Made by a program: the position numbers and the translations under genes
NCBI GenBank assembly: GCA_025526915.1
Contig: JAHLKH010000122.1
Coordinates: 19,512-83,511, forward strand
From: Entophlyctis helioformis
Taxonomy: Eukaryota; Chytridiomycota; Chytridiomycetes; Chytridiales; Chytriomycetaceae
Direction: 5' to 3'
DNA length: 64,000 nucleotides
In this document: one piece after another, positions 1 through 64,000 of the stretch
Layout of the letters: the number at the start of each line of letters is the position of its first letter
Position numbering within the stretch: the stretch's first letter is position 1
Notes under the pieces: model-generated
Told to the model about the DNA's origin: nothing
Seen by the model: only the letters and a program-made list of their open reading frames with translations
The model's database searches: none

Positions 1-1294
1 ACATGCGGCTGGCGTTCCGTGAGCTGCATCCCGTCTTCAAACACGTTGGGCTGGACGATGGCATTGACCCTGCAACGTCATCCTCGCTCGGCGACGATCC
101 ATTCTTGCTGAAGCATGTCGAGGTTGGCTTGACAGTACTGGCGTCAGCGTCATCGCGTGTTGCACGGCAGTATGCAAAGCAAGGCATACCAGCAAACTTG
201 CGTCCAAAAGTGTGGGACCTGATCATGCAGTCGGATATGACGGACTGCTATGCCGCACATGTAAGATACTGCTGTACTTGTTGGCCTCTGTTGTGCCACG
301 CCGAGCACTCACGTCGGCGCGTTGGGACAGGTTCGCAGGATACACACGCGACTCAAAGTCATGGTGTCACGCCACGATCTCCTTGTCGACCGCCTGATTC
401 AACTGGACGCCAAGCATGCTGGAAACGACGACGGATACTTTGTATTCGAGGACATGGTGCGCGATGTACTTTTGCTTTGGACTCGAGACGTATGGCTCCA
501 GCGAGCTGTGGGTCCGCCAGGGCGTGCTGGAACAAGCTCAAGTCATCCCAAGACTGATGCCAAGGGCCAATATGCCTCAACGCTTGCATCCATTTACGGC
601 GTGCCCATGTCTGCAAAACCCTCCGAGTGGACGATGGACAACGAGGCATATCCGCCAAACGGGATTCTTCCATTCTGGGGGATTTCTCTGTATGCCATGC
701 CGGTGTGCTTCCTGCACGAGACGGCAGAGCACGTCTATATGACATTCCGTGAACTGTACTCAAGGTATCGCGGTGATATCGATCGTGCTTCCTGGTCAAC
801 CTGCCAGCTGACGACCAGCTTCCTCTTGCGATAGGTACTTTTTCAACTTGCACACCATCTCGTCACAGCCGGGAACGCTGCTGCACCTGTGCGCAACATT
901 CCAGAACCTGCTCAAGCAGGCCGATGCACTTGTGTACTTTCATCTGTCAACCACTCTGTCGCTCGCACCATTGGACCTGGCCTTCAAGTGGATGCTCTAT
1001 GCCTTTGTTGGTGTCTTGGATTGCGAGCAGGTGCTTCTACTCTGGGACCGCATCCTCGCATATGATTCGCTGGAGCTGCTTCCGTTGACTGCCGTGGCTC
1101 TGATTGTGTTCCGGCGCGACCTTGTGCTGCAGTCTCAGAATTCAAACGAGATCGAGGCGTGTTTCTCAGACTTGTCCATGCTCAAATGGGTGCCGCTTGT
1201 TCAGCAGTTGCTGTTTCATTCATGCGATTCCGATGTCAGGCCCACCTCTAATGCGCAAGGCAACCCAACAACGAGGACGAGGGGCAAATCCTGA
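1..1294 (+). CDS. TBC1D19-like TBC-domain RabGAP, 5' end missing
   Basis: This is the C-terminal part of a TBC (Tre2/Bub2/Cdc16) domain protein, a family that stimulates GTP hydrolysis by Rab GTPases. Exons are 1(3)-260, 331-764 and 835-1294; both introns are 70 bp GT-AG and the joins are phase-consistent. The first exon carries the TBC entry motif KQGIPANLRPKVW. Exon 2 has NDDGYFVFEDMV, YPPNGILPFWGISLY and CFLHETAEHVY, and exon 3 has AFKWMLYAFVGVLDCEQVLLLWDR (shown here only as a landmark: the FKWM...LLLWDRIL block) followed by SLELLPLTAVA. Their order and spacing match TBC1D19 as I remember it rather than generic TBC proteins. The ATG at position 3 is probably internal, because the family has a longer N-terminus, so the gene starts left of the window. 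The last ~20 residues (after LLFHSCDSD) are not recognisable and could hide another intron. Confidence 0.8.
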
Positions 1295-1580
1295 ATGAAG
1301 ACGACGGAAACGGCTTGAAGGTTGGCACGCTTCAATCCAATAGATCTCGTCAGTCTCTCTACAATCATGTGTCTGTGATCGTCTCTTCGATGTCTTGGCG
1401 ACTTGAGCTGTGCCATTCTGTTGTGGTGTCCTGAGCCAGCGACATTCACCACACAGCGGCCAGGAAACGCGAAACCAGACGCGTTGCCCTGACGCGCTTT
1501 CCCCCGTCTAACATTATCGTCAGCAAACAAACCACAGAAGAAGAAGCACAAGAGATACCAGACACGCCTAAACCTGCCCG

Positions 1581-4500
1581 ATGGCAAGCATCATCGCCAC
1601 CCTGTTTGGGCTTGCCCTCAGCGTCGCTCAGCACTGCGCTGCTGTCGACGTATCGCCGAGCAACTTTGTCGTGTCCGCTTTCAGCCTCGCCATGGCGTTT
1701 GCTACTCTTCTGGCTCTTATCGTTCTTGTCGCGGCCTACTTCGTCGTCGAAGTGTTCTGTCGACTTTACGTACGTTCCATCCCATGCTATCTGTGTTGTG
1801 CCTCTTGCCTCTTGCATCTTGCCTCTTGCTGCCGTGGCTTGGCGCTTCCCTATCTCTCTGCCCTGTTGCCCGCTCGCTCTGTTCTTGCCTGCTGTCCCTC
1901 GCGCTCTCTGTCGCTGTCTGTGCGACTGCGCATGCCATCGCTGCAGAAGCAACAAAAGCCTATTCATCCCTGTTCGTGTCCGCCCGTTGCGGGCCTTGTG
2001 GCACGGGACCCCATGCCATCGCGTCGACACGTCCGTTCATGACAAGCAACACGAAGACGCGTCGCGCTCGGCCTGCCCCCTTGAACTCTGTGCTCACTCG
2101 CGACGTCGCTGACTGACACGCTTGCCGTCTGCAGTCTCTGCTTTCTGCTTTTGCAAACGGGCCCGTTTCCATCGTTGCCGTCCGCCGTCTGTCGTTCCTC
2201 GTGACTCAAGTCAAAGACGGCAGTGCCACGACTGGCTGTCAGCATGGCATCAGCAGTGTCGCGCAAGCTCCAGAGACAAGCTTGCCGACACCTGCCCAAA
2301 ATGATCCTTGCAAAGACGCGCTTTGGAGACTCGCCCTCGAAACGCCCCTTCCATTATCGCCTCCCGCGTCCCCATCCCTGTTGCCGTCGCTGTCCTCGCG
2401 TCTGCTTCCCCCGCCACCAATGACTATTGGCAAGTCGGCCACCACACCGCCACCAGGTGCCAGCGTCGCGCTTTCCGGTGTGATGGTGCTCTATGTGCCG
2501 CCCTGCCAAGTGAGTGTCATCTCTCATCTTGCCTGTTCCATTGATTGCACTGTTGTTGGTTCCAAGACAATGCATCTGACCGTTGCGTTCCAACCGATTG
2601 ACTACTCAGCTCGTCACGGCGTGCCGCTCGGTCGTGGTTCCTTTGGACGACATGTCGACTTCGTCGGACGGAACGATGTCGCCTGGCGAGCCATTGGCAG
2701 ACCCGCAAGTCAAGCTGGAAGTCTGCACTCTGATCGCGTCGGCCGTGTCGTCGCTCATCTCGCCTGTCAAGCCATCAGCCCGCCAGCCTCCTGCCTCGAC
2801 GCCTCGTTCTGGCTGCCCCGCAACCGACACAGTGGCCCGTAACTTGCAGCCAGCCAAGAGCGGCTCGCCCACGCCACCTTTGTCGGCTGTGCCGTTGGCC
2901 GCGTCGATCCCACACTCGACCGTGTCCAAGTCTCCTTCCCTTATGACTGCGTCCACGCCAGGACCTTCTGATAAAGTCCAGCCCGTCGCAATGGCCAGCG
3001 TCGGTGCTGCGGTTGCTGTGATGGATGCACCTGTCGCATCTGTTTCGAAGGTCAGTCCTCATGCGTCGCTGGCAGACCCACTGGCTATGGTTACTGGCAG
3101 ACGCACTCATGCCATCAATGCCATCAATGCCGCATCGACATCACAGCCAGCAACATCCACTCTGCCAGCTGTTGCTGCTGTTGCGACCGATGTGATCAAG
3201 TCTGCGGCTTCCTCTGCCACCTCTCAAGAGCCGAGATCGCCGACTCTCGTCACCACCACTGCGAGTGCAGCCAAGACGGGTTCAACTACCTCGGTCTCTG
3301 CAAAGCAAGACGCAGAAGGCATCCCAAACAAGGCGATCGCTGCCATGACGAGCAAGCCAGTAGCAAAGCCGCCAGCGAAGTCTTCCAAGCCTGTCGCGTC
3401 TGTTGGTCAAGCTGCTGCCGTTCCGACCGATGTGATCCAGTCGGCGGCTTCCTCTGCCACCTCTCAAGAGCCGAGATCGCCGCCTCCCGTCACTACCACT
3501 GCAAGTGCAGCCAAGATGGAGTCAACTACCTCGGTCTCTGCAAAGCAAGACGCAGAAGGCATCCCAAACAAGGCGATCGCTGCCATGACGAGCAAGCCAG
3601 TAGCAAAGCCGCCAGCGAAGTCTTCCAAGCCTGTCGCGTCTGTTGGTCAAGCTGCTGCCGTTCCGACCGATGTGATCAAGTCTGCGGCTTCCTCTGCCAC
3701 CTCTCAAGAGCCGAGATCGCCGCCTCCCGTCACTACCACTGCGAGTGCAGCCAAGATGGAGTCAACTACCTCGGTCTCTGCAAAGCAAGACGCAGAAGGC
3801 ATCCCAAACAAGGCGATCGCTGCCATGACGAGCAAGCCAGTAGCAAAGCCGCCAGCGAAGTCTTCCAAGCCTGTCGCGTCTGTTGGTCAAGCTGCTGCCG
3901 TTCCGACCGATGTGATCCAGTCGGCGGCTTCCTCTGCCACCTCTCAAGAGCCGAGATCGCCGCCTCCCGTCACTACCACTGCAAGTGCAGCCAAGACGGG
4001 TTCAACTACCTCGGTCTCTGCAAAGCAAGACGCAGAAGGCATCCCAAACAAGGCGATCGCTGCCATGACGAGCAAGCCAGTAGCAAAGCCGCCAGCGAAG
4101 TCTTCCAAGCCTGTCGCGTCTGTTGGTCAAGCTGCTGCCGTTCCGACCGATGTGATCAAGTCTGCGGCTTCCTCTGCCACCTCTCAAGAGCCGAGATCGC
4201 CGCCTCCCGTCACTACCACTGCGAGTGCAGCCAAGATGGAGTCAACTACCTCGGTCTCTGCAAAGCAAGACGCAGAAGGCATCCCAAACAAGGCGATCGC
4301 TGCCATGACGAGCAAGCCAGTAGCAAAGCCGCCAGCGAAGTCTTCCAAGCCTGTCGCGTCTGTTGGTCAAGCTGCTGCCGTTCCGACCGATGTGATCCAG
4401 TCGGCGGCTTCCTCTGCCACCTCTCAAGAGCCGAGATCGCCGCCTCCCGTCACTACCACTGCAAGTGCAGCCAAGACGGGTTCAACTACCTCGGTCTCTG

Positions 4501-6131
4501 CAAAGCAAGACGCAGAAGGCATCCCAAACAAGGCGATCGCTGCCACGACGAGCAAGCCAGTGGCAAAGCCGCCAGCGAAGTCTTCCAAGCCTGTCGCGTC
4601 TGTTGGTCACGCCACAGCTACCGTCGCCGCTGCCGCCACCAAGATCACTACCGCGCCAGCCAACGTGCCCGCAGCTTCTCAATCCACTCTGACTTCTCTT
4701 CCTTCTGCGGGGTTACTGGCAGTCAGGCTGCCGCAGCCCAAACCATCCGACGGCCACTCAGGAGCCATGTCTCCAAAGAAGAGCACATCCACTGCTGCAC
4801 TCAAGTCACTGCTATCGGATGCTGCACCGGCTGATCAAACAGCTGCTGCCAAGGCATCGTCTTCCCAAACCGGACAGTCCTCTGCCGGATCTTCGTCTGC
4901 GGATGCTGCCAAAGTCAGTGCTCCTGCCAAAGGCGTGGCTGGCAAGTCCTTGATCTCGTCGCCTGTAGCAAGAGTCAGGACGGGAGACGCGACGCCTGTC
5001 AATGCGCAAGACAAGACGCGTGATAAGACGGCAGCCAAGTCGGCAGGCAAGTCGGCAGCCAACTCCCCAAACCTGCCGCCTGCCTCAACAACAAAGCCGG
5101 ACGGCACGACCAAGAAGACGCCTTCCGCGGTAGGATCGTCAGTGTCGCATGCTGGCAGCTCCAGCCTGTCTCGGAACCAGCCGCAGTCTGCCGAGACTGG
5201 CAAGACGACAAAGACATCCGATGCTGGATCCGGCAGCAAGACACTCCCGGCCGTCTCCAGCTCGTCATGTCTACCTGCGACAGCAACATCCATTGGCGGC
5301 TCGTCGCGGAGCAAACCGGCTGGTCCAAAGCAAACCCCATCACCACCAGCAGCAAGCGCGTCTGTTGCGCCAGTGGTTCGTCAACGTTTTCGCCCAGCCG
5401 CTGCTGCTGCACCACCAACAGCCACAATCGCGACGCCGCGTTCGGCGGACAAGGAGGCCCAAGAGCGTGCCCACAGATATCATCTTCTTGCCAACGCGTT
5501 GAACGATACTCCTGCGCCGTCTCGCCCAGCCACTGTTGCTGCGCCACCAACAGCAGCTGTTGCCAAGATAGAATCGGAAGCGAACGACAACTCCATGGAC
5601 TCTATGAGCGACGAGGAGTACCGCCAGCTCTACTTTCCAAATGCGGCGAACACGACCAATGCAGTGAACGCGGCAAACACGAGCATGCCTTTAGCCCATG
5701 GCACAGCTGCCAATACGTCGGATGGTCAGGGCAACACACAATTAGTGCCGATGGATGTGGACGATCCGCACACTGTCGTGCAGCCAAAGGCCGCCAAAGA
5801 TCCCGACGATGACGTGCAGCCCATGCAGGTCGATGATTCGGCCTGGCATGCATTTCAACGCATCCGAAGAATGATAGATGAGAAGCCGTTTCGCCATCCT
5901 GCAATCAACCCGCGGCCTCGCAAGTATTGGGGATATCTGAGCGAGACGCTCTATCTGCGCTATTCCCCGTTTCAGTTTGAACGCGAGCCAAACCCCGATA
6001 ACCCCAGCTGGGAGCGCAAGTTTCGGGCAGCCACATGTCCTTGTAAACCCGTGCCGGTCATGGACCCTGCTGCGCTCAAATGGACGCTTCCTGGCTTGGA
6101 ACCCAACCAGTTCCCCACAAGGGACTGGTGA
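1581..6131 (+). CDS. Membrane-anchored Ala/Ser/Thr/Pro/Lys-rich repeat protein, unknown function
   Basis: I do not recognise a family. Three exons join in phase 0: 1581-1769, 2135-2509 and 2610-6131, giving about 1,361 aa. Exon 1 encodes one strongly hydrophobic segment (residues ~29-57, FSLAMAFATLLALIVLVAAYF), so the protein is probably anchored near its N-terminus. A long disordered Ala/Ser/Thr/Pro/Lys-rich middle follows. It includes six near-identical 80-residue repeats (nt ~3183-4622) with the pattern PTDVIxSAASSATSQEPRSP...SKPVAKPPAKSSKPVASVGQ. The C-terminal ~80 residues are different: acidic, then aromatic and proline-rich (RPRKYWGYLSETLYLRYSPF, then PTRDW at the end), and look like a folded or binding module. 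The first intron (1770-2134) is unusually long for this gene. A mucin-like or cell-surface role is possible but is only a guess from composition. Confidence 0.6.
3183..4622 (+). repeat. 240-bp tandem repeat, six units, with 480-bp higher-order pairing
   Basis: Six units of exactly 240 bp (80 codons) lie in frame inside exon 3 of the preceding gene. They start near 3183, 3423, 3663, 3903, 4143 and 4383. Two diagnostic positions show a dimer structure. The codon after GATGTGATC alternates AAG/CAG through all six units. The later site reads ACGGGT in units 1, 4 and 6 but ATGGAG in units 2, 3 and 5. Units 3-4 and 5-6 are therefore almost the same 480-bp block duplicated. Synonymous divergence is close to zero, so expansion or gene conversion is recent. 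Confidence 0.95.
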
Positions 6132-7242
6132 TCGCGTGTACGCAGAACCTTTTTGGCCACATTTCGCCTCGCCCGTCTTGCACGGCTTGTTCGCCTCCTT
6201 TCGCCTCTCTCCTGGATCCGCGATCCATGGACGCCTGTCCTGTGCATACTCCTGTATCTCGTCGTTCCACGCACACCACACACACCACACACACCACACA
6301 CCACGCACACCACGCACACCACGCACCGCATCACCCCGCTTCTCGTTCTCACTCCACCCCTTTCTCGTCGTCGCAAAGTTTGCTGTCCGGTTGCTGTTGG
6401 TCAAGGCACACGCGGCTCTGTCGCGTCACTCCTTGGTTGAGCCAAACAGCAAGCAGCACAACTCGCCTGCGGCCCTGTGAGCATCGCTGCTCTCATGACC
6501 AAGACCACTGGGGTCATTGCGACCCCCATCACGACCTCGACACACCCGTTCAACCTTTCACTTTGGGGCATATTCGATACACACACACACACGTCGCTCG
6601 TTCTTCTCGTTCTTCCCGTTCTTCCCGTTCCGCTCGTTTTCTAGCTCGTTCTGGCTCTCGTTGTTTCTGTTTGGATCGTTTTGGCGACACTCGACACGCC
6701 GCTGCTGTGACTCCAGCGAGAGTCCCTTTGACGGCAGTGGCTTTGAGTGTCTGGGTCGTGTTTTCGTTGCTTTCCTTCGTTCGTTCGTTCGTTCGTTCTT
6801 GTTTGTGTTCTGGTAGGTCGACGATTGCTGCTGCCATGCAGCGAGCCGCCAGTCCTTGACACTGTCTGACAACGCATGATTGTCTGGACAGGAGGCTTTG
6901 CTGATCGCTCGGTTCGGTTCAGTCGTTTGTGTTTGGCGCGGCCCAGTCTGCAGTGATGGCACGTCAGCTGGCAATGCAGCAATGCTGTGTTGCAAGGCCA
7001 TTGAGAACTGCCTGATCTGCACATTGGTGTCTGCCGCAAACTACCAACCAACCAGCCAGCAAGCCAGCCAACTAGCCAGCCCATATGGGACTCACTCCCT
7101 CTCTGTTGCAATTGACAATGATCAATAAACGCACAGATACTACGACTCGTTCCAAAGAGCTGCATCGCACGCCTGGTCAGCAAGTGCACCGATCGGTCTG
7201 GCCGCGACTTCCAACCCAGTTTCGCAACTGCCGATCTTGCAA
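6132..7242. other. Intergenic region with simple repeats, no gene seen
   Basis: This 1.1-kb gap lies between the repeat protein and MRPS5. It holds a (CACACCA)n-type microsatellite around 6270-6330, a short (AC)n near 6580-6592 and a GTTC/CGTT-rich run around 6600-6800. No open frame shows recognisable protein similarity or plausible splice-linked coding. It presumably contains the 3' UTR of the upstream gene and the promoter of MRPS5. Confidence 0.5.
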
Positions 7243-8399
7243 ATGCTCGCTGCAGCTGGCCGCAGAGCAGCGTCGACTGCCACAACTGTCATGGGCATGT
7301 CCATGAGCAAGAGCATGCCGCTGTCGAGAGCAGGCGCACTCGCCAACCTGGCTGCGGCGTCTTCCGCCAGCCGCCTCTCATGCACGACTCTGGCCGCACC
7401 GTCGGCGTTCAACGTCAGCAGCCGGCTCATGGCGACGGTTGCAGACGGCGATTCTGCGGCCAAGGTGCCCAAGGAAGCCAAGGCGCCTAAGGAGGCTAAG
7501 AAGGCCAAGGAGGCCAAGGAGGCCAAGCCTGCCGCTGCTGCTGCTGGTTCTGCCAAGACCGAGAGCCGCAGCAAGACGGCCAAGTCCGACTCCACAGCAG
7601 ACAAGGAGACGCCAGCAGCAGCAGCAGAAGCAGGAGATCAGCAGACGCAACGCAGAGACAGACGCCAGCGCGGCGACCAAGCCTTTGGAGCCAGTGCAGC
7701 CAGTGGAGCCAGTGGAGCAGGCGCCGCCAGCCTGCAGGCCCGCGAGCCGTTCCTCCGCCGAGTGCTGCACATCCGCAAAGTCGCCCGTGTCAACAGCGGT
7801 GGCAAGGTGCGGTCCGTGTCGGCGCTCGTCGTGGTCGGCAACCAGAACGGCTCGGCCGGCTACGGCATGGGCCGCGCCGAGGACGGCTCGTCGGCCATCC
7901 AAAAGGCCACGGCGCAGGCCGAGAAGAACATGGTCTTCTTTGACCGTCTCGAGAACCGCACCATCTTCTCGGACATTGACCACCAGTTCCACCATGTCCG
8001 TCTCAAGCTGTTTTCTGCGCGGCCAGGTAAGCTCTGCCGCCTTGAGCGTCTCGCCTTGTGCACCTTGCTGAATGGCGGCATGCATGTGTGCGGCTCTCTG
8101 TCCATGCAACTGACGAATGCAATACTTGGCTGCACTGGCGCATTTCTTTGTGGCGTGTGTGGTCTGTGCGGTGCTCGACAGGTTACGGTCTAGTCGTCAA
8201 CAACTACGTTCACGAAGTCGCCCGCTGCATTGGTATCTCGGATCTGGGCGGCAAGGTCCACGGATCCAAGAACCCCATGAACGTGATCAAGGCTGCGTTT
8301 GAGGCGTTCTCGTCCCAAAAGCGCCCGTCGGACATTGCCAAGATCCGCGGCAAGAAGGTGGTGGATGTCGAGATGGCCTACTACGGCACCAAGCTGTGA
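7243..8399 (+). CDS. MRPS5: Mitochondrial small-subunit ribosomal protein uS5m
   Basis: Two exons, 7243-8026 and 8182-8399, join in phase 1 across a 155-bp GT-AG intron (about 333 aa). The C-terminal half is a clear bacterial-type S5: the N-domain has EPFLRRVLHIRKVARVNSGG, VVVGNQNGSAGYGMGRAED and AEKNMVFF, and the C-domain after the splice reads RPGYGLVVNNYVHEVARCIG through PMNVIKAAFEAF. The first ~120 residues are Ala/Ser/Lys-rich with many Arg early on, as expected for a mitochondrial targeting sequence plus a disordered linker. A run of KEAK repeats (residues ~75-100) is low-complexity. The start chosen is the first ATG in the frame. It acts in decoding accuracy and mRNA entry on the mitoribosomal small subunit. 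The gene converges on ACTR10, with 62 bp between the stop codons. Confidence 0.9.
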
Positions 8400-8461
8400 T
8401 TTGGAACAAGGAATACAGATGACGGCAATGATTGATAGTTGGATTGTTCTTACGTGCTTTG

Positions 8462-10484
8462 TCATGATGCGGCGGCGGCGGCTGTAGAGTGTGGCGGCGG
8501 TGTTGTGCTCCAGTCGGGCACGATGGGCCGTTCTGCGAATTCCTCGCGGGTGACCTCTGTCGTGGTCTTCATCTTGACAGCAGCAGCAAGCGAGCCTGTC
8601 CATTGGATGGTCTCGTCGTCAGAACAGCCACATGCACGTCGACTCTTTTCGACTCGTGGCTCACCTCCGATCCATGCCCTCAAAGCTGGCTGGAATGGGC
8701 TGTGCATAAAGCGCGTCTTGGCTACCAAGCCCTTCAGCGATGAAAATCCAGGTATTGCGTCAGGGGCAGCCATGATGTGATGCCTGAGCCGCTGCTCCAA
8801 GCCCGGAATCATGAACGTTGCGCCAGCCACAAGGACGTTCTGTATCAACTCGCCACGAATAGCCAAAGGACACTGCCGATCCCGCGTGTCAGTCAAGTCT
8901 CTCATGCGCATGGCCAGCATACAGATGAGCGGGCACAGACACGAGGGCCGGAATGCAGGCCTACCTTGAGTAGACTGTTCAGCACACACGACTGCATGGA
9001 TTCGCCCTCGTCGTCCCCCTCAAACAGGGCATTCACAGCCTCGCGTCTGATCCATGCAGGAACCACTATCGTCTGTCCCGGCCCAGCAGGCACCTGGATA
9101 GTAGGCTCAGTCGCAGTCTCCAGCTGATCGTGATCCTGATTCTGATCTTGAGCCTGATCTGCCGTCGGCTGCTCCCCTTGCCGACGCCCCACATGAGATT
9201 CAGGGAGTGCTGGCGCAACCACGAGTCGCAGGGTGAGGTTGTCCCAGAACCAACTGCCAAGCGAATCGACAACATCTTCCAGTGCAAATGAGAGCGTGCA
9301 TGCGGATCCGGTCGCTGCACTCGTGTCATCAACTGCTGCTGAGCTCGACACAAGGCGGCCGTGGTCTTTGATGAGTTGCTTGAGACGCGCAGTGACGTGA
9401 TCGCCTGCAAGAGGCACGCTCTGTGCATATGCTGTCAATGGCACACCATCGTAGACCTGGCAGTTCATGTCCGTTCCGTGTTAGCTCAAGGGCCCAGCCA
9501 GCAAGGATGGCAGGGCGGTGCGAAGACGCATACCGGCAGAACAACCGTTTCGCACTGTTCACTTTCAACGACAAGGCCAGTGTTGAAGCCTGTGGACAAC
9601 AGGGCAGCGAAGGGAGAGGGCAGGAATGTGATGGCGGGAACCTGGCGTTCAGCATCCAAGGCCGAGATGCAAGGAAGCGTCAGGTCTACAGGTGCTCGGC
9701 ATGCACTGGCGTAGCATTGGTCGACTGCTTACACCGAACCTGGCAAACAAGAGAGCGGCCAGTGCACGCTTGATGTCGATCGGCACAAACAGCGGCTCGC
9801 AGACGACGATCCGTTTCTGTTTGGCGTCTGTGAGGAGGATGCGTTCGTAGACAGTGCGCAGAGTGCTCTGAAGAAACGCGGTCGATGCACGCGACGGCTG
9901 GTGGTGCATGCCATAGATCTGCACCATCTGAGCACACAAACGATCGCACGCAGGCGGTGAGCAGCGTGCATGCAGGGCGAACGGCGGCATGGGAAGCACA
10001 GCCGGCAACTTGCATTGGCGTCCGAGGCCAGAGCCGTGCCAGCTAGCGACACCAGCACGGCGTGGGGGTGGCTCTGCGCCACAAACGGGATCAGCGTCTG
10101 GCGCGGGCTACTCTCGAGCGAGAAGCCAGCGCGGATCGTGTGGGTGCCCAGCTGGATGACCACGCGGTCGTCTGAGCCGTAGAACGACTGCTTCTTGAGG
10201 ATGCCGGACGAGAGCGCCGCATGGCCGAGCGTGGCGCCCGTGGAGCCGGCGGTTGAACCCGCGGCAAAGCTGCCGCCTGGCGAGCCTGGCGCCGACGAGC
10301 CCGACGTGGAGCTGCGCGACGAGGCGGCGGCCGAGAATGTGACGACGTTGAGGCTCGACGGCGCAGAGGCGGCTGCTGACTGTGCGGACGGCGGCGCAGA
10401 GGAGCCGGCGTTGGCCACCTGCAGGCCGGGCGCTGTTGTCGAGGCCGTGCCCGCGCCGACGACGCCGAGCAGACTCCGCAGCAT
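8462..10484 (-). CDS. ACTR10: Actin-related protein 10 (dynactin pointed-end complex)
   Basis: Six exons on the minus strand: 10484-10053, 9927-9733, 9641-9534, 9456-8965, 8839-8665 and 8595-8462. All introns are GT-AG and 69-125 bp, and the frame holds throughout. The 10052-9928 intron has a weak donor (GTGTCG) and is the least certain. Diagnostic actin-fold pieces are VVIQLGTHTIRAGFSLES, IVVCEPLFVPIDIKRALA, VPAITFLPSPFAALLSTG followed by TGLVVESEQCETVVLP and YDGVPL, NVLVAGATFMIPGLEQRL (phosphate-2 loop), and the terminal WIGGSLAAA...RPIVPDW, which matches the ARP10 C-terminus. ARP10 caps the pointed end of the ARP1 filament in dynactin, the dynein cofactor. The N-terminal ~85 residues are Ala/Ser-rich and probably disordered. 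The start is 96 bp from the divergent SLC35B4-like gene. Confidence 0.88.
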
Positions 10485-10580
10485 GTCGACGTGTGTGCGT
10501 GTCGCTGCGATTCACGACTAAGACGACGACGTTGGCGACAACTTTGGCGACAACTTCGACAACTATTACGACGACGAGAG

Positions 10581-12471
10581 ATGCGAGGCAACTCGACGCA
10601 CTTGGCGTCGGTCGCGCCGCTGCTGTTTGTGCGCGAGTGGCTGCTGGTCGGCGTGCTCATCTTTGGCGGCTGCTGCACCTGCGTCTACACGCTCGAGCTG
10701 CTCATCCGGTGCGTGCGTTGCGTCTGCTCGTTGCATGGTTCTGTTGGCTGCTCGTTGCATGCCGCATGCTGCCTGTATGCCTGCATGCATGCCTGCATGC
10801 CTGCAGCCGCTCAGTGTGCACCAGCATCTGCCAGCATCTGCCGCCACCACCCGCCAGCCCGCCAGCCCGCCCGCTGACAACGCCGATGCGCCAGATCCGC
10901 CCCCAAGAGCGGCACGCTCATCACGTTTGCCCAGTTCCTGTTCGTGGCCGTCGAGGGCCTCGTCAGCAACATCCAGTGGGCCGCCCCCCGCGACGCTCCC
11001 CTGCCGCTGCACAGTCCCGTCGCCCGCAAATCCCTGTCGCAGCCGCCCCTCGACGCCGCAGCGCCTCTGTCCAGCGATGTCTCGGCCGTCAGCTCTGCAA
11101 ACTCGACGCCGGACCGGTCGCGGTCCAAGAGCCTCCACAACACCTTGGCCGGCGTGCACCCTCCGCCGTCGCCGCCACCACCACCTGCCGCCGCTGCCGC
11201 TGCCAAGGAGCGCGCGCCGTGGCGCTTCCCGCTGCGGCTGCGGCCGCGCGTCATCCCCTTGTCGCGCTGGGTCTCCATGGTCGCCCTGTTTCTGACCAGC
11301 TCGGTCATCAACAACCATGCGCTGCGGTACCGCCTGGCCATGCCCGTGCACATCATTTTCCGCTCCGGCTCGCTCCTTGTGAGCATGATCATGACGTGGT
11401 TCATGTTCAGGAGACGGTTCGTCGCGCGCGCTCTGTCGTGTCTCTGTCGTGTCTCTGTCGTGTCTCTGTCGTGTCTCTGTCGTGTCTCTCTGGCCATGTC
11501 TGGTCTGCCTGCCCGCTGACATGCGTCCGTTGCTTTGCGTCTATCAAATGACAGGTTTCCCCGTGGACAGGTTGTCGGCGTCGTGCTCGTCACCGTTGGC
11601 ATCATCATGACCACGCTGCGGCCATCGGCAGTCAGCCCGGTCGCGCCAGCCGACGAGGTGCCGCTGCTCGAGATCCTCACAGGCGTGTCAATCCTCACGT
11701 TTGGACTCGTTCTCACGTGTTTCCTGGGCCTGCTGCAGCAGCAGACGTACGCGCACTATGGCCAGCAGTGGCGCGAGGGCCTCTTTTACATGCACGCGCT
11801 CGGCCTGCCCGCGTTTGTGTTCATGTACGCCGACCTCAAGGCGCAGGTGCTGGACTTTCATGCCTCGCCCCTCATGTCCGTCGGTGAGGCATTCGAGTCG
11901 TTCTTGCCTGGATCGTTTGCCCGCACGGTCTGGGGTGCGGTGGGCGGCCATGCTTTGCGCAGCCTGCACCTCCCGGAGATGTGGGTGTACCTCGCATGGA
12001 ACGTCTTGACACAATGTAAGTGGTGTGTTCACGTGTGCCCTTGCCCGGCGTCTGTCGCGGCTGACCTGGCAAACAACTGACCTTGTGGCCGGGGCGAATG
12101 CCTCCAGATGTGTGCATTTCGGGCGTCCACAAACTGAGTTCCATGGCATCTGCCGTCACGCTCAACCTGGCAAGTCCACTCACTCCCTCCAACTCACACT
12201 CACCCTCCCTGTCACACACGTAGTCATGCGCGACTAACAATAGCAAACGCCACAGATCCTGACGGTCCGCAAGTTTGTGTCGCTGGTGCTGTCCGTCATG
12301 ATCTTCAAGAACGAGTTCACGGCATACAACTGGATGGGTGCTGTGGCCGTGTTCCTGGGCACGATCGTGTACAGCACGGCGCGCACGGCCAAGCCCAAGG
12401 CATCGTCGCCGTCGAGCTCAAAGACCGGCACACACCGACTGGACGTGTCTGACAAGAAGCGAATGGACTGA
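10581..12471 (+). CDS. SLC35B4/YEA4-type nucleotide-sugar transporter
   Basis: Five exons: 10581-10708, 10895-11416, 11555-12015, 12108-12169 and 12256-12471. The last intron (12170-12255) has a GC donor (CTG|GCAAGT) and every join is phase-consistent. The protein is a multi-span Golgi/ER membrane carrier. Family signatures in order: VGVLIFGGCCTCVYTLELL, GTLITFAQFLFVAVEGLVSN, SSVINNHALRYRLAMPVHII, FRSGSLLVSMI, LQQQTYAHYGQQWREGLFY, NVLTQYVCISGVHKLSSM and ILTVRKFVSLVLSVMIFKNE. They track human SLC35B4 (UDP-xylose/UDP-GlcNAc) very closely. An insertion of ~80 residues, rich in Pro/Ala/Ser, sits in the first cytosolic loop. Substrate choice cannot be read from sequence. The 138-bp third-exon-flanking intron (11417-11554) contains five copies of an 11-bp GTGTCTCTGTC repeat. 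Confidence 0.9.
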
Positions 12472-12667
12472 GCCGGTTGGTGCGCAAACTGGCCGGCGCG
12501 CAGTCGCATGTGTGGCCACCACTTGCTGGACGCAGTATACATAGGATTGAAGGCATTTCATTTATCTTGTGGCTTTCAGATGGCATTCGATTCAGCACGC
12601 CGAGGAGAGCGTGATAAACGGGTGGAGAGGGAGAAAATGGGAGAAGAGCTGGAGAGTCGGCTGCCCT

Positions 12668-14615
12668 CTACGGCTTCTCGACAAGGTACAGCACAAACTT
12701 GGAGCCGTTGACCTCCTGCTCCTCCTCGGTGATGACCTTGGCGCCAGACGCCTTGGCCGTGGCAGGCAGGAACGCCTGCTTGAGGTAGCGCGTCAGCGTC
12801 GCCTCCTGTGCGGGGATCATGGTCGACAGCTGGTCGTCCGGGTCGGTCGTGAGAGCGTAGTAGTAGAGCACCTCGTCCGTCGGCTGGAGAGCAGCCTTCT
12901 TGCGGAGACGCTGCACGCGGTTGACGACCTCGCGGGCAAGTCCCTCTTGGATGAGGCCAACGTCGAGCGTCGTGTCCAGAATGACGAGCACGTCGTTGGT
13001 CGACTGCGCAAAGTAGCCGCCGTGGCTGTCGTCAAAGTAGCGCGTGACCTGGAGCTCCTCGGTCGTGAGCTCAAAGCCCTCGACCGTGATCTTGTCCGTG
13101 GCCAGGAACTGCTTGATGGCGTCCTTGCCCACGTTGGGCAGCGCGTTGCGGATCTTGGTGGCGTCCTTCTTGAACTTGGTGCCGAGCGCCTTGGCGTCTG
13201 CAACGAGCTTGTACTTGACGCCGTACGACTCCTCCTCGGCCGTGACCGTGACGGTGCGGATGTTCATCTCCTCCACCACGTACGACTCGAGTGACTTGAT
13301 GTCCTTGTGGTACTGGACATCCGGCGTGATGATGATGAGCTCGCGGCATGGCGTCTTGAGCGACAGCGTCTGCTGCTCGCGGATGACACGGCCGAGCTCA
13401 ATGACGGTCTGCATGCGGCCAACGGCGCGCTCAATGTCGTCGTTGAAGTACTCCTGCTTGACCTCGGGGTAGAGCAAAAAGTGCACACTGCGCGTGTCCT
13501 CGGTGCTGGGGGGCAGGCACTTGCGGAGGTTCTGGTACATGGTCTCGGTGATGAAGGGCGTGAAGGCGGCCTGCAAGACAGACGGCGTGGGTCAGCCATG
13601 TAGACACAAGGCAAGTGGCAGACGCAGGCAGCAGAGGACAGATAGCTGACGGGATAGGCGGGCAAGAAGGGCGGGCAAGAAGGACGTACCATGAGACGGC
13701 AGAGCGTAAAGAGCACCTCAAAGAGCACGTTGAGAGCGCGCAGGGCATCGGCAGGGCCGTTCTCGCCCTTCAGACGCTTGCGGTTGAAGCGCACGTACCA
13801 GTTGGTGAGCGTGTCAATGAGCTTGAGGAGGCGGGGCGTGACCGTGTACAGACGGTAGGCTGGGGGCAGGCCGCAAAGGCAGAAGCACACGCGCGTCAGC
13901 CAAGACAAGAGCAGAACGGCGCGCGACGCGCACTGGCCTCACCTGTCATCTCCTCCTTGACAAACTTGATGAGCGACTGGGTCGAGGCGAGGATCCAGAT
14001 GTCCATGACGTTCTGCTCCTTGGTGAGGTCCAGGTGCGGGTTGTAGACAAAGTCCAGGTTGTGCTCCTAGAGACGCATGGATGCATGCATGCCGGACAAG
14101 GTGAGCAAGGGATGCTCAAAGGTGATGGCAAGCAGCGGTGCGCAGGCCGCACGTCGTCATGCATGATCGCACCTTCTTGAGGAGGGCAAGCTGGGCAAAG
14201 AAGAAGCGGTAGGCGTTGTACCACGGCAGCATGACCTTGCTGATCATGTCCTTGACCGACTCCTCGCGGAAGCGGACGTTCTCGGCACGCACGGCAGGCG
14301 AGGTGATGAGGTAGAGACTGTCGCGTGGCAGCAGGGTGAGCACAGCGGGCACAGTGGGCAGTGCGGGCGGTCGTGCACGGCATGCTTACCGAAGAACATC
14401 GGCACCGTACGCATTCAGGATGTGGTTGGGGTCGGGGTAGTTCTTGAGACTCTTGCTCATCTTCTTGCCGTCGCTGGAAGCCAATAGTGCGGTCAGACAG
14501 AGTCGTGCACACGGACCCACAGCCAGAACGCGAGACTTACGCAGCGAGAATGAGACCGTTGACGATGAGGTTCTTCCAGGCAGGCTTGTCAAAGAGATGG
14601 GTCGACAGAACCATG

Positions 14616-14647
<32 letters not shown>

Positions 14648-17148
14648 GCCCTCGGCAATAAAGTCGGCAGGGAAGGTGCGCTCGAACTTGTCCTTGTTCT
14701 CAAAGGGATAGTGCTGCTGGGCGTAGGGCATGCTGTGTCGAGGGAAGACGCGCGTGTCAGGCTCGCTCACTCACTCACTCACTCTGGCACGAGCAACGAG
14801 CAAATCAGAGCAGAGAGAGAGAGAGAGAGAAGCATGCACGCACCTGCCAGACTCGAACCAGCAGTCAAAGACCTCGGACACACGCTTGAGGTTGCCCTTG
14901 CCCGTCTTGGACGGGATGGTGATGTGGTCGATGCTGTCACGGTGGAGATCGGTCAGGCCCTTGACGCCAGACAGGTCCTCAAGCTCCTGGACGGATCCAA
15001 CGACGACAATCTCCTCAAAGTCCTCGCTGGCCCAGAGCGGGATGGGAGTGCCCCAGTAGCGGTTGCGCGAGATGTTCCAGTCGCGGGCGTTGGCAAGCCA
15101 GTTGTGGAAGCGCTTCTCCTTGATGTTGTCGGGCACCCAGTAGGTCTCGGCGTTGTTCTTGACGAGCTTGTCCTGGATGTTGGCTACACGGACGAACCAG
15201 CCCGGGATGGCGCGCTGGATGAGAGGCGTGTCCGATCTGCCGAAACGACGCGAACAAGGCCATCAGGGGTCAGCCCATCGCGTGCGGGAAACAGGGGGAT
15301 ACGCGCAAACAGCAACGATGAGATGGCAGGTACCTGTAGCAGAAGGGGTACGAGTGGAGGTACTGCGTCTGGCGGATGAGACGGCCCTTGGCCTTGAGAT
15401 CCTTCTGGATGGGCTTGTCGGCATCCTTGATGTTCATGCCCTTGTAGTCGGGGACGGCGGCAGTGAACGCACCGCTGGCGTCAATGGGGCAGGGCAGGTC
15501 GCGCTCGCCCGTGACGATGCCGTTGGCCATGCAAACACGGTTGTCGTCCTCACCAAAGGCCGGCGCCTGGTGGACGATGCCGGTACCCGAGTCGTCCGTG
15601 ACGTACGTGTCCGTGAGAACGACAAACGACTTGGCCTCGCGCTTGGCAAAGTAGTCGAACAGCGGCACGTACTTTGTGCCGGCCAGGTCGCGGCCCTTGA
15701 TGCGCTCCAGGATCGTGAACTTTGCCTTCTTGGGGTCCTTGTAGAGGATGTCGAGACGCTTCTCGAGCAGGATCCAGACAGCCTCGGTCTCGCCGTCCTT
15801 GATCTTGACGTACTCAAAGTCGGGGTGCACGCAGAGGGCAAGGTTGGACGGCAGGGTCCAAGGGGTGGTTGTCCAGGCGAGGAACGCGACGGACGGGTCC
15901 GACTCGAGCGGGAACGTGACGACGACGGCGGGGTCGTTGACGTCCTTGTAGTTGAGGTTGGCCTCAAAGTTGGAGAGGGGGGTGGCAATGGCCATGGAGT
16001 ACGGGAGCACGCGGAAGCCGCGGTAGACCTGGCCCTTTTCGTACAGCTGCTTGAAGACCCACCAGACGGACTCCATGAACGACGTGTTGAGGGTCTTGTA
16101 GTCGTTCTTGAAGTCGATCCAGCGGCCCATGCGGGTGACGGTGCGCTCCCACTCGGAGGCGTAGGTCATGACGATGGATCTGCACTCGGCGTTGTACTTG
16201 TCGATGCCCATGGCGTGCACATCGGCGGGGCTCTTGATGTTGAGCTTCTTGTCGATCTCGTACTCGACGGGCAGACCGTGGGTGTCCCAGCCGAAGCGAC
16301 GCTCGACATAGTGGCCGGTCAGGTGGGCGTAGCGGGTGACGACGTCCTATTGGGGGGGGGATGTGCACCAGACAGACGGACGGACAGACGGACAGACAGA
16401 CGGACAGATGGACAGACAGACGGGGCAGGATGAGCAGCGTTAGTCAGAGGATCGCGATGCGACGGAGTCGCGGCAGCCGCACCTTGATGGTGCCGGCGAG
16501 CAGATGGCCGTAGTGGGGCAGGCCGGTGGCAAAGGGCGGGCCGTCGTAGAAGGAGAAGGGCTTGCGGCCCTCGGACAGCTTGACGGAGGTCTGGAAGGCA
16601 TCGATCTCCTTCCAGAAGGCGAGCACCTGTTCTTCCTCGGACGGGAAGGAGATGTTTGCCGGGACTGGCGGGGACGCCGCACGAAGAGGAGGTGATCACG
16701 GCGGTTGTTGGTTCGGGTGGTTCGACGGGTGGTTCATAGGCCGGTTGGTTCGACGGGTGGTTGGTTCGGTTAGTAGACGACGGGCAGGTGGTGCAAGGCA
16801 GGCCGATAGGCAGCCCTTTGACAGCACCATAGGCAGACAGACAGACAGACAGACAGACAGACACTTACTGTCGGGAATGGCAGAGTTGGCAGAGTTGGCA
16901 GACATGGCGGCGAGAGCGGCAGGTCGCTTGGCAGGTGGAGCAGACGTTGAGGCAGACGCAGAGGACAAGAAGCGGGCAGACGGCTGGGCAGACAGACGCA
17001 GACGCAGAGGCAGCGGTCGGAGCAGCGGTCGGAGCAGAGACGAGTGGCGGGCGGGTCGAGCGGGTCGGGTGGCAGCAACAGACGCAGACGCAGACGCAGA
17101 AGCAGAAGCAGCAGTGGAAAGGGCGCTTCGGTGCAGGCCTGCAAACAT
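12668..17148 (-). CDS. IARS1: Isoleucyl-tRNA synthetase, probably dual-targeted
   Basis: Ten exons on the minus strand: 17148-16869, 16664-16483, 16346-15334, 15236-14844, 14732-14541, 14473-14390, 14317-14173, 14066-13943, 13859-13690 and 13570-12668. Every junction keeps phase, giving 1,161 aa. It charges tRNA-Ile. Catalytic landmarks: HIGH-type [28 protein letters not shown] in the CP1 editing domain, [28 protein letters not shown] in [14 protein letters not shown], then the anticodon-binding region [15 protein letters not shown]. The eukaryotic cytosolic form is indicated by the C-terminal extension. The first 81 residues before a second in-frame ATG (16905) contain no Asp or Glu and about 12 Arg, a textbook mitochondrial presequence. 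This suggests two protein forms from one gene. Start-to-start distance to the divergent TERT gene is 72 bp. Confidence 0.93.
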
Positions 17149-17220
17149 CAACTGAGCGGGAAGATCGTTTTGGTGCGGCGACGTCCACGTCTATGAAGGC
17201 GACTACCAGCGTCCACGTCT

Positions 17221-20200
17221 ATGAAGGCGACGGCCAAGGCGAGCATGTCTACGTCTATGAAGGCGGCGTCCATGGACACACCGCCCGCCGTGCTGCTGCT
17301 GCTGTGCCAGGCCAGCGGCGACAGAGCCGTGCGGTCGCTGCGAGCCCACCTGCGGCATCTGCGGCATCTGCAGGCTGCCACCAACAGCGACACGGCCACC
17401 AACAGCGACTGCGACACCAACAGCGACTGCGACGACCCGCCCGAGCTCGCGCGTCTGCTCGACTCCACGTTCGTCGTGGCTGCTCCCGCAGGCACTGGCG
17501 GCCGCGTGCTCGTCGCGCCGCGCTCCGACCGCGACCGCGACCTGGCCCAGGCCGACGTGCGTCTCGCTGCGTCTCGCTGCGTCTCGCTGCGTGCCCGCCC
17601 CTCGCTGACATTGCTGGCATCGCCCCATCGCCAGATTGTGCACCTGCAGATCCAGCGCATGCTCAAGACCGGATCGTCCAACATCCTCGCGCTGGGCTTC
17701 AACAAGGCATGCCGCGCTGCCTCGCATCTGTCTGCCGGCCGCCCTGTCCCTCTGCCCGTCCAGCTCACACCCATGCACGCCATCAGAGGTCCGGCCAGAC
17801 CATCGCTCCCATGTCCGGGACCTACAGCCTCGACGTCTACTTTCCAAACTCGATCGTCGACCTGCTCAAGACGCCCGCTTGGTGCCTGCTGCTCGAGAGG
17901 ATCGGCGATGCGGCCATGATGCACCTGCTGGGCTCCACAAGCCTCTTTTCGCAGCTGCCCAACGGCTGCGTCTTCCAGCTGACTGGTTCGTCTGGTCGCC
18001 CGCTCCTCTCCTTTCGCGCCGTGCACCAGCTCGCTGACTGGCCGACTGGCTGACTGGCTGACTGGCTGCTTGGATGGCATCTCTATGCCATGCAGGCACG
18101 CCTCTGGGAGAGCTAAACACGCTCAACGTCACGCTCCCAATGCCTACGCTCGTTGACCGCTGCCTGCCGCTGCTCAAGGCCAAGCGGAAACGGCGGCGCG
18201 CTTCAAAGCAGAGCAACAGCGCGTCGGCTGTTCCAATGGATGTCGACCTGCCGGCAGATGGGCCAGCTGGTGCACCGGCAGATGGGCATGCAATGGATGT
18301 CGATCAGCCTGCAGTGAATGGGCAGAACGCTCCGGGACCTGCTGCAGGCAACACGGGGAGAAAGCGACAGATGTCAGAGGATCCAATGGGCACCGAAAAC
18401 GAAGCCCGTCCAAACAAGCGTGTCTGTGCCAAGGCACGCCACCACGTCGTGAGCCGGATCAAGCCGTCCAATGTCATAATCCCGTGGTCAAGCGTCTTCT
18501 ATGGCAGTCCGTCATTAACCAACAAGCGGCGTCTGCGTGCTGGCTTTCCAAACAAGCGTACGTTTGCCTGTCAATGGCTTGTCCTGCATGCGATCTGGCC
18601 TCCAATCTGACTGGCACGCATTGCTCTCCAGACGTGCTGAGTCTCTTGGATGGGGACAACAAGGCCATCCACAAGAGCCTTCTTTGCGCCATGTTTCCAC
18701 TTGAGCTGCGACTGCAAAGCCCGCTGCTCTCCTGTTCTGGCTCTGCCGGGCCTGCAGCTTTGCCCGGAGACAAGCCATTGCGGCAGCCATCACCAGACGC
18801 GTTGTCTACAAAGGCATCATGGCGTCTCAAGGCTCTTGCTCCGTTGATCGACAAGATGATGCACAATGTCAAGACATGCAACTTTGACGCTCTACTCAAC
18901 AAATACTGTCCGATGCCCTTGAACGAGATGCTCGAGGTGCGTCTTGCTCATCATGGCTCTGCTGCAGTACAACTGTTGGCTGATCAAGACGGCATGGTAA
19001 AGGATCCAAGCAAGAACACCATGGCGCTGTGTGTGGATCACAAGCAGGTACGGCCGTGTGGCATGCGCCGATTGCCAACCAGCCATCGTCTGACTGCACC
19101 ATATCTCCATGACAGGTTGGATCGTTCATCAAGTCTGTCGTTCGCAACATTGTCCCAAAAGCGTTTTGGGGAAGCATGGACAATCGCGCCGTCATCTTTG
19201 CCTGTATGTTGGCATTGACTGTCGTCGATGCATTGATGCCTCATTGCAGTCTTTCGACTCATGCGCTTCATTCGGAAACGTCAGCCATCCAGCAGGCAGT
19301 CATGTTGCGACGGTATGAGACGCTGTCCCTCCAAAACCTTGTCAAGGGCATCAAGGCAAGTGTTCACGCAGCGAGGACTCCACGGACGCGACTCTGCTAG
19401 CACACTCCTAGCCATCTCACACCTTCTGTGCAGATCAAGGAGATGGCGTGGCTCGAGTGCAGCGCCAAACCAGCCAAACACGTGTCGACATGCGAGATGG
19501 AAAAGCGGCGCGAGATGCTGTACCAGTTTCTGTACTGGCTCTTCTCCAGCGTTGTCGTTTCGCTTGTCAAGGTGTGCGCTGCACAGACTGCGCAAGCAGT
19601 GTCTTTGTCACGACGCTGCTGGAGCTCACTGACGACTTGCTGGACAGAACAACTTTTATGCGACAGAAACAGCCATCTACAAGCACCGCGTGGTGTACTT
19701 TCGTCATGCCGTCTGGTGGCGTATCCGCAAGCCGCTCCTTGCCTTGCACATGGACAATGTCCTGAAGCCCATCAGCAACGTATGCACGCCAAGCACGGCT
19801 GCCCGATGGTGGCTGGAGGGGCTGACGGATGTGTGCACGACAGGCCGAGGTTGCATCGCTGTTGAAGACGAAGCAGGCTCTTGGATATTCGTATCTGCGA
19901 TTCCTGCCGAAAGAGTCGGGTGCTCGGCCCATTACCAACCTGGGTCGAAGGCCTACTTCACATGCAAGTACCATATGGCATGCCCGGCACGGATCTGGCT
20001 GCCGTGTGTTCCAATCCAACTCACGCCGATTGCAATGACGAGTAGGATTGGAAGGACCTGGACCTGACGCCTGAGCAGATCAGTGGCTTGGCTTGCTCGA
20101 TGCCCAAAGCATGGGGTGGGTTCAAGTCCATCAACCAGGTGCTGGCCAAAGCGCATCATGTTCTCGCATACGAAAGGGTGGGTGCGGTCGCATGGTATGC

Positions 20201-22212
20201 CACGCCACGTCGTGTGGTGCTGATCCATGCATGGGCAGGCGCAGCAAAGCGAGTTCATGGCTGGATCTGCGCTCGGCAGCGATGACATTTACGCGCAGCT
20301 CAAGGCGTTCAAGAGGCGTCTTCTGCCCTATGGCAATTCCACGTAAGAGCCGAGCGAACTTGCCACGGCTGCCTGCCTGCCTGCCCGCCTGCCCGCCTGG
20401 ACTTGCCATGTCTGACCGTCTGGTCTGCGACATCTGGAAACAGGATTCCACGGCTGTACTGCTGCAAGGTGGACATTGAGAAATGCTACGACACCATCAA
20501 CCAAACAACGCTCGTGGGCGTGTTCGACACGTTTATTCGAGACACCGAGTACCTCCTGCAAAAGTATACGGTCGTCTATCCGTATGCCGGGAAGCTGCGG
20601 CGGCTGTTCAAGATGCGCGCGCGATCGTCAGGTGAATACGTCGCCGACTCTATCGGATGGCTGTGCGAGTGGCTGTGCGAGTTGTTGACCATGACACGCA
20701 GGCGACATACAGGCGTTTGTCGAGATTGCCAACGAGCTTTCTACCACGCTGCGCAACGCTGCGCTGGCCGACCAGGTTGTGTACGGGCTTGAAGAGCAGG
20801 CGGCCATACGCGACCTCCTTGTCTCGCACATCCAGCACAACATCATCAAGATCGGCAACACGTTCTACCGGCAATGCGTGGGCATCCCGCAGGGTTCCAA
20901 AGTGTCGACTATGCTCTGCTCAATCCTGTATGCGCATTTCGAGCATGCCCATCTCAGGCCGCTCATTGCTGGCAACCCGCAGTCGCTGCTGCTGCGATAC
21001 GTGGACGACTTTCTGTTTGTATCGACGTCCAAAGAGACGGTCGAGCGGTTTATGCAAGTCATGCACCAATGTAGGGGCCGTCTTGAGGTTGCGGCGTGTG
21101 CTCTGCAGAGACCTGACGCGCTTTCCTTGGTCTGAACGGCAGCCTTTCCCGAGTATGGGTGCAAGATCAATCCGGCCAAGACGCTCACCAACTTTCCTGC
21201 ACGGCTGGGCAGTGTCGACATCAAGTCGGTGACAGGAGGTAGCACGACCCGGTGGCCTTTCTGACGGTCGTGAACTGACCGGCCGTGCCATTTTGGACAG
21301 AGTTTCCATGGTGTGGCATTACCATTGATCTCGAGTCGCTGCAAGTCAAGGCACAGCAGCTCAAGATCCACAAGACATGCAGTAAGATGGCACATCCAGC
21401 GGCATGCTGAAGCGCGAACACGAGCGGCCGACTGACCTGCTCTGATGCGATAGGCGTTGGCGACACGCTCACGATTGACGTATCGCGACAGCCCGGCCAG
21501 CAACTGCGAGCCAAGCTGTTCCAGTAAGCAGCGCAGCCATTGCAGGGGTGCCGTCGTTGACGATCGCGGCTGACTCGCAGTGGCAGATACGTCAAGGCCA
21601 AGTGCCACCCCATGTATCTCGACACGTCGCTCAACAGCCCTCGCACGGTGCTTGTCAACATCTACAGCTCGTACTATGCGGCCGCCATCCGGTTCAACGT
21701 GAGTCTGCGGCTGTGCTTTACGGATCCCAAGCATTCCAACAACGGATTCGTTGCCAGTTGAGTGTCCCTGTGCCGCTATGTTTGGATGGCTAGATGACTG
21801 CGAACTGTGACGAGTGCCGGTTGCTGATGGCTTGGCACGCGACACGCAGGGATAGTTGGCGAGGCCATTACGTTTGGGCTCGTTGTGTTCCGCAGCCGCG
21901 CCAAGTCCAACATTGCTGTCAAGCATGGCTGTGCATTCAAGCTGCCCTCTGAGGAGATCTTGGCGTGGGTTTTGTGCAGCTGTGATGGATGATGCCCAGC
22001 CGGTGCATGCAGACTGACAGTGGATGGAACTGTGCAGGCTTGGGTGGCAGGCGTTCATGGATGTTCTTGGACGACGGCGAGCGTCGGGCGACGAGCTCAT
22101 GCGGCTGTTGCGCAAGGCTGCCCGCAGCGTGCCCGCGACCAAGGCGCAGCAGATCCGCAAGTACGAGATCCAGGCTGCGGCGCGTCCAGCATTCCAGCAC
22201 ATTGCGTTTTGA
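17221..22212 (+). CDS. TERT: Telomerase reverse transcriptase
   Basis: About 20 exons: 17221-17556, 17635-17706, 17787-17985, 18096-18557, 18632-19047, 19116-19203, 19285-19355, 19434-19571, 19648-19779, 19844-19963, 20046-20177, 20254-20342, 20444-20631, 20702-21070, 21143-21238, 21301-21381, 21454-21523, 21581-21756, 21850-21964, 22038-22212. The total is 3,525 nt (1,174 aa) with unbroken phase. TERT-specific pieces: TPAWCLLLERIGDAAMMHLL (TRBD), FIKSVVRNIVPKAFWGS and RRYETLSLQNLVKGIK (motif T), FYATETAIYKHRVVYFR (motif 1), FLPKESGARPITN (motif 2). RT motifs: A = CCKVDIEKCYD, B' = VGIPQGSKVS, C = RYVDDF, D = YGCKINPAKT, E = FPWCGI. All three catalytic Asp are present. The C-terminal thumb ends LGWQAFMDVL...FQHIAF. 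Introns 17707, 19356 and 19964 have GC donors. The start (17221 or an internal ATG such as 17272), exon 2 borders and exon 18/19 borders are the weakest points. Confidence 0.92.
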
Positions 22213-22362
22213 CATGAATGTATTCGACAAGCACGTCCAGCAATGCATGCCACACCTGCGATCGATTCATGGTTACTTGATGGGAAGGGGCTTGTGACGG
22301 GCTGCGTTGGGAAGGCGTGGCTGGTGTCGGATAGAAAGTAAGGAGCGGATGCGGCAGTGGGA

Positions 22363-27071
<4,709 letters not shown>

Positions 27072-27191
27072 GCGACGCAGTGTTGGTTGTGTGTTCAGAT
27101 TGAAACTTGACATTTCGAATTTCAAATTCCTGATTCCAAAGTGGCGTTTTTGGGTTGGGCTGCTTCCGTGTGGTTCCCCTCACGCAGCAAA

Positions 27192-27765
27192 CATGGGTTC
27201 CTCGTGTGAGTGCGCCGTGCGACAGTGCGAGTGCGAGTGCGAGTGCGAGTGTGTGGCGGCGTGTGCGACAGGCGACTCACCACAGACATGCATTCATGGC
27301 CACTATGCATATGCATATCACACACCACTACACCTATGCATATGCACACACACCACTACACCTATGCACACCAACCAACGCATGATCAGTCCGCCTCCTG
27401 TATGTCCTGAGGCCCTTTATCGCCCTCATGCCCGAGGTCACCTCGCCCGACCGCAAGGTGCGTCTGTCTGTCTCGGTGCTGTCTGTGTGCTGTCTCACGC
27501 TGTCTGTGTGCCGTCTCTTTCCCCCTGCCAACCGCCCCCCCGCCCCGCCCCATGCCGCCCCACCGCTTCCACAGCCAGCCTGCCAGCCAGCCAGCCGTTG
27601 ACGCCGCCAGGAGCGAGCACAGAATCAGCGTCTGTTGTGCAGGCAGGCAGGCAGGCTTGGCTGCCTCTGCTGCCTCTGCTGGCTTGGCTGTGCTGGCTTC
27701 TGTCTGTCTGCCTCTTTCTGTCTGCCTGTCTCTGCCTGCCTGCATTGTCCGCTCCCCTGCTCCCC

Positions 27766-27802
<37 letters not shown>

Positions 27803-29636
27803 ATCTGCACTGTCGTGGCGAGACGCCCTCGCTGACCCACTTGACTGGCCGCGGTCGGTCGTCTTGTTGCGCCTCGTTTGCTCGCTCGCTCTCTCGCTCG
27901 TGTCGCTGCTGTTGCCGCACACACAACCAACAACCGCGCACACACACACACACACACACAACCACACACACACACACACACATACTATCTCTCTGCATTC
28001 GCCGCCCGCAGGTCCAGTTCCGGGAAAAGGTCATGTGGACGGCCATCACCCTCTTCATCTTCCTTGTCTGCTCGCAGATCCCGCTGTACGGCATCATGTC
28101 CTCGGACTCGTCCGACCCCATGTACTGGATGCGTGTCATCCTCGCCTCCAACCGTGGCACCCTCATGGAGCTCGGCATCACGCCCATCATCACCTCGGGC
28201 ATGATCATGCAGCTGCTGGCTGGTGCAAACATCATCGAGGTCGACTACTCGCTCAAGGAGGACCGTGCCCTCTTTTCCGGTGCCCAGAAGCGTGCGTCTG
28301 TCTAGTTGTCCATCTTTGTCCATCCGTCTGGCTGTGCACCTGTTGCCTATCTGTCCTTTGGTGCACACGCGTCTAACCACTTGCTATCTCGCTCTCGCTA
28401 TCTCGCTCTCCATCCCGCTCTCTCTCGTTCCATACGATCGCCAGTCTTTGCCATGGTCATTGCCATTGGCCAGGCTACCGTCTCGGTCTGGTCCGGTGTT
28501 TACGGTGACCCCAAGGACATTGGTGCCGGCATTGCCCTCCTCCTCGTGCTCCAGCTCTGCGTCGCCGCCCTCATCACCATGCTTCTCGACGAGCTCCTGC
28601 AGAAGGGCTACGGTCTCGGCTCCGGTATCTCGCTCTTCATTGCCACCAACATTTGCGAGAACATTGTCTGGAAGGCCTTCTCTCCCACCACCTACAACAC
28701 CGGTCGCGGTATGTTGTGACGCTCGTGTTGCGCGTGATGCGCGTGTTCATGATCAGTGTCTCATGCTCTTTCTGCTGTCCATCTGTTGTCCATCTGCCGT
28801 CGTCCATGGGTTGAACTCCTCTTGCACCGCATGCAGGCACCGAGTTTGAGGGCGCTGTCGTTTCCCTCTTCCACCTGCTCTTCACCCGCAAGGACAAGCT
28901 CCGCGCTTTCAAGGAGGCCATGTACCGCGGCAACCTGCCCAACCTGACCAACCTGCTCTCGACCGTCCTCGTCTTCGCCGTCGTCATCTACCTCCAGGGC
29001 TTCCGCGTCGAGATCCCCGTCAAGTCCAACAAGATGCGCGGCCAGCAGGGCTCGTACCCCATCAAGCTCTTCTACACCTCGAACATGCCCATCATGCTCC
29101 AGTCGGCCCTCGTGTCCAACATCTTCTTCATCTCGCAGCTCCTCTACAAGCGCTTCCCCGAGAACTTCCTCGTCCGTCTGCTCGGTGTCTGGAAGAACGC
29201 CGAGGGTGTCCCCCAGGAGTTTGCCACGTCTGGCTTTGCCTACTACATCTCGCCGCCCCAGAGCCTCGCTGTCGCGTTCAAGGACCCGATCCACTTTATC
29301 GTGTACGTGACGTTTATGCTCACGGCCTGCGCTCTCTTCTCCAAGACCTGGATCGAGGTGTCGGGCTCGTCGCCCCGCGATGTCGCCAAGCAGCTCAAGG
29401 ACCAGCAGCTCGTCATCCGCGGCCACCGCGAGGGCTCCATGTACAAGGAGCTCAAGCGCGTCATCCCCACTGCTGCTGCCTTTGGCGGTCTCTGCATTGG
29501 CGCGCTCTCTGTGGCCGCCGATCTGCTTGGCGCCATTGGCTCGGGCACTGGTATCCTGCTCGCCGTGACGATCATCTACCAGTACTTTGAGATCTTTGTC
29601 AAGGAGCAGCACGAGGAGGGCGCTGTTCTCTTCTAA
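27192..29636 (+). CDS. SEC61A: SEC61 alpha, translocon channel subunit
   Basis: Secure exons are 27390-27457, 28012-28291, 28445-28708 and 28837-29636, all phase-consistent; this covers nearly all of the protein. The 10-span SecY/Sec61 channel is unmistakable: [75 protein letters not shown], the plug/pore region and the C-terminal [15 protein letters not shown]. It forms the ER protein-conducting pore with Sec61 beta and gamma. The start is unsettled. An ATG at 27192 is followed by a fine donor (TCCTC|GTGAGT), but that gives phase 2, while exon 27390 needs phase 1. Using ATGG|GTTCCT would read [11 protein letters not shown]. Splicing the good donor to an AG inside the next exon (27411) would give a short MGSSPFIAL start. 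Intron 27458-28011 holds a C34 run. Confidence 0.93.
27769..27802. repeat. Poly(C) run of about 34 bases
   Basis: An uninterrupted C run lies in SEC61A intron 27458-28011. The opposite strand is poly(G) and could form G-quadruplexes. It is followed ~120 bp later by (CA)n tracts up to the acceptor. Exact length is assembly-dependent. Confidence 0.9.
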
Positions 29637-30028
29637 GCGTCTCGCTGAATGACTTGTAATCGAGGCTGCCCCTTTCCCCAGTCTCTCTCTTTCTCTGTCA
29701 TCTTGTCTTGACCCTCTTCACCCCCTCCCTCCCTCCCTCCCTCCCGTCTCCCCTCTTCCCTTTTTCTCTTTGTTGTGGTTTCCCTTTTCAGCAACCCCAG
29801 AAAGCAATACACACAAGTCCCACAAGTCCATGAATGCCCTTGATGCGCCAGTTTATTCTACTCTGTGGGATGGCTCGCCCTCTGGCGCGAGCTGCTCCAT
29901 GCAGCGTCAGCCAGCGTGGTCCGATCCAGGCTTGATGCTTGGAGCTGCACACTCTTTTTCCACAGCCCGCTGGTCCCGCCCGACGGTCCACTCGCCCACT
30001 CGTCCACCTGCCCACTCGCCCTCCGCAT
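29637..30028. other. Intergenic, convergent 3' ends
   Basis: This gap lies between the stop codons of SEC61A (+) and DNAL4 (-). It contains a CCCTCC microsatellite near 29715-29745 and otherwise only presumptive 3' UTRs. No gene is seen. Confidence 0.5.
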
Positions 30029-30703
30029 TCACGACGCCTTCCAGACCAAGATGCCGACCGCGCCGCCAAAGTACATGTGCAGCAGGTTTCGCATCTCGTG
30101 CGTGATTTCAAAGCCAAAGCCCTCGCCCACCACCACGTGCCACGAGCTGCCGCACCGCTTGTCCATCTGCTCCTTGATGGTCTTGGATGCCGCCTGCGTT
30201 CGCCCATCGCCCATCGCCGTGCCACAATGAGGCGGCGAGTGTGACCGCGTGCGCGTTGTGTCGTCAGCAAGCAGATTAGAGTGACTAGCAGATAGAGAAC
30301 AGCACGCACCTCGTAGTTTCCTGGGTGCCGTTCGACGGCAGTGACCACCATGTCCACCGCCTCGACACGCAGCTCGTCCACCATGTCGCAAAACTAGTCA
30401 AGCCAAGCATACAAGCATGCAAGCATGTAAGCATGTAAGCAAGTGTCACAACGCTCGCAAGTTGTCGTTGTTGTTGTTGGTGGCAATCGGCCGATACATG
30501 GTGTTGTGGATGGCCAGACGTGACTTGACGTGACTCGACACGACACGAGGCGACACGAGACGTACCTTGACAAGGGCGTAGTTGAACTGTCTGCGCTGGT
30601 CTTTTTCGTCCGACTTGTCTGCGGCCGCTGCGGCGGGTGCTGCGCCTGCGTCGGCCGTCTTGGCTGCAGCAGCCAGGTTCGATGTGCTGCCCGAGTCGGC
30701 CAT
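30029..30703 (-). CDS. DNAL4: Axonemal dynein light chain 4 (LC8 family)
   Basis: Three exons on the minus strand, 30703-30566, 30393-30310 and 30193-30029, encode 128 aa. The LC8 fold is clear: FCDMVDELRVEAVDMVV, ERHPGNYEAASKTIKEQMDK, GSSWHVVVGEGFGFEITHEM and the closing GGAVGILVWKAS. The extended N-terminus and the MR/ELR wording match DNAL4 rather than the 89-residue DYNLL1. The first ~35 residues are Ala-rich. DNAL4 is an axonemal outer/inner arm light chain, so it supports a flagellated life stage together with DNAH6 at the right end. It is divergent from eIF3m with 66 bp between start codons. Confidence 0.88.
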
Positions 30704-30769
30704 GTGCGGTTGTTTTCGAGGTCGTGTTCAAGCCGGCCACTTTTTTTATTCCTTTATTTCCAAAACGCC

Positions 30770-32917
30770 ATGGTCGCTGCCAGACAGTTGGTGCTCTTCT
30801 CGCCCGCTCAGGTGCGTTTGCAGTGACGAGCAGAGCAGTGAAGAGCAGTGAAGAGCAGAGCGCTGCCGGGCCGTCTGCCTTCCGCTTGGCTCTGCTTGTC
30901 CACTCGCCCGCTAGCCTACGGGCTACGGCAGTGAACAAACGGCGCTGACCTCCACAAACCACCACCGACAGACGCTTGAAGTTGCCAAGCTGATCGCCCA
31001 GGTCAAGGACGACTCGTCGGTGCTCGAGACGGCGGAAGCCCTCGTCGAGCAGGGCAACTCGGCCGACCTGGCTGCGCTCTTTGCCGCCGAGTCTGCCGCG
31101 CTCCTCTCGCTGCCCGAAAAGGGTGAGTTGCCGGCTCGGGCTGTCGCTGTCGCTGTCACTGTCGCCTGCATCCTGCGTCACATTGGCGTGTGGACTGCGG
31201 ATGGGACTGGTCCACTGACGGATGCATGCACGGATGCACGGATGCACGGATGCACGGATGCGCCTGCATCGGACAGACCTCGAGAGCATCTTCAACCTCG
31301 TCATTGGCCTGGTGCGCGCGGTACCTGCCGAGTCGCTGCCGACGGTCGTGCAGAGCATCACGGACGCCTTTGTGGCGGGCGGATCTGACCATGTCATCGC
31401 CAAGCTCAGAATGTATGTTGTCTGCGAGCCACGCTGCTCCGCTGTGCTGGATCTGCTCGACCCGTGCCTGGACTGCGTGACGCTCGGCTGGGCCGCTGAA
31501 TATTGACACTCGGCTGCTGTTTGTTTCCGTCTCGTCCTGTGTCGTCTTTGTCCTGTGCCGTCCCCGTATGGTGCACCGTCGCACTCTCTCTGTCTCTCTC
31601 AACTTTCCAGTCTCTCGACTCTGTACAACTCGATCGATACGTACGACCATGCCCGCTTCACTGTCTACACGACCATTGTCAAGGTTGCTGCTGCCGGTGG
31701 CCAGGTTGAGACGATCGCGTCGACGCTTCCCCAGCTCGAGTCCTGGACCGCCGAGTGGGGCCTGTCTGTGGCCGAGCGCCGCGCGCTGTTCCTGCTCGTG
31801 AGCCAAGAACTTGCCAAGGCACCTGCATAGTACGTCATGGTCGCCCGTGGCGTCGAGTGTGGCACGGTGACGACGAATTCACTCACCTGCTGCCGATCCC
31901 ATCTGTTTCCCTTTTTGGCTCTGGACAGTCTCCTGACCTCGCACGAGTTCCTTCTCAAGCACCTCAACACATACCAGGGCCTGTCCAAGGAGGCCGGCGC
32001 AGAGGGCGTCAAGAAGCACGCGACCAAGGCGCTGGTGCAGGCCATCTCGATCCCCGAGGTGCTCGTGTTTGACGATGTGCTCCGTCTGACGGCCGTGCAG
32101 GCGCTTGGCGCCAACAAGCTCGTCGATCTGGCCAAGATCTTCCTGGACCAGTCGCTTGCCCAGTACAAGGCATTTGTCGCCAAGAACCCCAAGTTTGTCA
32201 AGGAGCAGGGTCGGTAGTGTTTTCTTTTTCTTTCTTTCTCTTGTCGACGCCGGCTAACTGGCGAGACTGCCTTCCACGCTGTCTCTGTGTGTGTGCACAG
32301 GGCTGTCCGAGGAGAGCAATGTCCGCAAGATGCGCATTCTCACGTTTGCGTCGCTTGCTGCTCAGCACATCCAGAGCGAGATCCCGTACGACGCGATTGC
32401 GTCTGCCCTGAGCATTTCCGAGGACGAGGTGGAGATCTGGGCCATTGATGGTGAGTGGCGTGCGGCGGCTGGGATGTCTGAGATGCACGATGGTTTTATG
32501 GCTGGCTGGATGCGTAGCTGATGCGTGGTGCATGCTGGTGCACGCAGTCATCCGCACGGGCCTTGTGGACGCCAAGATCAACCAGCTCGAGCGCACTCTT
32601 GCCATTACGTAAGTGCCGCATCTGTCTGTCGGTGGCTGTCCGGCTGTTGGTTCTTGTTGATCGAGACGCTGACTACCAAGCTGCCAATGCACGCAAACCA
32701 CGCAACGCTCAACCACGCAAACCCAACCGCCAACAGCCGCTCCACGCAGCGCGTGTTTGGCCAGGAGCAGTGGGAGCAGCTCCGCGAGCGCCTTGCTGGC
32801 TGGAGAAGCAGCGTCGCCGAGTGCGTGCGCGTGCTCGATGCCGCACGGCCGCTGCCCCTGCCGTTGCGCCTGCACCTGCGCCTGCGCAGTAAGCCGTCCC
32901 TTCCGCCGGCCCCGTAA
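30770..32917 (+). CDS. EIF3M: eIF3 subunit M (PCI domain)
   Basis: Eight exons: 30770-30811, 30972-31122, 31277-31412, 31611-31829, 31929-32209, 32301-32450, 32548-32608 and 32737-32917. All joins are phase-consistent. The protein is helical, with the PCI/winged-helix C-terminus typical of eIF3m: SLSTLYNSIDTYDHARFTVY, HEFLLKHLNTYQGLSKEA, VLVFDDVLRLTAVQAL, VRKMRILTFASLAAQ, IPYDAIASALSISEDEVEIW and VIRTGLVDAKINQLERTLAI. RSTQRVFGQEQWEQLRERLAGW follows near the end. It belongs to the translation initiation factor 3 complex. The last ~25 residues (Pro/Leu/Arg-rich) are unusual and may reflect a misplaced end. The 31123-31276 intron contains an 8-bp GATGCACG tandem repeat. Confidence 0.9.
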
Positions 32918-33062
32918 CCCCCTCTCAGTAAAACCCTCTTCGTACACGCTCCTTGTACACGCTCTTTGTCCACGCTCCTTGTACACGCTCTTGTTGCCAT
33001 TGCCGTAGCCATCCGTCCAACACTGCGCTCGTTCCGTTTTTGCGCTCGTTCAACCAACACAA

Positions 33063-35790
33063 ATGGTGCGTGCGGCCTGCCCAAGACGCTGCCTTGCACT
33101 GGCAGCCACTCGCCTGTCTCGCGCTGTCTCGCGCTGTCTCACGCTGTCTCACGCTGTCTCACGCCGTCTCACACTGAACATCCATCCATGCATCCATGCA
33201 CCACCACCACCACCTTGGCAACCACCACCTTGGCAACCACCACCTTGGCAACCACTACCACCTCCAGTCCGGCCTGTCGCCCGTCCAGATCTTCCAAGAG
33301 AATGCCACCGAGGAGCGTGCGGAGAACGCCCGTCTGGTGCGTGTCTCTCGCTGTCTGTCGCTGTCTCATGCTGTCTCACGCTGCCTCGCCTGCCGCCTTG
33401 CCCCGTCTTGCCTGCCTGCCTGCCTGCCTGCCCTGTACGCCACGGCACGGCACGTCTGCATATGTCTGGACTGACGCCCGCTCACTGCAAATCACGGCGC
33501 ACACCCTGGCTTCCGCCCGCCGTCTGCCGCCGTCTGATCCCGAACGCCGCTCGGCACTGGCTTGCTCGCCTCCTGGCCTTGCCTGGCCTGGCCTGCTCGC
33601 TGTCTGTGCGCCTCGGCACCACACCTGGACCCACCACTGCTCTGCACGACGTCCATCTAGTCTGCCTTGTCGGCGCCATTGCCGTCGGCGACCTCGTCAA
33701 GAGCACGCTCGGCCCCAAGGGCATGGTGCGTTTGCCCTGTCCGTCCGTCCATCCATCTGTCCACCAAGCACGCCTGTTGTGCTGGGTCTGCGGCTGTCGA
33801 GACTCAGCACAGACCTGCTGGATCTGCTCGTCCTGCACATCTGGAAGTCTGGCTCGCTCACATCCCTGCTGCTCCTTGGCCTCGACAGGACAAGATCCTC
33901 CAGTCCGTGAGCGACGCCAAGAACGTCATGGTCACCAACGACGGTGCAACCATCCTCAAGTCCATTGCTCTCGACAATGCTGCCGCCAAGGTCCTCGTCA
34001 GTACGTGCCGCCTGCTGGACAGAGGGGCATTGGAGCCACGGCCACACTGCTGACCCCCGCGACAACAGACATCTCCAAGGTGCAGGACGATGAGGTCGGC
34101 GACGGTACCACCTCGGTCTGCGTGCTCGCCGCCGAGCTGCTGCGTGAGGGCGAGAAGCTCGTCAACCAGAAGATCCACCCGCAGATCATCATTGACGGCT
34201 ACCGCATTGCCTCGGCCACGGCCTACAAGGCCCTCGAGGCGTCGGCCAAGAACAACAGCACCAACAAGGACCTCTTCAGAGAGGATCTGATCAACATTGC
34301 CAAGACCACGCTCTCATCAAAGGTCCTCTCGCAGGACAAGGAGTACTTTGCCAAGCTTGCCGTTGACGCTGTGCTTCGGTTGAAGGTCCGTACCCTGCCG
34401 ACCGCTCCTGTTGCTGCTTGCAAGCACGCGGGCTGTGCCGTGCGGCTCGATGGCTGACCCTGCTGGACCGCGTCGTTTTGGTGCGGTTTATAGGGAAGCA
34501 CCAACCTGGACCACATCCAGATCATCAAGAAGCCCGGCGGCAGACTCATGGACTCGTACCTTGACGAGGGTATGCATCCAATCCCTGCACGCCATGGACT
34601 CTGTGCATCAGGCGGCTGACTGCTCCTGCCGCATGGAATGGCTGCAACCTGCAGGCTTCATTCTCGACAAGAAGATTGGTGTGAACCAGCCCAAGCGCAT
34701 TGAAAACGCCAAGATCCTCATTGCCAACACCCCCATGGACACGGACAAGATCAAGATCTTTGGTGCCCGTGTCCGTGTGGACGCCACTGGAAAGCTTGCC
34801 GAGCTTGAGCGTGCTGAGCGTGTATGTGCCATGTCCCTTGTTCGCACTGAGGTCGCACCGTGGATTCCCCTCTAACGCCTGTCTCTCTGTCTGTCTCTCT
34901 GTCTTCGTTGGATCTGCAGGAGAAGATGAAGGCCAAGGTGGACAAGATCAAGGCGCACGGCATCAACTGCTTCGTCAACCGCCAGCTCATCTACAACTGG
35001 CCCGAGCAGCTCTTTGCCGACTCTGAGATTGCTGCCATTGAGCACGCCGACTTTGACGGCATCGAGCGTCTCGCTCTCGTCACGGGCGGTGAGATCGCGT
35101 CGACCTTTGACCACCCCGAGCTCGTCCGCCTCGGCCACTGCGATCTCATTGAGGAGATCATCATTGGTGAGGACAGACTCATCAAGTTCTCTGGTGTCGC
35201 TGCCGGCGAGGCCTGCACGGTCGTCCTCCGTGGTGCCACTGGCCAGCTCCTCGACGAGGCCGAGCGCTCGCTCCACGACGCGCTTTGCGTCCTTTCGCAG
35301 ACCATCCAGGAGCCCCGCACTGTTCTTGGCGGCGGCTGCTCGGAGATGCTCATGGCCAAGGCCGTCGAGGAGGTTGCGGTTACCACGCCCGGCAAGCAGG
35401 CCATCGCCATCGAGTCGTTTGCCCGTGCACTCCGTCAGCTCCCCATGATCCTCGCCGACAATGCCGGTTACGACAGTGCTGATCTGGTTTCCAAGCTCCG
35501 TGCTGCACACGCCAGCGGCAAGTCGACCTCGGGTCTTGGTGAGTCGTGTTGGTTGGCATCGCTGGCGGTGCAGTGTCCATCCGTGTGCGCGAGCCCTGCG
35601 GCTAACAGCGCCAACCTTTTGCACGGCAGACATGTACAACGGTGAGGTGGCCGACGTCCGCGAGCTGGGCATCACCGAGTCGTACAAGCTCAAGCGCCAG
35701 GTGCTGCTGTCTGCCTCGGAGGCAGCAGAGATGATTCTGCGTGTCGACGACATTATCCGTTGCGCTCCCCGCCAGCGCAACAGAGAGTAG
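33063..35790 (+). CDS. CCT2: Chaperonin CCT/TRiC subunit beta
   Basis: Nine exons: 33063-33065 (the ATG alone), 33268-33340, 33661-33725, 33889-34000, 34069-34385, 34494-34569, 34655-34821, 34920-35538 and 35630-35790; about 530 aa. Group II chaperonin signatures: [101 protein letters not shown] and [10 protein letters not shown]. The wording matches CCT2. It is one of eight subunits of the cytosolic TRiC ring folding actin and tubulin. Exon 2 must end at the secondary donor GTGTCT (33341), not the better GTGCGT at 33337, to keep frame; this adds one residue relative to relatives. Intron 33066-33267 carries CTGTCTCACG-type decamers and three ACCACCTTGGCA copies. Confidence 0.93.
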
Positions 35791-36669
35791 ATCCGCGCTC
35801 GCTCGCTCTCCCCTCTCCTTTGCGCTAATCTGATGATGGTGGTGGTGGTGGTGGTGGTTGCGGCGGCGATGATGATGGTCCTGGTGTGGTGGTGTCGTCG
35901 CTGGTGCACGGCTGTGGTTTCTCACAATGAAGCATATCGCTCCTTGAGCCTGCTGCGTGGTGGACTGTTTGCCCGCATCCGTCGTTCATCCGTCTTGCGG
36001 TGGCCTTATCCGCCGGCACCGTTCGCAACCCCCTCTTGGACTCGACGCCGTCTGTGCGTCAACAGCCAGCACCGTCCTATCGGAGCCTACCGACGAAACG
36101 CGTCAACGGGTCGCCGCAACCCCAGCAACCCTGCTTGGCCACGCGTCAAAGGGGCGAGAAACGGGTTGGACCCAGCTGCGCAATATTCTTCCGCTCATTC
36201 TGCCCATCGGCGCAGTCCAGCGGGCTCTTCGCCAGCATTGTCGGCGCATCTTGGCGCACGTCCACCTTCAGCAAATGGCGCAGTCAACGAGACCGCGGCG
36301 CTCATCTGACACGCATCCGCGGCACTTCCCTTTGGCACTTCCACAGCACATGATGTGTCTGAGAGAGCGCGACTTGCAGCTGACCCTTGGATGACGACGC
36401 CGACTGGAATGCTCCACGTGTTGCCGACCCGCGCCAGCGTGGGCTCGAGTGGCAGCAACGCTCATCCCGTCGTTTGCATTGGCCGTCATCGCCATCGGCA
36501 CGATAGACAGACAGACGGGCAGACCGCCAACAACGCCAACGGCGACAACAGCGCCAACGGCAACACCGACAGCCCGCCACTATAAAAGCCGGCCCCGCTC
36601 CCCGCTGTCCATGCTCACCACCAGCAGCGATCCCTCCCTCCTTCCCACTACAAGCCGAGCGAGTCCAAG
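35791..36669. other. Intergenic, carboxypeptidase promoter
   Basis: This 879-bp gap starts with a GATGGTGGTGGT microsatellite (35831-35880). Otherwise it is unique sequence ending in a core promoter (TATA at 36581). I see no coding. Confidence 0.5.
36581..36588 (+). promoter_or_regulatory. TATA box of the M14 carboxypeptidase gene
   Basis: TATAAAAG lies 82-89 bp upstream of the ATG at 36670 in otherwise GC-rich sequence. It is the clearest TATA element in the window; the housekeeping genes around it lack one. It suggests regulated, inducible expression of this secreted enzyme. Confidence 0.7.
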
Positions 36670-38066
36670 ATGCACTTTGCTGCCCTGTTCACCACCGCCA
36701 TCGCGGCTCTTGCCCAGTTTGCTGCTGCGGCTCCCACCGGCGCTGCTGCGCCCGTCTCGTACCGCAACCACAAGCACGTGCGCTTCACGGTCGAGACGGC
36801 TGAGCAGGCCGAGCTCCTCTCTGCCCTCGCTCGCGTATGTTTCCCTCGTTGCCATTGCTCGGTGGTGGTGCACAGATCTGACTCGCCAATGCCGCCCTCT
36901 TCTGCAAACCCCATCCACAGTCCGAAAGGGTCGATGTCGATGCCTGGACCGACATCTTCCCTGGCGCCAAGGCTGACCTGCGCATCTCCCCAACGGCCAT
37001 GTCGACCCTCAAGACCGTCTTCTCGCGCATCAAGTACGAGATCCTCAGCGACGATATCCAGGCTGGCATCGACGCCGAGCGTGCCGAGTCCGAGGCCCAG
37101 GCCAAGGCGATCCAGCGTGCATCGGCCGGCCGATCAGGCTTCTCGGCGGCGGCGGCGCGTCTCGCTCCTCTGCCTGCCGCCCAGCTGTTTGCCGCCTACC
37201 AGGACCACTCGACCCTCGTCGACTTTATCGGCTCGCTCCCAGGCTACCGCAGGATCTCTATCGGCAAGACGTACGAGCAGCGCGACATCACGGGCTTCGT
37301 CATTGGCAACGGCACCCGCAACATTGTATTCCACGGCGGCATCCACGCCCGCGAGTGGATCTCGCCCGCCGTCACCACGTACATTGCCAACTTCCTCGCC
37401 AGCAGCGACGCCGACGCCGTTGCCCTCCGCCGCAACTTTACGTTTACCGTGATCCCCGTGCTCAACGTCGACGGCTACGCCTACACGCGCTCCAACGACC
37501 GTCTCTGGCGCAAGAACCGCCAGCCCAACAACGGCAGCCGCTGCATCGGCACCGACCCCAACCGCAACTTTGCGTACAAGTGGGGCGGCGAAGGCGCATC
37601 GACCAACCCCTGCGACGAGACGTACCGCGGCCCGGCCGCCCTCACGGCCCCCGAGTCCATCGCCATCACCAACTACATCAAGGCCACGCCCAACGTCATC
37701 TCGTACATTGACTTTCACTCGTACTCGCAGCTGTGGATGTTCCCGTACGGCTACGCCTGCAACGTCAATGTGCCGCAGCCCGACTTTGACGATCTCACTG
37801 CGGCCGGCAAGGCTGGCGTCAACGCCGTCAAGGCCGTCAACGGCATCGTCTTCACCGACGGCCCCAGCTGCAAGACCATTTACGCCGCGTCCGGCTCGAG
37901 CAATGACCAGATGTACTCGCTCGGCGTCAAGTACTCGTACGTGATCGAGCTCCGTGATACCGGCCGCAACGGCTTCACCCTCCCCGCGAGCCAGATTGTG
38001 CCATCAGGCCAGGAGATGGTCAAGGGTGTCACGGCCATGTGGAAGTTTATTGCCAACAAGGCCTGA
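36670..38066 (+). CDS. Secreted zinc metallocarboxypeptidase, M14 (CPA/CPB type)
   Basis: Two exons, 36670-36834 and 36921-38066, join in phase 0 (436 aa). A signal peptide (MHFAALFTTAIAALAQFAAAA) is followed by a ~110-residue propeptide and the catalytic domain from about residue 140. Zinc ligands are His and Glu of GGIHAREW and His of IDFHSYSQLW. The general base is Glu of VIELRDTG. The substrate-carboxylate Arg lies in DPNRNF, and the Tyr198/Tyr248-type region includes GSSNDQMYSLGVKYS. Paired Cys frame RCIGTDPN...NPCDETYRG. The residue aligned with the CPA specificity position (Ile255) is Asn in GSSND, so side-chain preference is unclear. It is a digestive exopeptidase releasing C-terminal residues outside the cell or in the vacuole. 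It has its own TATA box, unlike its neighbours. Confidence 0.93.
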
Positions 38067-38171
38067 TTGTATCTCTCCCTCTCTCTCCCCACACACATGA
38101 ACTACATGTAAAACCTGTACTCGAATGAACGCATAGCCAGTGTTTGTGTGCACACATTGTCGACTGGTGGT

Positions 38172-41100
38172 TTATTCCGTCAGGATACTCAGGTCAGGCT
38201 GCACATCCAGCACGCCGTGGTCCGTCATGGTGGCAGCAACATGGGCGGCCAGTCGACCCATGATCGGCACCGCAAACTTTCGCAGCCGCACAGCCGTCTT
38301 GGCATAGATGGTCTCGGGCTTGTTGTACAGCAGGCAGTTGTCGACGATCAGGTCCAGATCGCGCTGGTATGTTGCACAGTTCGTGCAGGCATGGCGGAGT
38401 GCGGGGTAAGTTGAAAGCGATGAGCCAAGGCCGCATGACATGACATGAAATGGCACTTGCCTGGAAATCCTCAACGGTAAGGTACTGGAACGACTCGAGC
38501 TTTTCTGACATGGTCGAAAAGTCCATGGGGTTCTTGATGTACTCGAGATAGTCGGGCACATGGACAGGATCGACTGGATACGCAAAGATGCCCTGCTTGT
38601 CAAAGCTGTGATCTCGGCTTAGCGCCATGGACAGGCAGGGCACGACACGTCACGATGGACGACCGTGGCGCGTCACTGCACCTTTTCAGCTGCTGCAGGA
38701 TCGAACGCAGGTACTCGAGCAGCGGGTTCGTGAGCTTCTCGACATACTCTTGCAGCGCGCGGTATATCTTTTCCTTTTCCTTTTCGCGCTTGCGCACCAT
38801 CTCCACCAGGGTCCGGACACGTTCAAAGTCGCGACGAAGCACGCCAAGACGCTGTGCGATGCGATGCGATGCGATACGGCCCATAACGAGTAAGCACGTC
38901 TGCATCACTGAAGCCATCGTGCATGCACGCACTCACCTCGTACTTGCGGATTTTGTTCTCTTCGTCTTCCTTGTTGGCAAGGGTCGCCGCTGTCCAAGGC
39001 TGACATGCCATGACATAGCATGGTACGGCGATGGTAACAGATTGTCAGAGTCACGGCGTCAGCAACCAGTCTCTCTGCCAGCCTGGAAAAGAACATGTGT
39101 CTACCTCCAAATGAAGTCTCTTCAAGAGCGCTGCTCCTCGTCGGCTCTCGCGCTTCAGTGCCCAGTACCTGGCAATCTTGATGATCAGATCCAGCTTCTT
39201 GCGCGGCTGATGCATGGCAGTCGTTTGAGAGACTTGGTAGAGAATGTAGTAAGGGATGACGGGTGCAGACAGCGAAAGAATCGGTGATGGCTGAGAAGGG
39301 GTTGCAGGTGCCGCCAGTGCCACGGCAGTCTGACGCGACGGTGCAGGTGCCCGACTGGAAGATGTGCTGGACAGGCCCTTTGCAGAGCTACTCAAGGGCG
39401 TGGCCGGCGCTTGCACGGGTGAAGAATGCGCCGAGATTGTCTTGGCAGCGGCTGGCGGGGCAGCCGACAAACTGCCCAGATCGGGCATTTGCAGCACTGT
39501 GGACGCCAAGACATCCGTCTTTCCACTGTCGGATGCAGCGCGAGCTGCCGGCGTCTTGGGTGCTGCCATGCTGCCATCCATGGCGTCATCCTCGCTCTCT
39601 TCTCCAACCCGCTTGCGTTTGCGCTGTGAGCCTGCAGAGCCAAGCAGCGGCTGCGACGACGAACTAGCCACAGTCACGGAAGATGGATCATCATCCGAGT
39701 CTGCATGAACCGACGCTGCGGGTTTACGCTTACGCGGCTGGACAGGCAGCCGGATGCGAGACAACCCTTCCTGAGCAGCATGCAGGGTCGCGTCGATATC
39801 CACTGTTTCACGGTACTCCCGCTGGTGCCACGAACGCCGTGCGCTGTCAGAAAGGCACAATACAAAGAGCAAGTGAGCAGCGCGCCACTCACAGGCGTGT
39901 GCTTGTCGCAGAATGAGCGGAAACTGTTTGCGTCCGTGTTGTTCTGGCCGCGCATGCGCATGAACAGCTTGGCTTTGCGCGCACAAGACGGATGAAACGC
40001 TGTAAAACACGACTTGTTGCTGCACTGGATGGGTGCTCCGTGCCGCTTCTTGCAAATGTAGCAAACCTGCCCATCGAGCCGCGGTCAGCCGCACGAGACA
40101 CTATGCCTAAAACGGCTGTTGCGCTTTGCGTGCACATACCAGTCTCCAGCGGCTCCTCGGAATGTTCTCCACGCCTTCGATTGGCTCCATGTACACCGTG
40201 TTGGCAATTTGGCATTCGGGGATCCACATGGCACAATGCAGATGCGCCCATCTGTTGGTCGACGTCTTCTTGAACGCGCCGCCCTCGATCGGACAAAAGA
40301 TACACGACTGGCACGAGCCACACGGTCAGCATAAACGCCAAGCACAGACAAAAGCAGGCATTGCTGTTGATAACGAACCACTGGAGTCTCGGGACTGAGC
40401 ATGCACTTTCGGCATAGCCATTGCCCTTCTGGGATAAACGGAACGCCATAACAATCTGCAGGCAGGTTCAAGAAGCACGCGTTTGTTAGGAACGAGTCCA
40501 AGAGCCTTTTGTACAATCCGGTCATGTTGCCAACCAACCTTGATGGACTGCAAGGTTGCAGCCGTCACAAAACACGATCGCGTTGCTGTTTTCTGCCTCG
40601 CCGTCATCGCACACCGCACACGAGATATCTTCTGGGTACGGCGTCTCTTCTCGCCCAGCCTTGGGCAAGTCCTTGGTCTGCATGGCACGGTATGGCACGG
40701 CAAAGCAAAGGCGGGAGTCATTTTCAGTTGTGCTGTTCCGGAGCAGGTAGGGAGGTGGCCACGAGCAGGCAGACAGTTGGATTCGGAATCGAGTGCGTAC
40801 CAGATCAAACCACTCCTTTTCGATATGGTCCATGATCAGCTCAAACAGATCCTCGGAGCACTCGCGCTGTCCCTGTTTTCGGTGCTCCGCATTGACTGCC
40901 GCTAGCCAAGCCCTGTCTGTAGGATGGGTCAGGCCCACCAGCCAGCCGTTGGGTCAGATTGAGCAATGCTTGCTGCTACCCACGAATACACGGAGTGTAT
41001 CGTCGCAGACACCGACCTTGTTCATCCATGTCATACTCGACACGCTCCGCCAGCTTGTCTTCTGACGGCTCAAGGTAGCGTGCATAGGGCGACGGCAAGG

Positions 41101-42946
41101 GAACCTGTTTCCGCAAAGCCGACTGCAGCGCGGATGATGACCTGGACACACGCGTGGTCTGCTGCGATGGCTGCGATCCTTGCTGCTGTTTCTTGTCTGG
41201 ACTTGTGGGCAATGCGCGCTGGTCGATGTGGCGATAGGACGGTGCTGGCACAGTCTTGAACGCGTCTTTGGGAAGCTCTGGCAGAGAGAGCTGGGCGGGA
41301 GGCAAGATGCCGATTGCGTGAACGGCAGCCTCGTTTATGCCGTTTCCAGATGCAAGCAGCTTGAAATTGTGTGATGGGAGCTCGAGGGATTGCGGTTGGT
41401 CGGTTTCGCGTGATTCAAGGCCGTTCTGGCGTTCTGGCAGCTCGTCGCAGTCAAACAGCAGCAGAGGCATACTGCTCGCAATTTCCAGATCAGGAAGAAG
41501 GTCTTGATAAGGGCGTTCCTCTGTGGGGAGCTCAGCCGAAGGCGGGGCGAGGCTCGACGACTTGTCCTTGTTGGCGTTGGGCCGCTTGGATGCCTTTGAA
41601 GTGCGAGGTGTCTTGGACGAGCGCTCTACGTCGGAAATGTCCATGTCGCTGCTGTCCGACATGATGATGCTGTGATGCTTGCGGTGCTGTCTGTTGCGGC
41701 GGCTTCGACTTGCAGGACGGTCGCGACTTGATTCAGACTCGAGGGTGAGGATCTGGCCCGGCGATGCATTGGCAGCAGCCTGACTGGCAGCCTGAGTGCG
41801 AATTGCCGTGACATTGGCTGCGCCATCACGAGACGATCGGGTTGCACGTCCAGATGGAGGCAAGGCAGCGGCAGACGCAGCATCGTGGTCAGCCAACGCG
41901 ACTGAGGCTGAGCCTGGATCGAGCGCTGCTGAATCAACAGACAAAGCAGGTGTTCCAGTCGATGCCATTTCTGGGCTCGATGGGATCTGCCGCACACTCC
42001 GCCTCTGTCGCTGTTGCTGTTGCTGTCTCTTTGGAGATGCCGAGGGCTGCGACTGAGGCTCTTGCTGCGGCTGCTCCTGCATCGATGCGGTCGCTGCAGC
42101 GAGCTCTGCGCGCGACTTGTTTGAGATGGGAGGAGCAGACAGGGGGCCAGACCGTGCGAGCAGGGCCAGTGGGGGCTTGCCAGCGGAGTCTGGCGACAGC
42201 GCAGGGTTGGATCGCGTGCGTCGATGGCCAGACACAGACGACGGATCCTGTGCCTGAGCCGAGCGGCGAGCCATGCCCGATGCTGCTGAGCCTGATGCAG
42301 GCGCAGTTGATGAGGGCGACGACGCGGGTGCCAAGATGGACGTGGCACGAGTTGTCCGCAGGTTCGATGTGTCGATGTTGGCGGGGTTCGCGGCTCCGCT
42401 TGCAGCCGATCGCAGGCGAAGGCGAGCAGCAGAGCTGGCAGGCGTCGGCGACAGCGCAGTGCGGGACGATCCCTGGGCTTGCTTGGAGGAGGGCGATGCG
42501 GGATCTGGCAGCTGGCTCGTCAGCAACGCGGCGGACGTGTCTATGGATGCAGGCGTTGGGCCAGATGCAGATGCAGATGCAGATGCAGACAGGGCAGCCT
42601 GGCGAGCCTTGCGTTCAAGTCCAGGACGGCGACGCTGCGAAGAGGCAGAGAGCCCATGAGCGGCGTCGCCGTCGCCCAGGGCAGCCATGTTGTTGTCGTC
42701 GGACCTGAAGCCGTCGGTGTCGGTCAAGTCGGTCAAGTCGGTCAAGTCTGTTGCATCTGTCATGTCTGCGGCGGTGGGGTGGCTGCCGCGGCGGTGGGCA
42801 GCGCTGGCGGCCGAGCGGGTTGAGCGGACGGAGCGCCGTTCGCTGTCTGACGAGGCGGCATCGGCAGCAGCAGCCGCAAAGGCGGCCGAGAGGGCGGCGG
42901 ATGCAGCAACGGACGCTGACCGACGGGTGCGACGTGGTTGCGACAT
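38172..42946 (-). CDS. NTO1: NTO1/BRPF scaffold of NuA3-type histone acetyltransferase
   Basis: Eleven exons on the minus strand: 42946-41017, 40916-40801, 40677-40539, 40455-40379, 40307-40140, 40066-39893, 39821-39105, 38999-38937, 38851-38682, 38605-38461 and 38363-38172; 1,296 aa with intact phase. Order: a ~550-residue disordered Ala/Ser/Arg-rich N-terminus; an enhancer-of-polycomb-like segment ([16 protein letters not shown]...[20 protein letters not shown] region); a PHD finger ([20 protein letters not shown], then [14 protein letters not shown]); a zinc knuckle ([14 protein letters not shown]); an extended PHD ([31 protein letters not shown]); then a helical [17 protein letters not shown] segment; and a bromodomain ([26 protein letters not shown]). 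This is the PZP-bromo architecture. The 38364-38460 intron has a GC donor (CAG|GCAAGT). The divergent HUB1 start is 61 bp away. Confidence 0.92.
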
Positions 42947-43007
42947 GTGGAACAATAGTCGGCTGTTTTGCTTAGATTTTGGCCGTTTTGCTTTGCTTTG
43001 TTTCGCA

Positions 43008-43605
43008 ATGATCGAGGTTCGACGGTGCAGTCGTTGGATGCGGACCTGGGCTGGCTGAACTGGGCTGACTGGGCTGACTGGGCTGGCCGACTGGCTGACT
43101 GGCTGGTGCAGGTCATTTGCAACGACCGTCTTGGCAAGAAGGTGCGGGTCAAGTGCAAGTACGTGCAGATGGGCATGGACATGTGCTGGCTGGCTGGCTG
43201 GCTCATGGGCAAGCTGACTTGGTGGTGCGATGACGACAGCGAGGACGACACCATCGGCGTGCTCAAGCTGCTGGTGGCGGCGCAGACGGGCACCAAGGCC
43301 GAGAAGATTGTGCTCAAGAAGTGGTACACGATCTACAAGGACCACATCACGCTGCAGGACTGTGGGTGCTGCCTGCTGGTTGCTGGTTGCTCGTTGCTGC
43401 TGGTTGTTGCTACTGCTGGCTGCTCACATACCAGCCTGCCCTTGCCCCCTTGGCCCACGACAGACGAGATCCACGACGGCATGAGCCTGGAAATGTGCGT
43501 TGCCGTGCTGCCCGTGCTCCACCGCCCTGCACCGCCCTGCAATGCCCTGCAATGCCCTGCACTCACCTCACCGCCATCTGCCCCCCTCACAGGTACTACC
43601 AATAG
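43008..43605 (+). CDS. HUB1: HUB1/UBL5 ubiquitin-like splicing modulator
   Basis: Five tiny exons, 43008-43016 (9 nt), 43112-43158, 43240-43361, 43464-43494 and 43593-43605 (13 nt), add up to 222 nt and exactly 73 residues, the family length. The protein reads [58 protein letters not shown] and ends MYYQ; the double-Tyr terminus replaces the Gly-Gly of ubiquitin. HUB1 is not conjugated. It binds Snu66 in the tri-snRNP and promotes use of non-canonical 5' splice sites. An AATAAA lies 21-26 nt after the stop. Four introns in a 73-codon gene is extreme. Confidence 0.95.
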
Positions 43606-43625
43606 CCAACTGAGCCATTCGACCT

Positions 43626-43631
43626 AATAAA
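43626..43631 (+). terminator. Poly(A) signal AATAAA of HUB1
   Basis: This perfect AATAAA hexamer begins 21 nt after the HUB1 stop codon. It overlaps the last two bases of a TCGACCTAA 9-mer that recurs at 52718-52726. Confidence 0.6.
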
Positions 43632-43642
43632 CATTCAACGCC

Positions 43643-43656
43643 GTTGCACGTGCAAC
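43643..43656. repeat. 14-bp perfect palindrome with central CACGTG
   Basis: GTTGCACGTGCAAC is its own reverse complement. It lies 12 bp after the HUB1 poly(A) signal and 13 bp before a block of three 28-bp repeats. It could be a bHLH (E-box) site or part of an element end. Confidence 0.8.
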
Positions 43657-43669
43657 AACAGCCAGTTTC

Positions 43670-43753
43670 TGGTAGAATCGCTGTGATTGGTCGATCTTGG
43701 TGGAATCGCTGTGATTGGTCAATCCTGGTGGAATCGCTGTGATTGGTTGATCT
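43670..43753. repeat. Three tandem 28-bp repeats containing inverted CCAAT boxes
   Basis: Units 43670-43697, 43698-43725 and 43726-43753 share the core GAATCGCTGTGATTGGT and differ at two to four positions. Each contains ATTGG, the reverse of CCAAT. They mark the left side of the FEN-Fanzor block and end about 1.4 kb before its proposed start. Confidence 0.9.
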
Positions 43754-45157
43754 AGAGAGCCCTTGCAAGGTGCTGACACTGCGCGATGCGAGCACAGCAG
43801 CAACGCGCCATGCCAGATCCAGACGCTGCTGCACTTGCCGCCCAACTGCACACAAGCAACAACGAGCCAAACGACAACGACGACAGCAACGCAGGCGACA
43901 GCACGGATATGGGACAGCACTCGCTTGCTGGGCGAGTCCTTCTGGGGAGACTGCGAGGCTCACTGCTCAAGGTGGCATGCAGCAGGCCATCCAGCAGGCA
44001 TCCAGCAGAGCAGCGTGGTCGTGGCCGTCTGAGAGGCGTGCACAACAAGGGGGCGGACAGAAGGCAGGCTGCAGACAGGCAAGCAGGTGCGTTGACTCGC
44101 TGTCTGTCCAGGCATGCTCCATTGCCCATCGACGACGACGGCACAGCAGTCTGACGGCCGTGTCTGCGTGGTCTTGGCACTGACTGCGTGCATGTCTGAT
44201 GGCTCCAAACAGCAAGGGACGTTGGCAAGACGGCCGTGAACAGGGCGATCTGGTTGTTGTTCAAGAGGACAGCGAGAGCGTTGGCATCGCAGGGCCGAGC
44301 TGCCTGGTGCTTTCCGACTGCGACATGGGATGCAGCAGCAACGATGAGCAGCCACTGAGACGTGCTCAATGGATCGATCCTTGGAGTTGGCTGCAGGAAC
44401 TGCTTGCTGGACAGCTGGATTGGCATGCCGACTTGGACGCCAAACTCGGCAGTGGCAGCACACTCGACGAGCAGCACACTCGACGACACTGATCCAGACG
44501 AGATTGGTGAGGAGGACGCGAGTGCTGGCAGGCGTGTCTGGCCACATTGCACTTGGTGTGATGGCATCTTGGATGCGATCCACTGAGCAGCAACTGGAGT
44601 GGCCAGACAGACCAAGCACTCTCCATTCATTCAACAACCACAACGACGATGATGATGGCGATGGTCCTGACTATCCAAGTCTTGCATGCACTGTGTTTGT
44701 TGACAAGGACGATCCAGAGCAGAGGGGCGTTGCAGGCAGTGCGCCAACGACCAACCTGTCCATGGACCAGCTGGCCAGTCAGGCAACACCAACTGCATCG
44801 CACTGGGTCACAGGACGATTGTTGGATGCAATGGGACATTGACTGAGAAGATGCTACTCGGAGAGACGCTCGCTGCAATGCAGCTCATGACACGCAGAGT
44901 GATGCTGCACGGTGCATGTCAAGCTGCGCACTGGGTGGCATCACATCAATGACTGTGCCAGCAACACACGACCGCATCTTGAACGCCTGGCTGTTGGCTG
45001 TGCTCGCTGCTCCCTCTATGGCTGTTGGACAGTGGGCGGCAAGTGCCAGACTGCCCGCTCTCTATCCACTCGCTCTCTGTCTGTGTCGGCAATGAAAGTT
45101 CAACTCCGCCAGACGCTCCAATTCTTTTCTCGTAAACGCAGATACAGACGCAGCAGC
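43754..45157. other. Upstream region of the FEN-Fanzor gene, no confident gene
   Basis: This 1.4-kb stretch has short open frames on the plus strand (43786-44154, 44199-44492, 44369-44842). None has a recognisable domain. Their composition is similar to the downstream gene, so one or more could be a 5' exon. The 44369-44842 frame ends in an acidic stretch that looks protein-like. I could not link any of them by phase-consistent splicing. Confidence 0.35.
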
Positions 45158-48100
45158 ATGACAGTCGCCGGCTTGTTGAGGGTGCTCAAGCTAGGCAGGG
45201 CTGTATGTGTCTACAGTGCTGCCTGGACCCTGTGCCAGGTCTTGCAGGCTATGCTGCAACAGCTGCTGCCACAACAGCCGCCACTGCAACAGCCGCCGCC
45301 GCAACAGCCGCCGCCGCAACAGCAGACTGCAACAGCCACAACAGCAACAGCCGCAACAACAACAGCCGCAACCACCCACTTCAGCGGGATGCTGCACGTT
45401 GACGTGCTAAGCATCTTCTTCTCGCAGCTAGTCGCCACAGCTGCCATCAGCATGCCCGACTCCATTGACAGCTGGAAGGACATCGTCCAGCCAGCTTTTC
45501 AGCTGTTCATGGCGTCAGTCGGCGACGGCCACACCATCAAATTCCATGTGGATGGTCGCCGCAGAGACGCGGGAATCAAGATTGTGCACTACAGCCACGC
45601 TCACAATATGCTGCATGTGGCGGTCAAGGTCCTGCGGTATGCGTTCCGCCGCCAAGAATGCAAGCAGACGGGATCACTTTCAAAGTAAGTTTGCTACTCT
45701 CTACTGTGTGGCTGCCATGCTGACTATCTTCTGCTGCTTGCCATCAGGGACGAGATGTATGCCCTCAACAGGTTCTACACGTTGACGCAGACAGACAAAC
45801 AGCACATTGCTGCGGCCCTCAGTGAGCTGGCTGGCAAAAAGAAGGGATGCACAGTCTGCTGGTGTGATTATGAAGCAGACTGTTGCATCGCCCGCCATGT
45901 TCGCGAGCCAAGGTAACATTGCCTTGGATCATTCTACTGTGACTGATGGCTCACAGTCTGTATTCTGTGACAGTGCCAAGCCGATCATAGTCATTGCCAA
46001 TGACTCTGATCTGGTGGCACATTGTGCTGGGCACTGCGGTGTTGTTTTGACACACCTGCAGCATGGGCGGGTTGGTGTAGCACTGGGCCTCCAGGCGGAC
46101 TTGCCAACTGGTCTCGGGGCAGTGAGTATGCACGCAGGGGAACGGCGGGCAGACGACTGCAAGAACGGGGGAAACCAGAGCGGCCGGTGCGGCCCGACAA
46201 TGTCTGTCCGGTCACGTGGATCACGTGGATCACGTGGATCACGTGGATCACGTGGATCACGTGACCGCGACCGAGCATCCGTTACAGTTGGGCAGATTCG
46301 CTCATACAACCATGGTGGGCTTGCCACCATGGCATCTGCCTTGGGTGTGCGGGATTTTCGCGGTGCATGCCTGGCTGTGGCTGTGCTTTCTCATACAGAC
46401 TTTTTTGGCCGCAATGACCATGGTGAGTTGCCGCGCCTGTTTTGTAGTATCTGCCATCACTCACATGCCATTCTTTGTCTACATGTGCGATTCTGCTTGC
46501 ATTCCCTGCCAGGAATCGCCGCCGCGGTCAAGTTTGTCAATGCGCGGTTTGATGCCAAGGTCGAAGAGCTCAACATCAAGGCGGCTGACCTCTGCGCGAT
46601 CCTCGAGACTCCTAATGAGGCCAAGGCGTTCATGGACACCATCAAGGACGCGTACATCGAGGAGCTGGTCAAGAATGGTGATGAGAGCCTTGTCCAGGCA
46701 TTCAAGAACGCATTTGAAGTCTTTGTCAACCGGAATGATGTTGGGGCCTCTGCTGGTGCAATCACAGCGGCGATCGTCGCGAGGTATGTTTATTCTTGAA
46801 GGATGTCATGGACATGATGGCATTGACACGATTGAATGCCTTGCACAGATCTGAGCCTCAAGCAGACCACACCAACCACATGGATGTCAACACGACTCCA
46901 TCTGTTGGAATGAAGTATGAATGCATGGAATCTGTGGCGTTTCTGGCAAAACTGACACTGAGTTTCTGTTTCTGATGCTGCGATCTCATTATTGTGCAGG
47001 TGCTTGACGGATGGATGCTGCTTGAGCCATACTGCACAGCAGCAGCAGCAGCAGCAGCAGGCTGAGAACGGTGTCCAGCTTGTCCACTTGACGCGTAGCA
47101 GGGTTGAGCAGCTTGTCAGCAGCACTGTTGGCAGCAGGCGGTTGGATGCTGCCTTCATTGAGGTGAAGGGTTGCCATGTGGCACTCGACACCATCATCAG
47201 GTGCACAGTCAACCGCCTTGCGAGCAGCTACGATGCTGTCACGCGTCGCGACATCCTGGCAGCCATCTGCAAGGCAGCAAGTGCCCAGCTGCTGCAGATT
47301 GCCAGCGAGCAGTTTCTTGGAGCAGATGGCATTTTTAAGCTCCTCCCAGCAGATGAGCCAATCTATCGCGCATTGGTATGTTTGCATGGCTTGAATGCAT
47401 GCTGTTGCTCTTGCACCATGCGCATTTACTGATTTTGAATGCGGCTGACTTGATCCATTGCTTCTGGACAGAACGCAGCAATGAGAATGCAGACGCAGCT
47501 CGACAAGATTGCCAATCCGCCATGCGCATCCCACCGGCATACATCCACTCCCAGTAGGTGTTGATTGCATTGAAATGATTCAACAGCATCCACTCACAGA
47601 TCCATTTGTGTTGAATGCATAGTACTGGACACAGAGACGCAGAAAGTCGAGTACCACGGCAGGATGACCACGCGAGTTGCACCGCGATCCACTGTCGCTG
47701 CTATCCACGACAAGGCCTCAGCCTGGCTGTATTTCCTGGAGCACCCCATAGGTCCACATCCAGAAAACGCCAAACCGCCGACACTCATCAATCAGCGCCA
47801 AAAGGCCGTCGCTCTGCTGCAGTCCATCATTGAGCAAAGTGCAGTGCGTCTCGACTTCCACTGACTGCATGTGCATGGAATGATTTGGCGCGATTGCTCA
47901 CCATCCCACTCCACAGGTTGGTCCTCCTCCACCGCCGCCCAAGCCACCACGGTTGTCCAACAACATCTTCGCAGCACTGGCATGCTCCAAGACCTTTCCC
48001 ATTGGCGATCTTGCCGACACTGAGACGACGGTGAGTTTGGTGCACCATTGGCGATCGTGGCTGTGTTTGGTGCACATGAAATGGACGCCTGATGCTGCAT

Positions 48101-51100
48101 CCAACCGTCACAGGCGCCATTCCAATTCACGGCAGCCAAGCGGGCTGCGCACACAAAGGAGCATGCCAAGAAAAAAGAGAAGGCCACACTACAGGAGATC
48201 ATCAGAGAGAACAAGAAGAAGTCAGGCCTGCGTGCTCGCAAGGCTGGAACTGTTGGCAAGAAGAAGGCGTACGCGACATATGGCATGTCATGTGCCTTGA
48301 ATGTGCTTGCTGACACGTGTGTCATGCCACAGATGGGTTGCTGGCAGTCGAGTGGCAACTCGTCAGAAGCTTGCAAAGCTCGGCCGCATGATTGCGATGC
48401 CAGTCATGACACTTGCCGCGGCCACCCATCCCAAAGGACAGCCAAGACCTAAAGGCAATGCACACAGCCGCCCTGAGCAGATTGTCAAAATGGCGGTATG
48501 GGGTTTGATCGGCATGCTGCTCTGTTTGCTTGGCTTTGTGGATGCTGACTTGTGTGGTATGCAGGAGATGCAGTCATGCGATCTCGCAAACACCAAGTTT
48601 TTTGGGCCCCAAACCAAGACACCACTCGCCGAACAGACACCCAGTTCAATCAGCCACAACACCACCCTCACAGTCTACTATTTCACGGCCGGCTTGTGGC
48701 GTGCTGCCCTTGCCTTGATCGGCGCCATGGTCGCGGATCTGGTCAAGCTGGAATGCAGACGCGCCTCTGCCTCTGGAGTACTGTGTCCTGGAGGCAACCA
48801 AGGCAAGATGACGCAGTATTACTATGTCAACCCCGAGGACTTTGATGAGGACGAGAGCGCGACGCTCTTGTCAGGTGGATGCGTTCACAAGCAGGGCATC
48901 ATTGTTTGGCACATGTACGGCACCGGCCCGCACAGCAGCGACACAAAGATCCCTCGCTATGGCAGCTTGGTGACTCTCGACAGTGACACGGCTCTCAAGA
49001 TCTGCGCCTTTGATACTGCCAAGATTGCCAAGCAACCCAACATGCATGGCGACCTCGACGATCAGGACGAGCAGAACGAGCAGGACGAGCAGGATGAGCA
49101 GGATGAACACGACGAGCAGGACGAGCACGATGAGCACAAGCTGCCTGTGCAGCCTGACGACCCATGCATCCAGGACGACCATGATGTGCACAATCAGCCA
49201 ACAGCAGCCAGCAGCACCGGCGCTTCATCTTCAGCCGTCCAACCGCCACCACCACCACCAGCAGCAGCAGTTCCATCAGCAAATGAGCTGCTTACGGCCC
49301 TCACCAGCAGTATATCAGGTGGAGGCGGTGCTGTGGACATGCTGCTGCGCCATCTTGGCTATGTCCTGGCGGACAGCATGATGGTGCAGCCGCAAGCACC
49401 AAGCATGTCATCCACTCCTGGATCGTAACAGTCATGCAAATGACGATCCATCGCACCTGGACGCGGAGGGTGCTGCAAACCAACGCAGCCAAGCTGCAGG
49501 ATGACACGGTACGGATGGACATGATGCAGACGTGCACAATGCTGATGGACATGTCACTGATTGATGCAATGCAGCAGGCGGCCACGGCACACAGCGACAC
49601 GTTCCAGAAAGACGCGCGGCAAGCAGCCATGATGGACATGGCACAGATGGACACGATGCGAGCAGCCATGATGGATGCCGACATGATGGACGCGACGCAG
49701 CAGACGGTGACAATCCAGGCCGACGCGATCCTGTCAGCCGTGGTGCAGGCAGATGCAGAGCTGTCGGCCTTGATGCACACAAGTGCGCAGACGGCAGACG
49801 CTGTGCACGCGGGCACTATGGAGGCTGTCTTGCCCTACAGGCTTGATGGCAGCCTTTGCGCGAATGCAAGGCATGACATTTACAGCAATCTGGCCAGGGA
49901 TGTGTGTGGCATGCTTGCGCGGCACTACATCTCTAGCCAGTCTGAGCTGGCCGTCACTGCAGCCCTCAAGCTGATGCCCAGTGCATCCATTGAGGACGTG
50001 AGAGTGTGGATTGCGGCACTTTTCAAGACCGCCAAGGCTGCCAAGGCCGCCAAGGCTGCTGCTGCCAAGGCTGCCAAGGACGCTACACCACCGGCGATTG
50101 AGGACGCCACACCGCTGGCCACTTTGGACACTGCTCCTCCCACCTCAAGTCTCAAGCGGGGCCGGTCCACCTCTTCGTCAGCCAACAAGGGCGGCAGGCC
50201 CAAGAAGCGACGGGGCAGGAAGGCAGCCACCACCAAGGACGCGGCATCCAGCTCTTCCTCGGCCACTGAGGACAGCGGTATTGATACAGTCCCGCAAGAG
50301 CTGCACGAGCTCAAGACGCTTGTGCCTGATGTGTCTCGGTCAGAGATCGTGATCTTTTACGAGCTGTCCAAGCTTGCTGGCACAACAAACAAGCTGTGCC
50401 CGCAAGCAGCCAGCCGCGATCCCTTCATCCTCATCACCGAGACAACGCTCTTTTGGGCGGTGATGGGGAGTAGTGATGATCGCATCCGTGGCGAGCAAAG
50501 TGCTGCTTTGGCATACTTGCGACTGCAGCTCCTTGCTGTACTCAGTAGGTCGCACTTGTTTATGCCATGTCTACATGATATGATGCTAACACTCCACTTT
50601 TATCCAAGACTACCAAAAAGCCAGCTTGGGCCTCGCATCATCCAACAGGACGATCAAGAAGGCGTTCAGCAATAGCAAGGAGCTCTGTATCCTCAACATA
50701 CTCCTTCCCGGCCTCCGCCCCAAGAAAGGCCGCTATCAGACGCCAGACGAGGCCGACAAGGAGGTGTTTGAGCAGGTCCAAGCAAATGACGCAGTCATTG
50801 CTGATGCGATGCAACTGGCTGAGCACGAGGGTCTGGTTGGCAAGGAGCGCCAGGAGTTTATAGACGCCGTGATCGATGGTCTTCCTCCTGCAATTCCAAG
50901 CAAACCGACCGCGGTGGGCAGCTTCCGGACGGACGGATACAGCATCTTTCAGCTGGCGCTGACTTATCGCACAGACCGTCCAGAGTCGCCACGCAGTATG
51001 TGGCGTGCTTGAATGCTTTGGTGCACACATTGGTTCTGACTGCCGCCTTGATCTGCATGCTCCAACATGGCATCTTTAGGCGAGCAGCCCAGCCTTGCTG

Positions 51101-52701
51101 ATGGCATGCCTGATGATGATGATTGACGATGACGATGATGGAGGCATGATGGGCATGATGGGCATGATCAATTGGATGGCGAATGTGAGTTGCTGTGCCA
51201 ATCCAGACGCACACTTGTTGTCCACACCGACTGACATGCCATCCACAGCTGCCGATCCTGCCGACCTGTCAGCCGCCAAGCCATACACGCCCAATCCTGT
51301 AAGCCACTTGCATGCCAACCTCGCACTTTGGTGCACATGCATTGCACATTCCTCACTCATGTCATGGCATGACAGGGCAAGCTCAGCTTCTACGCCTCGC
51401 AGCGACTGCGCGACATCATCAAAGCCAACAACCTGTTCACCAACAAGGGCTACCGGTTTGTGCGTATTGTCGGCATTGATTGGGGCGAGCGGTACATGTA
51501 TGGCGCGTCCAGCATGCTGGTCGATCTGGCAACCTTCACCTATACCCTCGAGTCCAACTACGTGCTCTCCTCTGGCATGGCACAAGCCGAGCACAGCCTT
51601 CAGCGGTGGTATGCATGCAATGACTCTGCCACGCGCACTCTTGACCAGATCAACTCACAGTGCCTGCCTCCTGTGCCAGGCTCAACAATCGATATGCTAA
51701 GGCAACCGACGTCCACGAGGTTATTGCATTCAAGACAGCAAAGCATGCCGATCCAAACGTCAAGCCTGGCGAGAGAGCCTTTTGGGATCTGCGCTGCCAT
51801 GCGTACTGCACGCCATTCCTGAATGCACGGGTACGTTTTCCCTGTTTCTGGGATGCCCATTGCCATGACCGCCATGCTACTTGATCGCCTGCTGATTGCA
51901 CTGGATGGCATGGCATGACATGGCATTCCACAGAAGGTCCAAGGCCAAGCGGTTCACCATGCGTAGCAACAGCATGTCTGATCGCGGAAACGCTCTTGAG
52001 GGCATCATGAAGCTGGCAGGCTCGACCACTGGCAAGCGCGCATCAGCTGCATCTCAAGGCCGCTGTGACAAGCCAACAGAGAAAGGACATTCCCGTTGTG
52101 TGGGCATTTGGCATTGACTTTACAGGCCAAGGTGGCCGGCACGCTTGTGTTTGAGAAGTTTCTCATCAGGCATCTGCGGTCGTCTGGATATGCCTATGTG
52201 CGTCTGATGCCATGCTATCCATCCATCCATCCATCTGTGCACCAACTGACACACACACACACACACACACAGATCTACCGCTGCAACGAGAACCTGACCA
52301 GCCAGATGTGCCCGCAGTGCAAGCAGCGGATCCCATACGAGAACCGCACCAACCTGCGACGCTACGAGTGCATACCATGCACGACCGTCTACCACCGAGA
52401 CGTGCTTGGAGCCACCAACATCGGGATGGTCGCACTGTGGCATCTGCTCTATGGACAACGGCCGCTCTACTTGACGCACACGCCACCTGACAGCAATCCA
52501 GCCACGCAAGTACCTTGCAGACATCAGGCAACTCATCATGACATCCAGTGGCGTGCACAACATCACATCATGCTGCTCGCGACACCGCCTGATCAGCCTG
52601 TCGTCCAGCAGCCTCCGTCACCCGATCTGCTTCCCTTCAAGTCGCATGTGGCCTCATGGGATCAGATCATGCTGCCATGTCTGCCAACAACAACACTTTG
52701 A
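45158..52701 (+). CDS. FEN1/EXO1-like nuclease fused to a Fanzor (TnpB-like) RuvC nuclease
   Basis: Best model, about 1,864 aa: exons 45158-45684, 45748-45912, 45974-46121, 46296-46422, 46513-46783, 46849-46914, 47000-47375, 47472-47553, 47623-47843, 47917-48030, 48114-48268, 48333-48495, 48565-49309, 49432-50544, 50609-50995, 51249-51298, 51376-51608, 51680-51830, 52126-52197, 52273-52701. N-part: MTVAGLLRVLK, LHVDVLSIFF (D), IKFHVDGRR (D), CDYEADCCIARH (E, D), IIVIANDSDLVAHC (D, D), LAVAVLSHTDFF (D), then GIAAAVKFVNARF; this is the XPG-N / XPG-I / helix-turn-helix order with every metal-binding acid kept. Middle: DEQ-rich acidic tract and GGRPKKRRGRK (AT-hook-like NLS). C-part: VRIVGIDWGERYMYG (RuvC-I), CNENLTSQMCPQCKQR, RYECIPC zinc ribbon, and HRDVLGATNIG (RuvC-III). 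Joining by intron 49310-49431 is inferred. The frame around 51831-52126 is unresolved. Confidence 0.65.
46211..46264. repeat. Six CACGTG E-boxes at 9-bp spacing inside an intron
   Basis: A nine-base unit (ATCACGTGG) is tandemly repeated so that CACGTG recurs six times with exact 9-bp period, within intron 46122-46295 of the FEN-Fanzor gene. The motif is palindromic. The array could be a bHLH binding cluster or just a microsatellite. Confidence 0.9.
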
Positions 52702-52754
52702 ATCGGGGACCTCCCGATCGACCTAACGGGTCACTTCAATAGAAGGTGAGACCC
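52702..52754 (+). ncRNA. Two hairpins right after the Fanzor stop, candidate omega-RNA / right end
   Basis: Hairpin 1 (52702-52718) has a 6-bp stem, ATCGGG/CCCGAT, with loop GACCT, starting at the base after TGA. Hairpin 2 (52728-52754) pairs GGGTC with GACCC, AC with GT and TTC with GAA around an AATA loop with small bulges. TnpB and characterised Fanzors take their guide RNA from the 3' end of the ORF and its flank, so the position fits. There is no direct evidence of transcription. Confidence 0.4.
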
Positions 52755-52920
52755 TTGTTGGATGTGCCTCGCCCGCCTGTCGTCGCATGCTCGTTGCTGA
52801 CTCGAACCTTCATCGTGTGATGTGCTTGCTTGCATCCGTCGCCTCTTGGGTCGAATTTAACTCCAAAACGCTTGGTAATTGTATGAATATCGGGCCCACA
52901 CGACGTCCAAAAGCCGTCGA

Positions 52921-53968
52921 ATGGACCCCAACGTGCTGATTCTCAGCGGCATCTTCCCCGACGCAGACGACTCGCTCATCGAGTCGGTGCTGGACGCCCA
53001 CGACGGCGACCTCTACCAGGTGCGTGGCTTGCCGTGCCAACGTGCGTCTTACAGGCGCCCCTCCGTCCTTCCTTTAACATCCGCGACAGTCCCAGGCGTA
53101 TCTGGCCAGGCACTTTGAAGCCAACGAGACGGCCGCCGGCGCACTACGCCCACGGGAGCTGTCGTTCACTGCTGCGACGATGGCGCGTCTGCGCAGCTGA
53201 ACGCCCTGTCTGCCCAATACCCGTCCATGGACGCCTCGGTGCTGCAGTCGGTTCTGGACGCGCATGACGGCAACATGGACGACACCCACGCGTATCTGGC
53301 CTCCAAGGGCCATGTCATGCACTTTCGCAAATGGTCCGAGGAGACCAAGGGGCTGTCGAGGGGTCTGCCGAGGGGTCGGCTGGCCTGCGAGCGACGGCAG
53401 ACGATGACGCCAGAGGATCTCAACAACCCCTTCAGTGACAGAGCAGCCATCACGCAGCAGATCGTGCGCATCCGTCGCACCTCCTCCGTATGCTGCTGCT
53501 GTCAGCCCCTTGCATGCCACAGAAGCTGCGACTTTTGCGAGCACAGCCAGCATCGCCTCCCGTCCACCTGCATATTCTGCTGCTGCGTCACGCTCGTCCA
53601 TGCACTCTCGGCCTTCCATCCACTCTTTGTCAGGCTCGGCCAGACATAGTGCTGCATCGTCTGTTCCACGCCGCTGCCACCGCGACGATCACAGGCATCC
53701 GATCTTTCCCTTCAGCCCTCCAGTGCCGACGTGCGGGCTTTGGACGCAAGTGCGTGAGCTCATCGGCTGCTGCCTTGGCACTCAACACGCCTCAAGACGC
53801 AGACAGCAGCGATCCGTGGGCTTTGCGGCCCTCGCAGGCCTCGCCATCACAAACTGGCCAGTGCCGCCGCAGCACTATCCGCTGCAGACAATGCAGACTG
53901 CCCCGCGACAACAGCAAAGTGCACACGATCCGCCTCCGATCTCTGGCTGGGATAACGGCGGCTGGTAG
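52921..53968 (+). CDS. Tandem CUE-domain protein with broken reading frame
   Basis: Exon 1 (52921-53019) starts MDPNVLILSGIFPDADDSLIESV and contains a CUE-like ubiquitin-binding helix set. After a 70-bp intron the frame continues QAYLARHFEANETAAG. A second CUE domain follows (LNALSAQYPSMDASVLQSVL, then DAHDGNMDDTHAYLASKG). The Ser/Pro-rich tail contains two PPxY-type strings (APPPYAAA, RPPAYSAAA), possible WW-domain ligands, and ends ISGWDNGGW. Reading all of this needs single-base shifts near 53197, 53432, 53690 and once more before the end. No introns explain them. Either the assembly has indels here or the gene is decaying. Function is otherwise unknown; CUE proteins act in ubiquitin-dependent trafficking or ERAD. 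Confidence 0.5.
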
Positions 53969-54212
53969 TCTGTCCAATACAGTCATGCATTCATTTGCAC
54001 CTCTCCGTTTCAGTAACTGCCCACCATCATCCACGTCATGCGAGTCTCAAGGGCAGCGGCCGGCCGATGCGTGCTGCTTCCAGACACGCGCGACATGGAC
54101 GCGTCGGCCTCTCCCCCGCAACAACAATAACAAAACCAGGCGGACAGACACAAAGACGTTGGCCAGATAGACGCAGCACATTGACATACACAGCCAAAAA
54201 CGCAGTAGCAGC

Positions 54213-57200
54213 ATGTCGTCAGAGGCTGCCTCACAGTCGTCCTCTGGCAACCAGGGGCTGGCTCTGCCGCAGCTCCAACAGCAACAGCTGGCTCCTGGCG
54301 CGCAGCTGTCGCTCTTGGACAGTAGCAGCAACAACAGCAGCAACTTGAGCGCTCGCCGCGTGTCTTCCGGCGGCTCTCGCAGGGGCAACAGCGGCCACCT
54401 CAGCCCGGACAGACCCTCGAGCGGAAGGGCTCCATCCCGGTTCCCCGCTCCCGCTCCAAGTCGGGCTCCGTCATCCGCGCCGACCCAACAGACAGCCTCG
54501 TCAGCGACCTGCAGTCGCGTCTTTACACGGTCGCCGGACGCAAGCAAGGCCCGCACTTTGAGCTTGGAAGCAAGCGCAAGTCTGCCGTCGATGGCGGCCC
54601 AGGTGGCGATGCCGCACTTGTGCCACCGGCCGCAGTCGGCGCCGTGTCGACTGGCTCGGTCGCCCAAGTCCCTGGCTCAACCGGCTCGCTCGCGGCCATG
54701 GGCCAGCCTTCCCCATCGTCTCTGGCCCAGCAACAACAGCAGAAACCGCCCCAGCGTCTGGCTCCCATTCGCGGCGGATCTGGCGCGTCCGTCAACACGG
54801 TTCCTCTCGTGCCACAACAGGCAAGCCTTGCTCGCCCTCTCGCCTCTCGCTCTCTCGCCGAATGCCTGCACTCGTCCTGCCACCGCCCGGCTTGAACTAA
54901 CCCTGCCACGCATGCCACGCATGCCACGACCCACCCACCGTGCTCTTGCTCGACAAGCAGTACATCCCAGACACCATCTTCTCCTCCTTCCAGTATGCCA
55001 AAAAGGACAAGGCGCCGCTGCGTCCAGTCATCCTCAAGGCCAAGCGTCCTGTCGTCAATCCGGCTCGTCCAAAGACGCCTGCCTTGCACGACCAGCTCGC
55101 CTCAACCTCGCCAAACTCGATGCGCGATCCGTCTCGCAACCGCCACCTTGCCGGTCATGCGCCAACGACGACCTGTTTGACCAGAGCATCGATGAGCATG
55201 GCAACATCCTCGTCGGATTCGCTCCACCAATCATCCCACCGATTCAGGGTGACCGCGAGCAGAAACGCATCCGCATACAGGACACGTCCATTGACGAGAA
55301 CGAGGACATGCAGGTCGACAACGTTGACGAGCATGAAGATGGCGACGGCGATGCAGTCGATGAGCAGGGCCACATGCACGTCCGTAGTACTGCCCGCGCT
55401 ACTAATCTGAGTGCCGGCACCATGAGCAGCACAAACAGCGGCGGCACTGTCGATAAGAAGGTGTCGATCAACCAGGGAATAGCGCGCAAACCCAGCCAGG
55501 TTGTCCCTGACGTCCATATGGACGACATCAACAGCCTGCTGGACGTGTCGGCCAACGCGGGCAAAGACGGAATCGCGCCAAGCGCCGCAGCCCCAGCCGG
55601 ATTCGCAGCTGTTCTGCCCAAGAGCGACCCACGCAGCCCCTTTAAGTTCCTGTCGTTCATCAAGTCCCACCCGGCGACACACGAGTTTGTGTACATGGTC
55701 CCGATCAAGACATCGCTCAAACGCGGCCAGCCGACATTCAACCCATACAATCTCCAGATTGTCGAGTTTTCGCAGGTCAACACCAAGTCCGCCGACGGCT
55801 ACTACACCATGTCGTCCGAGGGCGTGACGCACTTCAACAACCTTGGCCATGGCGAGTTTACGCCACTGCACCAATGGGTGCGCGAGCACCATCTCTTCCA
55901 CTCGTTGCTCAAGATCCCTTCTTTGCGCGGTACCGCCTGTGGAAGTGCTTCACGCTGTGGAAGAAGACGGTGCTGCACACCAAGATCATGCACGCCAAGA
56001 AACAGCTCGGCAAGAACCTGTTTCTGCTGCATCCGGTGCTGCGCTCGGCACTTCTCGACATCCAGAAACTCAACATGGAGGTGGTGTTCAGCAAACGGCT
56101 CGTGGCAGTCGACACCGACAAGAACTACGAGCTGGGCGAGTTTGTGCGCGACCAGAAGATGTGGGTCGACCAGATCTCCATTGTGGTGCTGCGGACGTGG
56201 GGCGAGCAAGTGCGCGGCATCGTTGAGCGCGCCAGTCTGCTCTGTCTCAAGGAAAAGGGCTTTGATGTCGAGAACCAGATGATCAATAACGCCGCAAAGG
56301 CGGCGAGGCGGCCGGCGAAGAGAAGCCGCAGGCTGCTGGTCTTGCGTCGCCGCCGCCCGCCGCTGGATCGACACAGGCGCTGCTCGCCATGAATCTCAGC
56401 GGTGCTTTGGCGCGCAAGAGTCTGGAAAACATTGCAAACGGCCCCAAGAAGCTCACGTTCACGGAGCAGGCAGCGCGCCGCACCGAATGCCGCCGTCTGC
56501 AGCGGTTTGTCAAGCTGGTCGACTACACCATCATCTATACGCTGCAGCTGCTCGCCATCCAGAGTGTGCAGGACTTGCTGCGGTTCGCGTTCCACGGGTG
56601 CTCTGACGCTGATGTCGTCATTGACAACTCGGGAACAGGCACCATTATTGTGAGCGAGAACGGATACGTGCAGGCGACAGACGGCGCTGGCGCTGCTGGC
56701 GAAAAGTTTGGCGGCGGCAACCGCGGCGGAGCTGCTGCTGCTGCTGCTGCTGCTGCTGCACTTGCCATTACAGCAGGCGATCAAGACGCGGTGTCCCACA
56801 CTGTCGCTGCCGGCCAGAACGCCGTGACAGGCGTGCAGGTCGGCGGCTTGGTTGTCGGCAGCGAGGTGCCGACCAGCCAGCTCTGCGTCTGCGGCTTCGA
56901 CGGATTCTCTGATATCCTGAGCCGCATCATCATGGCGACGATCCCGCAGCTGCAGCTCATCGAGATCGTCGAGGAAGAAGGCCCGATGCTGGACGCAAGC
57001 TTCAGCGGTGGCTCCAAGTCCAAGTCAGGTGATCGTCTTGCGCAGCAGGATGGCAGCGCCGGGTCCATCAATATCATCCTCTCGTCGAAGCTGCCCGTCA
57101 AGGTCGACGACAAATGGAAAGGCGCGGGCGACCGCACCGTGCGCCAGTTTGTGGCGCTGTTCCGCACCGAGCTGCTCGTCCATCAACACGACCAGACCAA

Positions 57201-60200
57201 AAAGTTTTACTTTGCGCCGTCGCTGCAGGACTACCTTGGCGCCATTGACACGATCCTCAAGATTTACATGACGACCGTCGAGCGGTTCCCGACACTGACC
57301 AACTCGATTGCGTTTCTGGACCCGGCGAACCTCGCGGGCGGCGCTTACTCGGCCGTCCGCGGACTGGAGGATTCCGAGTTTGGCGAGGGTCCGCAGATCG
57401 GGTCGATTATCATGGACGGCGGATACTTCCGCGAGTTGTGTGGCCGCATCCGCGGTGTGCTCGTGGCATGTTCACCAATGCCGCCAACTGGGTCAACACG
57501 CTCGAGGACGTGCGCGCCATGTGGATCGAGAATGAGCGGTTCCATGGCCTCGAAGCGCTCCGTGCGTCGGCCGGCGAGACGGCGTACCTGCTTGCAACCA
57601 CATCCGCCGAGAGCGTCGAGGGTGGCGTGGCGGCTATTGCTCAACGCCAAGGCCGAGCGCGACCGTCTGGAAGCTGAGCGCGCTGCTGAAAAGGCCGAGA
57701 AGGCCAAGAAAGGCCACGGCGACATGGAGGTCGATGGCGAGGAACAAGGGGAGGAGGAGGAGGAGGCAGAGGAGGAAGACGCCGGCCCGCCCAAGGAGCA
57801 GACGATTCTCGAGCTTGGATCAAACGTCGCATCCAAGCCAGACGGCACCAAGTACTCGCCCCTTGTCGAGTTTTTCGAGACGGCGCTAGCCAAGTTTGCA
57901 TACCAGAAGCAGACCATGACGGCCATCCCCGTGCGCTCGACGATCAACAACCTGCTCATCGACACCAACAAGCTCAAGAGCGTGCTTGTGCCCAGTCCCG
58001 AGCGCTGCTTCAACGAAGTCGCGCGCATCCTGCCAGGTCTGGCTCGCGACAAGAACGAGCTGTTGCTGACCGAGGTGCAGACATGGGTGCGTGTTCTCAA
58101 CACACAGCCCACAAACGTCGAGGGCTTCGTCGAGTACCTCGGGTGGCTCGAGAAAGTGCGCGACAGCATGCCCGTCGTCGACCAGCTGGAGGACGAGGTC
58201 ACCAAACTCTACGGCCTGCTGGACACGTACAAGATCCAGATCCAGCCGACGGATCTGGCCATGTTCCAGACACTCGGCCCGACGCTGCGCACGCTCAAAG
58301 ACTCTGTCGACGTAGCCATGGATACAAAGGAGGAGTCGATCACGCGGTTCACAATCGACCTGGAGAAGAGCATGTCCGAGCTCATGAGCGAGGTGTCGGA
58401 TATCCGCAACAGAGCGCAGGACCCCATGGTGCTCAACTCCATGTCCAAGAGCGATGTTGTCATCAAGTTCCTCGAGGACCTCCGGCAGCAGCTGGAAAAG
58501 GTCGAGATCCTCAAGAAGCGGTATGAGCAGTGGGGCGAGCTGTTCAAGCACGGCGGAAGCTCAAAGCCGGCTGCGGCGTGGATGCCGCGGCTGCGGCTGT
58601 CGCAGGTGATGGAAAGGCGGCCCCTGCCGGTGCTCCAGCTCCGGCTGCTGGCGCTGCGGCGTTGGCCAAGGGCTCAGAGCTCGAAGAAACCAAGAGCGAG
58701 ATTGAGCTCAAGCGCACGCTGTGGACGAGCCTCAACGAGTGGGAGTCTCTGACCGAGTAAGTGCACGCTTGCCGTTGAGTGTCTGCATGTCTGCATGTCT
58801 GTCTATCTGTCTATCTGCGTGTCGGCCTCGCTGGCGATCAGAGATGACACGGCCATCCGCCCTTGCAATGGATGCAGTGGATGGAAAGCACAGCCCTTTG
58901 ACTCGCTCGTCACGGATGACATCAACACGCGAATCATGTCGTTCCTCAAGATCGTGTACAACCTGGACAAGGGTCTGCCGCCCAACGAAGTCGTTCCCCG
59001 TCTCAAGTCCATGGTGGACGAGTACCGCGTCATGTACCCGACAATCGTCGATCTGCGCAATCCGGCGCTCAAGCAACGCCACTGGGAGAAGATCCAGGAA
59101 GCGATCGGCAAGACGCTCGTCAAGGACGAAACCTTTACGCTCGCTAAACTCATTGAGCTGCGCGTGTTCGAGTTCAAGGACGAGCTGAGCGGCATCTCGA
59201 GCCAGGCAGGATCAGAGGCTGCCCTCGAAGAGATGCTCAGCAAGGTGGTCAAGAACTGGAGCGAGGCCGAGTTTATTGTGACGCCATACCGCGACAAGGA
59301 CGTGTTCATTCTTGGCACGGTCGAGGACATCCAGACGCTGCTCGAAGACTCGCAGTGACCATTGCCACTATCAAGGGATCGCGGTTCATTGGCCCAATCA
59401 AGACCGAGGTCGACCGGTGGGACAAGCAGCTGACGCTCTTCTCCGAGACGCTCGAGGCGTGGCTGACCTGCCAACGCAACTGGCTGTACCTCGAGAGCAT
59501 CTTCTCAGCGCCAGACATCCAGCGGCAGCTGCCAGACGAAGCGCGCATGTTTTCGCAGGTGGACCGGTCCTGGAAAGACGTCATGCGCAAGGTGTCGCGC
59601 AACCCCAACGCCATCAAGTCTGGCACGATGCCGGGCCTGCTCGAGACAATGCAGCAGAACAACGTGCTGCTCGACCAGATCCAAAAGTGTTTGGAGGACT
59701 ACCTCGAGTCCAAGCGTCTGCTTTTCCCGCGGTTCTATTTCCTGTCCAACGACGAGCTGCTGGAGATTCTGTCGCAGACCAAGAACCCGCAGGCCGTGCA
59801 GCCGCATCTGGGCAAATGCTTCGATGCCATCAAGAGCCTCGAGTTCTCGTCCAACGACCCCAAGAGCATCGACATTGTCGCCATGCTGAGTCCCGAGGGC
59901 GAGCGCGTGCCGTTCCTCAAGACCATCAAAGCGCGTGGCAACGTGGAGGGCTGGCTCGGCAATGTCGAGGAAGCCATGGTGGCCGTGCTGCGCCGGCTGG
60001 TCAAGTCTGCGATCGCCGACTTTGAAGACGCCAAGCGGTCTGAATGGGTGCGCGAGCACGTCGGCCAAGTCGTTGTGACTGGCAATCAGGTCATCTGGTC
60101 GCGCGACGTGACAGACTCGCTCAAGTCGAGCGAGCCCGGCAAAGCGCTCGTGGCACTCAAACAGAAATGCATCTCGAATCTGTCCGGCGTAGCCATGCTT

Positions 60201-63200
60201 GTGCGCGGCGAGCTGACGCGCATCCAGCGTGCGATTCTCGGTGCGCTCATCACGATTGATGTGCACAACCGCGACATTGTCGCGGGTCTGATTGCGGCCA
60301 AGGTCACCGGTGCAGGCGACTTCGAGTGGACCAAGCAGCAGCGGTACTATTGGGACGTTGACTCGGACACCTGCCATGTCAAGATGTCCACATCCGTGTT
60401 CTCGTACGGATTCGAGTACCTCGGCTGCAGTCCGCGCCTGGTGATCACGCCGCTCACGGACCGATGTTACCTGACGCTCACGGGTGCGATGCAGCTCAAC
60501 CTTGGTGGCTCGCCAGTGGGACCCGCCGGCACAGGCAAAACCGAGACGGTCAAGGACCTTGCCAAAGCAATGGCACGGCAGTGTGTGGTGTTCAACTGCT
60601 CCGACGGCATGGACTACAAGATGATGGGCAAGATGTTTGCAGGTCTGGCCCAATCCGGCGCATGGTGCTGTTTCGACGAGTTCAACCGCATCGACATCGA
60701 AGTGCTGTCCGTGATTGCACAGCAGCTGCTCACGATCAAGAACGCCAAGGACATGAAGGCAACCAAGTTCATGTTCGAGGGTCGCGAGATCCGGCTCATC
60801 GAGACGTGTGCCGCGTTCATCACCATGAATCCCGGCTATGCCGGCCGCACCGAGCTGCCCGACAACCTCAAGGCGCTCTTCCGTCCCATTGCGATGATGA
60901 TCCCAGACTACGGCCTCATTGCCGAGATCATGCTCTTCTCGGAGGGTTTCGAGAATGCAAAGCCGCTGTCGGGCAAGGTGGTCAACCTGTACAAACTCTG
61001 CTCCGAGCAGCTGTCACAGCAGGACCACTACGACTTTGGCATGCGTGCCGTCAAGTCGGTGCTGATCATGGCCGGTGCTCTCAAGCGGTCCAACCCGGAG
61101 CTCAGCGAGGACGTGGTGCTGATCCGGTCTCTGCGCGACTCGAACCTGCCCAAGTTCCTCGCAGAGGACATTGGCCTGTTCCGCGGTATCCTGTCAGACC
61201 TGTTCCCAGGCGTCATTGTGCCAGACCGCGACTTTGGCACGCTCGTGGGTGCGGTCAAGGACGTCATGCTTGAGCGCAACCTCGAGATTGTCGACGGGTT
61301 TGTCAGCCGTGTGTGCCAGCTCTCCGAGACCATGCACATCCGCCACGGTGTGATGCTTGTTGGGCCGACTGGCGGTGGCAAGACAACGTGCTACGAGGTG
61401 CTGCAAGAGGCATCTAACCGTCTGCGCGAGCAAAACTACGGCGACTTCCAGCGCGTCAAGACATGGGTTCTCAATCCAAAGGTGTGTTCATGTTGACACC
61501 CCGCTCGTGATTCGCGTGTTTCGCCTGCTGACATTGTCAATGCTTCCTCTTCCGGTCATGTGTGGCAACTGCAAGTGCGTGGCCATGACCGAGCTGTACG
61601 GCGAGTTCAACTTGGCCACGATGGAGTGGAAGGACGGTCTCATTGGATGCATCTTCCGAGCGCAAGTCTCTGAAAACACGCCAGACGAAAAGTGGACCGT
61701 CTGCGACGGACCCGTCGATGCGCTCTGGATCGAGAACATGAACACCGTGCTCGACGACAACAAGCTGCTCACGCTCATCAACGGCGAGCGCATCAAGATG
61801 AATCCGACCATGCACATGCTCTTCGAGGTGGCCGATCTCGCCGTTGCATCGCCAGCAACCGTGTCTCGATGTGGCATGGTGTACATGGACCCCGCGACTC
61901 TCGGCTGGCGTGCATATGTGCGCATGTGGCTGCGCAAGCTGCCCGCCACCGTCAATGACGAAATCAAGGCGCACATCTGGGCCTGTTTGATGGTCTCGTC
62001 GATCCTGGCCTGCGCTATGTGCGGCGCCACGGCAAGGAGTTTGTAAAGTCTGTCGACCTCAACCTTGTGACGAGTCTGTGCAAGATGCTGCGCACCTATG
62101 TCGGCCGCAAAGAGCTCGAGGGCAAGATCCAGATTGCCGACCTCAAGGCACTCTACTCCAATCTCTTCTTGTTCTGCTACGTGTGGTCGCTTGGCGGCAA
62201 CCTCGCAGACGGCTACCAGGACGGCTTCGACACATTCATGCGCGACATGCTCGAAAACTCTCCCGTTGGCGAGCTGACGATGCCGACGGCCAACACCGTG
62301 TTTGGCTACTTTGTCGACCTCAAGACCCGCAGCTTTGTGCAGTGGGACGACATCGTGCCCAACTTCAAGTACTCGGCAGACGTGCCGTACTTTGAGATGA
62401 TGGTGCCGACCACCGACACGGTCAAGTACGCCTACCTCCTCGAGATGCTCCTCAACAACAGCTTCCCGGTGCTGTTCACGGGTAACACGGGTGTGGGCAA
62501 GTCGGTGATTGTGCAGGACCTGCTCAACCGCACCAGCAAGGCGTCCAAGTCTCTCCAGGTAACGCTCAACTTCTCGGCACAGACCAACAGCGCGCAGACG
62601 CAGCAGATCATGGAGCTCAAGCTCGAAAAGAAGAGGAAGAACATCTCGGGTGCGCCGACCGGATTCAACAAGATTGTGCTGTTTGTGGACGACCTCAACA
62701 TGCCCAAACTCGACACGTATGGATCGCAGCCGCCCATCGAGCTGCTGCGCCAGTACATTGACTTTGGCGGATTCTACGACCGCGAGAAGCTCACGTGGAA
62801 AGTCATCCAGGACATTGACCTTGTCGCTGCGTGTGCACCTCCAGGCGGCGGCCGCAACAACGTCACGGCTCGCCTGCTGCGGCACTTTAACATGCTCAAC
62901 ATCCCTGCGCCGAGCGAGCAGTCGCTGTCAAAGATCTTCAAATCCATCGTCGAAGGATTCCTCAAGCCGTTCTCGGCCGAGATCAAGTCGTCCTGCGAAG
63001 CCATTGTCAACTCGGCAATTGAGATCTACCACCGCATGTGCACAGAGCTGCTGCCCACACCGGCCAAATCGCACTACACATTCAACTTGCGCGATCTGTC
63101 CAAGGTCATCCAGGGCATTCTGCAGATCCGCCCGGGTGTCATCACGACAAAGACCGAGCTCGCACGTCTCTTCTGCCACGAGTCGTCGCGAATCTTCCAC

Positions 63201-64000
63201 GACCGCCTCATCGATGACACGGACCGGCAGTACTATAACCGGCTGCTCTCGGAGCTGGTTGAAAAGAGCTTCAGCATCCAGATCCCCAAGGAGACGTTCT
63301 CGCAGTCGCCCATCATGTTTGGCGACTTTTCCAAGCGTGGCGTCCCGGCCGAAGACCGTATCTACATCGAGATGGCAGACATGAAAGCCATGACAACCCT
63401 GCTGGAAGAGTATCTGGAAGAGTACAACGTCACGATGAACAAGGACGTGCGGCTCATCTTCTTCATGGACGCCAAACAGCACATCACACGCATTTCGCGC
63501 ATTATCCGACAGCCGCGCGGCAATGCACTGCTGATCGGTGTGGGCGGCACGGGCAAACAGTCGCTCACACGGCTGGCGTGCCATATTTCGGACTATCAGT
63601 GCATCCAGGTCGAGCTCACGCGCACGTACGGCGAAGAAGAGTGGCGCGAAGACCTCAAGAAGCTGTACCGGCTCGCGGGTGTGGATGGCAAGAACACCGT
63701 CTTCCTGCTGTCGGACACGCAGATCAAAAAGGAGACGTTCCTCGAGGACATCAACTCGATTCTCAACTCGGGCGAGGTGCCCAACCTGTTCGAGACGGAC
63801 GAGCGCGAGAAGATTCTGGGCGACCTGCGGCCCATGGCACGCGAGAAGGGGCTGGGCGAAGATCGCGATTCGGTGTACCAACTGTTCATCAACCGTGTGC
63901 GTGACAACCTGCATATCGTCTTTGGCACGAGCCCTGTGGGCGATACGTTCCGCACACGGTGCCGCATGTTCCCGTCGCTCGTCAACTGCTGCACCATCGA
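54213..64000 (+). CDS. DNAH6: Axonemal inner-arm dynein heavy chain DNAH6, 3' end outside the window
   Basis: The motor is recognisable from the DHC N-terminal linker (FFARYRLWKCFTLWKKT, QRNWLYLESIFSAPDIQRQL, LLFPRFYFLSNDELLEILSQ) through AAA1 (GPAGTGKTETVKD, CFDEFNRID, ITMNPGYAGRTELPDNLK), AAA2 (GPTGGGKTTCYE), AAA3 (GNTGVGKSVIVQD, FVDDLNMPKLD) and AAA4 (GVGGTGKQSLTRL). The sequence stops at FPSLVNCCTI within AAA4. Wording matches DNAH6 better than DNAH1 or DNAH7. Introns: 54821-54960 (GC donor), 58757-58877 and 61482-61575. Single-base corrections are needed near 54424, 55102, 55917, 56300, 57465, 57630, 58560, 59357 and 62003; two are clearly one missing G in a G run or before GTGACC. The N-terminal ~700 residues are poorly conserved and low-complexity. 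It powers flagellar beating. Confidence 0.88.

Follow-up and report, generated by a model that had tools for sequence, protein, structure and literature searches.

Does a single gene of the chytrid Entophlyctis helioformis join a FEN/EXO1-type nuclease to a Fanzor nuclease, and what kind of element carries it? The question arises from a locus on the forward strand of the window, i.e. the whole stretch of 64,000 nucleotides analysed here, which comes from a genome of 29.6 Mb. Comparison of sequences established the architecture encoded at this locus, its recurrence, shared introns, active-site residues, purifying selection, terminal inverted repeats (TIRs) and target duplications (TSDs). We consider it probable that the locus represents a chytrid DNA transposon encoding one protein whose FEN/XPG-type domain and Fanzor half are connected by a linker and a middle region, and which would combine a guided cut with end processing by the FEN domain and copying repair.

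A spliced gene in a decayed transposon copy

The window holds a transposon copy of about 9.2 kb (43669..52896; all features given here lie on the + strand), delimited by alignment with other copies at both sides. At least 39 other places match its 5′ part, with starts at 43669-43724 (40 of 153 candidates scored), and five copies align with its 3′ side as far as 52893-52897. The left TIR of the copies L049 and L052 is absent here; the subterminal 28-bp tandem repeats by the left end (43670..43753) are also found in both. The right TIR (52874..52896) was located by the right-end pattern and terminates a conserved non-coding 3′ end (52695..52896).

Spliced alignment of the composite protein of L052 placed a gene for a FEN-type nuclease, linker, middle region and Fanzor half at 45158..52701. 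It starts with an ATG at 45158 as in the public gene model P0003, with a P0003-like N-terminus, ends with the stop codon 52699-52701 and is broken in frame. The same alignment yielded a first FEN exon with HVDVL and HVDGR (45386..45684), a second with YEAD (45748..45912) and one with the GIxxA turn (GIAAA) and the following helices (46513..46783). Between the latter two lies the exon with NDSD and HTDFF (45974..46422), which is uninterrupted in L049 but split here by a solo-LTR-like insertion (46072..46287) with GTTGG on both flanks. As L049 lacks this insertion, the stretch at 46.1 kb was rejected as an ordinary intron. Solo-LTR-like sequence also occurs elsewhere (40 of 146 candidate places scored), with many places paired about 1.6-1.7 kb apart.

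A linker exon of 66 nt (46849..46914) leads in frame from the FEN domain to the middle region (47000..50548), whose several exons encode a Cys/His motif and acidic and Lys-rich stretches and gave no convincing match in family profile searches. A frame break within it (49397..49428) ends in a stop codon at 49426-49428. L050 is also broken near 49.4 kb, whereas L048, L049, L051 and L052 read on without a stop there, and a split into two genes at this codon was rejected on that ground. The C-terminal Fanzor half (50609..52488) comprises a TDG segment, RuvC-I (IDWGE, 51472-51489), RuvC-II (NENLTS), a zinc ribbon and RuvC-III (YHRD). Altogether the aligner set 12 frame steps in the window copy, at least three of which have counterparts at equivalent positions in L048 and L049.

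Characterisation of the two nuclease halves

The FEN/EXO1-type motif order with its catalytic acids, reported in an earlier note on this DNA, was read again in the window exons (HVDVL, HVDGR, YEAD, NDSD, HTDFF and GIAAA within 45386-46783), and the acids are kept across the family. In an alignment of 37 rows from 36 places (lowest identity 31%; L021, L067 and L092 left out before counting), each of the seven metal-binding acids is kept, in order, in 35-37 of the 37 rows, at positions which we take to correspond to those of FEN1. Values of dN/dS for the domain ranged from 0.21 to 0.39 in seven of nine copy pairs, the other two being saturated, and were the lowest of any region in five of the seven estimable pairs.

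Profile support over the cut-off was obtained for the Fanzor half, but not for the FEN half. The Pfam profile XPG_I_2 (PF12813) matched eight of nine members of the FEN family when E values up to 1 were admitted (1.7e-4 for the best member, 0.0083 for the window exons), with no member among the matches listed passing the curated cut-off; XPG_N and XPG_I matched only on three other contigs. Alignment of the 37-row profile with host XPG/EXO1/FEN1 exons by hhalign gave a score of 31.1 and an E of 4.7e-4 at a probability of only 32.5%, with EAE/EAD, DSD, DY and GIG in register; the best of 100 column shuffles reached a score of 19.4 and a probability of 1.3%. Structure models from a single sequence and from 8-row alignments were of low confidence (pLDDT 38 and 41). 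Sequence searches of the PDB with the FEN domain gave nothing relevant (no match in one, a best and unrelated match at E 0.16 in another), and a 9-sequence FEN profile found only three proteins, all from E. helioformis, among the 8,000 scored candidates, which were chosen by the number of shared words.

The RuvC motifs and zinc ribbon of Fanzor/TnpB nucleases, likewise noticed earlier in the C-terminal part, were confirmed by a match of the L052 Fanzor half to the TnpB/Fanzor zinc-ribbon profile PF07282 (E 8.8e-11, over the cut-off); NCBIfam guided_TnpB matched at E 1.4e-7, below its cut-off. The described Fanzor signature, D-x(125,275)-[TS][TS]-x-x-C4 zinc finger-x(5,50)-RD (PMC3627910), appears in all seven modelled copies as D-x(187-188)-TS-xx-C4-RD, with TSQMC and a C4 ribbon. 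Six residues separate a Glu from the first Cys in 7/7 copies, in line with the alternative RuvC-II Glu described six residues ahead of the zinc finger (PMC10711439). RuvC-I reads DWG in all seven copies instead of DPG, which is described as near exclusive in Fanzors (PMC10711439). As near exclusive is not absolute, the C-terminal half is, on sequence grounds, a divergent Fanzor-type rather than a typical Fanzor protein and a predicted RNA-guided nuclease. Sequence searches of the PDB with this half yielded unrelated chains and matches to zinc ribbons that were weak throughout, none better than E 0.3.

Genome-wide occurrence of the element

Copies of the transposon measure 7-9 kb and have imperfect TIRs, and the better-preserved ones are flanked by 8-bp TSDs. 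The right-end pattern has 91 exact matches in the genome (reversed control 0) and the left-end pattern 65 (control 0). Twelve elements with both ends were inspected for TSDs by eye: C102 and C138 have perfect 8-bp duplications, C18 has an 8-bp duplication offset by one base, C219 an 11-bp match, C67 and C139 agree in 7/8 and C22 in 6/8 positions, L052 is ambiguous and four have none.

At least 86 of 136 FEN loci are followed downstream on their own strand, at a distance of 4-8 kb, by a Fanzor 3′ mark; as controls, one locus has such a mark upstream on its own strand, and the two counts for the opposite strand are both 0 (all among the marks listed), which excludes chance pairing. No Fanzor mark among those listed accompanies the other 50 loci; for six of them, the start of the contig is no more than 5.5 kb away. 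Twelve elements have a left end and a Fanzor mark with no listed FEN match; seven were opened, and FEN was found in six, the seventh (C25) having no full FEN domain. Protein searches with the 815-residue N-terminal half and with the 1,796-residue composite gave no match among the candidates scored, the 8,000 with the highest numbers of shared words. Viral contigs contained no relative, one pattern search giving 0 matches and another 14, none confirmed.

TIRs and TSDs are features that the FEN-Fanzor element shares with cut-and-paste DNA transposons. The encoded transposase that also marks this class was not matched in the protein parts scanned, which in the window copy begin after the first 1.5 kb of the 5′ side; to reach new sites, the element would thus require a transposase in trans. 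A genome search for KDZ transposases gave matches on three contigs, and the 9 kb around the match on C334 had no matching TIR. A hAT search gave no match, but no control genome matched either, so that absence is not demonstrated. Of 23 left ends lacking a listed FEN, zinc ribbon and right end, two were opened and proved to be an internally deleted copy and a short end fragment.

The same fusion might instead serve transposition proper, with the FEN domain cutting or trimming the transposon ends or flaps that a transposase supplied in trans has made, and with a Fanzor half that is merely tethered to it. A transposase-like process is evident from the TIRs and 8-bp TSDs, the FEN domain is strongly constrained, and AcademX transposons also encode a nuclease, which their author connects with TSD length (PMC10045372). 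However, no transposase was recognised in the element parts scanned and no partner element among the two opened left ends, and we regard this alternative as unlikely. We prefer a guided cut followed by FEN processing and copying repair.

One polypeptide or two

The spliced models of seven copies all encode the FEN/XPG-type domain, the linker, the middle region and then the Fanzor RuvC/zinc-ribbon half. Nine of the 18 intron positions of L052 recur in all seven copies and 15 in at least six (tolerance 3 residues). Separate translation of FEN and Fanzor from two adjacent genes of one element would agree with the public models P0001-P0003, which cover FEN parts only, and with L050 and L051, where the aligner set the linker boundaries otherwise (32 and 44 nt). 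Yet P0003 runs into intron 3 and is thus visibly incomplete. Moreover, in the subfamily of the window, both linker-flanking introns keep position and phase in 12/14 loci and residues 310-360 contain no stop in 14/14; the linker exons of the window, L048, L049, L052 and L095 (66, 66, 66, 36 and 33 nt) keep the frame. Two genes are therefore, in our judgement, very unlikely.

One spliced gene model with both domains, as the earlier note had suspected, recurs across many diverged copies, and we infer a single polypeptide of about 1,800 residues from splicing and phase. In L052, 815 residues can be read without interruption from FEN to a point within the middle region, and a further 1,034 residues up to the stop; the roughly 200 bases between these two open frames are off-frame in L052, whereas L048 and L049 stay in frame there. 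At least two frame steps are apparent in each of the seven modelled copies, with the largest number in the window copy, and L095 also has two stops; hence, no intact copy was shown.

Proposed mechanism and its implications

TnpBs and, by proposal, Fanzors too cut empty sites, and repair copies the element, which aids its persistence. With sequence past the right end of the element as its guide, the Fanzor half would cut the matching empty site on the sister or homologous chromosome, where the tethered FEN domain would trim or resect 5′ ends or flaps and steer repair to copying of the element. The chytrid Fanzor SpuFz1 leaves 5′ overhangs, whereas three other Fanzors produce mixed sticky/blunt, blunt or 3′ overhanging ends (PMC10432273); overhangs of the SpuFz1 type are a plausible FEN-type substrate.

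The conserved non-coding 3′ end is probably the scaffold of a guide (omega) RNA. It has conserved sequence blocks across copies, and its 26-base core occurs in 141 exact copies in the genome (reversed control 0). Folding energy (z-score -0.41) and covariation (0/46 pairs) gave no support for structure. Rfam had no match at this 3′ end, its best hit, isrG, falling on low-complexity DNA far under the gathering score. Instead of DNA ends, the FEN domain could alternatively process this guide RNA or the flap of an R-loop, as enzymes of the FEN superfamily can act on substrates that contain RNA; we give this possibility little weight. Domestication as a host defence or repair enzyme, suggested earlier, has nothing in its favour beyond domain content and was rejected as highly improbable, since this is a transposon with many copies, as seen from its 91 right ends, its 136 FEN loci, its TSDs and the presence of decayed copies, and since the frame of the window copy is broken.

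For the favoured copying mechanism, we tentatively put forward a one-chain 'cut and resect' machine, coupling guided cleavage to a 5′ flap/exonuclease that directs repair into homologous copying. If true, it would be nature's counterpart of engineered guided-nuclease-exonuclease fusions. A fusion under purifying selection would allow the steering of breaks to copying to be tested with a single protein, and it could provide a natural genome-editing scaffold favouring homology-directed repair.

Comparison with known systems

No prior description of a FEN-Fanzor fusion was found in the literature searched. The FEN domain resembles FEN1/EXO1/XPG and XPG_I_2 (PF12813) proteins in motif order, the seven acids and the GI turn; unlike these, it is too diverged for the Pfam cut-off and lies inside a transposon protein, and one catalytic Glu is presumably replaced by Asp. 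The nuclease of AcademX DNA transposons is an XPG nuclease, and these elements have a DDE transposase. A transposon-encoded nuclease is common to both elements, but the AcademX account gives TSDs of 3-4 bp, against 8 bp in our best copies, and mentions no Fanzor in the passages concerned (PMC10045372). SPu-1/SpuFz1, a Fanzor1 of Spizellomyces punctatus, is likewise a chytrid Fanzor with RuvC and zinc finger in a TIR element in which, as described, no transposase was found (PMC10432273; PMC3627910). SPu-1 has 633 residues in one ORF, a 2.1 kb element and putative TA TSDs (PMC3627910; PMC10432273). The E. helioformis element differs in its FEN domain, its protein length of about 1,800 residues, its roughly 18 introns, its 8-bp TSDs and the DWG of its RuvC-I. 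MCi-2 of Mucor differs in having no recognisable TIRs, TSDs of 11-12 bp and, in the passages describing it, no mention of a FEN domain; as in our family, its copies share the 3′ Fanzor part and differ in their 5′ parts (PMC3627910).

Gene architecture and splicing

The earlier note had proposed that a FEN/EXO1-type nuclease (FEN) is apparently fused to a Fanzor protein at positions 45158-52701 of the window (C122:19512-83511, from a genome of 29,569,594 bases in 482 contigs), and spliced models of seven element copies support this. Spliced modelling of copy L052 gave a first open frame of 815 residues in 12 exons, which leads from before the FEN domain through the linker and a Cys/His motif to the middle region, and a second open frame of 1,034 residues ending at a stop. 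The approximately 200 bases separating the two frames are off-frame in L052 and in frame in L048 and L049. A composite of 1,833 residues was placed on the window copy, L048, L049, L050, L051, L052 and L095 with a custom protein-to-genome aligner; the models span from FEN to Fanzor in all seven copies, each with at least two apparent reading-frame shifts set by the aligner (frame steps).

Nine of the 18 intron positions of L052 are common to all seven copies, among which the window copy, L048 and L049 are close relatives, and 15 of the 18 occur in at least six copies (tolerance of 3 residues). Intron phase differs at one of the nine common positions. Within the 14 FEN loci of the window subfamily (L018-L031), three of which (L018, L019 and L023) correspond to the window copy, L048 and L049, both linker-flanking introns are jointly present at the same position and phase in 12 loci, each is singly kept in 13, and a stop in the linker stretch was found in none of the 14. 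The linker exon measures 66 nt in the window, L048 and L049, 36 nt in L052 and 33 nt in L095; the aligner-set boundaries differ in L050 and L051 (32 and 44 nt). Two automated public protein models of FEN parts of these elements are fragments, P0003 entering an intron and P0001 stopping at the linker exon.

In the window copy the aligner set 12 frame steps, of which at least three recur at equivalent positions of L048 and L049; the copy also has a stop at 49426-49428. L052 and L095 show two frame steps each. Of two in-frame stops in L095, one resembles a missed intron and the other lies between its frame steps in low-complexity sequence.

Identity of the two domains

The Fanzor zinc ribbon scored over the Pfam cut-off. 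For the FEN domain, XPG_I_2 matched eight of nine family members at E <=1 with a best value of 1.7e-4, below its own cut-off. The only matches of XPG_N and XPG_I were three host contigs, read as putative XPG, EXO1 and FEN1. The FEN profile of the family aligned in register with the host XPG/EXO1/FEN1 exons (hhalign, E 4.7e-4, probability 32.5%), with a score exceeding 100 of 100 column shuffles. Motif order and the conserved acidic residues are the basis of the putative FEN assignment. Opposite the seven metal-binding acids of FEN1 the element family has D, D, E, D, D, D and D, kept, in this order, in 35, 35, 35, 37, 37, 37 and 35 of 37 rows, with a lowest pairwise identity of 31%. The rows represent 36 places (L023 and L049 are one place); L021, L067 and L092 were excluded first for a stop or a short model.

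By its motifs, the C-terminal half is classified as a divergent Fanzor-type protein. The Fanzor motif of Bao and Jurka, as given in PMC3627910, and the alternative RuvC-II glutamate were found in all seven copies. RuvC-I likewise reads DWG in all seven and not DPG, a near-exclusive Fanzor feature according to PMC10711439.

Genome-wide pairing and selection

With the last FEN exon as query, all 146 candidates were scored, giving 139 matches at 136 distinct loci. Fanzor marks comprised 150 scored zinc-ribbon matches of 205 candidates, all 91 exact right ends and 100 of 141 exact 3' blocks. Among the matches listed, at least 86 of the 136 FEN loci are followed on their own strand by a Fanzor mark at a distance of 4-8 kb; the corresponding controls gave one same-strand upstream pair and 0 and 0 on the opposite strand. 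Conversely, a FEN exon lies upstream at the right distance for 59 of the 150 zinc-ribbon matches and 49 of the 91 right ends, again among the matches listed. A different FEN query, with one hand-chosen match per locus, paired at 44 of 84 loci among the matches listed (controls 0 and 2). For twelve left ends in that count, the matches listed included a zinc ribbon or a right end and no FEN; seven of these elements were opened, and six contained a full FEN domain, C25 showing a weak partial match only. The pairing is therefore common within the family, in which unpaired and deleted copies also exist.

Nei-Gojobori dN/dS was determined by region for nine copy pairs. FEN values were 0.21-0.39 in the seven pairs with estimable dS, two pairs being saturated; the middle region gave 0.36-0.59, residues 960-1330 gave 0.19-0.78 and the Fanzor C-terminal part 0.50-0.71. 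FEN was the lowest region in five of the seven estimable pairs, and residues 960-1330 lay below it in L052-L095 and L052-L050. The FEN domain is under constraint during copy multiplication. Since between-subfamily dS (L048-L052, L095 vs window) was 0.26-0.48 in the Fanzor part and 0.76 to saturated in FEN, the 3' module appears to have undergone exchange or conversion between elements whose 5' parts are old and diverged.

Element ends and insertions

The left end of the element is GGCCCGGTTCTCATACCATTACC and the right end GGTAATTGTATGAATATCGGGCC; exact matches to the search patterns for these ends number 65 left and 91 right in the genome, with 0 for reversed controls. The left terminal inverted repeat is absent from the window copy. 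Compared with L052, the window subfamily has approximately 1.2 kb extra between left end and FEN (window 43669-45157), a segment 91-97% identical at no fewer than 39 other genome places. Target duplications were judged by eye in ten fetched elements plus L049 and L052, all 12 having both flanks. They are perfect over 8 bp in C102 and C138, comprise eight bases with a one-base offset in C18 and eleven in C219, are imperfect in C67 and C139 (seven of eight) and C22 (six of eight), and are ambiguous in L052; none was seen in C10, C60, C141 and L049 among these 12. No transposase was recognised in the scanned protein parts of the element. Transposases of the KDZ class make target duplications of about 8 bp; KDZ-type matches occur on contigs C334, C271 and C396, and no link between them and the Fanzor element was found.

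The right flank of the window copy (52897-52941) is identical to C60 from 101280 across the 45 bases compared, so a duplication or (ectopic) recombination lies behind one of these two copies. A putative gene with two repeats, presumably CUE-like, seems to be next after the element (window ~52.9-53.3 kb). Inside the FEN exon, 46072-46287 is a solo-LTR-like insertion bounded by TG...CA and flanked on either side by GTTGG; its relatives are often paired ~1.6-1.7 kb apart, which suggests a very small LTR element family.

Candidate guide RNA

Tails at the 3' end came from the 12 of 15 sources with a right end (L003, L005 and L006 are without); the alignment contains 11 of them, since L050 and L001 are one place. 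Across five pairs, columns 1-43 differ at one site and columns 94-145 at one to three, and the stretches between conserved blocks differ at 16-47%. The conserved blocks fit a candidate guide-RNA scaffold. The window 3' end folds no better than shuffled sequences (z -0.41), and none of 46 pairs shows covariation in the tail alignment; a transposase-binding role is therefore equally possible for the 3' end.

Comparison with known systems

No FEN-Fanzor fusion is evident in titles and abstract openings of the open-licence Fanzor/TnpB papers listed, and a word search of PMC11423790 gave no mention of fused, fusion, flap, helicase, transposase or chytrid. PMC10432273 describes guided cleavage with copying for TnpB and proposes it for Fanzor; in the same paper, SpuFz1 cleavage yields 5' overhangs and three other Fanzors yield mixed, blunt or 3' ends. 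A tethered 5' nuclease might trim or resect 5' ends, and we infer that such end processing by FEN could favour copying. Three loci, L097 (C89:26620-29100), C35 (~165 kb) and C109 (~12 kb), look like products of internal deletion that has brought the left end near RuvC or the 3' part; they somewhat resemble the 'ghost' loci mentioned for SpuFz1 in PMC10432273.
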